Position numbers and translations under genes: made by a program. Under the pieces are notes generated by a model. The model was given only the letters and a program-made list of their open reading frames with translations, made no database searches and had not been told where the DNA came from. 64,000 bases of DNA from Psychrobacillus psychrodurans (lineage in GTDB: Bacteria > Bacillota > Bacilli > Bacillales_A > Planococcaceae), in the NCBI GenBank assembly GCA_900114885.1, contig FOUN01000010.1, forward strand, positions 62,001 to 126,000, given 5' to 3'. Shown in pieces: positions 1 through 64,000 of the stretch; positions within the stretch are counted from its first letter, which is position 1; each line of letters begins with the position of its first letter.

Positions 1-591
1 AATTGCTTGAATACCTACAGCATAAATACAAATAGTTCGAGTATCCTGTAGTACTTCATCTGTTGCACCTAATTGAATCGCGTTCGTCTTGTGAATATCA
101 ATGCCTTTTGGGTATTGATCGCAAATGTTAATTGCGTATAAAAGTAGTTCCTTTAAGAAACGGGAAACGACACCGTCACGAAGGATGGTGGTGCGTAAAT
201 TGCTATATTTTAATAGTGTATCTGGTGCATACTCCACTAAATACGCTATCCATCTTGGAAGTTGCTCAAACTCAGATTGATAATAGCTTATACACTCTTC
301 TTGAGTTGAGAACGCAGAAATATTTTTTGATTCGATCGTCAATTCAGTTTTTCCAGTTAGTTCAATTGATTTAGTAATAGCATCGATTCCTGATAACCAG
401 GCTGGGATACCTCGAGAAATAATAGCTGAAGAAATTAGTTCTGCAATTTCGTTTACCGTATTGCCAGCATCAATAGCCACCTCTGTGAAGTGAATCATAG
501 CTTGTTCCTCACGACGAGCTGCAAATAAACCAACTAATAGTAAAGATTTGTCCTTTTTAGAAAGGGAAGAATCATTTAGTAGTGAGTGCAT
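1..591 (-). CDS. Carboxymuconolactone decarboxylase-like protein (partial, 3' end cut)
   Basis: The first 197 codons are visible and the C-terminus lies beyond base 1. The start ATG at 591 follows a GGAGG site with good spacing. The N-terminus has an LSKKDKSLLLVGLFAARREE stretch and then a helical segment, the same layout as the second CMD/AhpD-fold gene at 5198-5914 (a 'KEKDILLVGINSARHYARSM' stretch there). The redox CxxC of AhpD is absent in the visible part. It lies directly downstream of the AtoE permease on the same strand, so a role beside short-chain acid or 3-oxoacid metabolism is inferred; the substrate is unknown. The family assignment rests on similarity to the neighbour and on the helical pattern. 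Confidence 0.6.
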   Translation of the reverse strand, partial: MHSLLNDSSLSKKDKSLLLVGLFAARREEQAMIHFTEVAIDAGNTVNEIAELISSAIISRGIPAWLSGIDAITKSIELTGKTELTIESKNISAFSTQEECISYYQSEFEQLPRWIAYLVEYAPDTLLKYSNLRTTILRDGVVSRFLKELLLYAINICDQYPKGIDIHKTNAIQLGATDEVLQDTRTICIYAVGIQAI

Positions 592-611
592 AACAAAACC
601 TCCATTTAAAT

Positions 612-650
612 GAAAAAGCCAATGTTATGAAAACAAAGGCTCTTTTTGAA
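612..650 (-). terminator. Terminator-like hairpin just before the CMD-like gene
   Basis: On the minus strand AAAAAGAGCC, a loop, and GGCTTTTT form a bulged stem ending in a T-run. It lies about 10 bases before the SD of the gene starting at 591. It could end the atoE transcript or act as an attenuator. The stem is imperfect. Confidence 0.4.
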
Positions 651-774
651 ATTTTTACAGTCTCTGATAAAGTACTCCAGTTGATATTTGAACTAATGGT
701 AATATATCCTTTGCTCTGAGCCACAGATGCTCCCAGAGCTAACCATAAAATCATCAGGTCTCTTCAATAGTGAT

Positions 775-2106
775 TTAGCCTAGGTAAGACCAAGCAAGCG
801 TAGCAACGATATAAACAATTCCAACATAGAACATAATCATTACTAGGAAGCCCATGATGTCTTTTAGTTTTAAACGGGATAGTGCTAGTGCTGGTAAAAT
901 CCAGAATGGTTGTACTAAATCATTCCATGCGTTACCAAGCATAACGGACATTGAAGTCTCTCCAAGTGAAGCTCCCAATGCTTTTGCTGCATCGATCATG
1001 AAAGGACCTTGTACTGCCCAATGACCACCAGCAGATGGTGCAAAGAAGTTGATGAAGAAAGAACTTATCAAGCCCCAGAATGGTAATGAATGCTGGGTAG
1101 AGATATCAACGAATACTTTAGCAATCGTATCCACTAAGCCAGAAGCCGCCATGATAGCCATAATTCCAGCATAGAATGGGAATTGAAGAATGATACCTGA
1201 TACTGTTTTGATACCATCTGATAAATGTTCTGTATATTTTGCGGGAGTACCAAGTAAAATAATCCCTACGAATAGAATGATAAAGTTAAGAATATTTAAA
1301 TCTAATGACTTTCCATTAACGAAATGGATGATTACATAAACAATACCTAAGCCCCCGATCAAATATGAAAGGATACGGCTATTATTTAATTTGTTAGCAA
1401 ATGTGTTTTCTTCCAATACATTTACTTTTAGTTTTTTTGCATCTGAGTGTAAAGCAGGGTCAATTTCTTTAACATTTTTTGGGTCCTTCGGATGAAGCAT
1501 AGAATTGAATAGTGGTAATGTGATTAACAGGAAAATAGCAGTGATAATCATTGGTAAACTAAAAATAGTTTCAGTTAAAGCGATAAGACCCATATTCTCT
1601 TCTAGGAAATGTCCAGGTGTTGAGATTAAAATTGGAATAGAAGCAGAAAGTCCTAAACCATAAAATGTGAAACCAGAGTAGGCAGCCGCGATAATTAATG
1701 GATAATGGACACCTTTCACTTTTAATGCTAACTTTTTAGCGATTATACCACCAATAACTAGTCCGAATCCCCAGTTCAAGTAACTTCCAATTCCACCTAC
1801 TAAAGTAGCGACAATAATTGCAGTCTTAGGTGTATGTACCATACTTGCAATCTTATTTAAGAAGCGATCTGTAATTGGTGCTGTTGCTAGTACATAACCC
1901 ATTGCTAGAATTACAGCCATTTGCGTAGTAAAGGCTAAAAGGTCCCAAAAGCCGTCACCCCATGAAGTTGTTAAATTTAGGAACGAAATATCCTCAATTA
2001 TAAGCGCTAAAATAAATGTTAATATTGTCAAACCTATCGCAAATACGAATGGATCCGGCAAATACTTCTTCATTATTGAAGTGAAGAAATTAGTTAATCT
2101 TTCCAT
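775..2106 (-). CDS. atoE: Short-chain fatty acid permease, AtoE family
   Basis: A 443-residue, very hydrophobic polytopic protein with about 12 predicted membrane segments, the usual size of the AtoE/TIGR00366 family. It starts MERLTNFF with the characteristic KYLPDPFVFAIGLT opening and contains family-like stretches around residues 110-125 (NWGFGLVIGGIIAKKLA) and near the C-terminus (APSAGGHWAVQGP, GNAWNDLVQPFWILPALA). AtoE proteins move acetoacetate, butyrate and related acids across the cytoplasmic membrane. Thiolase and 3-oxoacid CoA-transferase genes close by support this. The start follows AGGGGGAT. A 7-bp inverted repeat lies between start and promoter region (2123-2144). Confidence 0.85.
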   Translation of the reverse strand: MERLTNFFTSIMKKYLPDPFVFAIGLTILTFILALIIEDISFLNLTTSWGDGFWDLLAFTTQMAVILAMGYVLATAPITDRFLNKIASMVHTPKTAIIVATLVGGIGSYLNWGFGLVIGGIIAKKLALKVKGVHYPLIIAAAYSGFTFYGLGLSASIPILISTPGHFLEENMGLIALTETIFSLPMIITAIFLLITLPLFNSMLHPKDPKNVKEIDPALHSDAKKLKVNVLEENTFANKLNNSRILSYLIGGLGIVYVIIHFVNGKSLDLNILNFIILFVGIILLGTPAKYTEHLSDGIKTVSGIILQFPFYAGIMAIMAASGLVDTIAKVFVDISTQHSLPFWGLISSFFINFFAPSAGGHWAVQGPFMIDAAKALGASLGETSMSVMLGNAWNDLVQPFWILPALALSRLKLKDIMGFLVMIMFYVGIVYIVATLAWSYLG

Positions 2107-2122
2107 TGTAAAATCCCCCTAA

Positions 2123-2144
2123 AATTGTTTAATAAGTAACAATT
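2123..2144. promoter_or_regulatory. Inverted repeat, possible operator of atoE
   Basis: AATTGTT, 8 bases, AACAATT: perfect 7-bp arms 17 bases upstream of the atoE start. The position suits a repressor site. No regulator is identifiable in the window. Confidence 0.35.
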
Positions 2145-2226
2145 ACTCCCATATAAATTTCCGTGTAATTTGAACAATAACATCTTAACAAAGCTTGATA
2201 ATAGCTAATTTTCGGATTAACTATGA

Positions 2227-2244
2227 TAAACTATATCTAGTTTA
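2227..2244. promoter_or_regulatory. Inverted repeat upstream of the DUF3870 gene
   Basis: TAAACTA-TATC-TAGTTTA, a perfect 7-bp arm repeat 20 bases before the ATG at 2265. It could be an operator or a hairpin in the 5' UTR. Confidence 0.3.
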
Positions 2245-2264
2245 AATTAACGGAGGTTCTATTT

Positions 2265-2585
2265 ATGCAACAATTAAATACTTTACTAGTGACTGCTTAT
2301 GCAAAAGCTCCACAAGGTACGGCAATGTATGAAATCTACAAACACGCAGGAATTGTTCTTGAAATCGATAAGCAAACGCATAAAATTGTAGATGCCGAAT
2401 TTACTTTTATAACAGAATTAGCACAAAATTTCTTTAAACGTATGTTAATAAATTTTGACTTTACAGCAGATATAAATATATTAATAGAACGTATTGAAGA
2501 ACATTACATGGCTCCTTCAAGTGGAGCAGTTACAGTCGCTCTGAAATCTGCGCAGAAAAGATACTTAGAAAAAATAGCTAAATAA
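2265..2585 (+). CDS. DUF3870 family protein
   Basis: A 106-residue soluble protein starting after a GGAGGT site. The pattern YAKAP..T....Y...G..LEID..T..IVDAEFTFITELA..FF...L.....T.DI..LIE.IE..Y is what I recall for DUF3870, a small family of unknown biochemical role often found beside ketone, short-chain acid or amino-acid fermentation genes. Here it sits between atoE and the thiolase/CoA-transferase operon on the opposite strand, so a shared pathway role is plausible but not shown. No signal peptide or membrane segment. Confidence 0.7.
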   Translation: MQQLNTLLVTAYAKAPQGTAMYEIYKHAGIVLEIDKQTHKIVDAEFTFITELAQNFFKRMLINFDFTADINILIERIEEHYMAPSSGAVTVALKSAQKRYLEKIAK

Positions 2586-2634
2586 GCTTACTAAAAAAAT
2601 TCTTGGTGTTAAAGCGTTTACATTTGTCTATAGT

Positions 2635-2669
2635 AGAAAATTCTCTCAGGAGAATTTTCTTTTTATTTT
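2635..2669 (+). terminator. Rho-independent terminator after the DUF3870 gene
   Basis: AGAAAATTCTC-TCAG-GAGAATTTTCT with an 11-bp stem followed by TTTTATTTT. The T-run overlaps the end of the convergent thiolase gene. Confidence 0.8.
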
Positions 2670-3856
2670 GCTTGGCAATTTTCAACAATTGTTGTTATGC
2701 CAAGTCCACCGGCGATACATAGAGTAACTAACCCGTAACGCTTACCTGTGCGCTCTAATTCATGGATAAGCTTTGTCATTAAAATAGCTCCAGTTGCACC
2801 AATAGGATGTCCCATTGCAATAGCACCGCCATTAGGATTTACTTTGCTTTGATCTAAACCTAATTCTTCGATAACGGCCAGTGACTGGGAAGCGAAGGCT
2901 TCATTTAGTTCAATCACATCGATGTCTTCAATGGAAAGTCCAGCTTGTTTTAATGCTTTTCGTGTTGCTGGAACTGGTCCAATCCCCATTATAGATGGGT
3001 CTACACCAACCGCTGCCTGGGCAATGATTTTTACCTTTGGATGAAGACCTAGCTCTTCGGCTTTTTCTCTTGACATTACTAGAAGGGCTGCAGCTCCGTC
3101 ATTGCGACCACTAGCGTTAGCGGCGGTTACAGATCCACCCTCGCGAAAAACAGGTTTTAAAGTAGCTAGCTTTTCTACAGGAGTCAATCGTGGATGCTCA
3201 TCAACCCTAAACACCTCTGTAGTTTTACCTGTCCTAATCTCGTATGGAACAATTTGTTTTGCGAAGAAGCCATTTTTAATAGCATTTTCAGTACGAACTT
3301 GGCTTTGATAGGCAAATGCATCCTGCGCTTCACGGGAAATGGAGTACTTATCAGCTAAGTTTTCAGCTGTTTCGCCCATCGTTTTTAGCCCGTAGGATTC
3401 TGGTTGAGAACCAGGCTGACTTTCGGTATTTGGATCTAAAATTTGGCTGTTACCAACATTTAGCCCGTATCTGGCATCGCGAATATAGTATGGGGCAGTA
3501 CTCATAGATTCAGTACCACCTGCAATAATCACATCACTTAAGCCAAGTGCAATCTGCTGTGCGGCATTATTAATAGATTGTAAGCCAGAACCACATTGAC
3601 GATGCACCGTGTAACCGGGTACTTCAAGTGGGATATCCGCACGTAATGAAGCAAGGCGAGCAACATTAGACTGATCTGCACTTTGTTTTGCTTGACCTAA
3701 AATAACTTCATCCACTTCAGTAGGATCAATTTGTGTGCGGGTTAATAGTTCTTTTATAACGGCGGCACCCAAGTAATCAGCGGTCTGAGTCATTAATGAG
3801 CCGCCTAGCTTTCCAATTGCAGTACGAACACCTTCTACAATTACTACTTCCTTCAT
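2663..3856 (-). CDS. atoB: Acetyl-CoA C-acetyltransferase (thiolase)
   Basis: 397 residues, the standard thiolase length. The three catalytic signatures are visible: nucleophilic Cys88 in HRQCGSGLQSI, His350 in AMGHPIGATGA, and Cys380 in LCIAGGLGIT. The enzyme joins two acetyl-CoA to acetoacetyl-CoA or, in the catabolic direction, cleaves acetoacetyl-CoA. It is last in the minus-strand operon CMD-scoA-scoB-thiolase (13-base gap to scoB), so cleavage of acetoacetyl-CoA made by the CoA-transferase is the likely direction. The start ATG at 3856 follows AAGGAGGAATC. The assignment as thiolase is secure; the precise substrate length is inferred from context. Confidence 0.92.
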   Translation of the reverse strand: MKEVVIVEGVRTAIGKLGGSLMTQTADYLGAAVIKELLTRTQIDPTEVDEVILGQAKQSADQSNVARLASLRADIPLEVPGYTVHRQCGSGLQSINNAAQQIALGLSDVIIAGGTESMSTAPYYIRDARYGLNVGNSQILDPNTESQPGSQPESYGLKTMGETAENLADKYSISREAQDAFAYQSQVRTENAIKNGFFAKQIVPYEIRTGKTTEVFRVDEHPRLTPVEKLATLKPVFREGGSVTAANASGRNDGAAALLVMSREKAEELGLHPKVKIIAQAAVGVDPSIMGIGPVPATRKALKQAGLSIEDIDVIELNEAFASQSLAVIEELGLDQSKVNPNGGAIAMGHPIGATGAILMTKLIHELERTGKRYGLVTLCIAGGLGITTIVENCQAK

Positions 3857-3868
3857 GATGATTCCTCC

Positions 3869-4504
3869 TTATTTCAAGCTATTTACAAATGTAGCTTCCG
3901 TATTAGCTTCTACTGTTTCTAAATCAGCCCCAGGCATTAATTCAACTAAATGCAATTGCCCATCGATGTATTTAAAAACTGCTAAATCCGTAATAACGGT
4001 GTCTACATTACGAGTGGAGGTAATAGGGTAATTACACTCCTTTAAAATTTTACTTTTACCGTCTTTAGATGTATGAGTTGTCGTTACAATTACTTTACGA
4101 GCACCAACTAGTAAATCCATTGCACCTCCGACACCTATAATATTTTTACCTGGTACAGCCCAGTTTGCAATACGTGCCTGTTCATCAACCTGTAAAACCC
4201 CTAGAATTGCAACGTCTATGTGACCTCCACGGATCATTGCGAAGGATGCGGCGCTATCAAAGTAAGAGGCACCAATAGCTTCTCCAACTGTAAATTTCCC
4301 TGCATTGACAATATTAGGATCAATTTCTTCCTCGGTAACATCTTCGACACCAAGCATTCCGTTTTCCGTGTGTAAGTAAACATGGTTATGTTCTACATAG
4401 TTGGCCACAAGTGTTGGAATTCCGATGCCTAGGTTAACAATTTGTCCTTGTTCTAATTCTTGGGCAGCCCGCTTGGCAATAGCTTCTTGTATTGGGTTAG
4501 CCAT
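3869..4504 (-). CDS. scoB: 3-oxoacid CoA-transferase subunit B
   Basis: Starting at the ATG at 4504 gives 211 residues (MANPIQEA...). An upstream in-frame GTG at 4516 is possible but lies on the SD (AAGGAAGG), so the ATG is preferred. The beta subunit carries the catalytic glutamate, here Glu47 in the TENGMLG motif, plus the [11 protein letters not shown] segment. It pairs with ScoA to transfer CoA between succinyl-CoA (or acetyl/butyryl-CoA) and acetoacetate. Its start overlaps the stop of scoA (GAACATGGCTAA), typical translational coupling of the two subunits. AtoA-type acceptor specificity cannot be told from sequence alone. Confidence 0.9.
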
Positions 4505-5183
4505 GTTCGATAACACCTTCCTTTGTCAAAATCTTTTTCGCTAAGATGATGCGATCAACGAATAGGTGAGGTGTAGCGATTTCATCACTTTTTAGTTCAC
4601 CAGCTTCTACAATTTCATCCACTTCGACAATAACTGTTTTAGCAGCAGTTGCCATAAGAGGGTTGAAGTTACGCGCTGTTTTATAATAAATAAGATTGCC
4701 TAATGTATCTGCCTTATAGGCCCGAATAATTGCTATATCCGCCTTTAAAGCCTCTTCAAGAACGTATTCCTCACCATTAAACACTTTTGTTTCTTTGCCT
4801 TTGGATAAGTCAGTACCGAATGAAGTTTTCGTATAATACCCTGCTATTCCTGCGCCTCCAGCACGAATAGATTCAGATAAAGTACCTTGTGGCAATAGTT
4901 CAATTTCAATTTCCCCACGCTGGAAGGCATCACCTACATCTCTGTTACCGGTGAAATAGGAGCCTATCGCTTTTTTTACTTTATTTTGTTCTAGTAGTTT
5001 ACCTAGACCTTTACCTTGCTCGCCTAAGTTATTACTAATAATTGTTAAATCTTTTACATCTAGTTCTACTAACGTATCTATTAGTGTCAGTGGACCACCA
5101 ACGAGACCAAATCCACCAACCATGATTGTTTGACCGGTATGGACACAATCTAGTGCCTCTTCAGATGAATTATAAATCTTCAT
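4497..5183 (-). CDS. scoA: 3-oxoacid CoA-transferase subunit A
   Basis: 228 residues with the CoA-transferase family I alpha-subunit pattern: the glycine-rich [16 protein letters not shown] near residue 20, [11 protein letters not shown] near 72, and [28 protein letters not shown] (about 94-121, read in two parts). The subunit binds CoA and forms a heterotetramer with ScoB. It is 14 bases downstream of the CMD-like gene and overlaps scoB by 8 bases. The start at 5183 follows a weak SD (TGGAGTG). Together with AtoE and thiolase it forms a ketone-body or short-chain acid activation pathway. Confidence 0.9.
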
Positions 5184-5197
5184 ATTTTTTCACTCCA

Positions 5198-5914
5198 TTA
5201 TTTTTCAATTAGTGCGTCACTAATTTCAAACCAAGAGGGGATACCTGCTGTCAAAAGACAAATGTATCCAAGCTCCGCTAGTTGAGGTTCTTTGACGCCT
5301 TTTTCACGCGCTTTATTTGCCCAATAATCTGTTTCAGCATTTTGTAACATAGTAGTGTAAATACCTGTCATTAAGATGTATTTCATTTGTTCATCTACTA
5401 CGTTTGATGCTAGTAATTTATCTGTTAAAGCGTTTTCATTATCGTCTATAAAAAGAACAATAAGTTGTTCGTAATAGTCTTTTCTGTCATCTGTTGAAGC
5501 GAATTGCGCATAATAACGTATAATTTCGGTTGCTGTTGCATCGTGTGAAATTTTTTCAGCTGGAGTTCCAGATAACTCAAGTGCATATTCAAAGGATTGA
5601 AGACCAATTTGTAATGCTTTTTCTCCGCCGTAGTTATAGGCAACAAGTAAATACTCAGCTAATTCTTCGAGCGTTGCACCACCATCAGTTGCACCTTTTG
5701 TGTGATAAACCATGCTTCGTGCATAATGTCGAGCCGAGTTAATACCAACTAGTAAGATATCTTTTTCTTTCACTGAAAGTACTCCTTCAGCCATTGCTGC
5801 ACCACGTAAAGCTGTGTAATGGTCTAGCATTGCAGGATTATAATCATGCATTTTTTGAACCCAACCTGGTATGACATCGTAAACTTTTTTAAAGTAATCT
5901 AATCCAGTTGCCAT
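5198..5914 (-). CDS. Carboxymuconolactone decarboxylase family protein
   Basis: 238 residues from the ATG at 5914, which follows AAAAAGGAGCG; a longer frame to 5953 lacks an SD and runs into the leader hairpin, so it is rejected. Residues 30-100 fit an AhpD/CMD helical domain (LRGAAMAEGVLSVKEKDILL, then INSARHYARSMVYHTKGA and TLEELAEYLLVA). The position where AhpD proteins have CxxCxxxH reads ARSMVYH, so there is no redox cysteine pair. A second helical half follows (IVLFIDDNENALTDKLLAS). It is first in the CoA-transferase/thiolase operon, behind a terminator-like leader hairpin. The function is unknown; a lyase or hydrolase step on a lactone or 3-oxo compound is conceivable. Confidence 0.7.
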   Translation of the reverse strand: MATGLDYFKKVYDVIPGWVQKMHDYNPAMLDHYTALRGAAMAEGVLSVKEKDILLVGINSARHYARSMVYHTKGATDGGATLEELAEYLLVAYNYGGEKALQIGLQSFEYALELSGTPAEKISHDATATEIIRYYAQFASTDDRKDYYEQLIVLFIDDNENALTDKLLASNVVDEQMKYILMTGIYTTMLQNAETDYWANKAREKGVKEPQLAELGYICLLTAGIPSWFEISDALIEK

Positions 5915-5941
5915 ATTATTTACGCTCCTTTTTAAATATAT

Positions 5942-6062
5942 AAAAAAGGCCACACTACGCTCATGGACACAATAGTAGTGTCATTTGAGAGTAGTGAGGC
6001 CAACAGACAAGTGGGGAAAAACAAAGAAAGGTCGTTTCTCTGTAGCCACCTGATAGGCTTTT
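5942..6062 (-). promoter_or_regulatory. Candidate attenuator leader of the 3-oxoacid operon
   Basis: On the minus strand a long hairpin (GGCCTCACTACTCTC at 6001-5987 with GAGCGTAGTGTGGCC at 5962-5948, enclosing GACAC...GTGTC) is followed by seven Ts. It ends about 16 bases before the SD of the gene starting at 5914, leaving no room for a promoter after it, so operon transcription must pass through. Upstream lies a small stem AGCC-TATCAGGT-GGCT (about 6058-6043). No known riboswitch consensus was recognised. It may instead just end the hydrolase transcript. Confidence 0.5.
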
Positions 6063-6113
6063 ATTTTGATTATCTAATTATTCACATAAGACCCGACAAA
6101 TTTCAACCCTTTT

Positions 6114-6947
6114 TTATAATTTATTTATAAAAGCCTTTATTGTCGGGTTTACATCGCTACGTTCCTCGAAAACAAGTGTATAGTGATTGCTATCTGTTGT
6201 AATTTTATGGATGTTTTTTGCGTATTGCTGTGTTTCGATATAAGACTCGGCTAAAAATAATGCAGGCATCGATCCGATATCGCCAGTAGAATGTACAAGT
6301 AACACAGGACATTCTACCCTTTCAAATACTTCAGCTGGCTTGTAATCGTAGAAGCTTTGGAAGTCTTGACGAATTTTTGTTTCATCCGATTTATTTTCCC
6401 AATGACCATCTACTTGGGCTATCTCATAGCGACCAACACTTTCCATATGCTCATTCCAAACTACTCCCAGATTGCTATAAATTTTCTTGATTTCCTCCAA
6501 ATAGGCTTCTGCAGTTTTATAATGTTTACTAATTCGACCAAGAGAAGGCTCCACAATTTGTCGTTGGTGATCTGTACAGGTGGCAGCACCATCAAGTAAA
6601 ACAACGCCTTTCACATCATCTCGTTTACTAGCCACATTTGCCATAATGAATCCACCCATTGAGTAGCCCATTAATATTGGATTTTGTATATTTAATGCAT
6701 CGATTAAACTGATAATATCCTGTGTATGCTGCTCGATACAAGTATCTTCTGTAGCTGCAGAGCTACTTCCGCGACCTCTTAAATCGACAGAGATAAATCG
6801 ATATTCATCCTTGAGCAGCTCAGCGTAGTAATGTAGCTGTTTACTATTTCCTGTTAAGCCGTGAACACCGATGATTACACCTTTCTTTCCCTCATATTCA
6901 GCATAAACTAGCGAACCACCATTGACTTCAATTGAACGATATTCCAT
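6114..6947 (-). CDS. Alpha/beta hydrolase
   Basis: 277 residues from the ATG at 6947, which has a strong SD (AAGGAGG, 6 bases upstream); the frame extends to 6989 without an SD. The alpha/beta-hydrolase catalytic triad is readable: oxyanion region HGLTGN, nucleophile Ser96 in GYSMGG, Asp in VHSTGDIGSM and His in DSNHYTLVFE. DLRGRGSS is the family motif after strand beta-4. The protein is cytoplasmic with no signal peptide. Position upstream of the CoA-transferase operon on the same strand suggests it may release a 3-oxo or short-chain acid from an ester or lactone; this is inference. Two palindromes lie in its promoter region. Confidence 0.8.
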   Translation of the reverse strand: MEYRSIEVNGGSLVYAEYEGKKGVIIGVHGLTGNSKQLHYYAELLKDEYRFISVDLRGRGSSSAATEDTCIEQHTQDIISLIDALNIQNPILMGYSMGGFIMANVASKRDDVKGVVLLDGAATCTDHQRQIVEPSLGRISKHYKTAEAYLEEIKKIYSNLGVVWNEHMESVGRYEIAQVDGHWENKSDETKIRQDFQSFYDYKPAEVFERVECPVLLVHSTGDIGSMPALFLAESYIETQQYAKNIHKITTDSNHYTLVFEERSDVNPTIKAFINKL

Positions 6948-6961
6948 ATATATCCTCCTTA

Positions 6962-6988
6962 TGTACAAAGTATAGAGTAATTTGTACA
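6962..6988. promoter_or_regulatory. Inverted repeat TGTACAAA...TTTGTACA around a -10 element
   Basis: Perfect 8-bp arms (6962-6969 and 6981-6988) separated by 11 bases. On the minus strand the spacer contains TATACT, a good -10 for the hydrolase gene. A repressor bound here would block the promoter. Confidence 0.5.
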
Positions 6989-7002
6989 CCTTCTTTTTAA
7001 AA

Positions 7003-7026
7003 ATGTCAAAATAATTATTTTGACAT
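7003..7026. promoter_or_regulatory. Perfect 24-bp palindrome containing TTGACA on both strands
   Basis: ATGTCAAAATAA is followed at once by its reverse complement. On the minus strand it supplies a TTGACA upstream of the hydrolase promoter. It could be an operator or a cruciform. No regulator is known. Confidence 0.5.
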
Positions 7027-7274
7027 GATACAATTTTTCATTCTAAAATTAGCGATTTCTTGTAGCGATTTTGATGTTTTTTAAGTGTACGGATATATAT
7101 ATAGGTATATGGATATATGCTTTGGAGAAGTAGAACATTCATAAAAACACGTTAAAATTATTATGTTGAAAAAGCAATATATATCATATTATTTGGAAAA
7201 ATTCGGCGTATTTATTTCAAACTGCAAAATACTGTACTGGAATTGGATTGAAGCCTTATAAAGCAGTTGGATTT

Positions 7275-7415
7275 ATGGTCCTTTATTATTCAAGGATAAT
7301 ATTACAGTTAATGAAATGTGAAAAATTCAAAGTGGTGATTCCAATTAGAACAGGCTTTGTTATGGAAAAGGATTACGAAGAAGTGATTGGCATTATGCGA
7401 GAATGTGAAGGGTAG
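7275..7415 (+). other. Unassigned open stretch in the 6990-7470 gap
   Basis: The 560-base space between the hydrolase and the flavin reductase genes holds the two palindromes above and, on the plus strand, a 46-codon open frame from an ATG at 7275. It ends with a peptide-like run (KCEKFKVVIPIRTGF, then EKDYEEVIGIMRECEG) and has no SD. It may be the decayed end of a gene. I do not recognise the family. Confidence 0.2.
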
Positions 7416-7474
7416 ACTAGTAAAGGTATGGTTATTTATATATAAATTGAACAAATAATATTATCACTTAAACT

Positions 7475-7504
7475 AAAAAACACCTCTTTTACAGAGGTGT
7501 TTTA
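7475..7504. terminator. Terminator of the flavin reductase gene
   Basis: AACACCTCT-TTTAC-AGAGGTGTT with a T-run on the minus strand (TTTTTT) and a shorter one on plus. It sits 7 bases after the stop of the minus-strand gene at 7511. Confidence 0.85.
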
Positions 7505-7510
7505 GCATTA

Positions 7511-8053
7511 TTATAAGTAATTTTTCATCCATTCTTGGAAGTTAGCAATTACTGTATCGATAAATTCAATTGTTGATTTGTCTGTTAATTCACCACTATC
7601 ATTAAATTTTGTATGCGCTGCTCCAACGTATACTTCGTTCATTGGTAGTAAAGGTGAATTTAGTCCACTCGCGAATAAAATATCACGTAGGTGCATTTGA
7701 GCTTTTACTGTTCCTAGAACACCCATAGAAGCTCCCATAATCATAGATGGTTTTCCATTCATTACTTTATCTACACGGCTCATCCAGTCAATTGCATTAC
7801 CTAATACACCTGGAATTGTAGAATTATATTCTGGTGTTACCCAAAGTACTGCGTCTGCTGCTTTTACTTTAGCTTTGATGTCTAATACTTCCTGCGGTGC
7901 ATCCAGTTCGATATCTTGGTTATACATTGGGATTGGCTTTAAGTCTAAGATTTCTAGCTCAAACTTATCTGCATAGCGTGCTTGTACATGTTTTGCTAGT
8001 TTTAAATTGAATGAATCTTCACGGATACTTCCTACGATTGCAACTACTTTCAT
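7511..8053 (-). CDS. NAD(P)H-dependent FMN reductase (flavodoxin fold)
   Basis: 180 residues, typical for the NADPH-dependent FMN reductase / azoreductase / chromate reductase family. The FMN phosphate loop is GSIREDSFNLKLA at residues 8-20 and the isoalloxazine-binding segment is TPEYNSTIPGVLGNAIDWMSR near 73-93, both family signatures. The start at 8053 follows GGAGGGAACACATC. It is a cytosolic two-electron reductase of flavin, quinones, azo compounds or metal ions; the true substrate cannot be read. A strong sigma-A promoter lies about 165 bases upstream at 8217-8245, giving a long leader. Confidence 0.85.
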   Translation of the reverse strand: MKVVAIVGSIREDSFNLKLAKHVQARYADKFELEILDLKPIPMYNQDIELDAPQEVLDIKAKVKAADAVLWVTPEYNSTIPGVLGNAIDWMSRVDKVMNGKPSMIMGASMGVLGTVKAQMHLRDILFASGLNSPLLPMNEVYVGAAHTKFNDSGELTDKSTIEFIDTVIANFQEWMKNYL

Positions 8054-8216
8054 GATGTGTTCCCTCCAAATTTCTATTTAATGGAAATATTTGATTTCCA
8101 CTGTAAGTGTGTGACTTTTAGTTATTAACGATGACACTATACATTTCTTAGCTGTGCCTCTAATTTGAGTAGCTGATTTTTCATATTGCGCCATGTCTTT
8201 GCCTCAGTCCTTTGTT

Positions 8217-8245
8217 AGTATAGAAGGTTACTAAAAGTAAGTCAA
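8217..8245 (-). promoter_or_regulatory. Sigma-A promoter for the flavin reductase gene
   Basis: On the minus strand TTGACT, 17 bases, TATACT. The leader to the ATG at 8053 is about 155 bases and holds a possible 38-codon ORF (8194-8078) with a weak SD, which I do not call as a gene. Confidence 0.7.
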
Positions 8246-8742
8246 AATATTTGGCTCGAGTTTTTCTAATTAGGTATTAAAGAAAATAAAAAGAATCTGT
8301 AGTGGTCGCATCTGGAAAAGACTGGATTTTATTTGTAGTTACTTTTAATCCATAAAACTCTCAGTGCAATGAAGAAAAGTATCTTATACACTTCACACTT
8401 CGTTTTATGAAAATGCAGAAATGCAAACAGTTTCAGTGGTGACTTCTCCTATTCCTAATATTATCTTTATGAATTTCAATTATTTTGGTTCACTTCTTTT
8501 TATGAGTTAAAAAATTATTTTCTATATCTCAAAAAGATATTTCCATATAAACCCTCGTATAAAAAACATTTTTAGATGCACGTTATAACAGTCGACACAA
8601 TCAGAATTTAGAAAATCTAGTAGACCATTTACTTTTGTTTGAAAGCAATCTATTGCCACTAGTAAACAAAAAGGTTTGTATCACTCATTTTTGGGGCAAT
8701 ACATATAAGGGATTATTGAAAATGTAAGATGGGGGTAAAACT
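8246..8742. other. Gene-free spacer upstream of the LysM-3D pair
   Basis: About 500 AT-rich bases. I see no coding frame with a ribosome site. A loose inverted repeat (CTTTTGTTT near 8631 with AAACAAAAAG near 8664) precedes the gene at 8743. No clear promoter was identified. Confidence 0.4.
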
Positions 8743-9378
8743 TTGAAGATTAAAATTGCGATTTTTACATTATTTTTATTAAGCATGACTTTTTCTACTG
8801 CAAGTGCAGTAGAACCATTATTGGGGCAATATAATTTAGCGAATGAAGATATGGGTGAAAATCTTATCTATGAGGAAAGTTCTGTAGTTCTTCCGGATCC
8901 GTCTATTCATACAGTTGTAGATGGGGATAACTTATATGATATTGCGTCTACATATAATATTTCGGTTGATTTACTTATGGAGTGGAATGGATTAGCCGAC
9001 CACGTGATTTATCCAAAAGACCAGCTAGTATTAAGTAGTGATACTACACTAGAAAAGCACCCAGATACTATACCACCAGAAGGGCCTGGAATAGAGATGA
9101 CAGTGGAGGCAACTGCTTATACTGCCTATTGTTATGGCTGTATTGGAATAACAGCTTATGGTATCGATTTAAGATCTAATCCAGAAGAGAAAGTAATTGC
9201 AGTGGATCCGACGGTTATTCCGCTTGGTACTAAAGTGTGGGTAGAAGGGTACGGAGAGGCAATTGCTGGAGATACTGGTGGTGCTATAAAGGGGAATAGA
9301 ATTGATGTGTTTATTCCTACCTATGATGGTGCGATTGAATGGGGAAGACAGGAAATAACACTTAAAATAATGGAGTAG
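8743..9378 (+). CDS. Secreted LysM and 3D domain protein
   Basis: 211 residues from a TTG start after ATGGGGG. Residues 1-23 are a Sec signal peptide ending SASA. One LysM domain spans about 61-104 (VDGDNLYDIASTYNIS...NGL...IYPKDQL), which binds peptidoglycan. Residues 120-211 are a 3D domain: EATAYTAYC, AVDPTVIPLGTKVWVEG, AGDTGGAIKGNRIDVFIP, with the three conserved aspartates. 3D proteins (YocH, Sps/Rpf-like, MltA-related fold) act as lytic transglycosylase-like wall enzymes. It is closely paralogous to the next gene (9549), so a tandem duplication is inferred. Confidence 0.85.
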   Translation: MKIKIAIFTLFLLSMTFSTASAVEPLLGQYNLANEDMGENLIYEESSVVLPDPSIHTVVDGDNLYDIASTYNISVDLLMEWNGLADHVIYPKDQLVLSSDTTLEKHPDTIPPEGPGIEMTVEATAYTAYCYGCIGITAYGIDLRSNPEEKVIAVDPTVIPLGTKVWVEGYGEAIAGDTGGAIKGNRIDVFIPTYDGAIEWGRQEITLKIME

Positions 9379-9415
9379 TTCTAAGATGTAAACTATATGT
9401 TTTAACGCCATTTTT

Positions 9416-9462
9416 CCAAACAGATTCTAGTTGTTTGGGAGGATGGTTTCTTTTTATTTTTT
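9416..9462 (+). terminator. Possible terminator between the 3D paralogues
   Basis: CCAAACA-loop-TGTTTGG stem, then T-rich sequence (TTTCTTTTTATTTTTTT) about 12 bases later. The spacing is not ideal. Confidence 0.4.
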
Positions 9463-9548
9463 TAGAATGTTTGTTTTTGTAAGTTTTTGGGCAATACTTA
9501 GTCAAATTTAAAAGTGATTGAAAGATTGCTTGTAAGGAGGATTTAGTA

Positions 9549-10304
9549 TTGAAAGTAAAAACGATGTTAATGATTTTAGTCATTACTTTTTCGATGAGTT
9601 CAGTAACATATGCTGCTGACCCTTTTTTAGTCGCCACGAGTGATGGAGAAGGATCTGATATATTTAAAGCAGATATTGAGACAGATTTTATTTTTTTCGA
9701 TGATGCATTAAATCTGGAACTAGCTTATGATATTCTTTTTGAGCCTGCGAAATATACAGTGAAAAAGGGTGATAATCTATTTCGGATTGCACTTGAGCAT
9801 AGTATTTCATTGGAATCACTAGTGGAATGGAATAATATTGAAGGGGATTTAATCTTTCCTGGGGAGGAGTTGCATGTAAGTGATAAGGGAATCCCTAAAA
9901 CTGTTAATAAAGTAGCAGCTGCTTCAACTGTAGCTAGAAGTTCTCCACCTCCTGATCCGGTAGAAGAACCGGAAGCAACCGTATCATCATCTATAGTTGA
10001 ACCAGCGAGTTCCGGAGAAGAGATGATTGTTACCGCTACTGCCTATACAGCTTATTGTGAGGGGTGCTCGGGAACTACTGCATACGGAATTGATTTGCGA
10101 GCCAATCCCAATCAAAAGGTAATAGCCGTCGACCCTCGTATAATACCACTAGGTACAAAAGTTTGGGTAGAAGGCTATGGAGAAGCGATAGCTGGTGACA
10201 CTGGAGGAGCTATTAAAGGTAATAAAATTGATGTTTTCATTCCTTCATATGATAATGCTATTGCTTGGGGAGTCAAAGAAGTGAAAATTAAAGTTATCAA
10301 TTAA
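9549..10304 (+). CDS. Secreted LysM and 3D domain protein (paralogue of 8743)
   Basis: 251 residues from a TTG start 8 bases after AAGGAGG. Signal peptide 1-22 (ends TYA), a LysM domain at about 72-117 (YTVKKGDNLFRIALEHSIS...NNIEGDLIFPGEEL), a Ser/Pro/Glu-rich linker (about 120-155, SSPPPDPVEEPEAT), and a C-terminal 3D domain (TATAYTAYC, AVDPRIIPLGTKVW, AGDTGGAIKGNKIDVFIP). The 3D core is nearly identical to that of the upstream gene while the signal peptides and linkers differ, as expected for a diverged tandem copy. It is an exported wall-remodelling enzyme by family. Confidence 0.87.
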   Translation: MKVKTMLMILVITFSMSSVTYAADPFLVATSDGEGSDIFKADIETDFIFFDDALNLELAYDILFEPAKYTVKKGDNLFRIALEHSISLESLVEWNNIEGDLIFPGEELHVSDKGIPKTVNKVAAASTVARSSPPPDPVEEPEATVSSSIVEPASSGEEMIVTATAYTAYCEGCSGTTAYGIDLRANPNQKVIAVDPRIIPLGTKVWVEGYGEAIAGDTGGAIKGNKIDVFIPSYDNAIAWGVKEVKIKVIN

Positions 10305-10309
10305 AATCA

Positions 10310-10347
10310 AAAACAGATCAGTGATTATAAGCTGATCTGTTTTTTTG
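10310..10347 (+). terminator. Terminator after the 3D protein gene
   Basis: AACAGATCAG, 10-base loop, CTGATCTGTT and a run of seven Ts. Confidence 0.9.
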
Positions 10348-10433
10348 TTTAATTCCCTATTAAAATACGTATGAACAGTATGGAAAGCAAAGTTGACGGT
10401 GTAAGAGTTTCCCTATTTACTTGTAAGATTACT

Positions 10434-11459
10434 TCATGTAGTTTTTATAAGCAAATAAATAAAATAAGGTGCACCAAGTACTGAGATGACGATCCCAACA
10501 GGTAATTCCATCGGTGCTAAAATAACTCTACCAAGTGTATCTGCTAGTAGGAGTAATAGTGCTCCCAGCAAAGCTGATAGTGGTAACATTTTGGAATGTG
10601 AGGCTCCAACTAAACGCCTAGCCATATGTGGTGCTATTAAACCGAGAAAAGTAATACCTCCTCCAACTGATACACAGACACCAGCTATAGCTACAGAGAT
10701 AAATAGCAAAAAACGTCGTTCTTTTTCGATATTTGCACCTACACCTATAGCGATAGAGTCTCCAAGCTTTAACACATCCAATACTCTAGACTTGTAAAGA
10801 ACAAGAGGAATTAGTACAACTAACCAAAGGAAAATCATCCACACAAACGTCCAATTCGTCCCCCAAATACTACCAGAAAGCCAAACTATAGCTTTCATAA
10901 AGTTAATCGGCTCCATTTTCATTTGAAAAATGGTTAGTCCTGCTCCAAATGCTGCATTGATTCCAATTCCGACAAGTATAAGTCTAACTGGTGTTACTCT
11001 TCCATTTTTCCAGGAAAGAATGTAAATAAGGAATGCAGCAGTAAAACCACCGATTAGTGCTGCGAATGGCATGATGAAAATAGAAAGCCATCCGGTCATA
11101 AATACAGTTCCTTGGAAAAAGAACATATAAAGAACGACTGTAAAGCCTGCACCGGAGTTGATACCTAGAATACCAGGATCAGCAAGTGGGTTTTGTGATA
11201 TTCCCTGCAAAATAGCACCTGATATTGAAATTCCCAAACCAACAAGTAATGCCATGAATATTCGAGGTAAACGGAACTCGAATATAGTCAGTTCATTTTG
11301 GGGATTACCATATCCAAATAATGTGGCAATAACATCAGCTATCGGGATTTTCATATAACCTGCATTAATACTTATAAGGACGGCAACAATGATTAAAGCA
11401 AAGGTCATTATCATAAGAAATTTATATTTTGCTTCATTTTTAGATAAAGTATTTGTCAT
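10434..11459 (-). CDS. FecCD-family siderophore ABC permease (second subunit)
   Basis: 341 residues with the FecCD pattern: about ten membrane segments, FRLPRIFMALLVGLGISISGAILQGISQNPLADPGILGINSGAG (about 62-106, read in parts) and the C-terminal cytoplasmic-loop motif GGITFLGLIAPHMARRLVG that contacts the ATPase. It forms the heterodimeric channel with the product of the preceding gene, whose stop overlaps this start (TAATG). Similar to the YfhA/FhuG side of hydroxamate or schizokinen uptake systems. No ATPase gene follows in this locus, so it probably borrows one encoded elsewhere, as the B. subtilis YfiZ-YfhA pair does with YusV. Confidence 0.87.
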   Translation of the reverse strand: MTNTLSKNEAKYKFLMIMTFALIIVAVLISINAGYMKIPIADVIATLFGYGNPQNELTIFEFRLPRIFMALLVGLGISISGAILQGISQNPLADPGILGINSGAGFTVVLYMFFFQGTVFMTGWLSIFIMPFAALIGGFTAAFLIYILSWKNGRVTPVRLILVGIGINAAFGAGLTIFQMKMEPINFMKAIVWLSGSIWGTNWTFVWMIFLWLVVLIPLVLYKSRVLDVLKLGDSIAIGVGANIEKERRFLLFISVAIAGVCVSVGGGITFLGLIAPHMARRLVGASHSKMLPLSALLGALLLLLADTLGRVILAPMELPVGIVISVLGAPYFIYLLIKTT

Positions 11460-12499
11460 TATAGTCCTCTCCCTTCTTTACGCGCTAGATAGAGGAAGAA
11501 CGGTACACCAATAAGGGCAGTAATCGCACTAACAGGCGTTTCAAACGGGGGGTTCACCATACGTCCGACGATATCTGCAGTTATCAATAATATCCCGCCT
11601 AATATAGCAGAGCAAGGAATTATCCAGCGATAATCGACTCCTACTAAAAATCTAGTGATATGAGGAATTACGAGACCTACAAATCCAATCATACCAGCAA
11701 TGGAAACTGCAGCTCCTGTTAAAAGAAGAACGGCGATTGTCCCAAAAAATTGTATGTAAACAGTTCGCTGACCAAGTCCTTTTGCGACATCTTCTCCTAA
11801 ACTTAACACAGAGATAGAACGAGACAGGATTAATGCTAATATAAGCCCCACAACGATAAATGGAATAGCAAACAAAATATGCTGAGGCTGAATACTAGAA
11901 ACACCTCCAGCATACCAATAGCTGATGTCCTTCGAGACATTAAACTTAATACCAATAGCTGTTGATAGAGAACTAAGTAGGGATGTAATGGCTGAGCCGA
12001 CTAGCGCTAATTTCACAGGGGTAACCCCACCCTTAGCCATAGCGGAAATTCCAAATACTAAGCCAGCCCCGAGACCTGCTCCAACGAAAGAGAACATCAT
12101 TAAGCCCAAATAACTTATACCTGGTAAAGCAGCAAGAGCAATGGCTATTAAAAAAGATGAACCAGACGTAACACCCATTATGGATGGGGAGGCCAAAGGA
12201 TTTCGTGTCATCCCTTGCATAATTGCTCCAGAAACAGCTAATGCTGCTCCAACACAAATAGCAGCAATTGCACGAGGTAGTCGAAGTTCACGGATAATAA
12301 CATGTGAAGAATTGTCTGGGTCAAAATGAAAAATGGCTTTCAAGACATCTTGATAACTTAAGTTAGATGCACCAAAATTTATGGACACAATCATACTAAG
12401 TCCTAATAGCACAATGCCGATGATAATGACGGCGGAGCTAGTGAAAGGATTTTTAAATTCTTTTGTGGTTTTTTTGAGATTCTTTGATTTTGTATTCAT
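11459..12499 (-). CDS. FecCD-family siderophore ABC permease (first subunit)
   Basis: 346 residues if started at the ATG at 12499 (MNTKSKNLKK); in-frame ATGs up to 12526 precede it and GATGGGGAT lies between, so the exact start is uncertain. It shows the FecCD signature RELRLPRAIAAICVGAALAVSGAIMQGMTRNPLASPSIMG (about 75-114, read in parts) and the coupling-helix motif GMIGFVGLVIPHITRFLVG. Likely partner of the 10434 gene and of the lipoprotein encoded divergently at 12622. A Fur operator in the shared intergenic region indicates iron repression. It resembles YfiZ-type permeases. Confidence 0.87.
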   Translation of the reverse strand: MNTKSKNLKKTTKEFKNPFTSSAVIIIGIVLLGLSMIVSINFGASNLSYQDVLKAIFHFDPDNSSHVIIRELRLPRAIAAICVGAALAVSGAIMQGMTRNPLASPSIMGVTSGSSFLIAIALAALPGISYLGLMMFSFVGAGLGAGLVFGISAMAKGGVTPVKLALVGSAITSLLSSLSTAIGIKFNVSKDISYWYAGGVSSIQPQHILFAIPFIVVGLILALILSRSISVLSLGEDVAKGLGQRTVYIQFFGTIAVLLLTGAAVSIAGMIGFVGLVIPHITRFLVGVDYRWIIPCSAILGGILLITADIVGRMVNPPFETPVSAITALIGVPFFLYLARKEGRGL

Positions 12500-12535
12500 A
12501 TGTATCATTATCCCCATCATTCGCAAAAATAAATA

Positions 12536-12564
12536 TTGACAAATGAAAGATTCTGTATTCTAAT
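12536..12564 (+). promoter_or_regulatory. Sigma-A promoter of the iron-binding lipoprotein gene
   Basis: TTGACA, 17 bases, TCTAAT. The predicted transcription start falls on the Fur operator at 12572. Confidence 0.75.
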
Positions 12565-12571
12565 TGAAATC

Positions 12572-12587
12572 GAGAATCATTATCAAT
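12572..12587. promoter_or_regulatory. Fur box between divergent iron-uptake genes
   Basis: GAGAATCATTATCAAT inside TGAAATCGAGAATCATTATCAATGA-like sequence matches the 7-1-7 Fur operator TGATAATNATTATCA with few differences. It lies between the permease operon (minus) and the binding protein gene (plus). Confidence 0.8.
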
Positions 12588-12621
12588 GAAGTAATTATAA
12601 CATATGAAAAAGGAGATTAAC

Positions 12622-13614
12622 ATGAAAAATTTACTAGGTAAAAATAAGTGGCTGCAATTAGTTGGAGCAGGCGCGTTGGCTTTAACATTGGCAGCTTGTG
12701 GTGATGAAGAGAAGACAGACAATCAGACTTCGACAGACCAAACAGAACAAAAAGCTGACACACAAGAAAGTGATACTCGTACATTGACGGATGCGATGGG
12801 CAATGAGGTAGAAGTACCAGCTAACCCAAAACGTGTACTAGCTTCATACTTAGAAGATAATTTAGTTGCTTTAGGAATAACACCTGTTGCACAATGGAGC
12901 GTAAAAGACGGAGCTAGTATCCAAGGATACTTAAAAGAGGACTTAAAAGACGTTCCAATGATTCCACATGACTTGCCATTCGAAGCGGTTCAAGAATATG
13001 CACCAGATTTAATCATAATGGACTCAGCAAGTATGGTAGAAGGCGGTAAATACGAGCAGTACAGTAAAATTGCTCCGACATATGTAATTGGTACAGAAGT
13101 GAATAACGACTGGCGCGATGAACTAAAACGTGTAGGGGAAGTATTTGGTAAAGAAGCAGAAGCCCAAAAGGCATTAGAAGATTATGATGCAAAAGCTGCG
13201 GAAGCTAAAGAAACGATTGAAGCTGAAGTAGGAAATCCTTCAGTAGCAGCAGTATGGCTAGTAGGCGGGAAATTCTTCGTAGTAGGAGAAAATCTATCTA
13301 GTGGAGCTGTAATGTACGGTGATTTAGGATTGAAGATACCTGCAGTAGTGAAGGAAATCTCAGCAAGTGCAACTGGTAACTGGAGCGAAATCTCTTTAGA
13401 AAAATTGGTTGAGTTGGATGCAGAACATTTATTCTTAATCAACAGTGATACAACAAGTGGTTCAGCTGCTCTAAGTGATGCTTTATGGAATAGTGTACCT
13501 GCAGTAAAAGCTGGAAATGTATATGAGTTCTCACCAGATGAAAGCTGGTTATATACTGGTACAATCGCAAATGAACAAATTATCGATAATATTTTAAAAA
13601 GTATTGTAAAATAA
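12622..13614 (+). CDS. Iron-siderophore ABC transporter substrate-binding lipoprotein
   Basis: 330 residues from the ATG at 12622, 7 bases after AAGGAGAT; the upstream ATG at 12604 lacks a site. It has a lipoprotein signal with lipobox LAAC (Cys near 27), an acidic linker, then the class III periplasmic-binding fold of FecB/YfiY: TLTDAMGNEVEVPANPKRVLA, LDxx-type VQEYAPDLIIMDSAS, and the C-terminal SPDESWLYTGTIANEQIIDNI. It captures Fe(III)-siderophore at the membrane and hands it to the permease pair encoded divergently. Fur controlled by the box at 12572. The siderophore (schizokinen/arthrobactin-like?) cannot be told. Confidence 0.87.
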   Translation: MKNLLGKNKWLQLVGAGALALTLAACGDEEKTDNQTSTDQTEQKADTQESDTRTLTDAMGNEVEVPANPKRVLASYLEDNLVALGITPVAQWSVKDGASIQGYLKEDLKDVPMIPHDLPFEAVQEYAPDLIIMDSASMVEGGKYEQYSKIAPTYVIGTEVNNDWRDELKRVGEVFGKEAEAQKALEDYDAKAAEAKETIEAEVGNPSVAAVWLVGGKFFVVGENLSSGAVMYGDLGLKIPAVVKEISASATGNWSEISLEKLVELDAEHLFLINSDTTSGSAALSDALWNSVPAVKAGNVYEFSPDESWLYTGTIANEQIIDNILKSIVK

Positions 13615-13620
13615 TTAAGC

Positions 13621-13655
13621 AAAAGCTCTCTCCCAACTATTGTGAGAGAGCTTTT
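13621..13655. terminator. Bidirectional terminator
   Basis: AAAAGCTCTCTC, loop CCAACTATTGT, GAGAGAGCTTTT; T-rich on plus, also usable by the convergent gene at 13654. Confidence 0.85.
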
Positions 13656-14157
13656 ATTTGTTTTTTAGTTCTTCTGCCAATTTAGAACTACGAAATCTTC
13701 TATGACGTTTTAATTCTTCTATTACTTCTCGTGGTTGATAAGAAAGTCGAACATGATAATAATTGATATACTCTACTAGGGCGAAAAGATAAAGAAAAAG
13801 AAGCCAATAGAATACGTTTGAAAAATAGAATAATTGATAGAGTAGAATAACGAATCCCACACCGAGCAAGAGTATGTTCAACTTCTTGAATGCCGTGAAA
13901 AATTTAAGTTTATTTTTTGGCAAAAAAGAGAAATTCCTACGCTTAGCTTGTCGCCATTTCAAAAACCAATAATAACTCCCTTGTAATAAAAGAAATTCCA
14001 ATAAGAAAAAAGCGAACAAAGTGTCTAAAGAAGTTAAATATGGTTTTGTCCATTCATAAGTATTTAAATACATTATCCACACCGTAGCAAAAGCTATTGT
14101 TGCAGCCAATTCTCCTGTAAATAATTTAAATAGTTTTGTAGTTAGTTTCTGATACAT
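13654..14157 (-). CDS. Small membrane protein of unknown family
   Basis: 167 residues, strongly aromatic and hydrophobic. About four membrane segments can be read near residues 16-35, 45-63, 92-110 and 113-132, with basic loops (KWRQAKRRNFSF, HRRFRSSK) that would face the cytoplasm. The C-terminal 30 residues are charged and helical (PREVIEELKRHRRF). No SD better than a weak GGTG precedes the ATG. It stands alone between convergent iron and divergent purU genes. I do not recognise the family and assign no function. Confidence 0.6.
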   Translation of the reverse strand: MYQKLTTKLFKLFTGELAATIAFATVWIMYLNTYEWTKPYLTSLDTLFAFFLLEFLLLQGSYYWFLKWRQAKRRNFSFLPKNKLKFFTAFKKLNILLLGVGFVILLYQLFYFSNVFYWLLFLYLFALVEYINYYHVRLSYQPREVIEELKRHRRFRSSKLAEELKNK

Positions 14158-14234
14158 TTATTCACCCCATTCGAACCAAAATAAAAGTCTAGAATCCATA
14201 ATACGACACTTTAGTTATTTAATATGCTAAAGGG

Positions 14235-14263
14235 TTGAGAAGATGTGCAGAATGTTGCATAAT
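14235..14263 (+). promoter_or_regulatory. Sigma-A promoter of purU
   Basis: TTGAGA, 17 bases, CATAAT, about 37 bases before the purU start. The spacing and -35 are good. Confidence 0.6.
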
Positions 14264-14299
14264 AAGAAAATTAATATTTAAATAATGGGAGCTGTTTAT

Positions 14300-15208
14300 A
14301 TGTCAATCAACACACAAGCAAAAAGTAATTCGCAACAGCAAAACACCTATTTAGAAAACCGTGGACGTCTGCTAGTAAAATGTCCTGATAAGCCAGGAAT
14401 CGTCTCTGTATTATCTACATTTTTACATACACATAATTCAAATATTATTGAATCTAACCAGTATTCAAGTAATCCAGAGAATGGTACATTTTTCATACGA
14501 ATTGCGTATCATTGTGACACACTGCTTGAAACAGCATCTAAAATGGAAAAGGATTTCGAACAAATTGCTGCAGCGCATAATATGGAATATAGCTTTAACT
14601 ATTTGCACGAACGTAAACGTTCTGCAATTTTTGTTTCCAAGGAACCACATTGTTTAATGGAGCTTTTGTGGGAATGGCAAAACGGAGATTTAGATACCGA
14701 TATTGTCGTAGTCATCAGTAATCATGAAGACGCACGACCATTTGTCGAAGCTTTAGGTATTCCATATTATTATATACCAGCAAACAAAGAAATTCGAAAA
14801 CAAGTGGAAGCAGAACAAATTCGGTTAATGGAGCAATATAACGTAGACTTACTAATTTTGGCTCGTTATATGCAAATACTAACGCCAGAGTTTGTAGGGT
14901 ATTTTGAAAATCGTATTATTAATATCCACCATTCATTCCTGCCGGCATTTATCGGAGCTGGTCCATACGAGCGTGCTTACGAACGTGGAGTAAAACTAAT
15001 CGGTGCTACTTCTCATTATGTAACAAATAATTTGGATGAAGGTCCTATTATAGAACAAGACGTGGAACGGGTAGACCATCGTGATGACGTAGTTGAGTTA
15101 AAGAAGATTGGCCGTACTATCGAACGACGAGTATTAGCGAAAGCTGTGAAATGGCATTTAGAAAATCGTATAATCGTGGAAGGTAATAAGACGATTGTGT
15201 TCCACTAA
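14300..15208 (+). CDS. purU: Formyltetrahydrofolate deformylase
   Basis: 302 residues from the ATG at 14300, which follows GGGAG with an 8-base gap; an ATG at 14285 overlaps that site and is disfavoured. Residues about 14-90 are an ACT domain (GRLLVKCPDKPGIVSVLSTFL), the regulatory part. The C-terminal two-thirds is a formyltransferase-fold hydrolase with the catalytic NIHHSFLPAFIGAGPYERAYERG (in parts) and GATSHYVTNNLDEGPIIEQD. PurU splits 10-formyl-THF into formate and THF, balancing one-carbon pools and feeding formate to PurT or simply protecting THF. It is monocistronic here. Confidence 0.93.
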   Translation: MSINTQAKSNSQQQNTYLENRGRLLVKCPDKPGIVSVLSTFLHTHNSNIIESNQYSSNPENGTFFIRIAYHCDTLLETASKMEKDFEQIAAAHNMEYSFNYLHERKRSAIFVSKEPHCLMELLWEWQNGDLDTDIVVVISNHEDARPFVEALGIPYYYIPANKEIRKQVEAEQIRLMEQYNVDLLILARYMQILTPEFVGYFENRIINIHHSFLPAFIGAGPYERAYERGVKLIGATSHYVTNNLDEGPIIEQDVERVDHRDDVVELKKIGRTIERRVLAKAVKWHLENRIIVEGNKTIVFH

Positions 15209-15313
15209 TAAATATTATAAAGAGTTACTTCGCCACTTTTGACGTCTAAGAGGATATTAATGCTTTTGTACTGAAAGGAAAGTCGAAATAAGGAAATATT
15301 GACCAGGTATGAG

Positions 15314-15342
15314 TTGAATAGGATATCTATTCTGTATATAAT
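15314..15342 (+). promoter_or_regulatory. Sigma-A promoter of the antisense antitoxin RNA
   Basis: TTGAAT, 17 bases, TATAAT, near consensus, with no ORF behind it. It reads into a chain of hairpins ending in a terminator at 15468, so it drives a small RNA. Confidence 0.75.
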
Positions 15343-15348
15343 GAACAT

Positions 15349-15468
15349 AGACTAGAGAGACTGGATACGCGAATATCCAGTCAGCAATTACGACCGCAGA
15401 AAGAGCGGTTGGTCCAAGGTCAAAATAACCGTCAAACCTTTAGCTCAGGGGACGGTTATTTCTTTTTT
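15349..15468 (+). ncRNA. Candidate antitoxin small RNA of a type I toxin-antitoxin system
   Basis: About 120 nt between the promoter at 15314 and a terminator. Three hairpins can be read: GACTGGATA-CGCGAA-TATCCAGTC (perfect 9 bp), ACCGC-AGAAAGA-GCGGT, and the terminal AAATAACCGTC...GACGGTTATTT followed by CTTTTTT. Its 3' end is antisense to the last codons and terminator of the toxin ORF on the minus strand (15456-15563), overlapping by about 45 nt, the convergent layout of TxpA/RatA and BsrG/SR4 pairs. Confidence 0.65.
15423..15468. terminator. Shared bidirectional terminator of toxin and antitoxin
   Basis: AAATAACCGTC, 17-base loop, GACGGTTATTT. The plus-strand side has CTTTTTT; the minus-strand side has only TTTT, so termination of the toxin mRNA should be leakier. 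Confidence 0.8.
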
Positions 15469-15563
15469 ACAAAGAAAATGATTATGGTCACTACTATGGA
15501 AAAGGTTGCTATCAGTACAGCGCTTAGCTGGATCAACAAACTCATCATCTGGTATGTTGTCAT
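15456..15563 (-). CDS. Holin-like type I toxin peptide
   Basis: A 35-residue peptide, MTTYQMMSLL then a single membrane helix (about residues 9-31, AVLIATFSIVVTIIIFF) and a basic tail KKK. The start ATG at 15563 follows a strong AGGAGG at ideal spacing. This matches the small 'putative holin-like toxin' family (Pfam Hol_Tox type), bacteriostatic or lytic membrane peptides of type I toxin-antitoxin modules. An extended -10 promoter (TGTTATAAT) is upstream, the gene ends inside a terminator shared with an antisense RNA on the other strand, and no protein antitoxin is present. Membrane damage on overexpression is the family role; not shown here. Confidence 0.75.
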   Translation of the reverse strand: MTTYQMMSLLIQLSAVLIATFSIVVTIIIFFVKKK

Positions 15564-15624
15564 GGCAACACCTCCTAACGAGAAAAGTGACCAACCGCCC
15601 ACCCTGCTATGTAATTGCCCACTT

Positions 15625-15634
15625 ATTATAACAT
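15625..15634 (-). promoter_or_regulatory. Extended -10 promoter of the toxin gene
   Basis: On the minus strand TG-T-TATAAT (10 bases with flank); the -35 is poor. The start would be near 15618, giving a 55-nt 5' UTR with the inverted-repeat arm. Confidence 0.55.
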
Positions 15635-15684
15635 AAAATCGAACTAATGTTCTATTTTAATGAATTCAAAACTAAATAATGTTG

Positions 15685-15733
15685 AAAAGCCCTGACAGAT
15701 CAACGTATGTACTCTGTCAGGGCTTGTTTTTGT
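15685..15733. terminator. Strong hairpin between toxin and acyltransferase genes
   Basis: AAGCCCTGACAGA, loop, TCTGTCAGGGCTT with T-rich flank on plus. It insulates the toxin module. Confidence 0.75.
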
Positions 15734-15793
15734 ATTAGCGGCAGCATGACTTTCCTTCGAGGTTCGCTGTAGCGAAGGCCGAATGGTTCAACT

Positions 15794-15828
15794 AAAAAAC
15801 AGCGAGGATAAAATAATCCCCACTGTTT
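15794..15828 (-). terminator. Terminator of the acyltransferase gene
   Basis: On minus AAACAG-TGGGGAT, loop, ATCCTCG-CTGTTTTTT, 15 bases after the stop at 15843. Confidence 0.7.
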
Positions 15829-15842
15829 GAAGTTGCATGTTT

Positions 15843-16889
15843 TTAGATTTGAATTAGTTTCTGCGCTCGAATATCTCCTAAGAAGAACTTTCCATATGGA
15901 ATCATTTTTTGAATGGCGATGGATGCTACTATTGGGGTGATTATCCCTAGTGTAGTAAAGCCAATAATGCCATATTGGAAATAATTATTCAGGATGATAT
16001 CCGTAAAAATATGCAAATACATTATAGAAATCGAGTGTTTTTCAATTTTCGCCAACCAATCTAGCGATAGAATAGCGGTAACTCTTTGAAACAGACCAAG
16101 AATAACGACTATAAACGCAATAGGAATGACTAAGTCCAGCAGAAGATGTTCGTATCGCAGGAATTTCATACTTAGGTGATAGTCGATATAGCCAAGTTTG
16201 TCTGTTATTATCGCAGTGATTGCAATGACCAAAGCTCCTATCAACCAAGATTTAGTAATGTTCATCCAAATTGATTTGGCATAATAGCCAAGAGCAAAAT
16301 AGACGATTGCCATTAGAACGACGTCTAGGTTCCAAAGCATAGGAATGGTTTGTGAAGCTTCGTCTGGAGCGCCGTTAATATATTGCATAGCGAAAATACT
16401 CTCTAGATGAGCAACGATATAAAAAACAATGAGTAGTACAATTTGCTTGACTCGACTTAAATACTTTGTCATCATCATGAATAACAAATACGTAAAGAAA
16501 AGTGTCGTTACAAACCAGAAAACTCCATAAGCACCACGTGCAAAACGGCCCGCAATAACTAACTTCCATAAATCTTGCAAGTACCAGGATAAGTCAAAGT
16601 TACCTCCAGCAAGCTCCATTCCATATCGAACAGTTGTAATAGCTAATAAGAAAAACAAGTAAGGAACTATTAGCTGTAGGAATCTCTTTTTTATAGAGAC
16701 TCTTGTGTCTTGATCTTCTTTTAATTCTTTAAAAAATAATCCACTTAATAAGAAAAAAGCTGGCATATGAAACCAGTATATATATGTGATGAACGGAAAA
16801 TCTAATTCACCTGGATAATGTCCGATGACAACTAAAATCATTAAGAATCCTTTTGTTACATCGACCCATGTTAAACGTTTGTTAGCCAT
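15843..16889 (-). CDS. Membrane acyltransferase, acyltransferase-3 family
   Basis: 348 residues, about ten membrane helices. The N-terminus has the family hallmark KRLTWVDVTKGFLMILVVIGHYP with the catalytic-type histidine near residue 24, followed by YWFHMPAFFLLSGLFFK. Acyltransferase-3 proteins O-acetylate peptidoglycan, polysaccharides, lipids or small molecules using acetyl-CoA. The C-terminus lacks the SGNH domain fused in OatA, but an SGNH hydrolase is encoded divergently 110 bases away (17001), suggesting a split pair. The acceptor is unknown. SD AGGAAG precedes the ATG. Confidence 0.85.
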   Translation of the reverse strand: MANKRLTWVDVTKGFLMILVVIGHYPGELDFPFITYIYWFHMPAFFLLSGLFFKELKEDQDTRVSIKKRFLQLIVPYLFFLLAITTVRYGMELAGGNFDLSWYLQDLWKLVIAGRFARGAYGVFWFVTTLFFTYLLFMMMTKYLSRVKQIVLLIVFYIVAHLESIFAMQYINGAPDEASQTIPMLWNLDVVLMAIVYFALGYYAKSIWMNITKSWLIGALVIAITAIITDKLGYIDYHLSMKFLRYEHLLLDLVIPIAFIVVILGLFQRVTAILSLDWLAKIEKHSISIMYLHIFTDIILNNYFQYGIIGFTTLGIITPIVASIAIQKMIPYGKFFLGDIRAQKLIQI

Positions 16890-17000
16890 AAAACTTCCTC
16901 CAAAACATTAATTTCTATGTTTGTTTATCCGTTTTTGGGTAATTATAAACGTATAGTGTGTTTCAATTATATTACATATTGTTAAAAGGAGTTTTGTTAT

Positions 17001-17612
17001 ATGTTGGAAATAATTTGTTTTGGGGACAGTATCACTGCTAGAAAAGAGGGCAATCCATCACCCATTTTAACTCATAAATTGACGTCGAAAATGCCTAATT
17101 ATGAATTTATTAATGCCGGAGTATCTGGAAATACAACGGAGCAAGCAATGTTCCGTTTCAATAAAGATGTGTTATCTAAGCGCCCTGATGCGGTGACTGT
17201 ACTTTTTGGAGCGAATGACTCAGCGACACATAAGTTTGTAGATTTAGAAACGTTTAAGCGTAATATTTCTTTATTTGCAAAGCAGGTGGGTCCTGAAAAG
17301 ACAATATTGATCAGCCCTGCTCCTGTGGATGAGTCTCTTCAGCCGAATAGGACGAATGAACGTATGGAGAAATATGCACAGGCTGTTCAGGAGGTTGCCG
17401 AAGAAACGGGTAGTTATTTTATCGATTTCTTTCATATTTTTTATTCCAAACCAAACTACAGGGATCTATTAGTAGGGGAGAAGAATGATGGTCTGCATTT
17501 TGGTGAAGCTGGCTATGAATTGCTTTCTGATTTAATAGTGCAAAAATTGGAGGAAATGGAGATTGAGGATGGTTTCTTTAAAAAACTAGTAGACAGATTA
17601 ATGAGAGGCTAG
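17001..17612 (+). CDS. SGNH/GDSL-type hydrolase
   Basis: 203 residues, start after AAAAGGAG. Block I is FGDSITAR (catalytic Ser10), block II NAGVSGNT, block III LFGANDS and block V NDGLHFGEAGYELL with the Asp-His of the triad, so all four SGNH blocks are intact. Such enzymes are esterases, lipases or acetyl-esterases; with no signal peptide this one is probably cytosolic. It is divergent from the acyltransferase-3 gene and 60 bases upstream of the YugN-like gene. Confidence 0.87.
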   Translation: MLEIICFGDSITARKEGNPSPILTHKLTSKMPNYEFINAGVSGNTTEQAMFRFNKDVLSKRPDAVTVLFGANDSATHKFVDLETFKRNISLFAKQVGPEKTILISPAPVDESLQPNRTNERMEKYAQAVQEVAEETGSYFIDFFHIFYSKPNYRDLLVGEKNDGLHFGEAGYELLSDLIVQKLEEMEIEDGFFKKLVDRLMRG

Positions 17613-17672
17613 TATTTTTAAGACGATTCTTGGAGATGATAGGATGAAGATTCGAACGAGGAGTGGATTATT

Positions 17673-18083
17673 TTGCTGCAATTACAAACGGAGTTGGAAG
17701 GAAAAGAAATTGGTTTCGGTGATTTAAGAAGTAGAATAGATAGCCTAGGCTACACGATTGGCGGAAATTGGGATTACCATAAAGGTAGTTTTGACAATGT
17801 ATTATGGAGAGATGAAGCGGAAACAATATACTTGCGACTTCCATTCGAAGTGGTGGAGGGAGAGCTAGACAATTACGATGCCCAAATTAAGTTCCAAACG
17901 CCTTATGTCATCAAGCATGTAGTTAATATAGGTTTAGACGAGGATGAAAATTCTTTGCTAACATCGACAGGCTTCAATCAATTCCAAGATCCAGTTGATA
18001 AGGACGGTCAAATTGCCAACAAAAATAAATGGACAGTAGCTGGTGAGCAAGCAGTTGAGAAAATCGTACGGTTAGTCCAATAA
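17673..18083 (+). CDS. YugN-like family protein
   Basis: 136 residues from a TTG start preceded by CGAGGAG. The sequence fits the YugN-like family: GGNWDYHKGSFD near residue 30, ETIYLRLPFEVVEGELD near 50-66, IKHVVNIGLDEDE near 79-91 and FNQFQDPVDKDG near 101-112. The family is small, soluble and Bacillales-specific, of unknown role; deletion of yugN has no well-known phenotype that I can cite. It follows the SGNH gene and ends at a terminator. Confidence 0.75.
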   Translation: MLQLQTELEGKEIGFGDLRSRIDSLGYTIGGNWDYHKGSFDNVLWRDEAETIYLRLPFEVVEGELDNYDAQIKFQTPYVIKHVVNIGLDEDENSLLTSTGFNQFQDPVDKDGQIANKNKWTVAGEQAVEKIVRLVQ

Positions 18084-18125
18084 AAAAGAGATCATTTCGT
18101 AGTGGATGCGAAGTGATCTTTTTTA
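18083..18125 (+). terminator. Terminator after the YugN-like gene
   Basis: AAAGAGATCA-TTTCG, short loop, CGAA-GTGATCTTTTTT. Confidence 0.8.
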
Positions 18126-18146
18126 ATAGATAGCGTATATAAGAAT

Positions 18147-18210
18147 GTCCTGTGAACACTGGGTTTGTGGTATTTTTTCAAAATGAATATTACGACTGAT
18201 TTCCGTTTTA
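18147..18210. repeat. Interspersed bipartite repeat, copy 1
   Basis: GTCCTGTGAACACTGGGTTT, then 29 bases, then CTGATTTCCGTTTTA. The same two blocks at nearly the same spacing (49 vs 48 bases between block starts) occur at 58967-59031. A related GTGGACACTGGG lies at 18328. The rest of the 18126-18409 gap shows no coding signal. Confidence 0.6.
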
Positions 18211-18409
18211 TGAAGTGAAATAGCGAACGAAATTGTATCTTCGAGAGTTTCCTTTATCAATAGGAAAGTAGCTTTTCTCTAGTTATCCAAAAACGTACTT
18301 ACCTGTTTCTAAAAGTTGTAGGAGGGTGTGGACACTGGGCTCAGAGGATCAGGCTTCTCTTTTTATCCGGTTTTTCTTAGCCCCCTAAGCTACCCTAAAG
18401 ACCCCACAC

Positions 18410-18438
18410 TTACAATATTCGATATATTTCATTATAAT
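18410..18438 (+). promoter_or_regulatory. Sigma-A promoter of the tsaE-tsaB-rimI-tsaD operon
   Basis: TTACAA, 17 bases, TATAAT; start point about 30 bases before the tsaE ATG. Confidence 0.75.
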
Positions 18439-18476
18439 AGAAGCATTAGAGATGTAACTGGAAAGGAAAGCGACCG

Positions 18477-18929
18477 ATGAAATATGAACGAATGATTAAT
18501 TCGGAGCAAGAAACAAAGGCTCTTGCTGAGCAATTGGCAGTCCGCTTACATGCTGGAGATATACTGACTCTAGAAGGCGACCTAGGAGCAGGTAAAACGA
18601 CATTCACAAAAAGTGTGGCGAAAGGTTTAGGAATTACACGAAACGTAAATAGCCCAACGTTCACTATATTAAAGCAATATGAGGGCAGGCTGCCGTTAAA
18701 TCATTTAGATGTCTACCGACTTGCGGATAGTGATGAGGATTTAGGCTGGGACGAGCTGTTTTACGGCGATGCGGTAAGCATCATTGAGTGGGCACATTTG
18801 ATAGAAGAGGATTTGCCAGCAGAACGACTGGCGATTCAGATTCTTCGTCTAGATGAGAATGCCAGAAAATTTACGTTTATGCCCTATGGCAAACGATATG
18901 AACAATTATGTGAGGAGCTTTTTGAATGA
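18477..18929 (+). CDS. tsaE: tRNA threonylcarbamoyladenosine biosynthesis ATPase TsaE
   Basis: 150 residues with Walker A LEGDLGAGKTTFTK (about 33-46), the NSPTFTILKQY segment and a Walker B-like IIEWAHLI. TsaE (YdiB) works with TsaB and TsaD in transfer of threonylcarbamoyl to A37 of ANN-decoding tRNAs; ATP hydrolysis resets the complex. It starts the operon and overlaps tsaB by 4 bases (ATGA). SD GGAAAGG. Gene order ydiB-C-D-E as in B. subtilis makes the identity secure. Confidence 0.93.
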   Translation: MKYERMINSEQETKALAEQLAVRLHAGDILTLEGDLGAGKTTFTKSVAKGLGITRNVNSPTFTILKQYEGRLPLNHLDVYRLADSDEDLGWDELFYGDAVSIIEWAHLIEEDLPAERLAIQILRLDENARKFTFMPYGKRYEQLCEELFE

Positions 18930-19612
18930 TTTGGTTAGGAATAGATACATCAAATACACCTCTTGCGATAGCTATTGTAAAGGATGAACAAGTACTTGCT
19001 TCGTTTCAGTCATCAATGAAAATTACGCACTCGATTGGCACGATGCCAGCTATTGAAGAATTAATGGAAAAAGCAAATATTAAGCCAAATGAAATAGAAG
19101 CGATTGCTGTAGCGAAAGGACCGGGTTCCTATACAGGAGTTCGTATTGGAGTAACGATTGGAAAAACACTCGCTTGGACACTAAAAGTGCCAATATATTC
19201 GGTGTCAAGCTTACATGTACTTGCTGAGAATGCTCCGTATTTCCAAGGTGTTGTTTGTTCCATTATGGACGCACGTCGTAGTAATGTATTTGCTGGAATT
19301 TATGCAAACGGGGAAGTAGTAAAGGAAGCACATATATCCTTAGTTGATTTACTAACAACTCTAGATAATATGGAACAGCAAGTGTTATTTGTCGGCATGG
19401 ACGTTTCGATTCACTGGGAGCAAATAAAAGAAGTACTTGGAGATAAGGTTCAGCGGGCTAATGCCGCTTTCGATTTACCAAATGCAGCTGTATTAATAGA
19501 AATGGCGAAAAAAATGGAGCCTTCCGAAGTACATACAGTTGTGCCTGAGTATTTGCGTATTACCGAAGCAGAGGCAAACTGGATGAAAGAGCAGAAGAAA
19601 AATGGAAACTAA
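18926..19612 (+). CDS. tsaB: tRNA threonylcarbamoyladenosine biosynthesis protein TsaB
   Basis: 228 residues of the ASKHA fold: LGIDTSNTPLAIAIV at the N-terminus and KGPGSYTGVRIGVTIGKTLAW at about 69-89, which is the classic TsaB motif. It is the inactive paralogue that dimerises with TsaD and scaffolds the t6A complex. Its start overlaps tsaE and its end overlaps rimI by 11 bases, so the four genes are translationally coupled. Confidence 0.93.
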   Translation: MIWLGIDTSNTPLAIAIVKDEQVLASFQSSMKITHSIGTMPAIEELMEKANIKPNEIEAIAVAKGPGSYTGVRIGVTIGKTLAWTLKVPIYSVSSLHVLAENAPYFQGVVCSIMDARRSNVFAGIYANGEVVKEAHISLVDLLTTLDNMEQQVLFVGMDVSIHWEQIKEVLGDKVQRANAAFDLPNAAVLIEMAKKMEPSEVHTVVPEYLRITEAEANWMKEQKKNGN

Positions 19613-20057
19613 TATAACGTATCGAAAAATGACTTTAGATGATATAGATCAAGTACTGTTGATCGAACAGGAGGCATTCGACACACCTTGGACGAGGGAA
19701 GCCTTTGAGCACGAAATGACGACAAATTTGTATTCACATTATCTTGTTGCTGAAACAGAAGCAAAAGATATAATCGGATACTGTGGCATGTGGATAGTTA
19801 TGGATGAAAGTCATATTACTAATGTGGCAGTAGCTGAACGTATGCGTGGAAACAAAATTGGCGAAGGATTGATGCGGGAGGCTATCCGTGTAGTAACAGA
19901 GCAAAATGTAGTACTCATGACACTTGAAGTTAGAGTATCAAATGATGTGGCGAAAAACTTATATTATAAACTTAACTTCCAAGACGGAGGCATACGGAAA
20001 AATTATTATTCAGACACCGGAGAGGATGCACTTGTGATGTGGGTGGAATTTAAATGA
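19602..20057 (+). CDS. rimI: Ribosomal protein S18 alanine N-acetyltransferase
   Basis: 151-residue GNAT protein: [20 protein letters not shown] with TPWTREAF, the RimI-type substrate loop, and the acetyl-CoA loop [17 protein letters not shown] (Q/RxxGxG/A form) near 85-100; [13 protein letters not shown] is the C-terminal signature. RimI acetylates the N-terminal alanine of S18 in E. coli; in Bacillales the substrate is less certain. Overlaps both neighbours in the t6A operon. Confidence 0.9.
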
Positions 20058-21073
20058 GAAAAGACCAATATATATTAGGAATTGAAACGAGCTGTGATGA
20101 AACAGCAGCATCGATTGTAAAAAATGGGCATGAGATTATATCTAATGTAGTAGCATCACAAATCGAAAGCCATAAACGATTTGGTGGAGTAGTACCAGAA
20201 GTCGCATCGAGACACCATGTGGAGCAGATTACGATTGTTATCGAAGAAGCATTAAAACAAGCGGATATGACACCACAGGATTTAGATGCAGTTGCAGTTA
20301 CAGAAGGCCCAGGGTTAGTCGGAGCACTTCTGATAGGTATAAATGCTGCGAAAGCATTCGCTTTTGCAAATGGGCTTCCACTAGTTGGAGTCCACCACAT
20401 CGCGGGGCATATTTACGCTAATGCACTAGTACAGAAGATGGAATTCCCACTTTTGGCATTAGTTGTTTCTGGAGGTCATACGGAGCTTGTATTGATGAAG
20501 GAAGATGGACAGTTCGAATTAATCGGTGAGACTAGGGATGACGCTGCAGGTGAAGCGTACGACAAAGTAGCTCGAGTATTGAATCTTCCATATCCAGGAG
20601 GTCCACATATCGATAAACTTGCTAACGAAAGTGATGAAGCATTGCAATTTCCTAGAGCATGGCTAGAGGAAGGGTCATATGATTTTAGCTTCAGTGGATT
20701 AAAATCTGCAGTTATCAATTATCAGCATAACGCCGAGCAACGTGGAGAAGAGATAAATCCGAACCACCTAGCGGCAGGATTCCAGCAAAGTGTAGTGGAA
20801 GTGTTAACGACAAAAACTATACGTGCAGCACGTGAATTTAAAGTGAAGCAAGTGATTGCTGCGGGTGGAGTTGCTGCAAATAAAGGACTTCGTAATTCAC
20901 TAGAGGAAGCTTTTACAAAAGAGAATATACATTTTTATGTACCACCCATCAAGCTATGTACAGACAATGCAGCCATGATTGCTGCCGCTGGAAATTCTAA
21001 GTATTCAGCAGGACATTTAAGTGATATGTCGATGAATGGTAGACCAGGTCTAGAATTAAATAGTTGGAATTAA
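20054..21073 (+). CDS. tsaD: tRNA N6-threonylcarbamoyladenosine synthase, catalytic subunit TsaD
   Basis: 339 residues, full length for the Kae1/YgjD family. [16 protein letters not shown] at the N-terminus, the Fe/Zn-binding [11 protein letters not shown] (two His near 111-115), VVSGGHTEL, and [15 protein letters not shown] near the C-terminus (KLCTDNAAM). It catalyses threonylcarbamoyl transfer to tRNA A37. Formerly gcp/ydiE. Starts within the end of rimI (ATGA overlap). Downstream is a terminator and then the DnaA-box cluster, as in B. subtilis between gcp and ydiF. Confidence 0.95.
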
Positions 21074-21169
21074 GAAAAACAAATGCGCCTATTTTAGTAC
21101 CGAGATTCTGAAACGAGTCAAAGCCTATTCGCTTGTAGTCTAGACTCTAAACAACTAAATGAAATACTC

Positions 21170-21206
21170 AAATCCTCTTTTCTTCGACAAGAAAAGAGGA
21201 TTTTTT
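21170..21206 (+). terminator. Terminator of the t6A operon
   Basis: AAATCCTCTTTTCTT-CGAC-AAGAAAAGAGGATTTTTT: a 15-bp perfect stem with a T-run. Confidence 0.95.
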
Positions 21207-21246
21207 ATCATGGAATTTAGAAGTTGTCAATAGAGAACATTCGTAC

Positions 21247-21417
21247 TTATGCACATTTTGTGGATAACATGTGCGTAACTTAGACGCAAACTATATATAG
21301 TATGATTGTTATACACATCAATGTGGACAACTTATTTTTAAAATTGTGGACAATGTGGATAAACCTGTTGATAGATTGATATAACTAGTTTTTCTTTGTG
21401 AATAAATATGTGGAGAA
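21247..21417. promoter_or_regulatory. DnaA-box cluster
   Basis: Five perfect TTATNCACA boxes in 160 bases: 21247-21255 (+), 21259-21267 (-), 21309-21317 (+), 21354-21362 (-) and 21397-21405 (-), plus one-mismatch boxes at 21270, 21322, 21345 and 21409. Such density is not expected by chance. B. subtilis has an intergenic DnaA-box cluster between gcp (tsaD) and ydiF, as I recall, which helps restrain replication initiation; this is the same genomic neighbourhood. No replication gene or AT-rich unwinding arrangement argues for an origin here. Confidence 0.85.
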
Positions 21418-21623
21418 AAGTTATTATAAAATAGTACTTGACCAACATATATGTATACTATTCGACACTGCAACAATTATAAGATTAAAACATAAGAAGG
21501 ATTATCGCTGAAATTGTAGAATTCTAGTAATAGGTGGAAAGTATCAGAATAGGTTGTAAGGTTTCATTCTGGCCAATAAAAATAAGATAGAATATTATTA
21601 CTCAATTTTAGGGAGGAAACTTA

Positions 21624-22109
21624 GTGAAGATGTTTTTTCAGTATAATTGGTTGGTTAGGGAAGACTGGTATCTATGGTGTGAGAGATTAAGTGAAGAAGA
21701 ACTGTTATGCAAACGCACAGGTGGAGTAGGAAGCATTTTAGAAACATTATTTCATATAGTAGATGTGGAATGGAGTTGGATTCGTGTTTTACAGGATCAG
21801 CCTGATTTTCAGGAGAGTTTTGAAAATTATAGTACTCTGGAGAAAGTAAGGCAATTAGACGCAAAATTTCGATTGGAAGTCGAAGCCTTTGTAAACAACT
21901 GGAATGATAGCATGGAAAGTCGCATACTTTACGATACGTTGCCAGATGGAAGAATTGAACGGGATACTTGGGGTGAAGTTATTCGACATGTAATTGCTCA
22001 TGAGATACACCATATCGGACAATTATCTATTTGGGCAAGAGAATTAGGAAAAAAACCGATATCTGCTAATGTAATTGGACGTGGACTTGCTGATTCAGCA
22101 AAAGAATAA
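21624..22109 (+). CDS. DinB family protein
   Basis: 161 residues from a GTG start after GGGAGGAAACTTA. DinB/YfiT four-helix bundle features: WLVREDWYLWCERLSEEELL at the N-terminus, the first metal-ligand histidine in ILETLFHIVDVEWSWI, and the pair in IRHVIAHEIHHIGQLSIW. The family holds a divalent metal with three His and includes thiol-dependent S-transferases and many of unknown function. It sits between the DnaA-box cluster and a beta-lactamase-like gene and is not part of the B. subtilis ydi order, so it looks inserted. Confidence 0.82.
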   Translation: MKMFFQYNWLVREDWYLWCERLSEEELLCKRTGGVGSILETLFHIVDVEWSWIRVLQDQPDFQESFENYSTLEKVRQLDAKFRLEVEAFVNNWNDSMESRILYDTLPDGRIERDTWGEVIRHVIAHEIHHIGQLSIWARELGKKPISANVIGRGLADSAKE

Positions 22110-22276
22110 ATGATTCACAAGACAAACGGAGTTGTAATTTACCGCACATCTTCGATGAAGTTTTATATTTTGAGATTCAAAGGATTAGGTCATTTTTAGA
22201 AAAGGTAAAAGAGTGCAACAGCTAAAATATTTTTCTAACAGCTTATTTCAAATGTTGTAAAACGATGGAGGACATA

Positions 22277-23359
22277 ATGTTGAATACGACAAGTATAGAG
22301 GCCGTAAAGAGGCATTTGGATAAATACTTTAATAAAATTCATCAAAAAAATACTCAATCAAGCATCCAAATTCTGATTGATAGTAAAAAGTTAGATTTTC
22401 AGTATAACTATTCATCAGAAGATTCAAACCAACCTTTCCATATTGCAAGTATTGGTAAAATGTTTACTGCTACTCTAATAATGATTTTAATAGACAGAAA
22501 TAGTTTATCCTTACACGATCCGATATCAAATTATTTTACAAATATAGAACTTGAAAATCTCTTTATATTTAAGGATAAAGATTATATAAAAGAAGTTACC
22601 GTAGAACAATTATTAGCGCATACTTCAGGAATCGGTGATTATTTCGAAGATCCAGTAAATTTAGGTAGTCCGATGTCTAAATTGATCGTTTCCGAATCTG
22701 AAAAGAAATGGACTCCTTATGAATTAGTTGAATTCACACGGAAAAGGCAAAAAGCTGCAGGGATACCTGGGAAGGTCTTTCATTACTCAGATACTGGTTA
22801 TATTTTACTTGGTTTAATCATTGAAAAAGTTTCAGGAAAACCATTTCATGAGAATCTACATGATGAAATCTTTACCCCACTTGGAATGCAGGACTCTTAT
22901 ATGCTATTCTATTCGGAACCTAAAAATCCCCTACAAAAATTTCAAAAGATTTGGCTTAACGGCACAGATGTAACAGACTTTCAAAGTCTAAGTGTGGACT
23001 GGTCGGGAGGTGGAATAATATCTACTCCAAATGATCTTCTTTCTTTTAATAGAGCTTTTAGAGAAGGAAGATTATTTAATGAAGAAAAAATACAGTTTAT
23101 GGAAAAATTCAAACATAAATTCAGAACTGGTATTCACTATGGAACAGGGCTAATGGAAATCCGATTTGAAGAGTTCTTTTTTCTATTGAAAGGGTTACCA
23201 AGAGTAAGAGGGCATATTGGAGTTCTTTCAACTCATTTGTTTTATGACCCATCTACTGAGACCCATATTATTATGAATTTTGGATCGAGTAAACTAATGG
23301 TTCAAAGTTTCAAGGCATTAATTGAAGTTATTAGACAACTAAAAAGAGTAAAATCATAA
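22277..23359 (+). CDS. Beta-lactamase-family serine hydrolase
   Basis: 360 residues from the ATG at 22277 behind GGAGG; an in-frame ATG at 22265 overlaps that site. Class C/PBP4*-like motifs: SxxK in IASIGKMFTATL (Ser near 62), the YxN equivalent HYSDTGYILLGLIIEKVSGKPF (Tyr-Ser-Asp) and a C-terminal GHIGVLSTH in place of KTG. No signal peptide, so probably cytosolic, which argues against a true drug-inactivating beta-lactamase; D-amino-acid peptide or ester hydrolysis is more likely. It is convergent with the ABC-F gene. Confidence 0.82.
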   Translation: MLNTTSIEAVKRHLDKYFNKIHQKNTQSSIQILIDSKKLDFQYNYSSEDSNQPFHIASIGKMFTATLIMILIDRNSLSLHDPISNYFTNIELENLFIFKDKDYIKEVTVEQLLAHTSGIGDYFEDPVNLGSPMSKLIVSESEKKWTPYELVEFTRKRQKAAGIPGKVFHYSDTGYILLGLIIEKVSGKPFHENLHDEIFTPLGMQDSYMLFYSEPKNPLQKFQKIWLNGTDVTDFQSLSVDWSGGGIISTPNDLLSFNRAFREGRLFNEEKIQFMEKFKHKFRTGIHYGTGLMEIRFEEFFFLLKGLPRVRGHIGVLSTHLFYDPSTETHIIMNFGSSKLMVQSFKALIEVIRQLKRVKS

Positions 23360-23367
23360 GCAATTAG

Positions 23368-23413
23368 AAAAGGTAGTGAAGCCAAAAAAACGAATTGGTT
23401 TCACTACCTTTTT
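23368..23413. terminator. Bidirectional terminator
   Basis: AAAAGGTAGTGAA, 18-base loop, TTCACTACCTTTTT, between two convergent genes. Confidence 0.9.
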
Positions 23414-23415
23414 CT

Positions 23416-25347
23416 TTATGGGGCTATTTCTTCTAATTGTTCCTGTAATTCTAACCATTCATTTGATAGGTCATCTTGTTTTTCCTTCAACTGATCTAGT
23501 TCACGCTGTAATTGTTGGACAGCTTCGTGGTCTTGGAAGATTTCAGGGTCACATAGCTTTTCTTCAATTGTAGCAATTTCCACATCAACAGTTGGAATCT
23601 GACTTTCTAGTTCCTCTAGCTGACGTCGAAGCTGGCGTTCTTTTTTCTTTGATTCTTTATCAATTGTGGATGTGTTCACTTTCGTAACTACCGTATTTTC
23701 AACAACTGCATTTTCTAATGCTAGTTCTTCCATTTCTTCTTTTTTTTCTAGGTAATAGTCGTAGTCTCCAAGGAATAGGGTTGCATCCTCGCTTGCTAAC
23801 TCAATAACCTTTGTTGCAATTCGGTTTATAAAATATCTGTCATGGGATACGAATATGATAGTCCCGGGGAAGTCGAGTAATGCATTTTCGAGAACTTCTT
23901 TACTGTCTAAGTCTAAATGGTTGGTAGGCTCATCGAGTACGAGTGTGTTCGCTTTTAAAAGCATTAGCTTTGCAAGAGCGAGTCTTGCCTTTTCACCACC
24001 GGATAGTGTAGATACCGTTTTTTGTACATCATCTCCTGAAAACAAGAAACGGCCTAATACAGTGCGGACATCTCGTTCATTCATCAACGGCCATTCATCC
24101 CATAGTTCTTGTAAAGCTGTTTTGTTGCCAGTTAATGCTGCTTGTTCTTGATCATAGTATCCAAATTGGACATTAGTACCATACTGGATTTTCCCATCAG
24201 CGGCATTTAATTGTTTCATAATTGTTTTTAGTAAAGTTGATTTGCCCACTCCATTTGGTCCAACGAGTGCAATGCGGTCTTGCTTGTACACAGAGAAGGA
24301 AATATTCGATGAAACAGTTTTGTTTGGATAGCCAACTGCAATTTGCTCCAGACGAAGTACGTCATTGCCACTTGGTCGATCGATAGTAAATCCGAAAGAA
24401 GCAGATTTTTCATCACCATCTGGGGATTCCATCCAATCTGTTTTCTCAATAACTTTACGTCTAGATTGAGCCATTTTAGTTGTAGAGGCACGGGCAAGAT
24501 TTTTACTGACAAAATCCTCGAGTTTTGCTTTTTCCTCTTGCTGTTTTTCATACTTCTTTCTATCTAACTCATAGTTTTTTGCTTTTTGCGTTAAGTACGA
24601 ACTGTAGTTGCCAACGTATCTTACTACATTATGCCGAGATACTTCGTAAACAAAGTTGACTACTTGGTCTAAAAAGTAACGGTCATGTGAGACGATAAGA
24701 ACTGCACCGCTATAATTTTTCAGATAGTTTTCTAAAAAGCTTAGCGTTTGAATGTCCAAATGGTTGGTAGGCTCATCGAGGATTAGCAAGTCTGGCTTAC
24801 TTAGAAGCATTTTTGCAAGTGCTAGCCTCGTTTTTTGTCCTCCTGACAATGCTTGGACAGGCTTATCATAATCATCTGGGAAAAACTGCATGCCGTGTAA
24901 TATAGAGCGTATATCTGATTCGAAGCGATAGCCACCTGCCTCATTAAAGGCTAACTGTAATTCATCGTACGTTGCTGCCACTCTTGAATAAGCTTCAGTA
25001 TCTTCATATATAGTAGGGTCTGCCATTTGTGATTCTAGGGAACGAAGCTCTTTTTCAGAGTTAATGAGATGACTAAAGATTGTCTTCATTTCCTCCCAGA
25101 TTGTCAATTTAGATTCGAGACCTGCATGCTGTTCTAAATAGCCAAGACGAATATTTTTTGGCATAATTATTTCGCCTGAATCATACGACATTTCACCTGC
25201 TATTATTTTAAGTAGTGTAGATTTTCCGGCACCGTTTCTACCAACAAGGGCAACCCGGTCTCGATCCTGAACCTCTAGCTTTACGTTAGTTAATATATCT
25301 TCACCGTTAAAGGATTTTGTTATTTGATTGACTTGTAAAACAATCAC
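23416..25347 (-). CDS. ydiF: ABC-F family ATPase, YdiF type
   Basis: 643 residues from a GTG at 25347 preceded by GAGGTG; the frame extends to a GTG at 25359 that lies on the SD. Two ABC domains without membrane segments: Walker A GRNGAGKST and GPNGVGKST, signatures LSGGQKTRLALAK and LSGGEKARLALAK, and ILDEPTNHLD / VLDEPTNHLD. The inter-domain P-site tRNA linker is highly charged (KKYEKQQEEKAKLEDFV). A C-terminal coiled coil (about 560-640, RQLRRQLEELESQIP and onward) matches YdiF/Uup-like members. ABC-F proteins act on the ribosome to relieve stalls. It follows tsaD in B. subtilis too. Confidence 0.9.
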   Translation of the reverse strand: MIVLQVNQITKSFNGEDILTNVKLEVQDRDRVALVGRNGAGKSTLLKIIAGEMSYDSGEIIMPKNIRLGYLEQHAGLESKLTIWEEMKTIFSHLINSEKELRSLESQMADPTIYEDTEAYSRVAATYDELQLAFNEAGGYRFESDIRSILHGMQFFPDDYDKPVQALSGGQKTRLALAKMLLSKPDLLILDEPTNHLDIQTLSFLENYLKNYSGAVLIVSHDRYFLDQVVNFVYEVSRHNVVRYVGNYSSYLTQKAKNYELDRKKYEKQQEEKAKLEDFVSKNLARASTTKMAQSRRKVIEKTDWMESPDGDEKSASFGFTIDRPSGNDVLRLEQIAVGYPNKTVSSNISFSVYKQDRIALVGPNGVGKSTLLKTIMKQLNAADGKIQYGTNVQFGYYDQEQAALTGNKTALQELWDEWPLMNERDVRTVLGRFLFSGDDVQKTVSTLSGGEKARLALAKLMLLKANTLVLDEPTNHLDLDSKEVLENALLDFPGTIIFVSHDRYFINRIATKVIELASEDATLFLGDYDYYLEKKEEMEELALENAVVENTVVTKVNTSTIDKESKKKERQLRRQLEELESQIPTVDVEIATIEEKLCDPEIFQDHEAVQQLQRELDQLKEKQDDLSNEWLELQEQLEEIAP

Positions 25348-25477
25348 AATTATTCGCACCTCAATTCTATCCTTAGTGTAATAGATAGGGCTTGTCGTTG
25401 CAACGCTCTAGGTTTACAATGGTAGAAATGTCTAGTAAGATAATAACGATTTGTTTGACTAAACTAGGAGGATTTTT

Positions 25478-26119
25478 ATGAAGCCAGAAATACCGAGAAT
25501 TCCTCAAGCAACTACGAAAAGACTTCCATTATATTATAGATTTTTACAAAGCTTTCATAATGCTGGGCACAAACGAGTTTCTTCGCAGGAATTGAGTGAA
25601 GCGATGAAAATCGATTCCGCAACAATTAGGAGAGATTTCTCTCATTTTGGTGCGCTTGGAAAAAAGGGTTACGGTTATGACGTTCCGACTTTACTTGAGT
25701 TTTTCCGTAAAACACTCGATCAGGATGAGGCTGCGAATGTTGCGCTCATTGGAGTTGGAAGTTTGGGAACTGCTTTTCTAAAGTATAATTTCCAAAAAAA
25801 CCATAATACAAAAATTGTCGTGGCATTCGATACAAAGGCTCCGGTAGAAGGAACGACCATAAGTGATATTCCTGTGTATCATTCGAGTGTTATGCTTGAA
25901 AAGCTAGAGGAATATGGAATTGAACTGGTCATTTTTACTTTGCCAAGTCGGTCTGCACAACAAGTAGCCGATCAATTAGAAGCTTCTTCTATTAAAGGGA
26001 TATTAAACTTTACACCAATACGTTTACAAACAACCGATGCTATCCGTGTACATACCATCGATCTTTCTGTAGAATTACAGACTCTTATTTATTTAATAAG
26101 AAATGAACTGACTGAATAA
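25478..26119 (+). CDS. rex: Redox-sensing transcriptional repressor Rex
   Basis: 213 residues. N-terminal winged helix ([27 protein letters not shown], read in parts, about 30-57) and a Rossmann NAD(H)-binding domain with [12 protein letters not shown] near 90 and the C-terminal swapped helix ([14 protein letters not shown]). Rex represses fermentation and anaerobic respiration genes until NADH rises. ATG follows AGGAGG. Gene context (ABC-F upstream divergent, CPBP protease and groESL downstream) equals the B. subtilis ydiF-rex-ydiL-groES order, with moaC, tatAY/CY and ydiK absent. Confidence 0.95.
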
Positions 26120-26121
26120 CC

Positions 26122-26164
26122 AAAAAAGCCTTTGACCATAATGCTAACAGGTCAAAGGCTTTTA
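26122..26164. terminator. Bidirectional terminator between rex and the CPBP gene
   Basis: AAAAGCCTTTGACC, loop, GGTCAAAGGCTTTTATT. Confidence 0.92.
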
Positions 26165-26902
26165 TTAATGAAAAAATAGGAACTGCATATTTGAATATTG
26201 TTTAAGAAACTGTTGAATTTCCTCACCGTAAAATTGAACTAGCACAACAAATCCATTTAATAACATATGGGAGATAATTGATGCGATAATTCGCTTTGTC
26301 TTGTAATAGATAAATGCGAATATAAATCCGGAAACCGCATATAGTAGTATGTGCGTAAAGTCAAAGTGAATAATTCCAAACACAATTGCACTTACAGAAG
26401 CGGCTACAAAGAAATTCGTTTTTGGCAACAGAGTTCCGAAAATGATTCTTCGGAATATCAGCTCCTCTAATATAGGGGCAAAAATGACAATTGAAAAAAT
26501 AGCTAATGGTACGGTATGGGCAATTTCTATAAACTGAGTTGTATTTTCTGATCCAGGATCCACACCAAATTTAAGCTCGATGCTTGCTGCAATACCCTGT
26601 CCTACAAATACTAGAAAGAAACCAGCAATTCCCCAACCGATCGTTTGGAGGGTTGAGCTTGGCTTACCATTTAGTGGCTTCAAGTAAGTCTTGTCTTTAC
26701 GGATGATTAGCAGGGTGATCAATGTAGCGATTCCCATGCTAAGAAATACCCACCAACCAGAAATGAAAAGTGCTGGATTTTCCACTCCTTTAGCTTCTAA
26801 TAGGGTATAAAGCTCTGGTAGGAACGGGACAAGTATACCTGAAGATAGTTGCATTATACAGTAAACGATTAAAATGTATATACCAGTTTTTTGTTGTTTC
26901 AT
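26165..26902 (-). CDS. ydiL: CPBP-family intramembrane glutamic protease (YdiL-like)
   Basis: 245 residues, about seven membrane helices. The Abi/CPBP catalytic motifs are visible: ILEELIFRRIIFG (EExxxR, about 148-160), GIIHFDFTHILLYA (FxxxH, about 193-206) and SHMLLNG (HxxxN/D). These are Rce1-type glutamic intramembrane proteases; substrates in Bacillus are mostly unknown. Its place just before groES on the opposite strand is that of B. subtilis YdiL, which supports the name. The SD is AGAGAGG, about 10 bases upstream. Confidence 0.87.
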   Translation of the reverse strand: MKQQKTGIYILIVYCIMQLSSGILVPFLPELYTLLEAKGVENPALFISGWWVFLSMGIATLITLLIIRKDKTYLKPLNGKPSSTLQTIGWGIAGFFLVFVGQGIAASIELKFGVDPGSENTTQFIEIAHTVPLAIFSIVIFAPILEELIFRRIIFGTLLPKTNFFVAASVSAIVFGIIHFDFTHILLYAVSGFIFAFIYYKTKRIIASIISHMLLNGFVVLVQFYGEEIQQFLKQYSNMQFLFFH

Positions 26903-26985
26903 AAACAGTTTTATTCCTCTCTATATGTACCTTCTTTTCTTATTGTATCGGAAATAGAAAATAAAAGAAAAAGATAGCTTCTTAC

Positions 26986-27014
26986 TTGCAAAATGTTCTG
27001 TGATTAATTATTAT
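26986..27014 (+). promoter_or_regulatory. Sigma-A promoter of groESL
   Basis: TTGCAA, 17 bases, TATTAT, just upstream of the CIRCE operator. Confidence 0.65.
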
Positions 27015-27024
27015 TATAAGTGTG

Positions 27025-27051
27025 TTAGCACTCAAAGAGTAAGAGTGCTAA
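27025..27051. promoter_or_regulatory. CIRCE operator (HrcA binding site)
   Basis: TTAGCACTC, nine bases, GAGTGCTAA: a perfect match to the consensus. HrcA represses groESL until heat or misfolded protein titrates GroEL. Confidence 0.98.
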
Positions 27052-27089
27052 TAATATTACATTTTACTATTTTAGGGAGGTAGTTTCAC

Positions 27090-27374
27090 TTGTTAAGACC
27101 ATTAGGTGATCGTATCGTAATCGAATTAATCGAAGCTGAGGAAAAAACAGCATCTGGCATCGTACTTCCAGACTCTGCTAAAGAAAAACCGCAAGAAGGA
27201 AATGTTGTTGCTACAGGGACTGGACGAGTACTTGAAAACGGCACTCGCGTTGAACTTGACGTAAAAGAGGGAGACCGCATCATCTTCTCTAAATATTCAG
27301 GTACAGAAGTGAAATATGAAAACAACGATTATTTAATTTTACGCGAAAGCGATGTTCTAGCTATTATTGGCTAA
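27090..27374 (+). CDS. groES: Co-chaperonin GroES
   Basis: 94 residues from a TTG start after GGGAGG ([14 protein letters not shown]). Contains the mobile loop around [15 protein letters not shown] and the conserved [19 protein letters not shown] segment. It forms the heptameric lid of the GroEL chamber. HrcA-regulated by the CIRCE element 40 bases upstream. An initiator TTG is unusual for groES but the N-terminal LRPLGDR alignment leaves no other choice. Confidence 0.97.
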
Positions 27375-27409
27375 TAAAACTTTGGAAAATATATTCAGGA
27401 GGTAACTAA

Positions 27410-29047
<1,638 letters not shown>

Positions 29048-29097
29048 TTCATGCTACCTCCCACTTATATATCAAGGGTTTGAGAGTTTATAATGAG

Positions 29098-29189
29098 GTT
29101 AAGAGGCTATTTTGCCAGACTTTTGTCAGGCAAAATAGCCCTCTTAACTTTCCATGAAGTCACTGGATTTTTCAGTGGCTTCTTTTTTA
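29098..29189 (+). terminator. Double terminator after groEL
   Basis: First a very long stem, GTTAAGAG-GCTATTTTGCC with GGCAAAATAGC-CCTCTTAAC (29098-29148), then GAAG-T-CACTG, loop, CAGTG-G-CTTC followed by TTTTTT (29155-29189). The remaining spacer to 29378 shows no coding signal. Confidence 0.88.
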
Positions 29190-29378
29190 TTACTTGTGTG
29201 ACGTAGAGGAACAGATTCTTGCTTAGTAAAAAAATTTTACCTGCTTTTCACCTTTTGCTTTCTTTTTCCCATGAATTGAACCAGTCCAATATCAATAGTG
29301 AAACCCATTAAACGTAATTTAAACGTATTCGCGCGATGGTCAATTTATCAAGTTTTGATAAATATGGTAAAAAAGGAG

Positions 29379-29406
29379 TTGCATATTTAGATATATTTGG
29401 TATACT
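29379..29406 (+). promoter_or_regulatory. Sigma-A promoter of the second siderophore operon
   Basis: TTGCAT, 16 bases, TATACT; the Fur box begins 19 bases later. Confidence 0.6.
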
Positions 29407-29424
29407 TTGATTTGTAGTTGAAAT

Positions 29425-29439
29425 TGATAATCATTATCA
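29425..29439. promoter_or_regulatory. Perfect Fur box
   Basis: TGATAATCATTATCA equals the Bacillus 7-1-7 consensus exactly. It lies over the predicted transcription start, with a 145-base leader to the gene at 29585. Confidence 0.95.
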
Positions 29440-29584
29440 TTTATTTAGGTTTTAGCTGTGCCCTATGTTAAATAGAGAAAATAGTATTTAAATTGGTATA
29501 AATAAAACGTAGATAGTCAGTTTATCAATTCAATATGCTCTTAGTTTTTAAAATTTATAATACTTAAGAAAAGGGGTATGAGAA

Positions 29585-30613
29585 ATGGCGAAATTTAAAT
29601 TAACTGTTATTATGGCAATTTTTGTTTTAATGTTAGCGGCTTGCGGAAGTTCAAATGGTGCATCTAGTGAACCTAAGGTTACCGAATCTGAAACTAGTGG
29701 GGAGACAGAGGAATCTACTGAACCTACAACTATCGAAGTCACTGATGCTCATGGAACGGTTACGGTTCCTGTAAATCCTAAGAATGTAGTTGCTTTGGAT
29801 AATAGAACATTCGAAACTTTAGCTGATTGGGAGATTGAGTTAGCTGCTGTTCCAAAGGCGGTAATGTTAGCAGGTTCACCATATGTAACTGATGAAAATG
29901 TTCAAGATATTGGAAATCATAGTGAACCAAACTTTGAAGTATTAGCAGCTGCAGACCCTGAACTTGTCATTGTCGGTCAAAGATTTTCTGGATATTACGA
30001 AGATATCAAAAAATTGGTACCAAATGCTGCTGTAATTGATTTAAATGTAGATGTTTCTGAGGAAGCTAGTGCACCTGGAGAAAATTTAGTGAATGGGTTT
30101 AAAGAAACTACACTTACTTTGGGACAAATTTTTGATAAAAATGAAGAAGCTGAACAATTGGTAGCTGAATTAGATCAAGCTATCGAAAAAGCTAAGTCTG
30201 CTTATAATGGAACGGATACAATTATGAGTGTTATCGTTTCTGGTGGAGATATTGGTTTCTCAGCTCCTCGCTCTGGACGTGTTTGGGGACCGCTATATGA
30301 CATTTTTGGATGGACTCCGGCATTAGAAGTTGACAATACTACTACAGATCATCAGGGTGATGAAATTTCAGTTGAAGCTATTGCACAGAGTAATCCTGAT
30401 TGGATTCTAGTATTAGACCGTGATGCTCCAATATCTGGTGAAACTGATAAAGTTCCAGCCCAGGATGTTATTGATAATTCACCTGCTCTTAAAAACACAA
30501 CGGCTGTTTCTGAAGGAAAGATTGTTTATGCACCAACGGATACTTACTTAAATGAATCAGTACAAACTTTTATAGAGCTATTTGAAAACATTGCTAATTC
30601 TTTAGCTGAGTAG
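29585..30613 (+). CDS. Siderophore ABC transporter substrate-binding lipoprotein (YclQ/CeuA-like)
   Basis: 342 residues. Lipoprotein signal with lipobox LAAC (Cys near 20), a Ser/Glu/Thr-rich linker, then the FecB fold: TIEVTDAHGTVTVPVNPKNVVALDNRTFETLADW (in parts), VLAAADPELVIVGQRFSGYYEDI, and IAQSNPDWILVLDRDAPI. The YDIFGW and NRTFETL features fit the catecholate/petrobactin-type binding proteins (YclQ, CeuE). It delivers ferric siderophore to the permeases encoded next. Strong AAAAGGGG SD. First gene of a four-gene Fur operon. Confidence 0.88.
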   Translation: MAKFKLTVIMAIFVLMLAACGSSNGASSEPKVTESETSGETEESTEPTTIEVTDAHGTVTVPVNPKNVVALDNRTFETLADWEIELAAVPKAVMLAGSPYVTDENVQDIGNHSEPNFEVLAAADPELVIVGQRFSGYYEDIKKLVPNAAVIDLNVDVSEEASAPGENLVNGFKETTLTLGQIFDKNEEAEQLVAELDQAIEKAKSAYNGTDTIMSVIVSGGDIGFSAPRSGRVWGPLYDIFGWTPALEVDNTTTDHQGDEISVEAIAQSNPDWILVLDRDAPISGETDKVPAQDVIDNSPALKNTTAVSEGKIVYAPTDTYLNESVQTFIELFENIANSLAE

Positions 30614-30632
30614 TGTAAAGGAGTATAAAATA

Positions 30633-31649
30633 GTGCAAAAAAATATCAATTCCGGGATTGAGAGGAATTCTCAATCCCGGTTTTATAACCACAATAGAAT
30701 ATGGACAAAACCTTATATACTAGCGATTGTAATTGTCATTAGTTTAGGTATTATCTCACTATTTACTGGAGTTTATGATATACGTGGACAAGAAGATGGA
30801 ATGGAAATGTTTTTCATCACTCGAGTTCCAAGAACAGTTGCACTAATGCTTACCGGAGCTGCTATAGCAATGACAGGACTTGTCATGCAACTTATTACAC
30901 AGAATCGCTTAGTTGAACCTACCACAACAGGCACGATGGAGTGGGCAGGTTTGGGTCTACTTGTTGTTTATTTATTATTTCCTGCACCAACTATAGTTCT
31001 AAGAATGACTGGTGCAATCATTTTTTCTTTTGTAGGAACGATGATTTTCTTTTTATTCATTAGAAGGGTTAGAATTCGTTCCTCTTTAATTGTCCCAATT
31101 ATTGGTTTAATGCTTGGTGCAGTCATTTCTGCAGTTTCTACTTTTATGGGTCTCTTTTTCCAAATGTCACAAGTTATTGAAAGCTGGTTTGTAGGTTCTT
31201 TTACAGCTGTTCAGGCTGGCAGATATGAATTTTTATGGATCATTGTGATCGTTACGATTCTTATTTTTATTTATGCGAATAGGTTGACTTTGGCTGGTCT
31301 AGGGGAAGATATTGCAACAAGTCTTGGAGTGAATTATAACACCCTTATTCTATTGGCTAATGGTCTTATTGCTGTTGCTGTTGGTATTGTTGCAGCTGTT
31401 ATTGGAAACTTGCCTTTCCTAGGATTAATTGTCCCAAATATTGTTTCAATGATTAGAGGAGATGACCTTCGAAGTAATTTGCCTTGGGTATGCTTAATCG
31501 GAATGGGGACGATTACGCTTTGTGACATCATTTCTCGAACCATTATTATGCCTTTTGAAATTCCTGTCTCTTTAATACTTGGTTCAGTAGGTTCAGTAGT
31601 ATTTATTATGATCTTATTGAGACAAAGAAAACCAAGGAGGCTAGGATGA
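30633..31649 (+). CDS. FecCD-family siderophore permease (YclN-like)
   Basis: 338 residues from a GTG start after AAAGGAG. FecCD motifs: TRVPRTVALMLTGAAIAMTGLVMQLITQNRLVEPTTTG (read in parts, about 60-97) and the coupling motif GNLPFLGLIVPNIVSMIRGDDLRSNLP. The variant QNRLVEPTTTG instead of QNPLADPGILG is characteristic of the YclN/petrobactin group. About nine or ten helices. Overlaps the next gene by 4 bases. Forms a heterodimer with it. Confidence 0.88.
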   Translation: MQKNINSGIERNSQSRFYNHNRIWTKPYILAIVIVISLGIISLFTGVYDIRGQEDGMEMFFITRVPRTVALMLTGAAIAMTGLVMQLITQNRLVEPTTTGTMEWAGLGLLVVYLLFPAPTIVLRMTGAIIFSFVGTMIFFLFIRRVRIRSSLIVPIIGLMLGAVISAVSTFMGLFFQMSQVIESWFVGSFTAVQAGRYEFLWIIVIVTILIFIYANRLTLAGLGEDIATSLGVNYNTLILLANGLIAVAVGIVAAVIGNLPFLGLIVPNIVSMIRGDDLRSNLPWVCLIGMGTITLCDIISRTIIMPFEIPVSLILGSVGSVVFIMILLRQRKPRRLG

Positions 31650-32707
31650 GAGCTTTAGAATATAGAAAAAAAGACAATGTTAGAATCGATTTTAGCCTTC
31701 ATAATGAAAATAGATCAGCTAAGGCTTTTCGTACTAAGAAAGAGGAAAGACGCTATTGGATTTTGCTAATATCATTGACTGCTTTGGGCCTTCTTTTTTC
31801 GTATGGACTTTTAGTTTATAACAATCCGGTTCCAGTCGATTCACCTTCTTTTATCCCGGTTGTTCAAAGAAGGATCGTAGCTGTTGTTGCAATGTTTATT
31901 GCTGCCATTTGCCACAGTTTGTCGACCGTTGCTTTTCAATCGATTACGAATAATCGGATAATAACTCCTTCTCTTTTAGGATTCGAATCACTTTACTCAA
32001 CCATTCATACGAGTACCATGTTTTTATTTGGTGCTAGTGCATTGGTGAGTTTTAGTGGTATTGGACCATTTTTTCTTCAAGTTAGTCTTATGGTCTTATT
32101 AAGTTTAATCCTTTATGGATGGCTGCTTTCGGGAAAATATGGGGATTTACAGCTTGTGCTTTTAATTGGAATTATTATTGGAACTGGGCTGAGTACTCTG
32201 TCAGCCTTTATGAGAAAACTTCTCTCACCATCTGAATTTGACCTTTTGCAGACAAGATTGATTGGTTCTGTCAATAATGCGGATGCTGAATATTTTCCCA
32301 TTGTCATACCAATGGTCATCATTATTGCATTATTACTTTTTATTTTTTCCAAGAAATTAAATATATTATCACTTGGAAAGGATGTCTCTACTACGTTTGG
32401 CATTAAATACCAACCTAGTATCATTTATACGCTTGTATTAGTTACTGTTTTGATGTCAATTTCAACGGCTTTAGTTGGCCCTCTTACTTTCTTTGGGTTT
32501 TTAGTTGCCATTTTGAGTTATCAAGCGGCTCCAACTTATGATCACAGATATATTTTTCCAATGGCTCTTGCTATAGGGTTCTTTGTACTAACAAGTGCTT
32601 ATTTTCTAATGTATCATGTATTCAATTCTCAAGCTGTTTCCGTTTTTATTGAACTGTTTGGTGGAATCGTATTTTTAATTGTAATTTTAAGGAAGAGGTC
32701 TCTATGA
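31646..32707 (+). CDS. FecCD-family siderophore permease (YclO-like)
   Basis: 353 residues. An N-terminal charged cytoplasmic stretch of about 35 residues (KKDNVRIDFSL, RTKKEERR) precedes the first helix. FecCD-like QRRIVAVVAMFIAAICHSLSTVAFQSITNNRIITPSLLGFESLY (in parts, about 71-115) and the loop VGPLTFFGFLVAILSYQ. The second permease of petrobactin-type importers has this divergent NNRIITPSLLG motif. Overlaps both neighbours by 4 bases (ATGA). Confidence 0.87.
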   Translation: MRALEYRKKDNVRIDFSLHNENRSAKAFRTKKEERRYWILLISLTALGLLFSYGLLVYNNPVPVDSPSFIPVVQRRIVAVVAMFIAAICHSLSTVAFQSITNNRIITPSLLGFESLYSTIHTSTMFLFGASALVSFSGIGPFFLQVSLMVLLSLILYGWLLSGKYGDLQLVLLIGIIIGTGLSTLSAFMRKLLSPSEFDLLQTRLIGSVNNADAEYFPIVIPMVIIIALLLFIFSKKLNILSLGKDVSTTFGIKYQPSIIYTLVLVTVLMSISTALVGPLTFFGFLVAILSYQAAPTYDHRYIFPMALAIGFFVLTSAYFLMYHVFNSQAVSVFIELFGGIVFLIVILRKRSL

Positions 32708-33456
32708 TAAAGATTGATAATGCTAGAAAGATATATACGGATAGGGTAAAAATTGGCCCGTTGGATATTGAAATACCAAAAGCCGGTTTTACTTCTTTAA
32801 TTGGACCAAATGGTGCTGGAAAGTCTACGACACTTTTGATGATTGGAAGACTTTTGAATATGGATGAAGGTCAAATTAAGGTGGCAAATATGGATGTTTC
32901 TTCCTCAAAATCAAATGACCTAGCAAAAATTGTAACCATTTTGCGGCAAGAAAATCATTTTGTAACGAGGCTTACTGTTAGACAACTAGCTGGGTTTGGA
33001 CGTTTTCCATATTCAAAGGGAAGATTAACCAAAGAAGATGAGGAGATTATTTCTAAATATATTGATTTTTTAGATATGACTGAACTAGAAGATCGATATT
33101 TAGATGAGCTTTCAGGCGGTCAAAGACAACGAGCTTATGTTGCAATGGTGTTGTGCCAAGAGACTGAATATGTACTATTGGATGAGCCTCTGAACAATCT
33201 TGATGTTGCTCGTTCTGTTCAAATGATGGAGTATTTGAGACATGTTGCTAATGAATTTGGAAGAACCATTCTGACTGTTATGCATGATATAAATTTTGCA
33301 GCCAAATATTCAGATAGAATTTGTGCCATGAAAGATGGACAGATTGCTGCTTTTGGAACAGTAGCAGAAATTATGGATCCAGAACTTTTGACAGATATTT
33401 TCGAAACGAGAATAGAAATTATCAAGGGTCCTTATGGGCCAATAGCTGTTTATTAG
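32704..33456 (+). CDS. Siderophore ABC transporter ATPase (YclP-like)
   Basis: 250 residues: Walker A IGPNGAGKSTT (about 33-43), Q-loop LRQENHF, signature LDELSGGQRQRAYVAM, Walker B YVLLDEPLNNLD and switch His in TVMHDINFA. It powers the permease pair just upstream. It completes a binding protein-permease-permease-ATPase operon, whereas the first siderophore locus (10434-13614) has no ATPase of its own; whether this one is shared cannot be judged. Confidence 0.92.
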   Translation: MIKIDNARKIYTDRVKIGPLDIEIPKAGFTSLIGPNGAGKSTTLLMIGRLLNMDEGQIKVANMDVSSSKSNDLAKIVTILRQENHFVTRLTVRQLAGFGRFPYSKGRLTKEDEEIISKYIDFLDMTELEDRYLDELSGGQRQRAYVAMVLCQETEYVLLDEPLNNLDVARSVQMMEYLRHVANEFGRTILTVMHDINFAAKYSDRICAMKDGQIAAFGTVAEIMDPELLTDIFETRIEIIKGPYGPIAVY

Positions 33457-33703
33457 TCACTAAGTTTTAGAAACAGAAGCAACTCAAAATTAAATTTTCT
33501 AAAGAAGTCGGTAATTAGTTTATTTACTGTTTCTTGCACAGATCATAATAGTTATTCTGTTTGCAATGATTAGTAGAAAGAACATTGAATCTCCTATTAG
33601 GTACTTTTTCCTGAGCTTCATAAATGTTGAAATCTGTTCAACCCATTTATTTCAAATATCAATATTAGATGGTGTGGCTACATATAATTGAGGAGGATTA
33701 ATA

Positions 33704-34414
33704 ATGCAAGTATATTGGACTAAAATAAATAAGATTATTCAAGAATCGTCTGAGGTTAGAACGTACCTGCTCGATTGTCCGCAAGACTTTACATGGGAAG
33801 AAGGTTCCCACACCCACTTCGCACTGGAGGGGTTTAATACCGGAGATAAACCAAACCGCAGCCTGATTCGGCATATGTCAATCTCCACCTTACCCCATGA
33901 AGATGCGATTGGAATCACAACACGTATCAGAGAGCAATGCTCTGAGTTCAAAACTATATTAAAAAATCTTAAAGTCGGCAATGAAGTTGCAATATTTAAA
34001 ACGCATTCAAATGTACCGCTGAAAAGAGAAGGGAAAAATGTTTATCTGTTGTCATCTGGTGTAGGTCTGGCAACTATCAGACCGATTGTACTTGATTACC
34101 TGAAACGATCTGACAACGTGAATCGACTTCATTCTTTAAACATCGATTCATCAAAAGAATTCTTATTTACCGAAGTTTTTCAATCAGGACCTAATAAGAA
34201 GTTTACATCACAGTTTGTGGATAACCGTAAAGACTACTATGAAAAAGTGAAGAATCTAGCTGCAGACAACGAAGGTCTCTACTATGTTGTCGGCAGTGAC
34301 GAATTCCTCGTACAAAATATTGAATTACTGCGTGAGCAGGGCATCAAAGCGAGACAGATTATGCTCGACAAGCATGAACAACAACTGACTGAGTTTTTAT
34401 CATTCGATTTGTAA
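33704..34414 (+). CDS. Ferredoxin-NADP reductase-like FAD oxidoreductase
   Basis: 236 residues after AGGAGG. The FAD-binding barrel has the RxxS motif in SLIRHMSISTLP (about 62-73), followed by GITTRIREQ and a Rossmann-type NAD(P) domain with LLSSGVGLATIRPIVLDYL (about 112-130) and YVVGSDEFLVQN. No iron-sulfur domain is fused. Its location 250 bases after the siderophore operon suggests a ferric-siderophore reductase role in the cytosol, which is inference. Only a weak Fur-like sequence is seen upstream near 33540. Confidence 0.75.
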   Translation: MQVYWTKINKIIQESSEVRTYLLDCPQDFTWEEGSHTHFALEGFNTGDKPNRSLIRHMSISTLPHEDAIGITTRIREQCSEFKTILKNLKVGNEVAIFKTHSNVPLKREGKNVYLLSSGVGLATIRPIVLDYLKRSDNVNRLHSLNIDSSKEFLFTEVFQSGPNKKFTSQFVDNRKDYYEKVKNLAADNEGLYYVVGSDEFLVQNIELLREQGIKARQIMLDKHEQQLTEFLSFDL

Positions 34415-34475
34415 AAAGAAGGACTAAGTTAAGAATGAAAACTATTCCATTTTTATAATATCGGATTACTTTAAT

Positions 34476-34519
34476 AAAAGGTCTTTCATCAGTTTGCTAA
34501 ACTGTTGGGAGGCCTTTTC
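34476..34519 (+). terminator. Terminator after the reductase gene
   Basis: AAAAGGTCT, inner stem AGTTT-GCT-AAACT, then AGGCCTTTTC. Confidence 0.65.
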
Positions 34520-34700
34520 TTCGATGTTTATTGTTTCATCAGTCTGGATATTTTATTCGTTCACTATTATAGATACATAAGAAATTCAAGTCACACTTAA
34601 TCGTTGTATTTTGTTTAATCTATATGTTGGTTATTGTATTATGGATAATAGAACGACTGCCTCAACAAATATTAAAAATATAAAATTTAAGGAGACTTAC

Positions 34701-35270
34701 ATGTCCTGGAGCAAATTGAAGCAAAATCTGGAGAGTTTTCTCTGTCCTGCATTATTTGGAAGGATTGAATACACTGCAACCAGCTATCGTTATTTACCTG
34801 ATAAAGCAGGACTTTGTTATATTGCGGTAGATAAAAAGAATGTACTCAATATGAATGATAAAACTACCTTAATTAGATGGTATCAGTCGGAACAAGAAAT
34901 TAAGAATGACCCAGATATCCAAATTCCTATCAATGAAGAGGAAATTGAAGCGATAAGAAAACAAACTAAGGGGACAGTTCCGGAGGATCGCTTACTAGTA
35001 ATTGCAAGAGGTAGGAAATTATCAGAATATGCAAAGGAGATGTTGTCAGCGCAGTCATCATTAAGTAAATCAAATTTTATCGTTGTAGCTAATAACTTTT
35101 TATCCACTTCTATAGAGGAAAGTATAGAGAGTAATGATATCCTATTGAATATCCTAGCTTTAGTGGATAGACGGGTTGGAAAAAAACGGATTTTGAACAT
35201 GACTGAGCAAATGAAATTAAAGCATCCAGCTGTGCAGTATTTTTATGAACTACGGCTTAGTACGTTATGA
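34701..35270 (+). CDS. SF0329-like protein of unknown function
   Basis: 189 residues from the ATG at 34701 after AAGGAGAC; the frame extends 30 codons upstream without a site. The opening MSWSKLKQNLESFLCPAL, then RIEYTATSYRYLPDKAG and CYIAVDKKNVLNM, is what I recall for the SF0329 family, a scattered uncharacterised group. Soluble, no signal peptide; C-terminal half is charged and helical (NMTEQMKLKHPAVQYFYELR). Alone between two terminators, so a monocistronic accessory gene. Function unknown. Confidence 0.65.
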   Translation: MSWSKLKQNLESFLCPALFGRIEYTATSYRYLPDKAGLCYIAVDKKNVLNMNDKTTLIRWYQSEQEIKNDPDIQIPINEEEIEAIRKQTKGTVPEDRLLVIARGRKLSEYAKEMLSAQSSLSKSNFIVVANNFLSTSIEESIESNDILLNILALVDRRVGKKRILNMTEQMKLKHPAVQYFYELRLSTL

Positions 35271-35319
35271 TAATAAATACTGATCAACTGCATACCAATT
35301 GCGAAAAAATTATAGCTTA

Positions 35320-35357
35320 TCCACGGGCAGTTCAACCTAAACTGTAGTGGTTTTTTC
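35320..35357 (+). terminator. Terminator after the SF0329-like gene
   Basis: CCAC, inner AGTT...AACT, GTGG and a run of six Ts. Confidence 0.7.
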
Positions 35358-35417
35358 ATTTTCGAATAACTAAAAAATAGTCCGGTCATTTAGAGAAGCT
35401 ATTTTGTACTCTAATAA

Positions 35418-35470
35418 AAAATATAGCTCCTATTTTGAACAAAGATTGATCAAAAATAGGGCTATTTTTC
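35418..35470. terminator. Terminator of the acetyltransferase gene
   Basis: ATAGC-T-CCTATTTTGA with TCAAAAATAGG-GCTAT; T-rich on both sides. It abuts the stop of the minus-strand gene at 35476. Confidence 0.8.
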
Positions 35471-35475
35471 ATAAA

Positions 35476-36081
35476 CTAATTAGTGCTATTATTATTGAAC
35501 CTTCCCATAATTACGGTATTATAATAATTTCCATCTGATAGTAGCTTATCCATCTTTAATAATCCTTCTTCTTTAAAACCATATTTTTTATAAAGCATTA
35601 TGGCTTTTTCATTGGTTTCAAGTACATTCAAAGTAATTTTCTTAATGTTATTTGTATCGGCCCATCTAATTGTTTCTTTTAAGAAGTTTGTACCAATGCC
35701 ATATCCCCAGAAATCCTTTAGTACACAAACCCCAAACTCAACTTTATGGGACATTCTTTTCAACTGATTGCCTTCACACCTTGAGAACCCTACAATACTT
35801 CCATTTGATTCGCAAACTAAAAAAAGATTATGGTCACTTTCTGTATCTTCTTTGATAAGTTGTCTAAAGCCTACTTCATCAATGTATGCTTCACCTTTTT
35901 CTCTATCCATATTTTCTGTTTCGCTATCTATCTGCAATCGTACTTCAGACAAGTTTTTCGCATCATCTTCTTTTGCCAACCTTATAACATAACTTCTATT
36001 TCGAATATTAAAGTCTATAGGATTTTCTCTTATTGTAAACTCCTCCTTTAAATTATACTGGTTTGTTATTAAGTGGGGCAT
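35476..36081 (-). CDS. GNAT-family N-acetyltransferase
   Basis: 201 residues from the ATG at 36081, or about 185 from an ATA codon at 36033. GNAT features: YVIRLAKEDDAKNLSEV (beta1-alpha1), VEFGVCVLKDFWGYGIGTNFLKETIRWA with the acetyl-CoA loop WGYGIG, and NVLETNEKAIMLYKKYGFKEEG. The target is unknown. The start is odd: the upstream ATG has no SD, while a strong AAAGGAGGA sits 7 bases before the in-frame ATA, so initiation at ATA or loss of an ATG by mutation is possible. Domain begins only after residue 30, consistent with the later start. Confidence 0.82.
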   Translation of the reverse strand: MPHLITNQYNLKEEFTIRENPIDFNIRNRSYVIRLAKEDDAKNLSEVRLQIDSETENMDREKGEAYIDEVGFRQLIKEDTESDHNLFLVCESNGSIVGFSRCEGNQLKRMSHKVEFGVCVLKDFWGYGIGTNFLKETIRWADTNNIKKITLNVLETNEKAIMLYKKYGFKEEGLLKMDKLLSDGNYYNTVIMGRFNNNSTN

Positions 36082-36193
36082 ATGACCATTTTGATATTTA
36101 GGTTTTCTCCAACCACATTATAATAAAATTCAGGTTTTTCTAAAAGTTTGAGACACTACAATAATTAATGTTTGTATTTATAACTTGATTTTA

Positions 36194-37228
36194 TTAAGGG
36201 AAATCATTGCCGTTCTTGTCTTGGATAATTAGCTCATATTTCTGATTCTCTGTCATTCTTTTTACTTCTTCACTATCCAGGAACTCAGTAATTTCTTTTC
36301 GGATTTTGGTTACGATCTCTTTAGTCTCTGGATCCGATGATTTCATGTTAGTCATGATGGTAATAGACACTTTTTCAGGCTTGTAGGAATATCTAATGTC
36401 AGCTACCTTGTACACTTTTTTTAGAAAAAACTCTTCTTGAATACTCAACGTGACGGGCATCCATCGACTCTCGATTTCCTCTTCTGAAAGGTCTCGAGTT
36501 ATAACTTGTACCTGTTTTGGTGTTTCGTTTGCTTTTAATAGTTCAATCGCTGCCTTGTAGATTTCTACTTTTTTAGCTTCATCGGTTATTGGGATGTACA
36601 CACTGACCACAGGGCTGTAGGCGTTAACATTCATAATCGGATATCCTGCTTCCTGCAAGTCCGACATCAACTTTTCGCCTAGTTCCTCCCTCTGTTTTTC
36701 TATCTCGTTTAGCTTGGGGGATACTTCATTCGTGTCAGAAGAAACCCTTAACTCGTAGTTATCATACCCTCTCTTTTCCAAAGTTTCAGTCAATATTCTT
36801 AAAACTTTATCCTCTTCTTGCTTAACGTATTCTTCCGTGCCCTTTAACCTTATGTCAAAGAGTGCCTTCTGTCCCCATATGCCCATGCCGATACCATTTG
36901 GTTTATATCCTTCTTTCTCCAAGGTTTCTGAAATTACTACTTGTATTGGTTTATGGAATACTTGTCCTAGATACGGGATTTTTGACATTACTTCGGCCAT
37001 AGCTGGATTTAGGAATGCGGACCCTGTTAAGACGCCAAGACTGATAACTGCGGCAATTACAAACTGTGATTTCCTCCAACCTCTTTTTTTTCTTGTCGAT
37101 TTTTCATAATCCGCTCTTTTTTCCGATTCTTCCTTTATGTTTTTTGCAAATTCATACATGGAAGATGGGGCCTGGATTTTCTCCATCTGTTCGTCAATTT
37201 CTTTCTTCAACAATTCATCGATCTTCAT
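36194..37228 (-). CDS. Anti-sigma-like membrane protein (DUF4030-type)
   Basis: 344 residues. A cytoplasmic N-terminus of about 50 charged residues (KIDELLKKEIDEQMEKIQAP, RKKRGWRKS), one membrane helix at about 55-72 (FVIAAVISLGVLTGSAFL), and a large extracytoplasmic part with repeated beta-alpha units of the form ETLEKEGY/ETLEKRGYDNYELRVSS, which I recall as DUF4030. It starts inside the last codons of the ECF sigma gene (4-base overlap), the typical sigma/anti-sigma arrangement, so it probably holds that sigma factor inactive until an envelope signal appears. Confidence 0.75.
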   Translation of the reverse strand: MKIDELLKKEIDEQMEKIQAPSSMYEFAKNIKEESEKRADYEKSTRKKRGWRKSQFVIAAVISLGVLTGSAFLNPAMAEVMSKIPYLGQVFHKPIQVVISETLEKEGYKPNGIGMGIWGQKALFDIRLKGTEEYVKQEEDKVLRILTETLEKRGYDNYELRVSSDTNEVSPKLNEIEKQREELGEKLMSDLQEAGYPIMNVNAYSPVVSVYIPITDEAKKVEIYKAAIELLKANETPKQVQVITRDLSEEEIESRWMPVTLSIQEEFFLKKVYKVADIRYSYKPEKVSITIMTNMKSSDPETKEIVTKIRKEITEFLDSEEVKRMTENQKYELIIQDKNGNDFP

Positions 37229-37779
37229 TGTGAATTCACCCCTATAAACTGATTTTCAATCAACCTTTTTTTCAGAGCGTTCCTTGCTCTGCGAAGATGG
37301 GATTTAACAGTCGAATTTTTCAGTCCTAGCAAATCTGATATTTCTTGGATTGCTTGTTCTTGGTAGTAATAGAGGATGAGAACGGTCTGGTAGTCGCTGT
37401 TATCAAGGGATGATATGCTCTTTTTAATCTCGTTTTCTTTTTCCTCTTTTAATACGCTTTCTATAACAGCATGTTTTTCTGTCCCTACATCAATTTCAAG
37501 CGGTGATTCCTTCAGGCGATCGTTCTTTCTCCAAGCATCGATTGAACGATTGGTAACCAATTTATAGAACCATGTGTTGAAATAGGTGATATCCTTTCCA
37601 CTCATAATATTCCGGTATGCCTCGATCAGCGCATTTTGGATTACCTCTTCTGCCTGTTCTTTCGACTTGAGAATACTAAAACTGGTCCTGTAACCCTTTT
37701 CAATCAAGGGGTTGACTAGTTGAGCAAAAGCATCGTCCTCGCCTTTCCGGATCCGTGTCATCAATGTTCTCTGTTCCAT
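37225..37779 (-). CDS. ECF-type RNA polymerase sigma factor
   Basis: 184 residues from the ATG at 37779 behind AAAGGGGGG; a 29-codon upstream extension lacks a site. Region 2: FAQLVNPLIEKGYRTSFSILKSKEQAEEVIQNALIEAYRNI (in parts, about 18-58) with NTWFYKLVTNRSIDAWRK; region 4: LDNSDYQTVLILYYYQEQAIQEISDLLGLKNSTVKSHLRRARNALKKRL (in parts). It directs polymerase to a small regulon, probably including its own operon. No ECF promoter could be recognised upstream by eye. Confidence 0.87.
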   Translation of the reverse strand: MEQRTLMTRIRKGEDDAFAQLVNPLIEKGYRTSFSILKSKEQAEEVIQNALIEAYRNIMSGKDITYFNTWFYKLVTNRSIDAWRKNDRLKESPLEIDVGTEKHAVIESVLKEEKENEIKKSISSLDNSDYQTVLILYYYQEQAIQEISDLLGLKNSTVKSHLRRARNALKKRLIENQFIGVNSQ

Positions 37780-37866
37780 GAGGAAACCCCCCTTTTTGTT
37801 TCTATCTTTTAGGCGACGATGAGGCTGTTTAGGATGCACAATTCGGAAAAATAAATCTATACACAA

Positions 37867-38093
37867 CTATACCGATGTGGAAGATGAGATGAATGGATTA
37901 ATAATGTATGATTTTAAAATCAACAAGTTTTTATTCCAAGGTAAAGGAGATATGAATTATTGTATTTCTTCCATTTCGATTTTTAATTCTTTTAGACGCA
38001 ATCTATAAGTCCTCTGAACATTTATTATAAAGTATTACTAAATTATAAAAGTGATAAAAATTATAAACTTTCTTAAAAGAAATTTATAAAATT
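37867..38093. other. AT-rich spacer with a coding remnant
   Basis: Between the sigma factor and ABC genes. On the minus strand a 21-codon run ending RTYRLRLKELKIEMEEIQ then TAA (near 37962-38030) has no start and may be the relic of a lost coiled-coil gene. Nothing else is seen. Confidence 0.2.
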
Positions 38094-38136
38094 AAAGACT
38101 TCTCATTAGTTGGTTAAACTTTTGAGAAGTCTTTTC
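38094..38136. terminator. Terminator of the ABC module
   Basis: AAAGACTTCTCA, loop, TGAGAAGTCTTTTC; abuts the stop of the minus-strand permease gene. Confidence 0.85.
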
Positions 38137-38925
38137 TTATTCGTTACTAAACTTTTTATTGGAAATCCAATAATTTGTTATAAAGATTGCTATGGCGGCA
38201 CAAAGAAGGGATACTACTAGATTCACAATAGCGTTAGAGTTTACAGATCCTGTTATAAGAACTTCCATTGCATGTTTACTCATACTGGCGGGATTTATTA
38301 TATCTATCATAGAACTTAAGCCAACGATAAGTCGGCAGCCTATTAAAAAAGCAATGGATATTAGTGCGATAAGTCCTGGGCTATTTATAAGAGTGCTAAT
38401 CATTGTTGTAAAAGAGATAATAAAAAGAATCCAAACAAGATAGAATAATAGGGCAGTAAGCATATCGAAAATAGCTACATTTGTGAATAGAAGATTCACA
38501 TAAAGATAGGATGCAAGGTATCCAACAGCAACACTAAATGCCGTAAAAATATAGTTCGAAGCAATTTTACCTCCTACGTATGAACGAACAGGTACTGGTC
38601 TAGTTAATATAAAGGCCAACATTCCGTTAGCTTTATCGGTTTGGATGATTCCCATTAAAGAGATAGCAATTATTATAATCCCAAGCTGATCAAACTGTGC
38701 ACCTAGTGTGCCAGCTAATATTTCTCCCCCTTGCTGAGCGGCAATATTTGGGTCAATTGTAATGCCTTGACCGCTTCCCAAAGCTTCTAATATGGTAGGC
38801 AAGTAATAGGTCATCACAGGCTGGGTGATTCCTAATAAGATAAAGACTAGAGGGAGCCAAATGATTTTAAAATCTCTGACCATCTGGGTAAACTCTTTGT
38901 TCATCAAGACTATAAAACTATTCAT
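38137..38925 (-). CDS. ABC-2 type permease (YxlG-like)
   Basis: 262 residues with six predicted helices. MNKEFTQMVRDFKIIWLPLVFILLG at the N-terminus is a usual ABC-2 opening, and a large outside loop follows helix 1 (about 40-70, GSGQGITIDPNIAAQQGG). Overlaps the ATPase gene by 4 bases. With the ATPase and the PLDc_N-like protein it resembles YxlE-YxlF-YxlG of the B. subtilis sigY operon. Exporter of unknown cargo. Confidence 0.8.
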   Translation of the reverse strand: MNSFIVLMNKEFTQMVRDFKIIWLPLVFILLGITQPVMTYYLPTILEALGSGQGITIDPNIAAQQGGEILAGTLGAQFDQLGIIIIAISLMGIIQTDKANGMLAFILTRPVPVRSYVGGKIASNYIFTAFSVAVGYLASYLYVNLLFTNVAIFDMLTALLFYLVWILFIISFTTMISTLINSPGLIALISIAFLIGCRLIVGLSSMIDIINPASMSKHAMEVLITGSVNSNAIVNLVVSLLCAAIAIFITNYWISNKKFSNE

Positions 38926-39827
38926 TTCTCCACCACCAATTTTAAGAAAATGTCTTCTAATGTATCGTTTCCGACTTCAAACTTTACAATATCTACATCA
39001 TGCTTCAGTGCATGACCGAGTAATAAATTCTTGTTATTTTCTAGGTTTTCAACTTCTACCTTTAGTTGATTCCCAATTACTTCTATGCCTTTCACATAAG
39101 GTAATTCTTCTATAGTGCCAATCCATTTTTGATCCTTCTCTGTTATTTCTATATTCAATTTGTTGTCGCTATTTCTTTGAAGCAGTTCAATAATCGATGT
39201 GTCCTCGATTTTCAACCCATTTTTAATAACTATAAATCGCTCACAAATTTCTTGTGCGTCACCTAAAATGTGAGTTGATAGTAGGATGGTTGTTTCCTTT
39301 TTTATTTCTTGAATAAGGTTTAATACTTCTCTGCGACCAATGGGATCTAGGGCTGAGACTGGTTCATCCATTATAATTAGGGAAGGCTTATGTAGTAAGG
39401 TTTGAGCAATACCAAGTCGCTGTTTCATGCCGCCTGAAAATGTACCTACTTTCGAATCTTCCTCTCCGCTTAATCCAACTTTTTTTAAAATGTTTGGAAT
39501 GGCGGTGTTTAATCCATTTTTACTTAGTCCTGAAAGCTTTCCCATGAACATAAGTGTTTCTTTGGCAGTCATCCAATTAAAAAAGTTTGGATATTGTGGT
39601 AGGTACCCAATTTCTTTTTTTATTGAGGAAATTCTTTTTCCGTTTAAAAGTATTTCACCAGTGTCGGGATTTATAATATCTGCAATCATTTTTATAAGCG
39701 TCGATTTCCCAGCTCCATTTGGTCCGATTAGTCCGACACACTCTCCTGATTGTAGCTCCATCGAGAAGCTATCAACGGCAGTTTTGTTTTTAAACGTTTT
39801 CTTTACATTTCTGATTTCCAATTTCAA
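38922..39827 (-). CDS. ABC transporter ATPase (YxlF-like)
   Basis: 301 residues. Walker A GLIGPNGAGKSTLIK (about 33-46), Q-loop LPQYPNFF, signature GTFSGGMKQRLGIAQ, Walker B LIIMDEPVSALDP, switch His in LLSTHILGDAQEI, then a C-terminal extension of about 80 residues (KDQKWIGTIEELPYVKGIEV) as in CcmA/NatA-type exporters. It energises the permease encoded next. The 4-base overlaps on both sides show a tight three-gene operon. Confidence 0.88.
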   Translation of the reverse strand: MKLEIRNVKKTFKNKTAVDSFSMELQSGECVGLIGPNGAGKSTLIKMIADIINPDTGEILLNGKRISSIKKEIGYLPQYPNFFNWMTAKETLMFMGKLSGLSKNGLNTAIPNILKKVGLSGEEDSKVGTFSGGMKQRLGIAQTLLHKPSLIIMDEPVSALDPIGRREVLNLIQEIKKETTILLSTHILGDAQEICERFIVIKNGLKIEDTSIIELLQRNSDNKLNIEITEKDQKWIGTIEELPYVKGIEVIGNQLKVEVENLENNKNLLLGHALKHDVDIVKFEVGNDTLEDIFLKLVVEK

Positions 39828-40063
39828 GCTCGTTCACTATCCTTTCTTCCTATAACAAAATACAGAATAGGTCCAATTGTATTGCCGAAAATTATTATTA
39901 ATGTCCATATGAGTACATTATTTCTACTTTTTTTATTTTTGTACAAATCTATTAAAGCAACCATTGCAAGTATAAACCCTACTAAAATGACTGGAAGTAC
40001 AATAGGTAGAAACGACATTACATCAACATCTTTTAAATCATTTATTCCATAATGTAATTGCAT
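39824..40063 (-). CDS. PLDc_N-domain small membrane protein (YxlE-like)
   Basis: 79 residues with two membrane helices (about 17-38 and 49-69). The second contains the PLDc_N pattern WTLIIIFGNTIGPILYFVIGR. In B. subtilis YxlE, a protein of this kind, is linked to negative control of sigma-Y and precedes YxlF and YxlG. Here the same three-gene order occurs but no sigY/yxlCD genes; an ArsR-like regulator is encoded divergently instead. ATG follows AAGGAG. Confidence 0.8.
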   Translation of the reverse strand: MQLHYGINDLKDVDVMSFLPIVLPVILVGFILAMVALIDLYKNKKSRNNVLIWTLIIIFGNTIGPILYFVIGRKDSERA

Positions 40064-40096
40064 AATCCCAACTCCTTTTCAAAATTCATTTTCATT

Positions 40097-40116
40097 ATTG
40101 ATAATGATAACATGAA
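40097..40116. promoter_or_regulatory. Fur-like sequence upstream of the YxlE-like gene
   Basis: TATTGATAATGATAACATGA contains GATAAT and GATAAC hexamers as in hexameric descriptions of Fur sites, but the right half of the 7-1-7 palindrome is poor. Confidence 0.3.
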
Positions 40117-40135
40117 GTGTTATATTTTGCACTAC

Positions 40136-40169
40136 TTATTCTTATTATTTATAATGAGAATAAGAATAA
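40136..40169. promoter_or_regulatory. Operator-like inverted repeat before the ArsR-like gene
   Basis: TTATTCTTATT, 12 bases, AATAAGAATAA: perfect 11-bp arms, 18 bases before the regulator ATG. The spacer holds TATAATG, a good -10, so self-regulation and control of the divergent ABC operon are likely. Confidence 0.55.
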
Positions 40170-40187
40170 AACAAGTGAGGAGAAAAT

Positions 40188-40727
40188 ATGTTAAACAAAG
40201 TGGAAGTTCTAATGCATCCAGTACGAATGAAAATTTCTCAAGCATTATTAAGGAATAAAGAAGATGGACTAACACCATTAGAAATGGTCAAAATCATTAA
40301 GGATGTGCCACAAGCAACACTCTACAGACATATACAAGTGTTATTGGACTCCGAGATAATTCATGTGATGAAAGAAAAAAAAGTAAAATCAGTTTCTGAG
40401 AAATATTATGCACTAAATGAGGAGAAGCTAAAACTTGACCAAGATGAATGGAATCAAGCATCTCCACAAGAAAAACTAGATTTCGTATCTTTTTATCAAT
40501 TATCGCTTATGACTCAATATCAAAACTATTTAGAGAAAATAGAGAATCATTCTCATGATGGAGCGACATTTTCTTTAGTCGAATTAAAAATGAATGATGG
40601 AGACTTCTTGAAATTTCAAGATGAGCTAAAAGAAATCTTAACTAAATACTACCTTTCTACGAGGAACCAAGACGAAAAAGATACCGCTGTACGAACAATA
40701 GCGGTGACAATTATTCCAGATACATGA
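40188..40727 (+). CDS. ArsR-like winged-helix transcriptional regulator
   Basis: 179 residues. An N-terminal winged helix (about 3-70): VLMHPVRMKISQALLRN, then LTPLEMVKIIKDVPQATLYRHIQVLLDSEIIHVMKEKKVKSVSEKYYAL (in parts), the HTH_20/ArsR form seen in regulators that repress adjacent ABC exporters. The remaining 100 residues are helical and would bind a ligand or form the dimer. Divergent from the YxlEFG-like operon with an 11-bp-arm inverted repeat between them, so local repression is likely. Confidence 0.8.
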   Translation: MLNKVEVLMHPVRMKISQALLRNKEDGLTPLEMVKIIKDVPQATLYRHIQVLLDSEIIHVMKEKKVKSVSEKYYALNEEKLKLDQDEWNQASPQEKLDFVSFYQLSLMTQYQNYLEKIENHSHDGATFSLVELKMNDGDFLKFQDELKEILTKYYLSTRNQDEKDTAVRTIAVTIIPDT

Positions 40728-40760
40728 AGTAGTATTAAAAATTGGTTAAATAAATTTCAG

Positions 40761-40804
40761 AGACCTCTTATCATCCTATTGGATTAATAAGAGGTCTTTT
40801 TTTT
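40761..40804 (+). terminator. Terminator after the regulator gene
   Basis: AGACCTCTTAT, loop, ATAAGAGGTCT and a run of eight Ts. Confidence 0.93.
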
Positions 40805-40887
40805 ATGCTTAAATAGTTTGTTATTAGAAGGAACTTTCTATCTTTGTGTTGAACTACTAATTAAATGAAAAGAATGTAGGTGCATAT

Positions 40888-41706
40888 GTGAATAACATTA
40901 TTGACTACTACAATAGTTTTGATGAATGGGGAAGACTAGATAGAGAGCCTATCGAGTTCCAAGTGAATTGGCATTATATTAAAAAGTATCTTCCTCTGAA
41001 TGGGAATATTCTAGATAATGGTGCCGGACCAGGGAAATATTCTATGAAGTTGGCTAATGAAGGATATAAGGTAACACTAACCGATTTAACCCCAAAGCTA
41101 GTAGAAATTGCTAAAAATAAAGCGCATGAACTCAAGGTAGAACAAAATTTTAATGGATTCCATATGGCGGATGCAAGAGATCTTACTATACTGGAGGATG
41201 AACAGTTTGATGCTTCATTAATGCTTGGTCCATTGTATCACTTACAGGAAGAATCAGATCGGATTAAAGCAGTAGAAGAGTTATATCGAGTTACGAAAAA
41301 GGATGGTATTGTTTTTGTGGCATTTATGCCGAGAATTAGACATATCTTAACTTCTCTTTTACATCCTGAAAATTGGAAGCCAAATAACGAGATGGATAAT
41401 ATCGAGCAATTTGCTCAAACAGGCTGCTTTAATCATGAAGATGAAGGACGATTTACAGGTGCTTATTACTTTAATGTAGAAGAAATAAAACCATTTATGG
41501 AGGGACAGGGATTTGAAAGTCTAGCACTAATTGGTTCTAATATAGGTGCTCTCTTAAGCAGTGATAATTGGAGTTACTGGCGTGATAAGGAAGAAAATGA
41601 GTTTGAGAAAGTTATAAAATTATTAACGGAAAAAGCTAGTGACCCCAATGTTTTAGGAATCTCCTCACACTTACTTTATATTGGGAAAAAGAAAAGCGAT
41701 ATATAG
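40888..41706 (+). CDS. Class I SAM-dependent methyltransferase
   Basis: 272 residues from a GTG start. Motif I is ILDNGAGPGKYSMKLANEGYKVTLTDLTPKLVEIA (in parts, about 37-71), motif II/III around ADARDLTILEDEQFDASLMLGPLYHLQ with the acidic and GPLYHL segment, so the AdoMet pocket is intact. The C-terminal part (FNHEDEGRFTGAYYFNVEEIKPFMEGQGFE) would bind the substrate. The LGPLYHL variant is common in small-molecule methyltransferases of Bacillales. The target is unknown. Confidence 0.83.
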   Translation: MNNIIDYYNSFDEWGRLDREPIEFQVNWHYIKKYLPLNGNILDNGAGPGKYSMKLANEGYKVTLTDLTPKLVEIAKNKAHELKVEQNFNGFHMADARDLTILEDEQFDASLMLGPLYHLQEESDRIKAVEELYRVTKKDGIVFVAFMPRIRHILTSLLHPENWKPNNEMDNIEQFAQTGCFNHEDEGRFTGAYYFNVEEIKPFMEGQGFESLALIGSNIGALLSSDNWSYWRDKEENEFEKVIKLLTEKASDPNVLGISSHLLYIGKKKSDI

Positions 41707-41876
41707 TATTAAAATTTTTCGATTATAACGTTCAAATCTATTTAGTCAGTCTAAATAACTACTCTTTCAGTATAGGTACTTTCTAGTCATTATCAGATAA
41801 TTTACATAATATTTTTGAACTGGGGTAAATATTAGTAGGTTACTTATTAAATAATGTTTAGAGAGGAGATTATACT

Positions 41877-42236
41877 ATGCAAATCAAAGGAGAGGTATTA
41901 CGTGCAGTTCGAAAAGAACAGAACATGTCGCAGGAAGAGCTGGCTCTCGAGTTAAAAGTTACAATCAGTACTGTTTCTAACTGGGAGCGTCAGGATGTGC
42001 CAGACGGACGCTATATTAAGCCGATTGCGGATGCCCTAGATGTGAGTGTTCATAAGCTAACTAGAGTTCCACCAAATGTTTCATCGATTGATATGAAACC
42101 AATAGATACCTATGAAAAAGAAAATATTTTGCTTGAACGCTTGATGGAATCGTTTGAGGAGTTTGTAAAAGATAAAGAGAAAAATATAGGAAGTGAAAAA
42201 CAGGAACTTTGGGATGAAGAATGGCGAAATGGCTGA
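41877..42236 (+). CDS. XRE-family helix-turn-helix regulator
   Basis: 119 residues. The Cro/C1-type HTH covers about 4-58 (GEVLRAVRKEQNMSQEELALELKVTISTVSNWERQD, then ISKPIADALDVSVHKL-like sequence), followed by a charged tail of 60 residues. It starts after GAGAGGAG. It has no evident partner; it might act on its own 170-base upstream region, where ATTTAG-TCAGT-CTAAAT (near 41737) is a small palindrome. Confidence 0.8.
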   Translation: MQIKGEVLRAVRKEQNMSQEELALELKVTISTVSNWERQDVPDGRYIKPIADALDVSVHKLTRVPPNVSSIDMKPIDTYEKENILLERLMESFEEFVKDKEKNIGSEKQELWDEEWRNG

Positions 42237-42341
42237 TAAAGAAGCACTTCTCGAAAGCTCGGAAACTATACTGTGAAAGAGTATTTATAGTGAATTGGTG
42301 CTATATTTGAAGTTTCAGCTGCCAATTAACAACTTTAATGG

Positions 42342-42378
42342 GCCTCACTACATATCCAATGTAATGAGGCTTAAATTT
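42342..42378 (+). terminator. Terminator after the XRE gene
   Basis: GCCTCA, internal ACAT...ATGT, TGAGGC then TTAAATTTT. Confidence 0.6.
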
Positions 42379-42519
42379 TGTATTTCTAAAAGATATTTTA
42401 TATTTGCGCCATACATAAATGTTGTCATTAATCTTATTTCTGTAAATAAAATTGTTGGTTCAACATAGGGTAACCAGCTAATAAATCTTTAGAGTTAATG
42501 ATAAACAAATGGAGGAAAG

Positions 42520-43221
42520 ATGATGAGACAAATAATTGCTCTAGGTGGTGGAGGATTCTCTATGGAGCCGGACAATCCATTATTGGATTCATATATTCTG
42601 CAAAAGTCAGGTAAAGCTATCCCCAAAATCTGTTTCATTCCTACTGCAAGTGGGGATTCAGAGAATTATATTTCAAGATATTACGACTTTTTTGATAAAC
42701 AAGATTGTGTACCTTCTCATCTTTCATTGTTTAAGCCGCCAACTAGTGATTTAGAAAACTATCTATTAGATAAAGATATTATTTATGTTGGTGGCGGTAA
42801 CACGAAGAATTTATTAGCGTTATGGAAGGCATGGGGAATTGATACTATTATAAAAAAGGCATGGGAGCAAGGAGTAGTTTTGGCTGGCGTAAGCGCAGGT
42901 TCTATTTGTTGGTTTGAAGAAGGGGTTACTGATTCGTTTGGGGATAATCTTGAAGCGATATCGTGTCTTGGCTTATTAAGTGGAAGCAATTGCCCACATT
43001 ATAACGGAGAGGCGAATAGGAGACCTGCTTATCAGAACCTTGTTGCTACCAATAAAATTAAACCAGGAATAGCGACAGATGACGGTGTTGCCATCCACTA
43101 TATTGATGAGAAGATATATAAAATAGTAAGTTCAAGACCAGCAGCAAAAGCATATAAAGTATCATATGATAAACACTTGATAGAGACAGAAATAGAAACG
43201 GAATACTTAGGTTCGTATTAG
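42520..43221 (+). CDS. Peptidase E-like (S51 family) protein
   Basis: 233 residues; the first or second ATG (42520/42523) follows GGAGG. Opening IIALGGGGFSMEPDNPLLD and KICFIPTASGDSENYI, then IYVGGGNTKNLLALW and the nucleophile elbow GVSAGSICWF (Ser near 128) are the S51 dipeptidase E/cyanophycinase pattern, with a His in CPHYNGEANR as general base. Known members cleave Asp-X dipeptides. In Bacillales many such genes are annotated as type 1 glutamine amidotransferase-like. Cytosolic. Confidence 0.82.
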   Translation: MMRQIIALGGGGFSMEPDNPLLDSYILQKSGKAIPKICFIPTASGDSENYISRYYDFFDKQDCVPSHLSLFKPPTSDLENYLLDKDIIYVGGGNTKNLLALWKAWGIDTIIKKAWEQGVVLAGVSAGSICWFEEGVTDSFGDNLEAISCLGLLSGSNCPHYNGEANRRPAYQNLVATNKIKPGIATDDGVAIHYIDEKIYKIVSSRPAAKAYKVSYDKHLIETEIETEYLGSY

Positions 43222-43239
43222 ATACGGGGGAAGATGTAT

Positions 43240-43569
43240 ATGAGTGGAATTGCAAGCACACCAGAACCACCTTATTACGCAGTGATTTTTGCATCACAGC
43301 GGACGAAGGGTGACAATGGATATGGAAATATGGCAAAAAAAATGGAGGAGTTAGCATCAGGGCAGAAGGGTTTCTTAGGTATAGAAAGTGCTCGAGATAA
43401 TGAATTAGGAATTACTGTTTCCTATTGGGACTCTATGGATGCCATAAAGAGTTGGAAAGATAATGCAGCGCACAGGATTGCACAGAATAAAGGTCAGTCA
43501 GATTGGTACATCAACTACTCCGTAAAAATTTGTAAAGTAGAGAGAGCTTATTCTTTCGAAATGGACTAA
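43240..43569 (+). CDS. ABM-domain (antibiotic biosynthesis monooxygenase-like) protein
   Basis: 109 residues from the ATG at 43240 (8 bases after GGGGGAAG; an ATG at 43234 is too close). Dimeric alpha/beta barrel pattern: YYAVIFASQRTKGDNGYGNMAKKMEELASGQKGFLGIESARD (in parts) and ITVSYWDSMDAIKSWKDNAAHRIAQNKG, as in YqjZ-like proteins. Such domains act in heme degradation, quinol oxidation or have no known substrate. 18 bases after the S51 gene, so probably co-transcribed. Confidence 0.8.
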   Translation: MSGIASTPEPPYYAVIFASQRTKGDNGYGNMAKKMEELASGQKGFLGIESARDNELGITVSYWDSMDAIKSWKDNAAHRIAQNKGQSDWYINYSVKICKVERAYSFEMD

Positions 43570-43636
43570 AATAAATTGGATCAAAATACAGATCTAGAAC
43601 CTGCTAAGTTTACTTCAAGAAATAGAATATTCATAG

Positions 43637-43672
43637 AAACCTTATGCATTAACTCAATGCTTAAGGTTTTTG
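43637..43672 (+). terminator. Terminator after the ABM gene
   Basis: AAACCTTA, inner GCATT...AATGC, TAAGGTTTTTG. Confidence 0.85.
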
Positions 43673-43722
43673 TGATTTTCGTTTCAGGTTGTTATAAAGG
43701 AACGAAGGCTAAGAGCGTCACC
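43673..43722. repeat. Interspersed repeat, copy 3 (right half)
   Basis: TGATTTTCGTTTCAGGT and, further on, GAAGGCTAAGAGCGTCAC match CTGATTTACGTTTCAGGT and AAAGGCTAAGTGCGCCAC of the copy at 59015-59058. The block GTGAAYACTGGG is missing here. Confidence 0.5.
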
Positions 43723-43813
43723 TCAAATAGGGCAACATAAGTACGCCGCAACCTGCGGCAACGATTGCATGACCCACATCCTATGGACCTCCGTTTTGTA
43801 AAAGTGAACAAGG

Positions 43814-43938
43814 TTGATTGGAGTGGAGGGCGGCGACTCCAGTGGGAACAGCGCGAGCTGAAGACCCTGGACTGAGCGAAGTGAAGGAAGCGGCTGAAGC
43901 CGTGCCCACGGAAAGCGTCCGCTCTTCACTACAATCAA
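43814..43938. repeat. GC-rich structured intergenic repeat element
   Basis: 125 bases bounded by TTGATTG and its inverse CAATCAA, strikingly GC-rich against the AT-rich surroundings. Inside, GTGGAGGGCGG (43823-43833) can pair along its whole length with CCGCTCTTCAC (43919-43929) allowing G-U pairs, so an RNA copy would close on itself. Segments such as GGCGGCGACTCC, GCTGAAGACCC and CGGAAAGCGTCCGC resemble an interspersed element I have seen in many Bacillaceae intergenic regions. No ORF fits it. Function unknown. Confidence 0.7.
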
Positions 43939-44090
43939 TGACATATTTAGGTTTCTGTTGAGAGAGGAAAGCATCTTTTTGCCCGATTTTTCATATTGAC
44001 CTATATAAGAATCAAACCTAAATTCTAGTCCAAAACCTAATATCTTATTCCAAAAGTTAAAAAAGTATAGGTAATGATAAAAGAATACAG

Positions 44091-44106
44091 TTGATAGCGC
44101 TTTCAT
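44091..44106. promoter_or_regulatory. cre site (CcpA operator) of the sugar transporter operon
   Basis: TTGATAGCGCTTTCAT differs from the cre consensus WTGNAANCGNWNNCAW at one position. It overlaps the -35 region of a promoter (TTTCAT, 16, TATAAT at 44101-44128), so glucose repression of the operon is expected. Confidence 0.75.
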
Positions 44107-44171
44107 ATTAATATTCTGAATTTATAATTAAGGAGTAATTACTTTTTAGAAAAAGGGAGAGGGATAAAAGA

Positions 44172-45275
44172 ATGAAGAAGTTCAAGGGGTTAACTTTTTT
44201 AGTTATTTTGATGGTTTTCGCATTAGTGGCCGCAGGATGTAATAATGGCGGGGACAGTTCGGTAGATGTTGGTATCGTATTACCGACAAAGGATGAGCCG
44301 CGTTGGGTTCAAGATGAGCAACGCTTTAAAGATGCTTTAGCAGATTCGGATTATTCTACGGAAATTCTGTTTAGCCAAGGATCTTCAGCGAAAGAAAAAG
44401 AAAATGTTGAAGCACTTTTAAATAAAGGAATTAAAGTATTAATCATCACACCTCATGATGGAGCAGCAGCTGCTGCAGCAGTGGAAGCAGCGAAAAAAGA
44501 GGATGTTACAGTTATCGCGTATGACCGTTTAATAACGGATACGGATGCAGTAGATTACTATGTAACTTTTGATAGCTTAGCAGTTGGTGCTGCACAAGCA
44601 CAGTATTTAGTAGACAATGCAGATGGCTCAGATGTACCACTTTATTTGTATGCAGGAGCAGCGTCTGACAACAATGCATTCTTGTTCTTTGAAGGAGCTT
44701 GGAAAGTGCTTCAGCCGAAAATTGCAGATGGAACTTTCAAGATAGCTAACTCAAGTGAGGCAGAAGCGTTAAAAGATTCAGCGGATCTATCGCGTGACCA
44801 ATTAGGTAAAATCATCGGTCAGATTACAACGAACTGGGATGCCAATGATGCTAAAAATAAAGCGCAGACACATTTAACTGCAGCTAGTGACGACTTAAAA
44901 GGAAATGTTTCAATTCTTGCACCAAATGATGGAACTGCTCGTTCTATCGCAGATGTATTTGCATCTGACAGCGCTATTACAGATTACTTTGTAACTGGGC
45001 AAGATGCAGAAAAAGCTTCAATTCAATACATTATTGATGAACAACAATCCATGACTGTTTTCAAAGATGTTCGTACATTAGTAAAGGATGCAATGGGAAT
45101 GGCAATAGAAGTTCTAGATGGTAACACGCCAGAAACAACAGGTTCTTACGATAATGGGTCAGTTGAAGTAAAAGCAAAACAAACAGATGTAATCGTAGTG
45201 GATAAAGAAAATGTTAAAGCAGAGCTTATCGACTCTGAGTATTACGAGGCAAGCGAATTCACTGGTTTAGAGTAA
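44172..45275 (+). CDS. Sugar ABC transporter substrate-binding lipoprotein (ChvE-like)
   Basis: 367 residues. Lipoprotein signal with lipobox VAAGC (Cys near 23), then a Peripl_BP_4 sugar-binding domain: VGIVLPTKDEPRWVQDEQRF, LLNKGIKVLIITPHDGAAAAAAV, VIAYDRLITDTDAVDYYVTFDS, and NAFLFFEGAWKVLQP. Trp and Arg in the PRWVQDEQRF loop and the AYDRL motif are typical of ChvE/XylF-type receptors for xylose, arabinose, glucose or galactose. First gene of the transporter; a strong stem-loop separates it from the ATPase gene so it is probably made in excess. ATG follows GGGAGAGGG. Confidence 0.85.
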   Translation: MKKFKGLTFLVILMVFALVAAGCNNGGDSSVDVGIVLPTKDEPRWVQDEQRFKDALADSDYSTEILFSQGSSAKEKENVEALLNKGIKVLIITPHDGAAAAAAVEAAKKEDVTVIAYDRLITDTDAVDYYVTFDSLAVGAAQAQYLVDNADGSDVPLYLYAGAASDNNAFLFFEGAWKVLQPKIADGTFKIANSSEAEALKDSADLSRDQLGKIIGQITTNWDANDAKNKAQTHLTAASDDLKGNVSILAPNDGTARSIADVFASDSAITDYFVTGQDAEKASIQYIIDEQQSMTVFKDVRTLVKDAMGMAIEVLDGNTPETTGSYDNGSVEVKAKQTDVIVVDKENVKAELIDSEYYEASEFTGLE

Positions 45276-45291
45276 ACATCTGAAAAGGAAG

Positions 45292-45319
45292 AATAGTGAT
45301 AGATTCATCTATCACTATT
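45292..45319 (+). terminator. Intra-operon stem-loop after the binding protein gene
   Basis: AATAGTGATAGA-TTCA-TCTATCACTATT, 12 bp perfect, with TTCTCCATTTTT after. Such hairpins stabilise the binding-protein mRNA and partly end transcription. Confidence 0.75.
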
Positions 45320-45358
45320 TCTCCATTTTTATTTGTTTTAGTAAGGGGAGGCAATAGT

Positions 45359-46879
45359 ATGAGTGATTATATTTTAGAGATGAATAATATTTCTAAAGAA
45401 TTCCCAGGTGTCAAGGCCCTCTCAAATGTGAATTTCAAAGTGAGAAAAGGTGAGATTCATTGTTTGGTTGGAGAAAACGGTGCAGGAAAATCGACTCTGA
45501 TGAAAGTATTGAGTGGAGTGTACCCATATGGAACTTACGATGGGGATATTGTATTTGAAGGAAAAGTTCAACAGTTCAATGAAATAACAGATAGTGTCAA
45601 AGTTGGTATTGGAATTATTTATCAAGAGCTAGCGCTATTTCCAGATTTGACTGTGTATGAAAATATATTTGCTGGAAACGAACTTAAAAAAGGTCCCTTC
45701 GTAGATTGGAATAAAACGATAGTTCAAGCAACCGGTTTGTTGGAAAAAGTAAAGTTAAAAGTGACTCCAGAAACATTGATCAAGGAATTAGGTGTAGGGA
45801 AACAACAGCTAGTTGAAATTGCCAAAGCTCTAAGTAAGGATGTTAACTTGCTTATATTAGATGAACCAACTGCCGCACTTAATGAGGATGACAGTGAAAA
45901 TTTATTGGTACTTCTAAAGGAACTGAAAAACCAAGGAATTAGCTGCATTATGATTTCTCATAAGCTAAAGGAAGTCATTTCCATTGCAGATAAAGTAACA
46001 GTATTACGTGATGGACAGACGATTTGTACTCTAAACGCGAGTAATGGTGAAGTATCTGAAAATGTCATTATAAAAAATATGGTAGGACGCGACATAGAAG
46101 ATATTTATCCAAAGCGTCTGAACAAGAAAATCGGTGAAACGATTCTAGAATTATCTGATTGGACTGCTTATGATTCCCAACTCGGTCGGAATGTCGTAAA
46201 AAACGTTCAGCTTGAGGTGAAAAAAGGCGAGATTATTGGAATTGCAGGACTTATGGGATCAGGTCGTACAGAACTTGCACTCAGCATTTTTGGTAACCCT
46301 AAAAACTATAAGCTACAGGGCAACATGAAAATGTTTGGGGAAACAAAAGAACTAAAGCATACAAGTGAAGCTATTAAAGCTGGTATTGCCTATGTGACTG
46401 AGGATCGTAAGGGAGACGGCTTATTCCTATTACAGGATATTAAGAGTAATGTTTCTGCAGCGCATCTAAAAGGAATCTCCACAAAGGGAATACTAAATTT
46501 AAACGAAGAAGTGAAGATAGGAACTGAATATAAGGATTCGCTTTATATAAAAGCAAGCTCACTTGAACAGATTGTTGGGAAACTCAGTGGTGGAAACCAA
46601 CAAAAAGTATCACTTGGTAAATGGTTGTTTACTGGACCTAAGATTTTGATATTGGATGAACCGACAAGAGGAATCGATGTAGGAGCGAAGTTTGAGATTT
46701 ATACAATAATGAACGAACTGATCAACGAAGGAATGAGTATTATTATGATTTCTTCAGAACTAGGTGAAGTACTAGGGATGAGTGATCGAATATATGTCAT
46801 GGCGGAAGGCTCCGTTAAAGGCGAGCTAACGATGGAAGAAGCGACACAAGAAACGATAATGGAACTTGCGACGCAATAA
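45359..46879 (+). CDS. Sugar ABC transporter ATPase (XylG/GguA-like, double domain)
   Basis: 506 residues from the ATG at 45359 behind AAGGGGAGG. Two fused ABC domains as in monosaccharide importers: Walker A GENGAGKSTLMK near 38 and the degenerate GLMGSGRTELA near 297; signatures LGVGKQQLVEIAKAL and LSGGNQQKVSLGKWL; Walker B LILDEPTAALN and LILDEPTRGID. The GTYDGDIVFEG insertion is shared with XylG and GguA/MmsA. It energises import of the sugar bound by the upstream lipoprotein. Confidence 0.9.
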   Translation: MSDYILEMNNISKEFPGVKALSNVNFKVRKGEIHCLVGENGAGKSTLMKVLSGVYPYGTYDGDIVFEGKVQQFNEITDSVKVGIGIIYQELALFPDLTVYENIFAGNELKKGPFVDWNKTIVQATGLLEKVKLKVTPETLIKELGVGKQQLVEIAKALSKDVNLLILDEPTAALNEDDSENLLVLLKELKNQGISCIMISHKLKEVISIADKVTVLRDGQTICTLNASNGEVSENVIIKNMVGRDIEDIYPKRLNKKIGETILELSDWTAYDSQLGRNVVKNVQLEVKKGEIIGIAGLMGSGRTELALSIFGNPKNYKLQGNMKMFGETKELKHTSEAIKAGIAYVTEDRKGDGLFLLQDIKSNVSAAHLKGISTKGILNLNEEVKIGTEYKDSLYIKASSLEQIVGKLSGGNQQKVSLGKWLFTGPKILILDEPTRGIDVGAKFEIYTIMNELINEGMSIIMISSELGEVLGMSDRIYVMAEGSVKGELTMEEATQETIMELATQ

Positions 46880-46892
46880 AAGGGGGATAACG

Positions 46893-48068
46893 ATGAACTT
46901 TTTTAAGGAAGCTAAAGCGCTCGTCAAAGCCAACATTCGAGATTATGGAATGTATATTGCGTTAATAGTGATAATGTTAACGTTTACGATTATGACGAAC
47001 GGATTATTTATGTCTTCACGAAACATTAGTAATTTATTGGATTCAGCAGGCTATATCGCTGTATTGGCAGTAGGGATGACGCTAGTGATTGTCATACGTC
47101 ACATAGATTTGTCAGTTGGATTTTTAGCAGGATTTCTTGGTGCCATTGCTGCGATATTTTTAACACAAATGGGAGTATCAGTATGGATTACTATCCCAGT
47201 TATTTTAATCTTTGGAGCACTAATCGGATTGGTTAATGGTGTATTAGTTGCGAAAATTGGAATACCATCCTTTGTAGCAACACTTGCAGGAATGCTGATT
47301 TTCCGTGGGGCTTTGCTTCAGGTTACGGAAAAGACAGGAACTATTATTATTAAAGACGATCAGTTTAATGCGATTGGGAACGGATTTATCCCATCTATTA
47401 TGCAAATAAATGGCTTGCATCTTTTAACATTATTAGTAGGTTTAATAGGGATTCTTTTATTTGTTTACAATGAAATTTCAAATAGACGTAACAAAATGAC
47501 CTATGGTTTCGAGGTTATGTCTAGTGGATTATTCAGTGCAAAGCTTGTATTAATATCCGCAATTATTGGATATATTACATGGATTTTAGCAGGGTATAAC
47601 GGTTTGTCTTGGACAGTAATCATTATGATTGTAGTAGTAGTTATCTATCATTTCTTATCGTCGAAAACTGTACTTGGTCGCCATATTTATGCAGTCGGGA
47701 GTAATCCAGAAGCTGCTCATTTAAGCGGTATCAATGTACAAAAGATTACATATATCGTATTTGGGTCGATGGGAATGCTCGCTGCATTATCTGGGATTCT
47801 ATTTACTTCTAGGCTTCAATCAGCAACGACTACAGCAGGAACACTATTCGAGCTAGATGCTATCGCTGCAGCATATGTTGGAGGGGTATCTTCTGCTGGA
47901 GGTGTCGGTAAAGTAACAGGTGCAATTATTGGTGCCATTGTTATGGCTTCCTTATCAAGCGGGATGAACTTACTTGGTGTTGGTATTTCTTATCAATACA
48001 TGATTCGCGGAGGGGTATTAGCTGGTGCAGTTATCTTTGATGTGATGACACGTAAGCAACGGGCTTAA
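46893..48068 (+). CDS. Sugar ABC transporter permease (XylH/GguB-like)
   Basis: 391 residues from the ATG at 46893 after AAAGGGGGAT. About ten helices; family motifs VLAVGMTLVIVIRHIDLSVGFLAGFLGAIAA (in parts, about 68-98), GLVNGVLVAKIGIPSFVATLAGMLIFRG, and AVGSNPEAAHLSGINVQ, all typical of the AraH/RbsC/XylH family. The central insertion near residues 190-250 with extra helices fits the larger XylH/GguB subgroup. Forms a homodimer with the double ATPase. Confidence 0.88.
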   Translation: MNFFKEAKALVKANIRDYGMYIALIVIMLTFTIMTNGLFMSSRNISNLLDSAGYIAVLAVGMTLVIVIRHIDLSVGFLAGFLGAIAAIFLTQMGVSVWITIPVILIFGALIGLVNGVLVAKIGIPSFVATLAGMLIFRGALLQVTEKTGTIIIKDDQFNAIGNGFIPSIMQINGLHLLTLLVGLIGILLFVYNEISNRRNKMTYGFEVMSSGLFSAKLVLISAIIGYITWILAGYNGLSWTVIIMIVVVVIYHFLSSKTVLGRHIYAVGSNPEAAHLSGINVQKITYIVFGSMGMLAALSGILFTSRLQSATTTAGTLFELDAIAAAYVGGVSSAGGVGKVTGAIIGAIVMASLSSGMNLLGVGISYQYMIRGGVLAGAVIFDVMTRKQRA

Positions 48069-48088
48069 TACAATAGGATATAATTTGT

Positions 48089-48118
48089 GGCACCCTTTCT
48101 TTTTGGGGTGCCTTGTAT
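48089..48118 (+). terminator. Terminator of the sugar transporter operon
   Basis: GGCACCC, nine-base loop, GGGTGCC (with one extra G), then TTGTATTATAT; the T-run is weak. Confidence 0.55.
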
Positions 48119-48139
48119 TATATATAAGGGATTATGGAG

Positions 48140-48265
48140 TTTACTTGCTTTTATTAGTAATTTACTTGTGCTCTGTAATCGTTTACTCACGGATAGCTAA
48201 ACAATACTTGCTTACAATCTATATTTACTTGCTCCCATGTGTTAAATACTTGCGGAACGGATAAT
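48140..48265. repeat. Six-unit array of TTTACTTGC at exact 21-bp period
   Basis: The heads start at 48140, 48161, 48182, 48203, 48224 and 48245: TTTACTTG, TTTACTTG, TTTACTCA, AATACTTG, TTTACTTG, AATACTTG. The steps are all exactly 21 bases, two helical turns, while the 12-13 bases between heads are not conserved. Both strands are closed by stops in all frames, so it is not coding. It lies between the transporter terminator and the promoter of the three-component sensor operon at 48304. Confidence 0.85.
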
Positions 48266-48303
48266 TTTGTAAAAAAAGGCGTGGAAAGCATCTAGAAATA
48301 CGA

Positions 48304-48332
48304 TTGGTCAATTTCATTCCTGATGTTAATAT
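48304..48332 (+). promoter_or_regulatory. Possible promoter of the sugar sensor operon
   Basis: TTGGTC, 17 bases, TAATAT, 34 bases before the ATG at 48366 and 52 bases after the last unit of the 21-bp array. Confidence 0.45.
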
Positions 48333-48365
48333 GGAAGAAACAAGCCTACGGAAAGGGGAAGGTAA

Positions 48366-49346
48366 ATGCGGAAAAAAATTGTTCTTCTATTAGGAACTCT
48401 AATCATTGTTTTTAGCTACTTAACTATTGTATCTGCAACAAAGGCTTTTCGATCCACAAGTGAATTACCTGCCACCCTTTCCGAGATGGAAGATACTATT
48501 CGTCTTGTATTAATCACCCAAGAACTGGATACTCCTTTTTGGAATAAAGTCGGACAAGGAGCAAAGCAGCAAGCGAAGGAAGAAAATGTTGAGCTTGAAG
48601 TATGGGGAAGTTACGGAAATGATCAAGAAGAATTTTTAAAAAAGATGGAGATTGCCATTCATTCCAAAGTCGATGGAATCATCGTGCAGGGCTTAGATAC
48701 AGAGGAATTTAAAGAACTGTCAAAAATTAAAGCAGCCTTTTATGGAATTCCTGTCATAACGGTTGCAAATGATGTTCCAGTAGAAGAAAGCTTGCGTAAA
48801 ACATACGTCGGCTCCGATCAGTTCTGGGCAGGAAAAATGATTGCCCATCAGCTTATTAAAGAAATGGGCACATCTGGGGAAGTGATAATTCTTGGGGATG
48901 AAGTGCAAGCATATTATCAACAAGAACGTTTAGCAGGGATACAAGATGTTCTCGAGGGATACCCAGATATTAACATAATTATAAGAGGGACAAAGGACAC
49001 TAATGAACAAGTGATTTCGACAACCCAACAGCTTATGAATGAGGTACCTAGAGCCACAGCATTTATCGCGGTCAATGCAAAATATGTGGGTCCTATGATT
49101 CAAGAAATAGGAAGGCGAACACAGGTGGAGCCATATCATATTTATACGTTTGATGATGGAGTTGAATCGACGGCCCTTCTAGAACAAGGAAAGCTAGATG
49201 GTATTTTAGAGCAAAAACCAGTGGAAATGGGCAAGGAAAGTGTGAAGTGGCTCATGGAATGGATTACAGGAAAGACGGTTCCTCTTAATTCTGATGGGTA
49301 TTTAACAGAAACAAATATGCTTGTGTCGGATGGTGACATGCCTTGA
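48366..49346 (+). CDS. Membrane-anchored sugar-sensing binding protein (XylFII-like)
   Basis: 326 residues. An uncleaved-looking N-terminal helix (about 4-24, KIVLLLGTLIIVFSYLTIV) with no lipobox cysteine, then a Peripl_BP_4 domain: IRLVLITQELDTPFWNKVGQGAKQQA, DGIIVQGLDTEEF, PVITVANDVPVE, VGSDQFWAGKMIA and YTFDDGVESTALLEQGKLDGILEQKP (in parts). It overlaps the next gene, a LytS-like kinase, by 4 bases (TTGA). In Clostridium beijerinckii XylFII presents xylose to the LytS kinase; the gene order here is the same, so a sensor rather than transport role is likely. Confidence 0.8.
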   Translation: MRKKIVLLLGTLIIVFSYLTIVSATKAFRSTSELPATLSEMEDTIRLVLITQELDTPFWNKVGQGAKQQAKEENVELEVWGSYGNDQEEFLKKMEIAIHSKVDGIIVQGLDTEEFKELSKIKAAFYGIPVITVANDVPVEESLRKTYVGSDQFWAGKMIAHQLIKEMGTSGEVIILGDEVQAYYQQERLAGIQDVLEGYPDINIIIRGTKDTNEQVISTTQQLMNEVPRATAFIAVNAKYVGPMIQEIGRRTQVEPYHIYTFDDGVESTALLEQGKLDGILEQKPVEMGKESVKWLMEWITGKTVPLNSDGYLTETNMLVSDGDMP

Positions 49347-50806
49347 CCACCATTCAACGAAAGATTTGGTTACTCGTTTCCGTTATGCTACTTATCATGG
49401 GAATTATTTGGATGATGCTGACTTATTACAACCAGCAAACACAAGAACAAACAAATACCATTCTACAACGTTATTTACGTATGAATGAAGTAACGATTGC
49501 TAGTCAGAAAATTATAACCGATTTAAATAATTTCTTGCTGGACCCAACAGAAATGAATAAAGCCAAAATAGAGAAAAGTATTAAAACCATTGAGGAAGTT
49601 CAACAGGACGTAGCAAAACTTCGCAATGAAGAAAATGCCTTTTCTGTTACAAACTATATACATTTAATAGATAGTTTAGTGGAGACGACAAATCGTTCTA
49701 TACTATTTTCAGAGGAGCAGGAATTAGAAGGTTCTACGAATGAATTCAATGAAGCGAATCGTATATCGATGTACATATCTGAAATGACATTAACAATCTT
49801 AGATCGAGAATTAAAGACCTATAATCTATTTTACCGAGAAATTATTGATCAGTCCGAGGAGTTAAAAAAACTAGGTTTTTGGATACTCCTGTTAGTAACT
49901 TCTGTACTGCTTTTGGCTACCTATTGGTTCTCGCTCAGTATTACAAAACCTGTTCATCAGTTAACGAAGGCTGCAAATGAGTTAGCTCGGGGCCGTTTCA
50001 ATCAAAGAATAAAAGTGGAATCTAACGATGAAATTGCATTCTTAGCGCAAACATTTGATGAAATGCGTATTAATATTAATGACTTAATATTGGAGATTCA
50101 ACAAAAGGCGCAGCTTGAACATGAACTTCAGCAAAGTAAGTTGCTACTGAAGGAGAGCCAGTTAAGAAGTTTACAGAGTCAAATTAATCCTCATTTTCTA
50201 TTTAACACATTGAATACCTTGTCTAAGAAGGCCTATTTGGACGGTGCAGAAGAAACGAGTGACCTATTGGTTAGTGTAGCGGGATTGTTGCGTTATAACC
50301 TAAAGCGGATAGATCGTTCGGTTACATTATATGAGGAAGTACTTGTGCTCAATCAATATATGGAAATACAAAAAGCACGGTTTACGGACCGTTTAAATTT
50401 TAAAAAAACTATCGATGAATCATGTTTGCATGTCAATATACCTGGTCTTACACTTCAACCTATTATTGAAAACGCAGTCATTCATGCAATCGAGCCAGAA
50501 GAAAATGGAGGTACCATATCGTTTAAAATTTTAAGAGATGGTTCCTGGATTATTATTGAAATAGAAGATAGTGGAAAAGGGATATCACAGGAAAATATTG
50601 AATTGTTACTAAGTGGACAAATGGGTTCCAACGAAGGGCACTCCACTGGTATTGGTTTTCAAAATGTAGTTAAAAGGCTCCAGCTATTTTACGGTGTAGA
50701 TAATTTAGTATCTATTGAAAGTGTAGAAGGTATTGGAACGAAGGTAATCATACAAATCCCAGAAACTAGGGAGGAGGTAAGTGATGAGACTTTTAATCGT
50801 AGATGA
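49343..50806 (+). CDS. LytS/YesM-type sensor histidine kinase
   Basis: 487 residues from a TTG overlapping the previous stop. Two membrane helices (about 9-27 and 174-197) bracket an extracellular helical domain; then HAMP (SITKPVHQLTKAANELARGRFNQRI, in parts), the His_kinase region with SQINPHFLFNTLNTLS (phospho-accepting His near 285), and HATPase motifs PIIENAVIHAIEP, IEDSGKGI and GTGIGFQNV. It probably receives the sugar signal from the 48366 product through its outside domain and phosphorylates the YesN-like regulator. It overlaps the regulator gene. Confidence 0.9.
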   Translation: MTTIQRKIWLLVSVMLLIMGIIWMMLTYYNQQTQEQTNTILQRYLRMNEVTIASQKIITDLNNFLLDPTEMNKAKIEKSIKTIEEVQQDVAKLRNEENAFSVTNYIHLIDSLVETTNRSILFSEEQELEGSTNEFNEANRISMYISEMTLTILDRELKTYNLFYREIIDQSEELKKLGFWILLLVTSVLLLATYWFSLSITKPVHQLTKAANELARGRFNQRIKVESNDEIAFLAQTFDEMRININDLILEIQQKAQLEHELQQSKLLLKESQLRSLQSQINPHFLFNTLNTLSKKAYLDGAEETSDLLVSVAGLLRYNLKRIDRSVTLYEEVLVLNQYMEIQKARFTDRLNFKKTIDESCLHVNIPGLTLQPIIENAVIHAIEPEENGGTISFKILRDGSWIIIEIEDSGKGISQENIELLLSGQMGSNEGHSTGIGFQNVVKRLQLFYGVDNLVSIESVEGIGTKVIIQIPETREEVSDETFNRR

Positions 50807-52328
50807 TGAACCAATTGAGCGAGAAGGAATGAAGGCCATATTGCAAAAGGCATTTCCTAATCTTTTAATAGAACAGGCGAAAAATGGAAAAAATGCAATT
50901 GAAAAAACTGATAGCTTTCAGCCTAATATAGTATTAATGGACATAATGATGCCTGGGATGACTGGGTTAGAAGCCATTGAAACTATTCAGTTTTCACATC
51001 CTACTACCAAATTTGTAATGGTAACTGCTTTTGATATGTTTGATTATGCAAGACAGGCCATCAAACTTGGGGTGAAAGATTATTTATTGAAGCCAAGTAA
51101 AGCTAGTGAAATAGTTTTAACGGTAGGAAAGGTACTGGATGAGTGTCAGCAGGAGCTAGAGGCGGCAAGTAATAGCGAGATCCAAATCGAGAAGTGGGAG
51201 CAGGCACTAGCCTTGGCTGAAACAGACATTGTCACTCAATTACTATTTGACCACGTACATGAGGTTCATATTGATATGCTAGTAGAAATGCTGGATATTC
51301 GCACTTCACTTGAAAAATTCGTTATAGTGGTTGTTTTACCTGAAGGTGCACTACATTATTATTTATCGATTAAAGAGAAGGTTAGGGAATACGGAGATGC
51401 TTGGGTTGGTGCTTTAAATGGGAGGCAGCTTCCTCTAATCATTTTTCGAGATTCAAAGAGAAGCTTTCGTTCCCAAGCGATAGCTTTAGCAAAAGGAATC
51501 TTATCTTTGGATAAGGAGAAGCAGGGAACAGATTGGTTTTTGGGGATAGGTCAGGTGTGTGAAAATCTAGACGATATCCGCCTATCTTACCAAGATGCAC
51601 TTATCGCAACTATGGATACATCATTAGCAGTTAAGTATAGATTTTATATGGATGTTCCAGCGCTTACTTTAGAAACAGATAATCAGATTATCAAGCAGCA
51701 ACAGAAAGATTTCTTTGATCATATCCGGCTCGGGGATTGGGTGACTATTCGTACTCGTTTGTTGGATGTGATTCAGCAGTATGAAAATGTCGGGAATTCA
51801 TTAATCTATACGCAGCAGAGAATTCTTGAGTTGCTTTGGGTAGCAAATCGTGTAATGGATGAAATGGGAATGGAAACAAGTGCATTATTTTTCTCCTTTC
51901 AAGCAAATGATTATAGACAGCTGCGAACAGAGACATTATTACTGCTTGAACAGATGAATTCTGTATATAATACACATTACGATCAAATAGAAGCCGATAA
52001 GATACATCAGATACAGCAGTATATTAGAGAACATTCACATGAGGATATTTCTTTAGATGCGCTAGCATTTCGAGTGAATTTGAGCCCGATTTATATTAGT
52101 AAAATGTTTAAGGAAAAGCTTGGAGTCAACTATATAGATTATTTAACGGAGTGTCGCATAGAAAAAGCAAAGAAATTATTGAATAACCCAGAGAAAAGTT
52201 TAAAGGAAATTACCTTTGAGATTGGCTACCATGAGCCGAATTACTTTAGCAAGGTTTTTAAGAAAATGTGTGGAGTATCTCCGAAGGAATATAGAAAAAC
52301 ATTATGGAGTAAAAAAGCTGAAGTGTAG
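50784..52328 (+). CDS. YesN-type response regulator with AraC DNA-binding domain
   Basis: 514 residues from the ATG at 50784 after GGGAGGAGG. Receiver domain with LLIVDDEPIEREG, phospho-Asp in IVLMDIMMPGMTGLEA (near 54) and Lys in YLLKPSKASE; a long middle domain; and a C-terminal AraC pair of HTHs (about 412-510: EDISLDALAFRVNLSPIYISKMFKEKLG, then ISFEIGYHEPNYFSKVFKKMCGVSPKEYR-like). It most likely activates the 44172-48068 transporter operon in response to the sugar, as YesN does for xylFGH in clostridia. Confidence 0.9.
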   Translation: MRLLIVDDEPIEREGMKAILQKAFPNLLIEQAKNGKNAIEKTDSFQPNIVLMDIMMPGMTGLEAIETIQFSHPTTKFVMVTAFDMFDYARQAIKLGVKDYLLKPSKASEIVLTVGKVLDECQQELEAASNSEIQIEKWEQALALAETDIVTQLLFDHVHEVHIDMLVEMLDIRTSLEKFVIVVVLPEGALHYYLSIKEKVREYGDAWVGALNGRQLPLIIFRDSKRSFRSQAIALAKGILSLDKEKQGTDWFLGIGQVCENLDDIRLSYQDALIATMDTSLAVKYRFYMDVPALTLETDNQIIKQQQKDFFDHIRLGDWVTIRTRLLDVIQQYENVGNSLIYTQQRILELLWVANRVMDEMGMETSALFFSFQANDYRQLRTETLLLLEQMNSVYNTHYDQIEADKIHQIQQYIREHSHEDISLDALAFRVNLSPIYISKMFKEKLGVNYIDYLTECRIEKAKKLLNNPEKSLKEITFEIGYHEPNYFSKVFKKMCGVSPKEYRKTLWSKKAEV

Positions 52329-52340
52329 AGGAGGAGTCAG

Positions 52341-53402
52341 ATGAAAAGTAAATTCATTGCCGTTTATCTGTTAGGCGTAATTATGTTTCTTTTTGCCTGT
52401 ACGGACTCATCTGCACCTAAAACTCCTAGACCAGAAGATAGTCCGATTGTCAAAAATGACGCCCCTGTTCGGATTGGATTTTCCATGGATACATTGCTAG
52501 AGGAACGTTGGTTGAAAGACCGTGAGTTGTTTAAAGAAGCTATAGAAAACCTCGGAGCAGAAGTTGAAATAGTTGCTGCAAACGGAGATGATGCGTTACA
52601 GATTTCACAAGCAGAGACACTCATTCAAAGCGGCATTGACCTATTAGTAATTGTTCCTCATAATGCGGCTGCTACAGCGGCAATTGTTCATAAAGCTCAT
52701 CTTGCAGGTATTCAAGTCATTGCCTATGATCGTCTTGTCAAAAACGCAGAGCTTGATATGTACATATCCTTTGATAATGAACAAGTTGGCAAAATGCAGG
52801 CAGAGGCTATGACAGCGCTTGTTCCAAAGGGAAACTATGTCTTTATAGGAGGAGCTATCACAGACAACAATGCTCACCTCTTAAAAGATGGCGTATTCAA
52901 GGTGTTACAACCGTATATTGAGCGTGGAGATATCCATGTTGTCTATGATCAGTGGACGAAGGATTGGACTCCTGCAAATGCACAAGCTAATATGGAACAG
53001 GCTATTCGTACTACGAATGGTCAGATTGACGCAGTAATTGCTGCAAATGATGCCACAGCAGGTGGTGCGATTCAGGCACTCGAGGACCATGGCTTAGCTA
53101 GTAAAATACCAGTAGCTGGCCAAGACGCAGATTTAGCAGGTGTTCAACGGATTGTAATTGGAACACAAACAATGACTGTTTATAAGCCTATTCAAATCCT
53201 AACTCAGAAAGTAGCAGAAATAGCAGTGGCCATGGCAAAGGGAGAACCCGTAACCGCCAGCCAACAAGTAAATAACGGCAAGAAGGAAGTGCCGTCAGTT
53301 TTGCTAGCACCAATTGCAGTAAATATAGACAATCTCGAAAGCACTGTTATTGAGGATGGCTTTCATACAGCAGAAGATGTTTATGAAAGAAGTGAGGAAT
53401 AA
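52341..53402 (+). CDS. xylF: D-xylose-binding lipoprotein, XylF type
   Basis: 353 residues; lipoprotein signal with lipobox LFAC (Cys near 20). The mature part follows E. coli XylF closely by eye: VRIGFSMDTLLEERWLKDRELF, VIAYDRLVKNAELDMYISFDNEQVGKMQAEAM (in parts), NAHLLKDGVFKVLQPYI, DAVIAANDATAGGAIQAL, GQDADLAGVQRIVIGTQTMTVYKPI. The xylose ligands Arg and Asp in these motifs are present. It is the last gene of the sensor operon, 12 bases after the regulator, and has no ATPase or permease of its own; it probably feeds the 45359/46893 importer. Confidence 0.87.
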   Translation: MKSKFIAVYLLGVIMFLFACTDSSAPKTPRPEDSPIVKNDAPVRIGFSMDTLLEERWLKDRELFKEAIENLGAEVEIVAANGDDALQISQAETLIQSGIDLLVIVPHNAAATAAIVHKAHLAGIQVIAYDRLVKNAELDMYISFDNEQVGKMQAEAMTALVPKGNYVFIGGAITDNNAHLLKDGVFKVLQPYIERGDIHVVYDQWTKDWTPANAQANMEQAIRTTNGQIDAVIAANDATAGGAIQALEDHGLASKIPVAGQDADLAGVQRIVIGTQTMTVYKPIQILTQKVAEIAVAMAKGEPVTASQQVNNGKKEVPSVLLAPIAVNIDNLESTVIEDGFHTAEDVYERSEE

Positions 53403-53476
53403 ATTATGGAGAACCGTGTTTCAACAAAAGTGGCGCGGGTTCAACCCATCGTCACGATACCAAGTTCAATTCCCGA

Positions 53477-53505
53477 TTGACTCTCATTTTGAATGATGAT
53501 ATAGT
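53477..53505 (+). promoter_or_regulatory. Sigma-A promoter of the MutS2-like gene leader
   Basis: TTGACT, 17 bases, TATAGT. Start near 53512 gives a leader of about 375 bases. Confidence 0.8.
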
Positions 53506-53536
53506 GTAAATATTCTAATAAAAGGTGTGGTGGAGT

Positions 53537-53560
53537 ATGTCTGAAGTAGGTATGAGCTAA
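53537..53560 (+). CDS. Seven-codon upstream ORF in the leader
   Basis: MSEVGMS, preceded by AAGGTG at 9 bases. It lies 25 bases after the predicted transcript start. Its small size and place suggest a leader peptide whose translation state is sensed. Inference only. Confidence 0.5.
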   Translation: MSEVGMS

Positions 53561-53710
53561 TTTACATTAGTTTAATAAGGTGTGTAAAACCTGGTTATAA
53601 ACCAGCTTGTTTAGTACGCCTTGTTCTACATTGTATTTCAATGTAGATACCTACCTGAAGACTGCTTCCGCATTCCTTATTCGTTTAACATATTGGTATG
53701 TTAAGGCGAA

Positions 53711-53747
53711 GAGTGTAGTGGGATTTGTCCCGCTGCGCTCTTTTTTT
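53711..53747 (+). terminator. Leader terminator 1
   Basis: GAGTGTAGTGGGA-TTTG-TCCCGCTGCGCTC, 13 bp with G-U pairs, then seven Ts. Confidence 0.88.
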
Positions 53748-53796
53748 ACCTCTTTTTATAAACGATTTGTATGTCATGTATTTATATACGTGGCAG

Positions 53797-53863
53797 ATGC
53801 CCGCAGGAGCTTTCTATCCATTTTTAAAATGGAGTGGTAGGAGACTTCTTTGCGGGCATTTTT
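53797..53863 (+). terminator. Leader terminator 2
   Basis: ATGCCCGCA and TGCGGGCAT, 9 bp, enclosing a second hairpin (CCATTTT-TA-AAAATGG), then TTTT. It ends 10 bases before the SD of the MutS2-like reading frame. Confidence 0.82.
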
Positions 53864-53886
53864 AAATTATTTTAGGAGGTAAGAAA

Positions 53887-53931
53887 ATGAATAAGATGAC
53901 ATATGAAAAATTACAATATAACGAACTTTAA
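53887..53931 (+). other. Interrupted first 14 codons of the MutS2-like gene
   Basis: From the ATG at 53887, which has the best SD of the region (AGGAGG), the frame reads MNKMTYEKLQYNEL and then TAA at 53929-53931, and continues in the same frame as EMVKSYCVSSLGKELL. MutS2 proteins run uninterrupted through this segment. A single AAA to TAA change would explain it. Confidence 0.75.
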
Positions 53932-53934
53932 GAA

Positions 53935-55791
53935 ATGGTGAAATCCTACTGCGTTAGCAGCTTAGGAAAGGAACTATTGGATAATCTATTCCCAAGTCCA
54001 AACATTAAAGTGGTGAAAAATAGACTAAACGAGACAACCGAGGCAAGAAAGTTATTAGATGCAGAAAATCATCTCCCGTTAAAGGGTATCTCCAATATTA
54101 GTCACCTCATGGAGAAACTTGAGAAAGGGATTATTTTAGGACCGTCTGAATTAGTAGCAATATCAGATTTCTTAAGAGGGTGTAGGGTGATTAAGAAATT
54201 CATGTTAGGAAAAGAATTTTTTGCCCCTATTCTTCACTCTTATGCTTATTCCATGATGGAGTTTGCGACTATTGAGGAAACGATTAATGCTTCTATTAGA
54301 GGGAATATGGTGGATTCTGAAGCGAGTAAAGAGTTAAAGCGTATAAGAAATCAAATAGCAAAAACCGAAGAAAAAATAGAAGAGCGGCTGCATAGATTTC
54401 TCAAAAGCAGCGCAAACAAAGAATATATTCAGGAATTTTTTATCAGTAAAAAAGACGACAGATTTACTATCCCGATTAAAGCGTCCTATAAAAACCAAGT
54501 ACAGGGAACGATTATTGAATCATCTTCTAAAGGATCTACAGTATTTATCGAACCAGCAACAATTACTAAATTTAACGGAGAGCTAGCTACTCTTAAATCA
54601 GAAGAATCGATAGAAGAGTATCAAATTTTAGCTACTATTTCTGGAATGATTCAGGAGGAAATTAGACAAATTCATATTAATATTGAATTGATCGCTCAAT
54701 ATGACATGATCTTTGCAAAAGCGAAATTTAGTAAGAGTATCGATGGTATTGAACCAAAGTTAAACAATCATGGGTTTATCCATTTAAAAAATAGCAAGCA
54801 TCCACTTTTACCTGGCAATATAGTACCTCTAGACTTTGAAATTGGTAAGGATTATCGGAGTTTGATAATAACTGGACCAAATGCGGGAGGAAAAACGGTG
54901 GTGCTGAAGACAATTGGTATTTTAACTCTTGCTGTTATGTCTGGTTTTCATATTGCTGCTGACGTTGGGACGGAAATAGCAGTGGTCGATAATTTATTCG
55001 TCGATATTGGAGACAATCAAAGTATTGAAAATTCACTAAGTACCTTTTCATCTCATATGAAAAATATTTCAGAAGTTATGCGTGTATCCACGAATAATAC
55101 ATTGCTTCTTTTCGATGAGATAGGAAGTGGAACAGAACCAAATGAAGGGGCAGCGCTAGCAATCGCAATCTTGGAGGAGTTTTATCAAATGGGCTGTATT
55201 ACCGTCGCAACGACCCACTATGGAGAGATAAAGCGCTACTCAGAAATCCATAGTGACTTTATGAATGCGGCGATGCTGTTTAATAGTGAAGCATTGGAGC
55301 CAATGTATAAGCTACTCATTGGAAAATCAGGGGAAAGTAATGCGCTATGGATTTCTAAAAAAATGGATATTCAAGAGAAAGTTCTAAAAAAAGCACAAAG
55401 TTATATGGAAAACAAAACATATGATTTAGAACGTGTGAGAGAAAATAAGATTAAAAAACCAACTACTCATAGGGAATCGGAAGTAGAAACATACAATTTT
55501 GAAAAAGGTGACAGAGTTAAATTACTTGAATTTGACGATTTTGGGATCGTGTATGAGAAAAAGGATCAACAGAATAATGTGTCCGTTTTCTATAAAAATG
55601 AAGTAATAAAGCAAAATGTAAAAAGAATGGTGTTGGAGAGCAAAGCATCCGACTTATACCCCGAAGGATATGACCTATCTACATTATTTGTAAGCTATGC
55701 GGAAAGGAAATTCGCGCATGACATGGAAAGAGGGTCCAAAAAAGCTTTGAGAAAAATAGCTAAAGAAATAAAAAAGCAAAAGAATGAATAA
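53935..55791 (+). CDS. Short MutS2-family ATPase (no Smr domain), N-terminus interrupted
   Basis: 618 residues from the ATG at 53935, three bases after an in-frame stop; about 634 if the 53887 start is counted. Core and lever domains (about 1-290) align with MutS2 (SSLGKELL, NDRFTIPIKASYKNQVQGTIIESSSKGSTVFIEP in parts). ATPase: Walker A ITGPNAGGKTVVLKT (near 320), Walker B LLLFDEIGSGTEPNEGAAL, and the TTHYGEIK H-loop. Then a KOW-like segment (FEKGDRVKLLEF). The long coiled coil and C-terminal Smr nuclease of standard MutS2 (about 785 residues) are missing. MutS2 acts on collided ribosomes and recombination; this shorter form is uncharacterised. Restart has no SD, so expression is doubtful. 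Confidence 0.82.
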   Translation: MVKSYCVSSLGKELLDNLFPSPNIKVVKNRLNETTEARKLLDAENHLPLKGISNISHLMEKLEKGIILGPSELVAISDFLRGCRVIKKFMLGKEFFAPILHSYAYSMMEFATIEETINASIRGNMVDSEASKELKRIRNQIAKTEEKIEERLHRFLKSSANKEYIQEFFISKKDDRFTIPIKASYKNQVQGTIIESSSKGSTVFIEPATITKFNGELATLKSEESIEEYQILATISGMIQEEIRQIHINIELIAQYDMIFAKAKFSKSIDGIEPKLNNHGFIHLKNSKHPLLPGNIVPLDFEIGKDYRSLIITGPNAGGKTVVLKTIGILTLAVMSGFHIAADVGTEIAVVDNLFVDIGDNQSIENSLSTFSSHMKNISEVMRVSTNNTLLLFDEIGSGTEPNEGAALAIAILEEFYQMGCITVATTHYGEIKRYSEIHSDFMNAAMLFNSEALEPMYKLLIGKSGESNALWISKKMDIQEKVLKKAQSYMENKTYDLERVRENKIKKPTTHRESEVETYNFEKGDRVKLLEFDDFGIVYEKKDQQNNVSVFYKNEVIKQNVKRMVLESKASDLYPEGYDLSTLFVSYAERKFAHDMERGSKKALRKIAKEIKKQKNE

Positions 55792-55881
55792 CAAGAGAGT
55801 AAGTGAACTTGAATATACACTTACACAGAAAGCATAAAACCATCTAGCTAGAGCAAATTATACTCTAGGAGGTGAATATTC

Positions 55882-56058
55882 ATGAGTAAAAATAACAAAA
55901 AGACAATCAATGTAAGAACGCATAATAGTTACGAGCTTTATAAAAATCCCACGAATAATCCTGATGAGGAATTTTCAGAAGAGTTTGTGGAGATTTCAAA
56001 AAATAAGATAACGAATGAAATTAATAAAAACCCATCTAACAAAAGAAAAAATAATTAG
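55882..56058 (+). CDS. Small hydrophilic protein, 58 residues
   Basis: ATG at 55882 behind AGGAGG at good spacing; too short for most gene lists. The sequence is Asn/Lys/Glu rich (MSKNNKKTINVRTHNSYELYK, read in parts, then PDEEFSEEFVEISKNK). No membrane segment or known motif. A terminator follows at once. It lies 90 bases after the MutS2-like gene and could be co-transcribed. Family not recognised; the composition resembles small acid-soluble or spore-associated peptides but that is only an impression. Confidence 0.6.
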   Translation: MSKNNKKTINVRTHNSYELYKNPTNNPDEEFSEEFVEISKNKITNEINKNPSNKRKNN

Positions 56059-56065
56059 TACACGT

Positions 56066-56097
56066 AAGGTGAGTTCAATATGAGCTCACCTTTTTCT
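56066..56097 (+). terminator. Terminator after the small gene
   Basis: AAGGTGAG-loop-CTCACCTTTTTC. Confidence 0.88.
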
Positions 56098-56211
56098 TGC
56101 ATCTATTTATCGCCGATTAACAGTAAGTGGTCTTAGAGAATACTAGATTTTACGTATTTTAAAGGTATTTTCTCCCTGCTATAGAAATTATTAAGGAGGA
56201 GGTTGATAGAC

Positions 56212-56919
56212 ATGAATAAAGATAAACCAATTGAGGCAGCCCAAAAATTTATACATAAATATTTTCCAAATTGTAACGGAGCTTTGTTAGCAGGAAGCGT
56301 CGTTCGGGGAGAGGAAACAGATACATCAGACTTAGATATTGTGATTTTTGATGAAACAGTTCCTTCTTCTTATAGAGAATCGCTTATCGAATTCAATTGG
56401 CCAATTGAAGTGTTTGTACATAATACAAGCTCCTATAAGTCGTTTTTTGAGAGTGATCGAGAGCGTGCACGCCCTTCTCTGCCGAGGATGGTGTCGGAGG
56501 GAATTATCTTAAAAGATGATGGAGTAATTGAAATTATAAGAAAAGAAGCAATAGATTTGTTAAAGGAGGGCCCAGAAGAATGGTCCGAAATAACTTTACA
56601 AATAAAACGGTATTTTCTTACCAATACACTTGATGATTTTATAGGATGCAATAAAAGAGGAGAAGAAATATTCATCGCAAACGCATTAGCAGAACTTGTA
56701 AGTGAATTTGTTTTAAGGAGCAACCGTCATTGGATAGGAACTTCTAAATGGATTGTTCGCTCTTTAAGGGCATATGACGAAGACTATACTATTCAATTTG
56801 TTGAAGCATTTGAGACATACTATACAACAGGTGATAAAGAGAAGGTAATTCACTTAGTTGAGGCAGCAATGGAGCCTTTTGGGGGACGATTGTTAGAAGG
56901 TTTTTCGTTGGGGAAATAA
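56212..56919 (+). CDS. Nucleotidyltransferase-fold protein
   Basis: 235 residues from the ATG at 56212, 12 bases after AAGGAGGAGG; an alternative TTG at 56203 is close to the site. The NTase pol-beta motif GSVVRGEETDTSDLDIVIFD (about 31-50) contains GS and the DxD metal ligands, with a third acidic strand WPIEVFVHN. Helical C-terminal half. It resembles aminoglycoside-type or MNT-like nucleotidyltransferases of unknown substrate, without a HEPN partner gene nearby. Soluble. Confidence 0.8.
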   Translation: MNKDKPIEAAQKFIHKYFPNCNGALLAGSVVRGEETDTSDLDIVIFDETVPSSYRESLIEFNWPIEVFVHNTSSYKSFFESDRERARPSLPRMVSEGIILKDDGVIEIIRKEAIDLLKEGPEEWSEITLQIKRYFLTNTLDDFIGCNKRGEEIFIANALAELVSEFVLRSNRHWIGTSKWIVRSLRAYDEDYTIQFVEAFETYYTTGDKEKVIHLVEAAMEPFGGRLLEGFSLGK

Positions 56920-56935
56920 GGAATTTGGAGGCTGT

Positions 56936-57259
56936 ATGAAAACTTTTATTGGTGTAATATCCATACTCTTTGGAGTGCTATTTATAAATGTAACAATTAA
57001 TTCATTTGAAAAAGCAGGAAATATTATGCTAACTCTCTATGGAATAACATTATGTGCACTTGGTGCTATTATACTTAGCAATCGAAAAATAACAAATGGT
57101 AGAATTTATACAAGGGTTATAGGTCTAGGTATTACGATGATTTTATTTGGAATTGCATTCGTATTGAAACCGGGAGATTCGGGAAGTAGTTTTGGAATGC
57201 TCCTAATTGTTTTAGGTTCGCTATTTTCCATAGTAGATTACTTTTGGACTAAAGGATAG
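56936..57259 (+). CDS. Small membrane protein with about four helices
   Basis: 107 residues, hydrophobic throughout: helices at about 4-22, 29-48, 60-79 and 83-101. The last two are joined by a short polar loop (KPGDSGSSFG). It starts 16 bases after the nucleotidyltransferase gene with TTGGAGG as SD. No conserved catalytic residues seen. Unknown family; likely an inner-membrane protein of an accessory operon. Confidence 0.6.
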   Translation: MKTFIGVISILFGVLFINVTINSFEKAGNIMLTLYGITLCALGAIILSNRKITNGRIYTRVIGLGITMILFGIAFVLKPGDSGSSFGMLLIVLGSLFSIVDYFWTKG

Positions 57260-57262
57260 AGA

Positions 57263-57721
57263 GTGGGTGTGAAATTGCTAACTAAAATAGATGCTTTGCC
57301 GACTGATAAAAAAATTGCAGGAGTTCATTGTGTTCCATTTACGGAAAATGGCAATATTCTTATGTCGTGGGATAGAGATGAACAACTTTTGACGACAATA
57401 GGAGGAAGGTTAGAAGGAAATGAAAGCATTGACCAGGCTTTAGAACGTGAGGCTATGGAAGAAGTGGGAATTATATTAGAAGAAGAGAAAATCCCTTTTG
57501 CTTTATGGTATTGGGATTCTACAGATTCTTATATAATATGGTTTTTAGCGAAAGTTAAAAAGATGGAGCCATATTCCATTGATTTTGAAAAAACGGGCTA
57601 TGTTTCGTTTAATTTTGAAACAGCCTTGCAATTAATAGAGAAGATTGAACCAAACAATCCCAAAAGAATTAACCTCATAAAGTTAGCGGAAGAATCTGCT
57701 AAGAAACATAATTGGCTTTAA
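57263..57721 (+). CDS. Nudix hydrolase
   Basis: 152 residues from GTG at 57263 (a second GTG two codons later is equally possible). The Nudix box is complete: GRLEGNESIDQALEREAMEEVGI (GX5EX7REUXEEXGU, about 51-73). Family members hydrolyse nucleoside diphosphate derivatives (8-oxo-dGTP, NADH, ADP-sugars); substrate cannot be told. Three bases after the membrane-protein gene, so co-transcribed. Confidence 0.87.
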   Translation: MGVKLLTKIDALPTDKKIAGVHCVPFTENGNILMSWDRDEQLLTTIGGRLEGNESIDQALEREAMEEVGIILEEEKIPFALWYWDSTDSYIIWFLAKVKKMEPYSIDFEKTGYVSFNFETALQLIEKIEPNNPKRINLIKLAEESAKKHNWL

Positions 57722-57737
57722 AAAAAGGGGTGAGTAC

Positions 57738-58193
57738 TTGCCTAAAATTGTACATAAACTAATCATAAATGCTCCGAAAGAAACTTGTTTTGACTTGGCA
57801 AGGAACGTAGAAGTCCATACAAAAACAACCTCCCACACAAATGAAAAAGCAGTAGGAGGAGTGATGTATGGTTTACTAGAACAAGGTGATACAGTTACCT
57901 GGGAAGCTACACATTTCTGTATTCGACAAAGGCTTACTGCTAAAATAGTATGGATGGAAAAACCAAATCAGTTTAAAGATATTATGATAAAGGGTGCTTT
58001 TCAATCATTCATTCATACACATGATTTTCTAGAGGTACCTGAAGGCACATTAATGGTTGATACATTTGAGTATAAATCTCCTTTAGGTATTTTAGGAGTT
58101 TTGGCAGATAAATTATTTTTAGAAAGATATATGGAAAAATTTATTATTTCCCGTTCGATGGAATTAAAGAAAATAGCGGAAAAAAATAGTTAA
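57738..58193 (+). CDS. SRPBCC-family protein
   Basis: 151 residues from a TTG start after AAAAAGGGGTG. The START/SRPBCC pattern is visible: PKIVHKLIINAPKETCFDLARNVEVHTKT at the start, ERxD-like WEATHFCIRQRLTAKI, and a long C-terminal helix (ADKLFLERYMEKFIISRSMELKKIA). A hydrophobic-ligand pocket protein, as in polyketide cyclase or CoxG-like groups. Ligand unknown. Part of the small operon with the nudix gene (17-base gap). Confidence 0.75.
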   Translation: MPKIVHKLIINAPKETCFDLARNVEVHTKTTSHTNEKAVGGVMYGLLEQGDTVTWEATHFCIRQRLTAKIVWMEKPNQFKDIMIKGAFQSFIHTHDFLEVPEGTLMVDTFEYKSPLGILGVLADKLFLERYMEKFIISRSMELKKIAEKNS

Positions 58194-58261
58194 ATTACCA
58201 AACCTTTTATCCTCGTGCAACGTCTAATAAATAGTTAAAGAACATACATCAGGAGGAGACA

Positions 58262-58894
58262 ATGAAGAATTTACTAGTTTTTTTAATACCAATGGTTTTA
58301 ATGATTGGGTGCAATAATGAGGAGACAGAACAGGCTCCAGAAACGGATCAGCTCGGCAGTGAAACGGTAACAGAAAAGTCAAGTGTGGATGAAGAAAATA
58401 AATTAGAAGAAACTACAATTGTTGAAGAAGATAAAAGCAATGATATAGTGGAGGGAAATAAGGATACGAATGAAAAGCCAGTAGTGAAGGAAAAACCTGT
58501 AACTAAAGAAAAAACAGAAACGGTAAATCTTTCTGGAACAAAAGAGAAATATTTAAAGCAGCTAAATAACATTGAAAATAGTCTAAGTGATTTAAACAAT
58601 CAATACAACAGTGGTACACAAACCGAGATGCACGAAGCGAAGTCTGAAATTCTCAGAAAATGGGATAATGCTCTTAATGAGATTTATGGAGTATTGAAAA
58701 AACAGCTATCTGCAAATGAAATGAGTAGTCTAAAAGAGGAACAGCGAAATTGGATTAAGCAAAGAGATCAAAAGGCAAAAGAGGAGTCTTCTGTTTTTGA
58801 AGGTGGAACGATGGAGGCTACTATATATGTTGCTACACAGGCACAGCTGACGAAAGAACGCTGTTATGAATTAGTACAAAAATATATGAAGTAA
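58262..58894 (+). CDS. Lipoprotein with C-terminal LprI-like (DUF1311) domain
   Basis: 210 residues after AGGAGG. Lipobox LMIGC (Cys near 17), a long Glu/Lys/Thr-rich low-complexity linker (about 20-92, with KPVVKEKPVTKEKTE), and a helical C-terminal domain (YLKQLNNIENSLSDLNNQY, WDNALNEIYGVLKKQLSANEMSSLKEEQRNWIKQRD in parts) that fits the LprI N-terminal / DUF1311 family. LprI inhibits lysozyme in mycobacteria; in Bacillales the role is unknown. The domain's paired cysteines are mostly absent here. Anchored on the outside of the membrane. Confidence 0.78.
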   Translation: MKNLLVFLIPMVLMIGCNNEETEQAPETDQLGSETVTEKSSVDEENKLEETTIVEEDKSNDIVEGNKDTNEKPVVKEKPVTKEKTETVNLSGTKEKYLKQLNNIENSLSDLNNQYNSGTQTEMHEAKSEILRKWDNALNEIYGVLKKQLSANEMSSLKEEQRNWIKQRDQKAKEESSVFEGGTMEATIYVATQAQLTKERCYELVQKYMK

Positions 58895-58901
58895 AAATAG
58901 A

Positions 58902-58938
58902 GTTGAAAATCAGCGGATGTTGGTTTTCAACTTTTTTT
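58902..58938 (+). terminator. Terminator after the lipoprotein gene
   Basis: GTTGAAAATCA-loop-TGGTTTTCAAC and a run of seven Ts. Confidence 0.92.
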
Positions 58939-58966
58939 TAAAAAGATAAGAAAGTATAAAAAAAGT

Positions 58967-59058
58967 GTCCCGTGAATACTGGGTTTTCGACACTTTTAAG
59001 AGTGAATAATCCTGCTGATTTACGTTTCAGGTGGAGTACAAAGGCTAAGTGCGCCACG
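58967..59058. repeat. Interspersed bipartite repeat, copy 2
   Basis: GTCCCGTGAATACTGGGTTT (58967), then CTGATTTACGTTTCAGGT (59015) and AAAGGCTAAGTGCGCCAC (59041). The first two blocks match the copy at 18147-18210; the last two match 43673-43722. The first block is inside a perfect AAAAGTGTC...GACACTTTT stem. Confidence 0.6.
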
Positions 59059-59135
59059 TCGTGTGGCAACGCCTTCGTGAGGAAGCGATGAACCATCACC
59101 ACAAATAGTCTAACTTTTATAAAGGGCTCTACCTA

Positions 59136-59264
59136 ATGATAAGAATACTAGCAGTCACTTTGTTAGGGTTACCATTAATATTGACAGCTTGTTCGCGGAG
59201 TCAATTGAGAAAGAAAATGAAAATGAAAATGATTTTCCACCACAATGGCAGGAATAATTGTTGA
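59136..59264 (+). pseudogene. Decayed small lipoprotein gene
   Basis: From ATG 59136 (AAAGGG at 8 bases) the frame gives a lipoprotein signal LLGLPLILTAC, then basic nonsense (RKKMKMKM). In another frame the same bases read SIEKENENENDFPPQWQE then a stop, which looks more like a real lipoprotein tail. A frameshift just after the lipobox is inferred. The 42-residue product is probably not functional. Confidence 0.4.
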
Positions 59265-59307
59265 TTTGTAGAAATAAGGAAATAGTCTGAAATAGAGGTG
59301 ATATACT

Positions 59308-59790
59308 TTGTTGATTATTAGAAATATAGAGAAAAATGAACTGGAATTCATGAAGGATATGTTATATGAATCTATTTATATTCCCGAAAACGTTAAGAAC
59401 AAGGTAGAACTATTAAACTCTCCCTCTATAAAAAAGTATTATAAAGACTGGGGAAGAAAAGGGGATACAGCATTAATAGCAATTGATAATAATAACCAAG
59501 CCGTAGGAGCAGTCTGGTATAGATTATTTGATGAATCAAATAAGGGATATGGCTTTGTAGACAATAGAACTCCTGAATTAGGAATAGCAGTAACTAAAGA
59601 AGCTAGAGGGCTAGGAATAGGGACATTACTTATGAAACAGATAATCAAACAGGCTTTAGAGGATGGATATAAAACTCTATCCTTAAGTGTAGACCCTGAG
59701 AACACGAGTGCAGTTTATATCTATAGGCAATTAGGTTTCATAGACTATAATGTATCGGGGACATCCATTACGATGATTTACCGAGGATAA
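59308..59790 (+). CDS. GNAT-family N-acetyltransferase
   Basis: 160 residues from a TTG start after AGAGGTG. GNAT core: LIIRNIEKNELEFMKDMLYESIY, AVGAVWYRLFDESNKGYGFVDNRTPELGIAVTKEARGLGIGTLLMKQII (in parts) with the acetyl-CoA loop RGLGIG near 96-101, and SLSVDPENTSAVYIYRQLGF. The substrate is unknown. Monocistronic or co-transcribed with the HAD phosphatase gene 70 bases later. Confidence 0.87.
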   Translation: MLIIRNIEKNELEFMKDMLYESIYIPENVKNKVELLNSPSIKKYYKDWGRKGDTALIAIDNNNQAVGAVWYRLFDESNKGYGFVDNRTPELGIAVTKEARGLGIGTLLMKQIIKQALEDGYKTLSLSVDPENTSAVYIYRQLGFIDYNVSGTSITMIYRG

Positions 59791-59861
59791 TAAAATAAAT
59801 AGTGCAGGTTTGGGGAATAACTAAATTGGAGTAGAAAAATTTTAAAAAAGGTGTGTTGCAT

Positions 59862-60392
59862 ATGAAAACTGCTGTATTCTTGGACCGCGACGGTGTTATA
59901 AATGAGGTTTTAACAGAAAGAGTTAAATTTGTGAACAGGCCAGAGCAACTTTACTTTCTACAAGGTGTCCCCGAAGCCATTAAGAAATTAAATGCGGTAT
60001 TCGATCATATATTCGTCGTTACCAATCAAGGTGGAGTAGGATTGGGATTTATGAAGGAATCTCAATTGCAAAAAATCCATGATCATATGATTGCAGTATT
60101 AAAAAAGGAAGGTGCCACCATTCATGAAGTGGTGTACTGTCCTCATAAGCCAAAGTCTGGTTGTGAATGTCGGAAACCAAATAGTAAACTAATCGTAGAT
60201 CTTGGTAAAAAATATAATATCGATTTGTCTAAATCCTATATGGTAGGTGACACTGACACAGATATTATTGCAGGGAAGAAAGCAGGAACAAAGGGAGTTT
60301 TCTTAGGCAAAAGGGACCCTATTGCGGATGCTGTTTTTCCAGATTTAATAACTGCAGTAGATTGGATTTTACAAGATGCAAAAACAAGTTAA
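59862..60392 (+). CDS. HAD-IIIA family phosphatase (GmhB/HisB-N-like)
   Basis: 176 residues from the ATG at 59862 after AAAGGTG. HAD motif I FLDRDGVINE (Asp nucleophile near 8), motif II VVTNQGGVGLG, the zinc loop CPHKPKSGCECRKP and motif IV MVGDTDTDIIAGKKAG. This is the pattern of D-glycero-D-manno-heptose-1,7-bisphosphate phosphatase or histidinol-phosphatase; no heptose genes are near, so the phosphate ester substrate is uncertain. Confidence 0.87.
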   Translation: MKTAVFLDRDGVINEVLTERVKFVNRPEQLYFLQGVPEAIKKLNAVFDHIFVVTNQGGVGLGFMKESQLQKIHDHMIAVLKKEGATIHEVVYCPHKPKSGCECRKPNSKLIVDLGKKYNIDLSKSYMVGDTDTDIIAGKKAGTKGVFLGKRDPIADAVFPDLITAVDWILQDAKTS

Positions 60393-60415
60393 GGGAATTT
60401 AGTTCCAATGTTTGT

Positions 60416-60530
60416 TGGACAGGCGGAATAGTACAGTTATTAATCCAGATGATAAGATTGGGGACAATGTAGTAATATCTCCTGTATCCTACTTAATTTC
60501 ATGGATAATGTAAGGGTTGGCGTAAACCCT
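60416..60530 (+). other. Possible remnant between the phosphatase and germination genes
   Basis: On the plus strand a run of about 28 codons reads NSTVINPDDKIGDNVVISPVSYL and resembles a left-handed-helix acyltransferase turn, but has no start or SD. A hairpin AGGGTT-GGCGTA-AACCCT follows at 60507. Low support. Confidence 0.2.
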
Positions 60531-60548
60531 GCTAGGATAATAAAGTAT

Positions 60549-61652
60549 TTATTGGGTTTTATTTATTTTATCTTTTATAAAAATTGTTAGGCTGAGAAAT
60601 AAGGGGAGAATTACCCAAAAAGGTAAAATAAATGGTACTCCAACTACTTGGGGAAACTCGATAGATATATCAACAACATTCCTTGGTAGTAGAGATAGAA
60701 AAAATGCTATACCAGCAATATAAAACACCATTTTTTGTCTATTTATTTTGGCTGTATACATTGAAAAACCATAACTAGTTACAAATAAATATAAACAAAT
60801 TTTCAAGAAGATACTTAATATCCAAACCGTTATCACAATTGCATCTAAATTTTCGATCATCCCGAAGATTGAAATGTACCTTTCTAAAATTAGAAATGGA
60901 TATAGATGAGTAGAAGCGATTTTAACTCCGAATGTAGCGATAATGGATGTAACAGATAATAAATATAGTAAACCGCTTGTTAGAATACTCCACGTCAAAT
61001 ATTTTATTTTATTTGGATGAAATTCACTAAGATTAAAAATCCATAATATTAATACACAATCAGTTAGAAAAGCAGCAGGTCCTAAGGAACCGGTTATAAT
61101 AGCTAAAATGCCACTGTCATACCAAAAGGGTAGTAGATGTTTTACATCCATATTTACTATGCCGAGAATTATAGGAGATATAATTCCCAACAAAAGAATG
61201 GGTCCAAAAATCTCTGCTAGACGGCCTATAACACCTAATCCATGAAAAGTTGGATATATGGCAGTGACTAAGATACAAAATATTATTACACTAATCGGAG
61301 TCTTTGGTAAAACTGTGCCTGATACGAATTCCCCGTATTGTCTAAGCATTACTGCTAGTACAACAGTAAAAGAAACTAATAAAAAAATGGATAATAATCT
61401 ACCGATCCATTTTCCAGCAATAGTTTCAATAATTACATGAAAATCCATACTTGGATATCTAGCGCACACTTTAATAGAACTCCACAAAGTAACTAAGGAA
61501 ATTAATATTGCTATTAAAGCGGACAACCAAGCATCTTGTTGGGCTATCATTATTGAACCTGAGGGTGTAAGCAGCATATTCATAATTACCTGCATACTTA
61601 AAAATAACCAAAATAATTGTTTGTATGTCAATACATTATCATTCAAAGTCAT
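60549..61652 (-). CDS. Spore germination permease, GerB family
   Basis: 367 residues with ten predicted helices, the endospore-germination permease (GerAB/GerKB/GerBB) family of the APC superfamily. N-terminal MTLNDNVLTYKQLFWLFLSMQVIMNMLLTPSG and the conserved central region fit. It is thought to sense the germinant (amino acid or sugar) and, with the A and C subunits, form the receptor in the spore inner membrane. Last gene of the operon A-C-B; 10 bases after the C subunit. Specificity cannot be told. Confidence 0.88.
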   Translation of the reverse strand: MTLNDNVLTYKQLFWLFLSMQVIMNMLLTPSGSIMIAQQDAWLSALIAILISLVTLWSSIKVCARYPSMDFHVIIETIAGKWIGRLLSIFLLVSFTVVLAVMLRQYGEFVSGTVLPKTPISVIIFCILVTAIYPTFHGLGVIGRLAEIFGPILLLGIISPIILGIVNMDVKHLLPFWYDSGILAIITGSLGPAAFLTDCVLILWIFNLSEFHPNKIKYLTWSILTSGLLYLLSVTSIIATFGVKIASTHLYPFLILERYISIFGMIENLDAIVITVWILSIFLKICLYLFVTSYGFSMYTAKINRQKMVFYIAGIAFFLSLLPRNVVDISIEFPQVVGVPFILPFWVILPLFLSLTIFIKDKINKTQ

Positions 61653-61662
61653 AACACCTGCT

Positions 61663-62826
61663 CTACTTATTCTCGATATTCAGGTTTGTAACTCCTGGAT
61701 TTTTAATTTTTACTTCCACTTGGATGGATACCTTTATATTTTCAAATTGTTCCTCCCAGTTTTCTTTTACATCATCCGTTTCTTTAGGATAGCTTCGATG
61801 AAATGCTTCATAAAATTGAAGGACATCAGCTTTTAAATCTTTTTGTATATGATTTAAGAATTCTTCTATATCGGCTTTTATTTTCTTAGAAAACTCTTTC
61901 TTCATTTGATTCATCACAGTAGGGTTATATATGTCAAGGGAAGTGGAGTTTTGTAGAATCAATAAATCTGTATTAATTTTAATTTTTATACTCCATGTTT
62001 TATCTTCTAATAAAGGGGATAATTTAATAGATTTTTTAATCGTTTCTGCAGACACTTTGCCATTTTTCCCATCCGGATTAATGTTAATGGGAATATTTGT
62101 CTTCGGAAATAATAGCCATTGACTGCCAATATCTTTTTCCCCTGAGATACTTGAAATCATTTTTCCTTGGTAGATAATAGCGGACCCTTTGACCGCAAAA
62201 GAGTCAATTGTATCTTCTGAAGTTTTAACGCTGTTAGTATTACTAATAGGAATGAGGCCAGCTTGAGAATTATTTACAAGCATTTCCTCTATATCTTTTA
62301 ATGTCATCGATTTTAAATAACGAGACTTCGGAAGTTTACTAAACAATTCAGCAGTATTAATGCTTACAAATTTATCTACTTCCACTTTAGCTTTTTCTTG
62401 GCTAATATAAATTTGAGATTGTTCTCTTGGTTCTGCTGTTCTAACAAGAAAATCTAGCTGTTTACCAAGTTCATTTTTTGCAAGCTCACTTCCAAAGATA
62501 AAAATATTTGAGTGACCCCAAAAGATTTCTCTAGGTACTTCTGATTCAAGCTTCATAACAGCATCTGAAAACGTATCTCCAGTCATTGAAATTGAATAGG
62601 AGTTTTTACTAGAGCCACTTACTTCTCCACTCGCAGCCCCTGATGGATTGGGTACATATAATAAAAAAGTTACTTCTATTTGTTCCTCCTCTATTTGATC
62701 AATACCTGTTGCAATTACTATTGCTAGATCGTTGACTTCCATTACATCCCAACAACCGGAGAGAATAATTGAAGTTAATATAAGAGTAATATATATTTTA
62801 AAAGAATTAAGATGTTTTCTGTGCAT
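61663..62826 (-). CDS. Spore germination lipoprotein, GerC family
   Basis: 387 residues; lipobox LSGC (Cys near 25) followed by WDVMEVNDLAIVIATGID, the GerC-family hallmark. Other family-like segments are REIFWGHSNIFIFGSELAK and IKAIDIEEFLNHIQKDLKADVLQFYEAFHRSYP-like sequence at the end. It is the C subunit of a GerA-type germinant receptor, anchored by diacylglycerol on the outer face of the inner spore membrane. Starts one base after the A-subunit gene's stop. Confidence 0.9.
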   Translation of the reverse strand: MHRKHLNSFKIYITLILTSIILSGCWDVMEVNDLAIVIATGIDQIEEEQIEVTFLLYVPNPSGAASGEVSGSSKNSYSISMTGDTFSDAVMKLESEVPREIFWGHSNIFIFGSELAKNELGKQLDFLVRTAEPREQSQIYISQEKAKVEVDKFVSINTAELFSKLPKSRYLKSMTLKDIEEMLVNNSQAGLIPISNTNSVKTSEDTIDSFAVKGSAIIYQGKMISSISGEKDIGSQWLLFPKTNIPININPDGKNGKVSAETIKKSIKLSPLLEDKTWSIKIKINTDLLILQNSTSLDIYNPTVMNQMKKEFSKKIKADIEEFLNHIQKDLKADVLQFYEAFHRSYPKETDDVKENWEEQFENIKVSIQVEVKIKNPGVTNLNIENK

Positions 62827-64000
62827 TTATTTCCCTTCATTTCGTCGATTAGGATTAATGGATGAATAGATGCTCGGTCTTTTTTTCATAAATTTAAGAG
62901 GTACTCTTATTAATACATCCTTTAACAAAGAAGAATCATTTGGAGCCAAGGGTGCTAAATAAGAAACACCGAATGATCTTAGTGAACAAAGATGGCTAGC
63001 AATTATTAAAACTCCTAGCATTAGCCCCACTAGCCCCAACATTCCAGAAAGAAACATTACAGGAAACGGAATCCATCTAAGTACTATGCTTAGTGTATAC
63101 TGAGGCAACAAGAATGAAGAAATACCAGTGATAGCTACAATCATAACCATCGGCGCTGAAACTAGTCCTGCTTGAATCGCTGCTTGTCCAATGACCAAAG
63201 TACCTACTATACTTACCGTGGAACCCATTTGTTTTGGTAAACGGATTCCAGCCTCTCGAAGTACTTCAAATATCACTTGCATGATTAAAGCTTCTAAAAA
63301 TGCAGGAAAAGGGATTTCCTCTCTACTCTGTGCTATGCGGAGTAAAAGTGTAGTAGGAATCATTTCTTGATGAAAAGTCAAAATAGCTATATAAGCTGAT
63401 GGTGCCAGTAGTGCAACCATTAGAAAAAAGTATCTAAGCCACCTACTAAGTGTCCCGTTAATGAACCTTTCTGTGTAATCTTCAGGTGTTTGCAAAAGGG
63501 TAAAGAGAGTGACTGGGACCATTAAAACAAATGGAATACCATCGATAAAAATAGCTACCCTTCCCTCCAAAAGGGCAGCGGCTACCACTTCCGGCCGTTC
63601 GCTGTATTGAACTTGTGGAAACGGAGAAGACCAATTATCTTCTAATGCTTCTTCAATAGAAGCATTAGAAAGAACGGCATCAACATTAAGCTTCGTTAAC
63701 TTTTCTTTTACATCCTCTACAATCTGTAAACTGGCGATACCTTCGATATAAGATATATAAATAGAAGTATGAGAATATGTTCCGATTACCATAGAACTCA
63801 TTTTTAAAGAAGGAGTTTTTATTTTTCTTCTAACAAGAGACAAGTTTGTACTGATAGACTCAATAAATCCTTCTCTTGATCCAATAACAACAGATTCTGC
63901 TTGGGGCTCTTCTATTGATCTTTTTTCATAACTCGTAATACGATAGGAAACTGCCTTATTTTCTATATCATTAAAGAGAATGGTATTTCCATCTGCAATC
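62827..64000 (-). CDS. Spore germination receptor A subunit, GerA family (5' end cut)
   Basis: About 391 C-terminal codons are visible; the frame is open to base 64000 (the window edge), so the N-terminus is missing. GerA/GerKA family features: EEPQAESVVIGSREGFIESISTNLSLVRRKI, DGIPFVLMVPVTLF, and REEIPFPAFLEALIMQVIFEVLREAGIRLP (in parts) with four to five membrane helices and a basic tail (PLKFMKKRPSIYSSINPN). Germinant receptor A subunits contain a soluble N-terminal domain and form an oligomeric channel in the inner membrane. An in-frame ATG further in is not the start. Confidence 0.92.
   Translation of the reverse strand, partial: IADGNTILFNDIENKAVSYRITSYEKRSIEEPQAESVVIGSREGFIESISTNLSLVRRKIKTPSLKMSSMVIGTYSHTSIYISYIEGIASLQIVEDVKEKLTKLNVDAVLSNASIEEALEDNWSSPFPQVQYSERPEVVAAALLEGRVAIFIDGIPFVLMVPVTLFTLLQTPEDYTERFINGTLSRWLRYFFLMVALLAPSAYIAILTFHQEMIPTTLLLRIAQSREEIPFPAFLEALIMQVIFEVLREAGIRLPKQMGSTVSIVGTLVIGQAAIQAGLVSAPMVMIVAITGISSFLLPQYTLSIVLRWIPFPVMFLSGMLGLVGLMLGVLIIASHLCSLRSFGVSYLAPLAPNDSSLLKDVLIRVPLKFMKKRPSIYSSINPNRRNEGK

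Follow-up and report, generated by a model that had tools for sequence, protein, structure and literature searches.

The array lies between two genes in the window, the 64,000-nucleotide stretch of DNA analysed here. The upstream permease gene stops at 48068 and the next gene starts at 48366, in agreement with the original prediction of a noncoding array placed after a sugar permease gene. The neighbouring products match the BPD_transp_2, Peripla_BP_4, HAMP/His_kinase and Response_reg/AraC-type families, as expected of the XylFII-LytS-YesN-like set that had been recognised there. Six heads start at 48140, 48161, 48182, 48203, 48224 and 48245, and every step is exactly 21 bp. Their mismatches against TTTACTTGC are 0, 1, 2, 2, 0 and 2 in order; since only two of the six are exact, the description "six copies" was loosely worded, while the number of heads and their spacing hold. 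The features of the region are as follows.

48089..48112, + strand: terminator-like hairpin 3′ of the upstream permease gene, with the array beyond it
48140..48148, + strand: head 1, TTTACTTGC
48161..48169, + strand: head 2, TTTACTTGT, 1 mismatch
48182..48190, + strand: head 3, TTTACTCAC, 2 mismatches
48203..48211, + strand: head 4, AATACTTGC, 2 mismatches
48224..48232, + strand: head 5, TTTACTTGC
48245..48253, + strand: head 6, AATACTTGC, 2 mismatches
48254..48269, + strand: terminal box GGAACGGATAATTTTG, 3′ of the last head, delimited by eye

A likely promoter had been placed 52 bases past the array. A consensus scan found none; a TTGGTC...TTAATAT-like stretch near 48304–48335, with similar sequence in relatives, was picked out by eye. 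Elsewhere in the window, RF01690 (the Bacillaceae-1 RNA family) has two matches, at 43721–43787 and 59029–59086.

Heads of the window type, hereafter type A, recur throughout the genome from which the window was taken (G000; other G numbers denote relatives). Allowing up to three mismatches, the pattern TTTACTTGCN12TTTACTTGC matched 424 times (182 + 242), against 18 matches (9 + 9) for the reversed pattern. The head-pair pattern is therefore not due to chance. With up to two mismatches, G000 holds 345 head pairs, G004 153, G007 119 and G008 94, followed by G009 (15), G005 (11) and G014 (11), and the remaining congeners hold 0–4, near their controls. With up to one mismatch, 11 of 261 family genomes contain at least 10 head pairs; single matches in many other family genomes are no excess over control, and the reversed control itself reaches at least 10 in two of the 261, G191 and G195. 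Across 127 sources, comprising the window and Psychrobacillus genome loci most of which were fetched for holding arrays, identical 7-mer pairs numbered 1746 at a distance of 21, compared with 42–169 for any other distance between 15 and 40.

Beyond these genomes, we examined 31 loci among at least 80 matches listed in a survey of named genomes. Within this set, arrays of six heads are also present in Planococcus ruber, Metabacillus indicus, Bacillus pinisoli and an uncultured Bacillaceae. The runs exceed six heads in Ureibacillus, Kurthia (7), Bacillus marasmi (7) and a Cytobacillus (9), and fall short of six in Metabacillus idriensis, Fictibacillus terranigra and Indiicoccus. Neobacillus has a run of 12, mostly at 20-bp steps. 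The Paenibacillus and Chloroflexota matches proved to be 7-bp repeats instead. Carriage by phages was also considered and set aside: in all 22 viral contigs with a three-head pattern, one frame or more runs across the repeat without a stop, so these matches look coding.

A 21-bp self-similarity scan of the fetched loci uncovered arrays devoid of A heads. Psychrobacillus relatives maintain the same period with other heads, namely TATACGAGAG (type B), AATCGGTCGGTT (type C) and more. Pairs of B heads (CTCTCGNATA) number 204 in G004, 94 in G007, 38 in G017, 35 in G008, 19 in G005 and 9 in G014, and pairs of C heads (ATCGGNYGG) 91 in G018, 66 in G012, 26 in G003, 20 in G015 and 6 in G010; reversed controls for both gave zero in all 19 genomes. 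B matches occur in 13 of the 261 family genomes; five of these 13 belong to other genera and have 1–4 each. For many congeners, the counts of all three head types, A, B and C, equal or approach those of the controls. In ten 20-kb samples from seven congeners, one of them chosen over a known C array of G010, 7 scan windows scored at a shift of 21 compared with 0–2 at each other shift from 16 to 30, some of the shift-21 windows looking coding or of low complexity. Further 21-bp heads were found in sampled stretches of G010, G011 and G016.

The period is strict and the sequence between heads is not. In G000, 335 of 373 steps measure 21 bp and the others 19, 20 or 22 bp. Over 435 A units, spacer columns carry 0.0–0.2 bits, with 0.7 at the first and third base after the head. 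A chain finder, applied to fetched loci with tandem copies kept separate, returned exactly six heads for 52/74 A arrays in G000, 30/45 in G004, 11/26 in G008 and 8/11 in Fictibacillus, and for C arrays 6/11 in G018, 5/10 in G012 and 2/5 in G003, G015 and G010 combined; the C arrays printed from G018 have 5–7 heads. Only 2 of 15 B arrays have six heads and several have 8–20. Six is thus the commonest number for A and not for B. By eye, many arrays among 20 printed G000 loci are six-headed, usually with a GG..AAT..CC-like end after the last head, and a sequence of this kind, resembling the terminal box of the window array, closes many A arrays of that genome.

Two observations concern the surroundings of A arrays. 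One subfamily is embedded in a longer dispersed repeat, non-coding and several hundred bp in length, with flanks in common (L011–L013, L175, L176, L179, L180, L183, L185, L223 and L236). Separately, an orthologous six-head element of G000 and G004 (L189 vs L211) appears, by eye, to be inverted in place between flanks that are 94–98% identical.

A tandem-repeat satellite, grown by slippage and owing its 21-bp step to one ancestral unit with no bound protein, could in principle generate such regularity. Clear duplication of single or multiple units is seen in some arrays (Kurthia, Ureibacillus and B-type), and two arrays of G012 lack whole units (42 bp) that their orthologues in G018 have. This origin nevertheless leaves unexplained why heads are common while spacers are unrelated, why A arrays favour six heads and why they are dispersed to many gene ends, and we consider it unlikely.

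A arrays lie mostly behind genes. We placed 91 A clusters of G000, G004 and G008 that had a called gene on both sides, taking long ORFs as genes, dropping ORFs made mostly of array and counting orthologous arrays separately: 32 lie between convergent, 56 between tandem and 3 between divergent genes, so that 88 lie behind one gene or more, next to its 3′ end. As a rough comparison, 23 of 109 gaps of at least 150 bp are divergent in the loci of one fetched set. Two further A clusters fall within a long ORF. Divergent placement was found in 0 of 23 cases for the B and C sets. The A arrays are also polar: in 72 of the 91 clusters the stop of an antiparallel gene lies at the array's 3′ end (p 2e-8 vs one half). 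For the clusters between tandem genes, this neighbour runs antiparallel to the array in 40 and parallel to it in 16. C arrays between tandem genes display no such bias (3 vs 4). Terminator-like hairpins accompany 41 and 32 of 113 elements at the two ends, compared with 69 of 600 random stretches, and both ends are enriched alike. Of the 78 loci whose skew is clear, 53 have their heads on the C-rich strand; this bias cannot be separated from gene polarity, and we did not retain replication polarity as an explanation. Among 1337 ORFs near arrays, no family recurs at over 3 loci in any single genome; judged by eye, the three families that reach this number are an ABC-transporter-like protein, an SH3-like protein and an ORF that is probably spurious.

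Location behind genes would also suit a structured RNA or 3′-UTR element. Folding argues against it, since 61 elements compared with shuffles gave mean z values of 0.08 and 0.71 on the two strands, and the window array has no Rfam match; we regard an RNA element as very improbable.

The original prediction had tied the array to the XylFII-LytS-YesN sugar operon, where it might act as a local operator. Its position between the permease gene and the operon, and the AraC-type HTH domain of the regulator, are in keeping with that reading, but the genome-wide family adjoins many different genes. Moreover, the sensor gene has a clear orthologue in 8 genomes (72–100% identity), and inspection by eye of the orthologous place found six heads in G000 and G007, four in G004, two in G008, degenerate remains in G014 and G005, and no heads in G010 or in G001, whose upstream sequence differs. 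Across these 8 genomes the array is not conserved together with the operon: of the seven relatives that keep the sensor gene, one retains six heads and in six the array has decayed or been lost. Genes kept in relatives that lack the array was the very observation that had been named in advance as telling against the link. Orthologous operons lacking an intact array thus refute the operator reading by its own standard, and we give it next to no credence. What the window contains is an ageing member of an array family dispersed over the genome.

One place where heads can be compared between species lies behind gatB (L027:4194–5684; NF004011, E 2e-262), whose stop faces the arrays. This locus was selected for its large A cluster and not at random. 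Counting 21-bp chains of at least three heads, arrays of four head kinds stand behind gatB in 10 of 19 genomes: A in G000, B in G004, G007, G014 and G017, C in G003, G012, G015 and G018, and an A-like head, TTAGTTGC, in G009. G005 has scattered B heads, and G008 (L275) has, by eye, a different non-coding insert with only two B-like heads. At a second place, 5′ of one small conserved gene, 4 of 19 genomes bear arrays, built of C heads in G012 and G018, of TTTGTCGCGTTC in G011 and of AATTGGTTGC in G013. The left-hand gene is the same in G011 and G013 and another in G012, so only G011 and G013 are strictly comparable there.

Aligned by eye, the consensus heads TTTACTTGCTCTC, ATTAGTTGCTTTC, AATTGGTTGCTTTC, AATCGGTCGGTTTC and TTTGTCGCGTTC resemble one another and keep the same polarity at each place; the B head does not align clearly with other consensus heads. 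On a tree of the gat region, midpoint-rooted and with one deep node at 0.47 support, B is split over two separate clades and C over two or more, so head type does not simply follow descent. One possibility, which we advance tentatively, is a drifting code: dozens of phased arrays per genome would stand at some gene ends, and their motif would have shifted genome-wide in each lineage together with a putative binding protein. The motif series would then be the five aligned heads just listed. Fast-evolving centromere satellites and their binding proteins would offer comparable dynamics.

Over 32 orthologous A comparisons, kept from 54 alignments after removal of tandem, paralogous, duplicate and over-long ones, change per compared site was 12.8% in heads, 23.7% in spacers and 22.7% in near flanks. 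We then corrected for detection bias by removing the target's best head pair and counting sites only where the query equals the consensus. In the resulting 22 orthologous pairs, from which the window locus and its orthologue in G007 were left out as well, along with the inverted element, 44 of 443 head sites changed (9.9%), against 10.6% expected at half the spacer rate (p 0.37). After this correction no net constraint is evident in A heads. By contrast, in one C array, picked for being perfect in G012, the G012 and G018 copies differ at 1 of 76 sites within heads and at 15 of 41 within spacers.

We propose that the arrays are docking platforms for a putative sequence-specific DNA-binding protein, with an architectural or insulating role and a motif that drifts between species, and assign this reading a probability of roughly 0.5. 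Each head would be a recognition site. As 21 bp corresponds to two helical turns, all heads would present on one face of the DNA, where cooperative binding could build a nucleoprotein block on that side alone. Such one-face binding is suggested by the constant phase of two turns, the direct orientation of the heads and the lack of conservation between them. Location behind genes and avoidance of divergent promoters likewise point to insulation or architecture and not to activation; the likeliest job would be to limit read-through transcription or the spread of supercoils between neighbouring transcription units. Many arrays within a genome share its motif. That one gene is followed by heads which differ between species yet are related suggests that a binding protein and its sites may have changed together. 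The original prediction had foreseen either a cooperative regulator site or a chromosome-organising sequence: cooperative one-face binding is what we infer, an organising role is possible, and the operon tie has gone.

The strongest objection to docking platforms comes from the A heads, in which no net constraint is seen. That result would agree with a factor that has weakened or disappeared in certain lineages, or with arrays that began as mobile elements or satellites. Other points also count against platforms: in all but one of the seven relatives the window array has decayed or gone, B arrays show no six-head preference, C arrays have no polarity between tandem genes, hairpins are alike at both ends, and many congeners have control-level A, B and C counts. 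The ORFs near arrays, with no family exceeding three loci in any one genome, yielded no binding protein. If the arrays are platforms, the chromosomes of Psychrobacillus and relatives would have a level of organisation, or of insulation between transcription units, that has not been described before and is recognised by helical phase and not by sequence. A motif that differs between close species at constant phase would be a natural experiment on how a protein and its sites change together, and head type, as a readable trait of each genome, could be matched with protein content and so make the protein findable.

A non-autonomous mobile element, REP- or MITE-like, whose heads bind a transposase or recombinase and which spreads to safe sites behind genes and then decays, accounts for the patchy presence of A heads (the 11 of 261 family genomes above, most others having none or control-level counts) and for their neutral-looking decay. 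The subfamily with shared flanks at several G000 loci and the apparent inversion between G000 and G004 speak the same way. Outside that subfamily, however, arrays have heads in common and not spacers, as the spacer columns of the 435 A units show, no recurrent partner gene lies nearby, the loci compared yielded no clean filled/empty pair or target duplication, and one gene end bears different heads in different species. We therefore hold this origin to be possible but rather doubtful. A C array of G012, considered as a recent insertion, has an orthologue in G018.

Among known systems, REP/BIME elements with their RAYT transposases come closest to the proposed platforms. As described in one account (PMC2817692), REPs are high-copy, extragenic, species-specific repeats for which protein binding and a chromosome-organising or termination role have been proposed. 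The arrays are likewise high-copy, extragenic and species-specific, the 424 head pairs of G000 exceeding 100 copies per genome; REPs are palindromic and alternate in orientation in BIMEs, unlike the direct repeats at a fixed 21-bp step seen here (PMC2817692). The folding values of the 61 elements give no sign of a hairpin-forming palindromic unit, and heads run one way within the printed arrays, so the likeness fails on palindromes and orientation. The insulating role we propose resembles that proposed for BIMEs.

In iteron origins and parC-type plasmid centromeres, too, short direct repeats recur at intervals of roughly two helical turns and are bound cooperatively. Each is, however, a single site adjoining the rep or par genes that belong to it, whereas here there are dozens of arrays per genome, and no protein family accompanies over 3 loci in any genome. 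DNA uptake sequences are short, numerous words with species dialects, and the arrays too are short, numerous words that vary between species; uptake sequences are not known to form 21-bp phased arrays. CRISPR repeats are about 23 bp or more and separate unrelated spacers of even length. A heads, with about 7–9 conserved bases, are too short, as the original prediction had noted. That the array was not recognised there as a described element agrees with our search of an open-access library, which turned up no account of such arrays.

As a minor observation, the reversed control CGTTCATTTN12CGTTCATTT, with up to one mismatch, itself has 4–14 matches in G191, G195, G196, G197, G225, G238 and G242, all of genus g3, and these are perhaps a further 21-bp head family.
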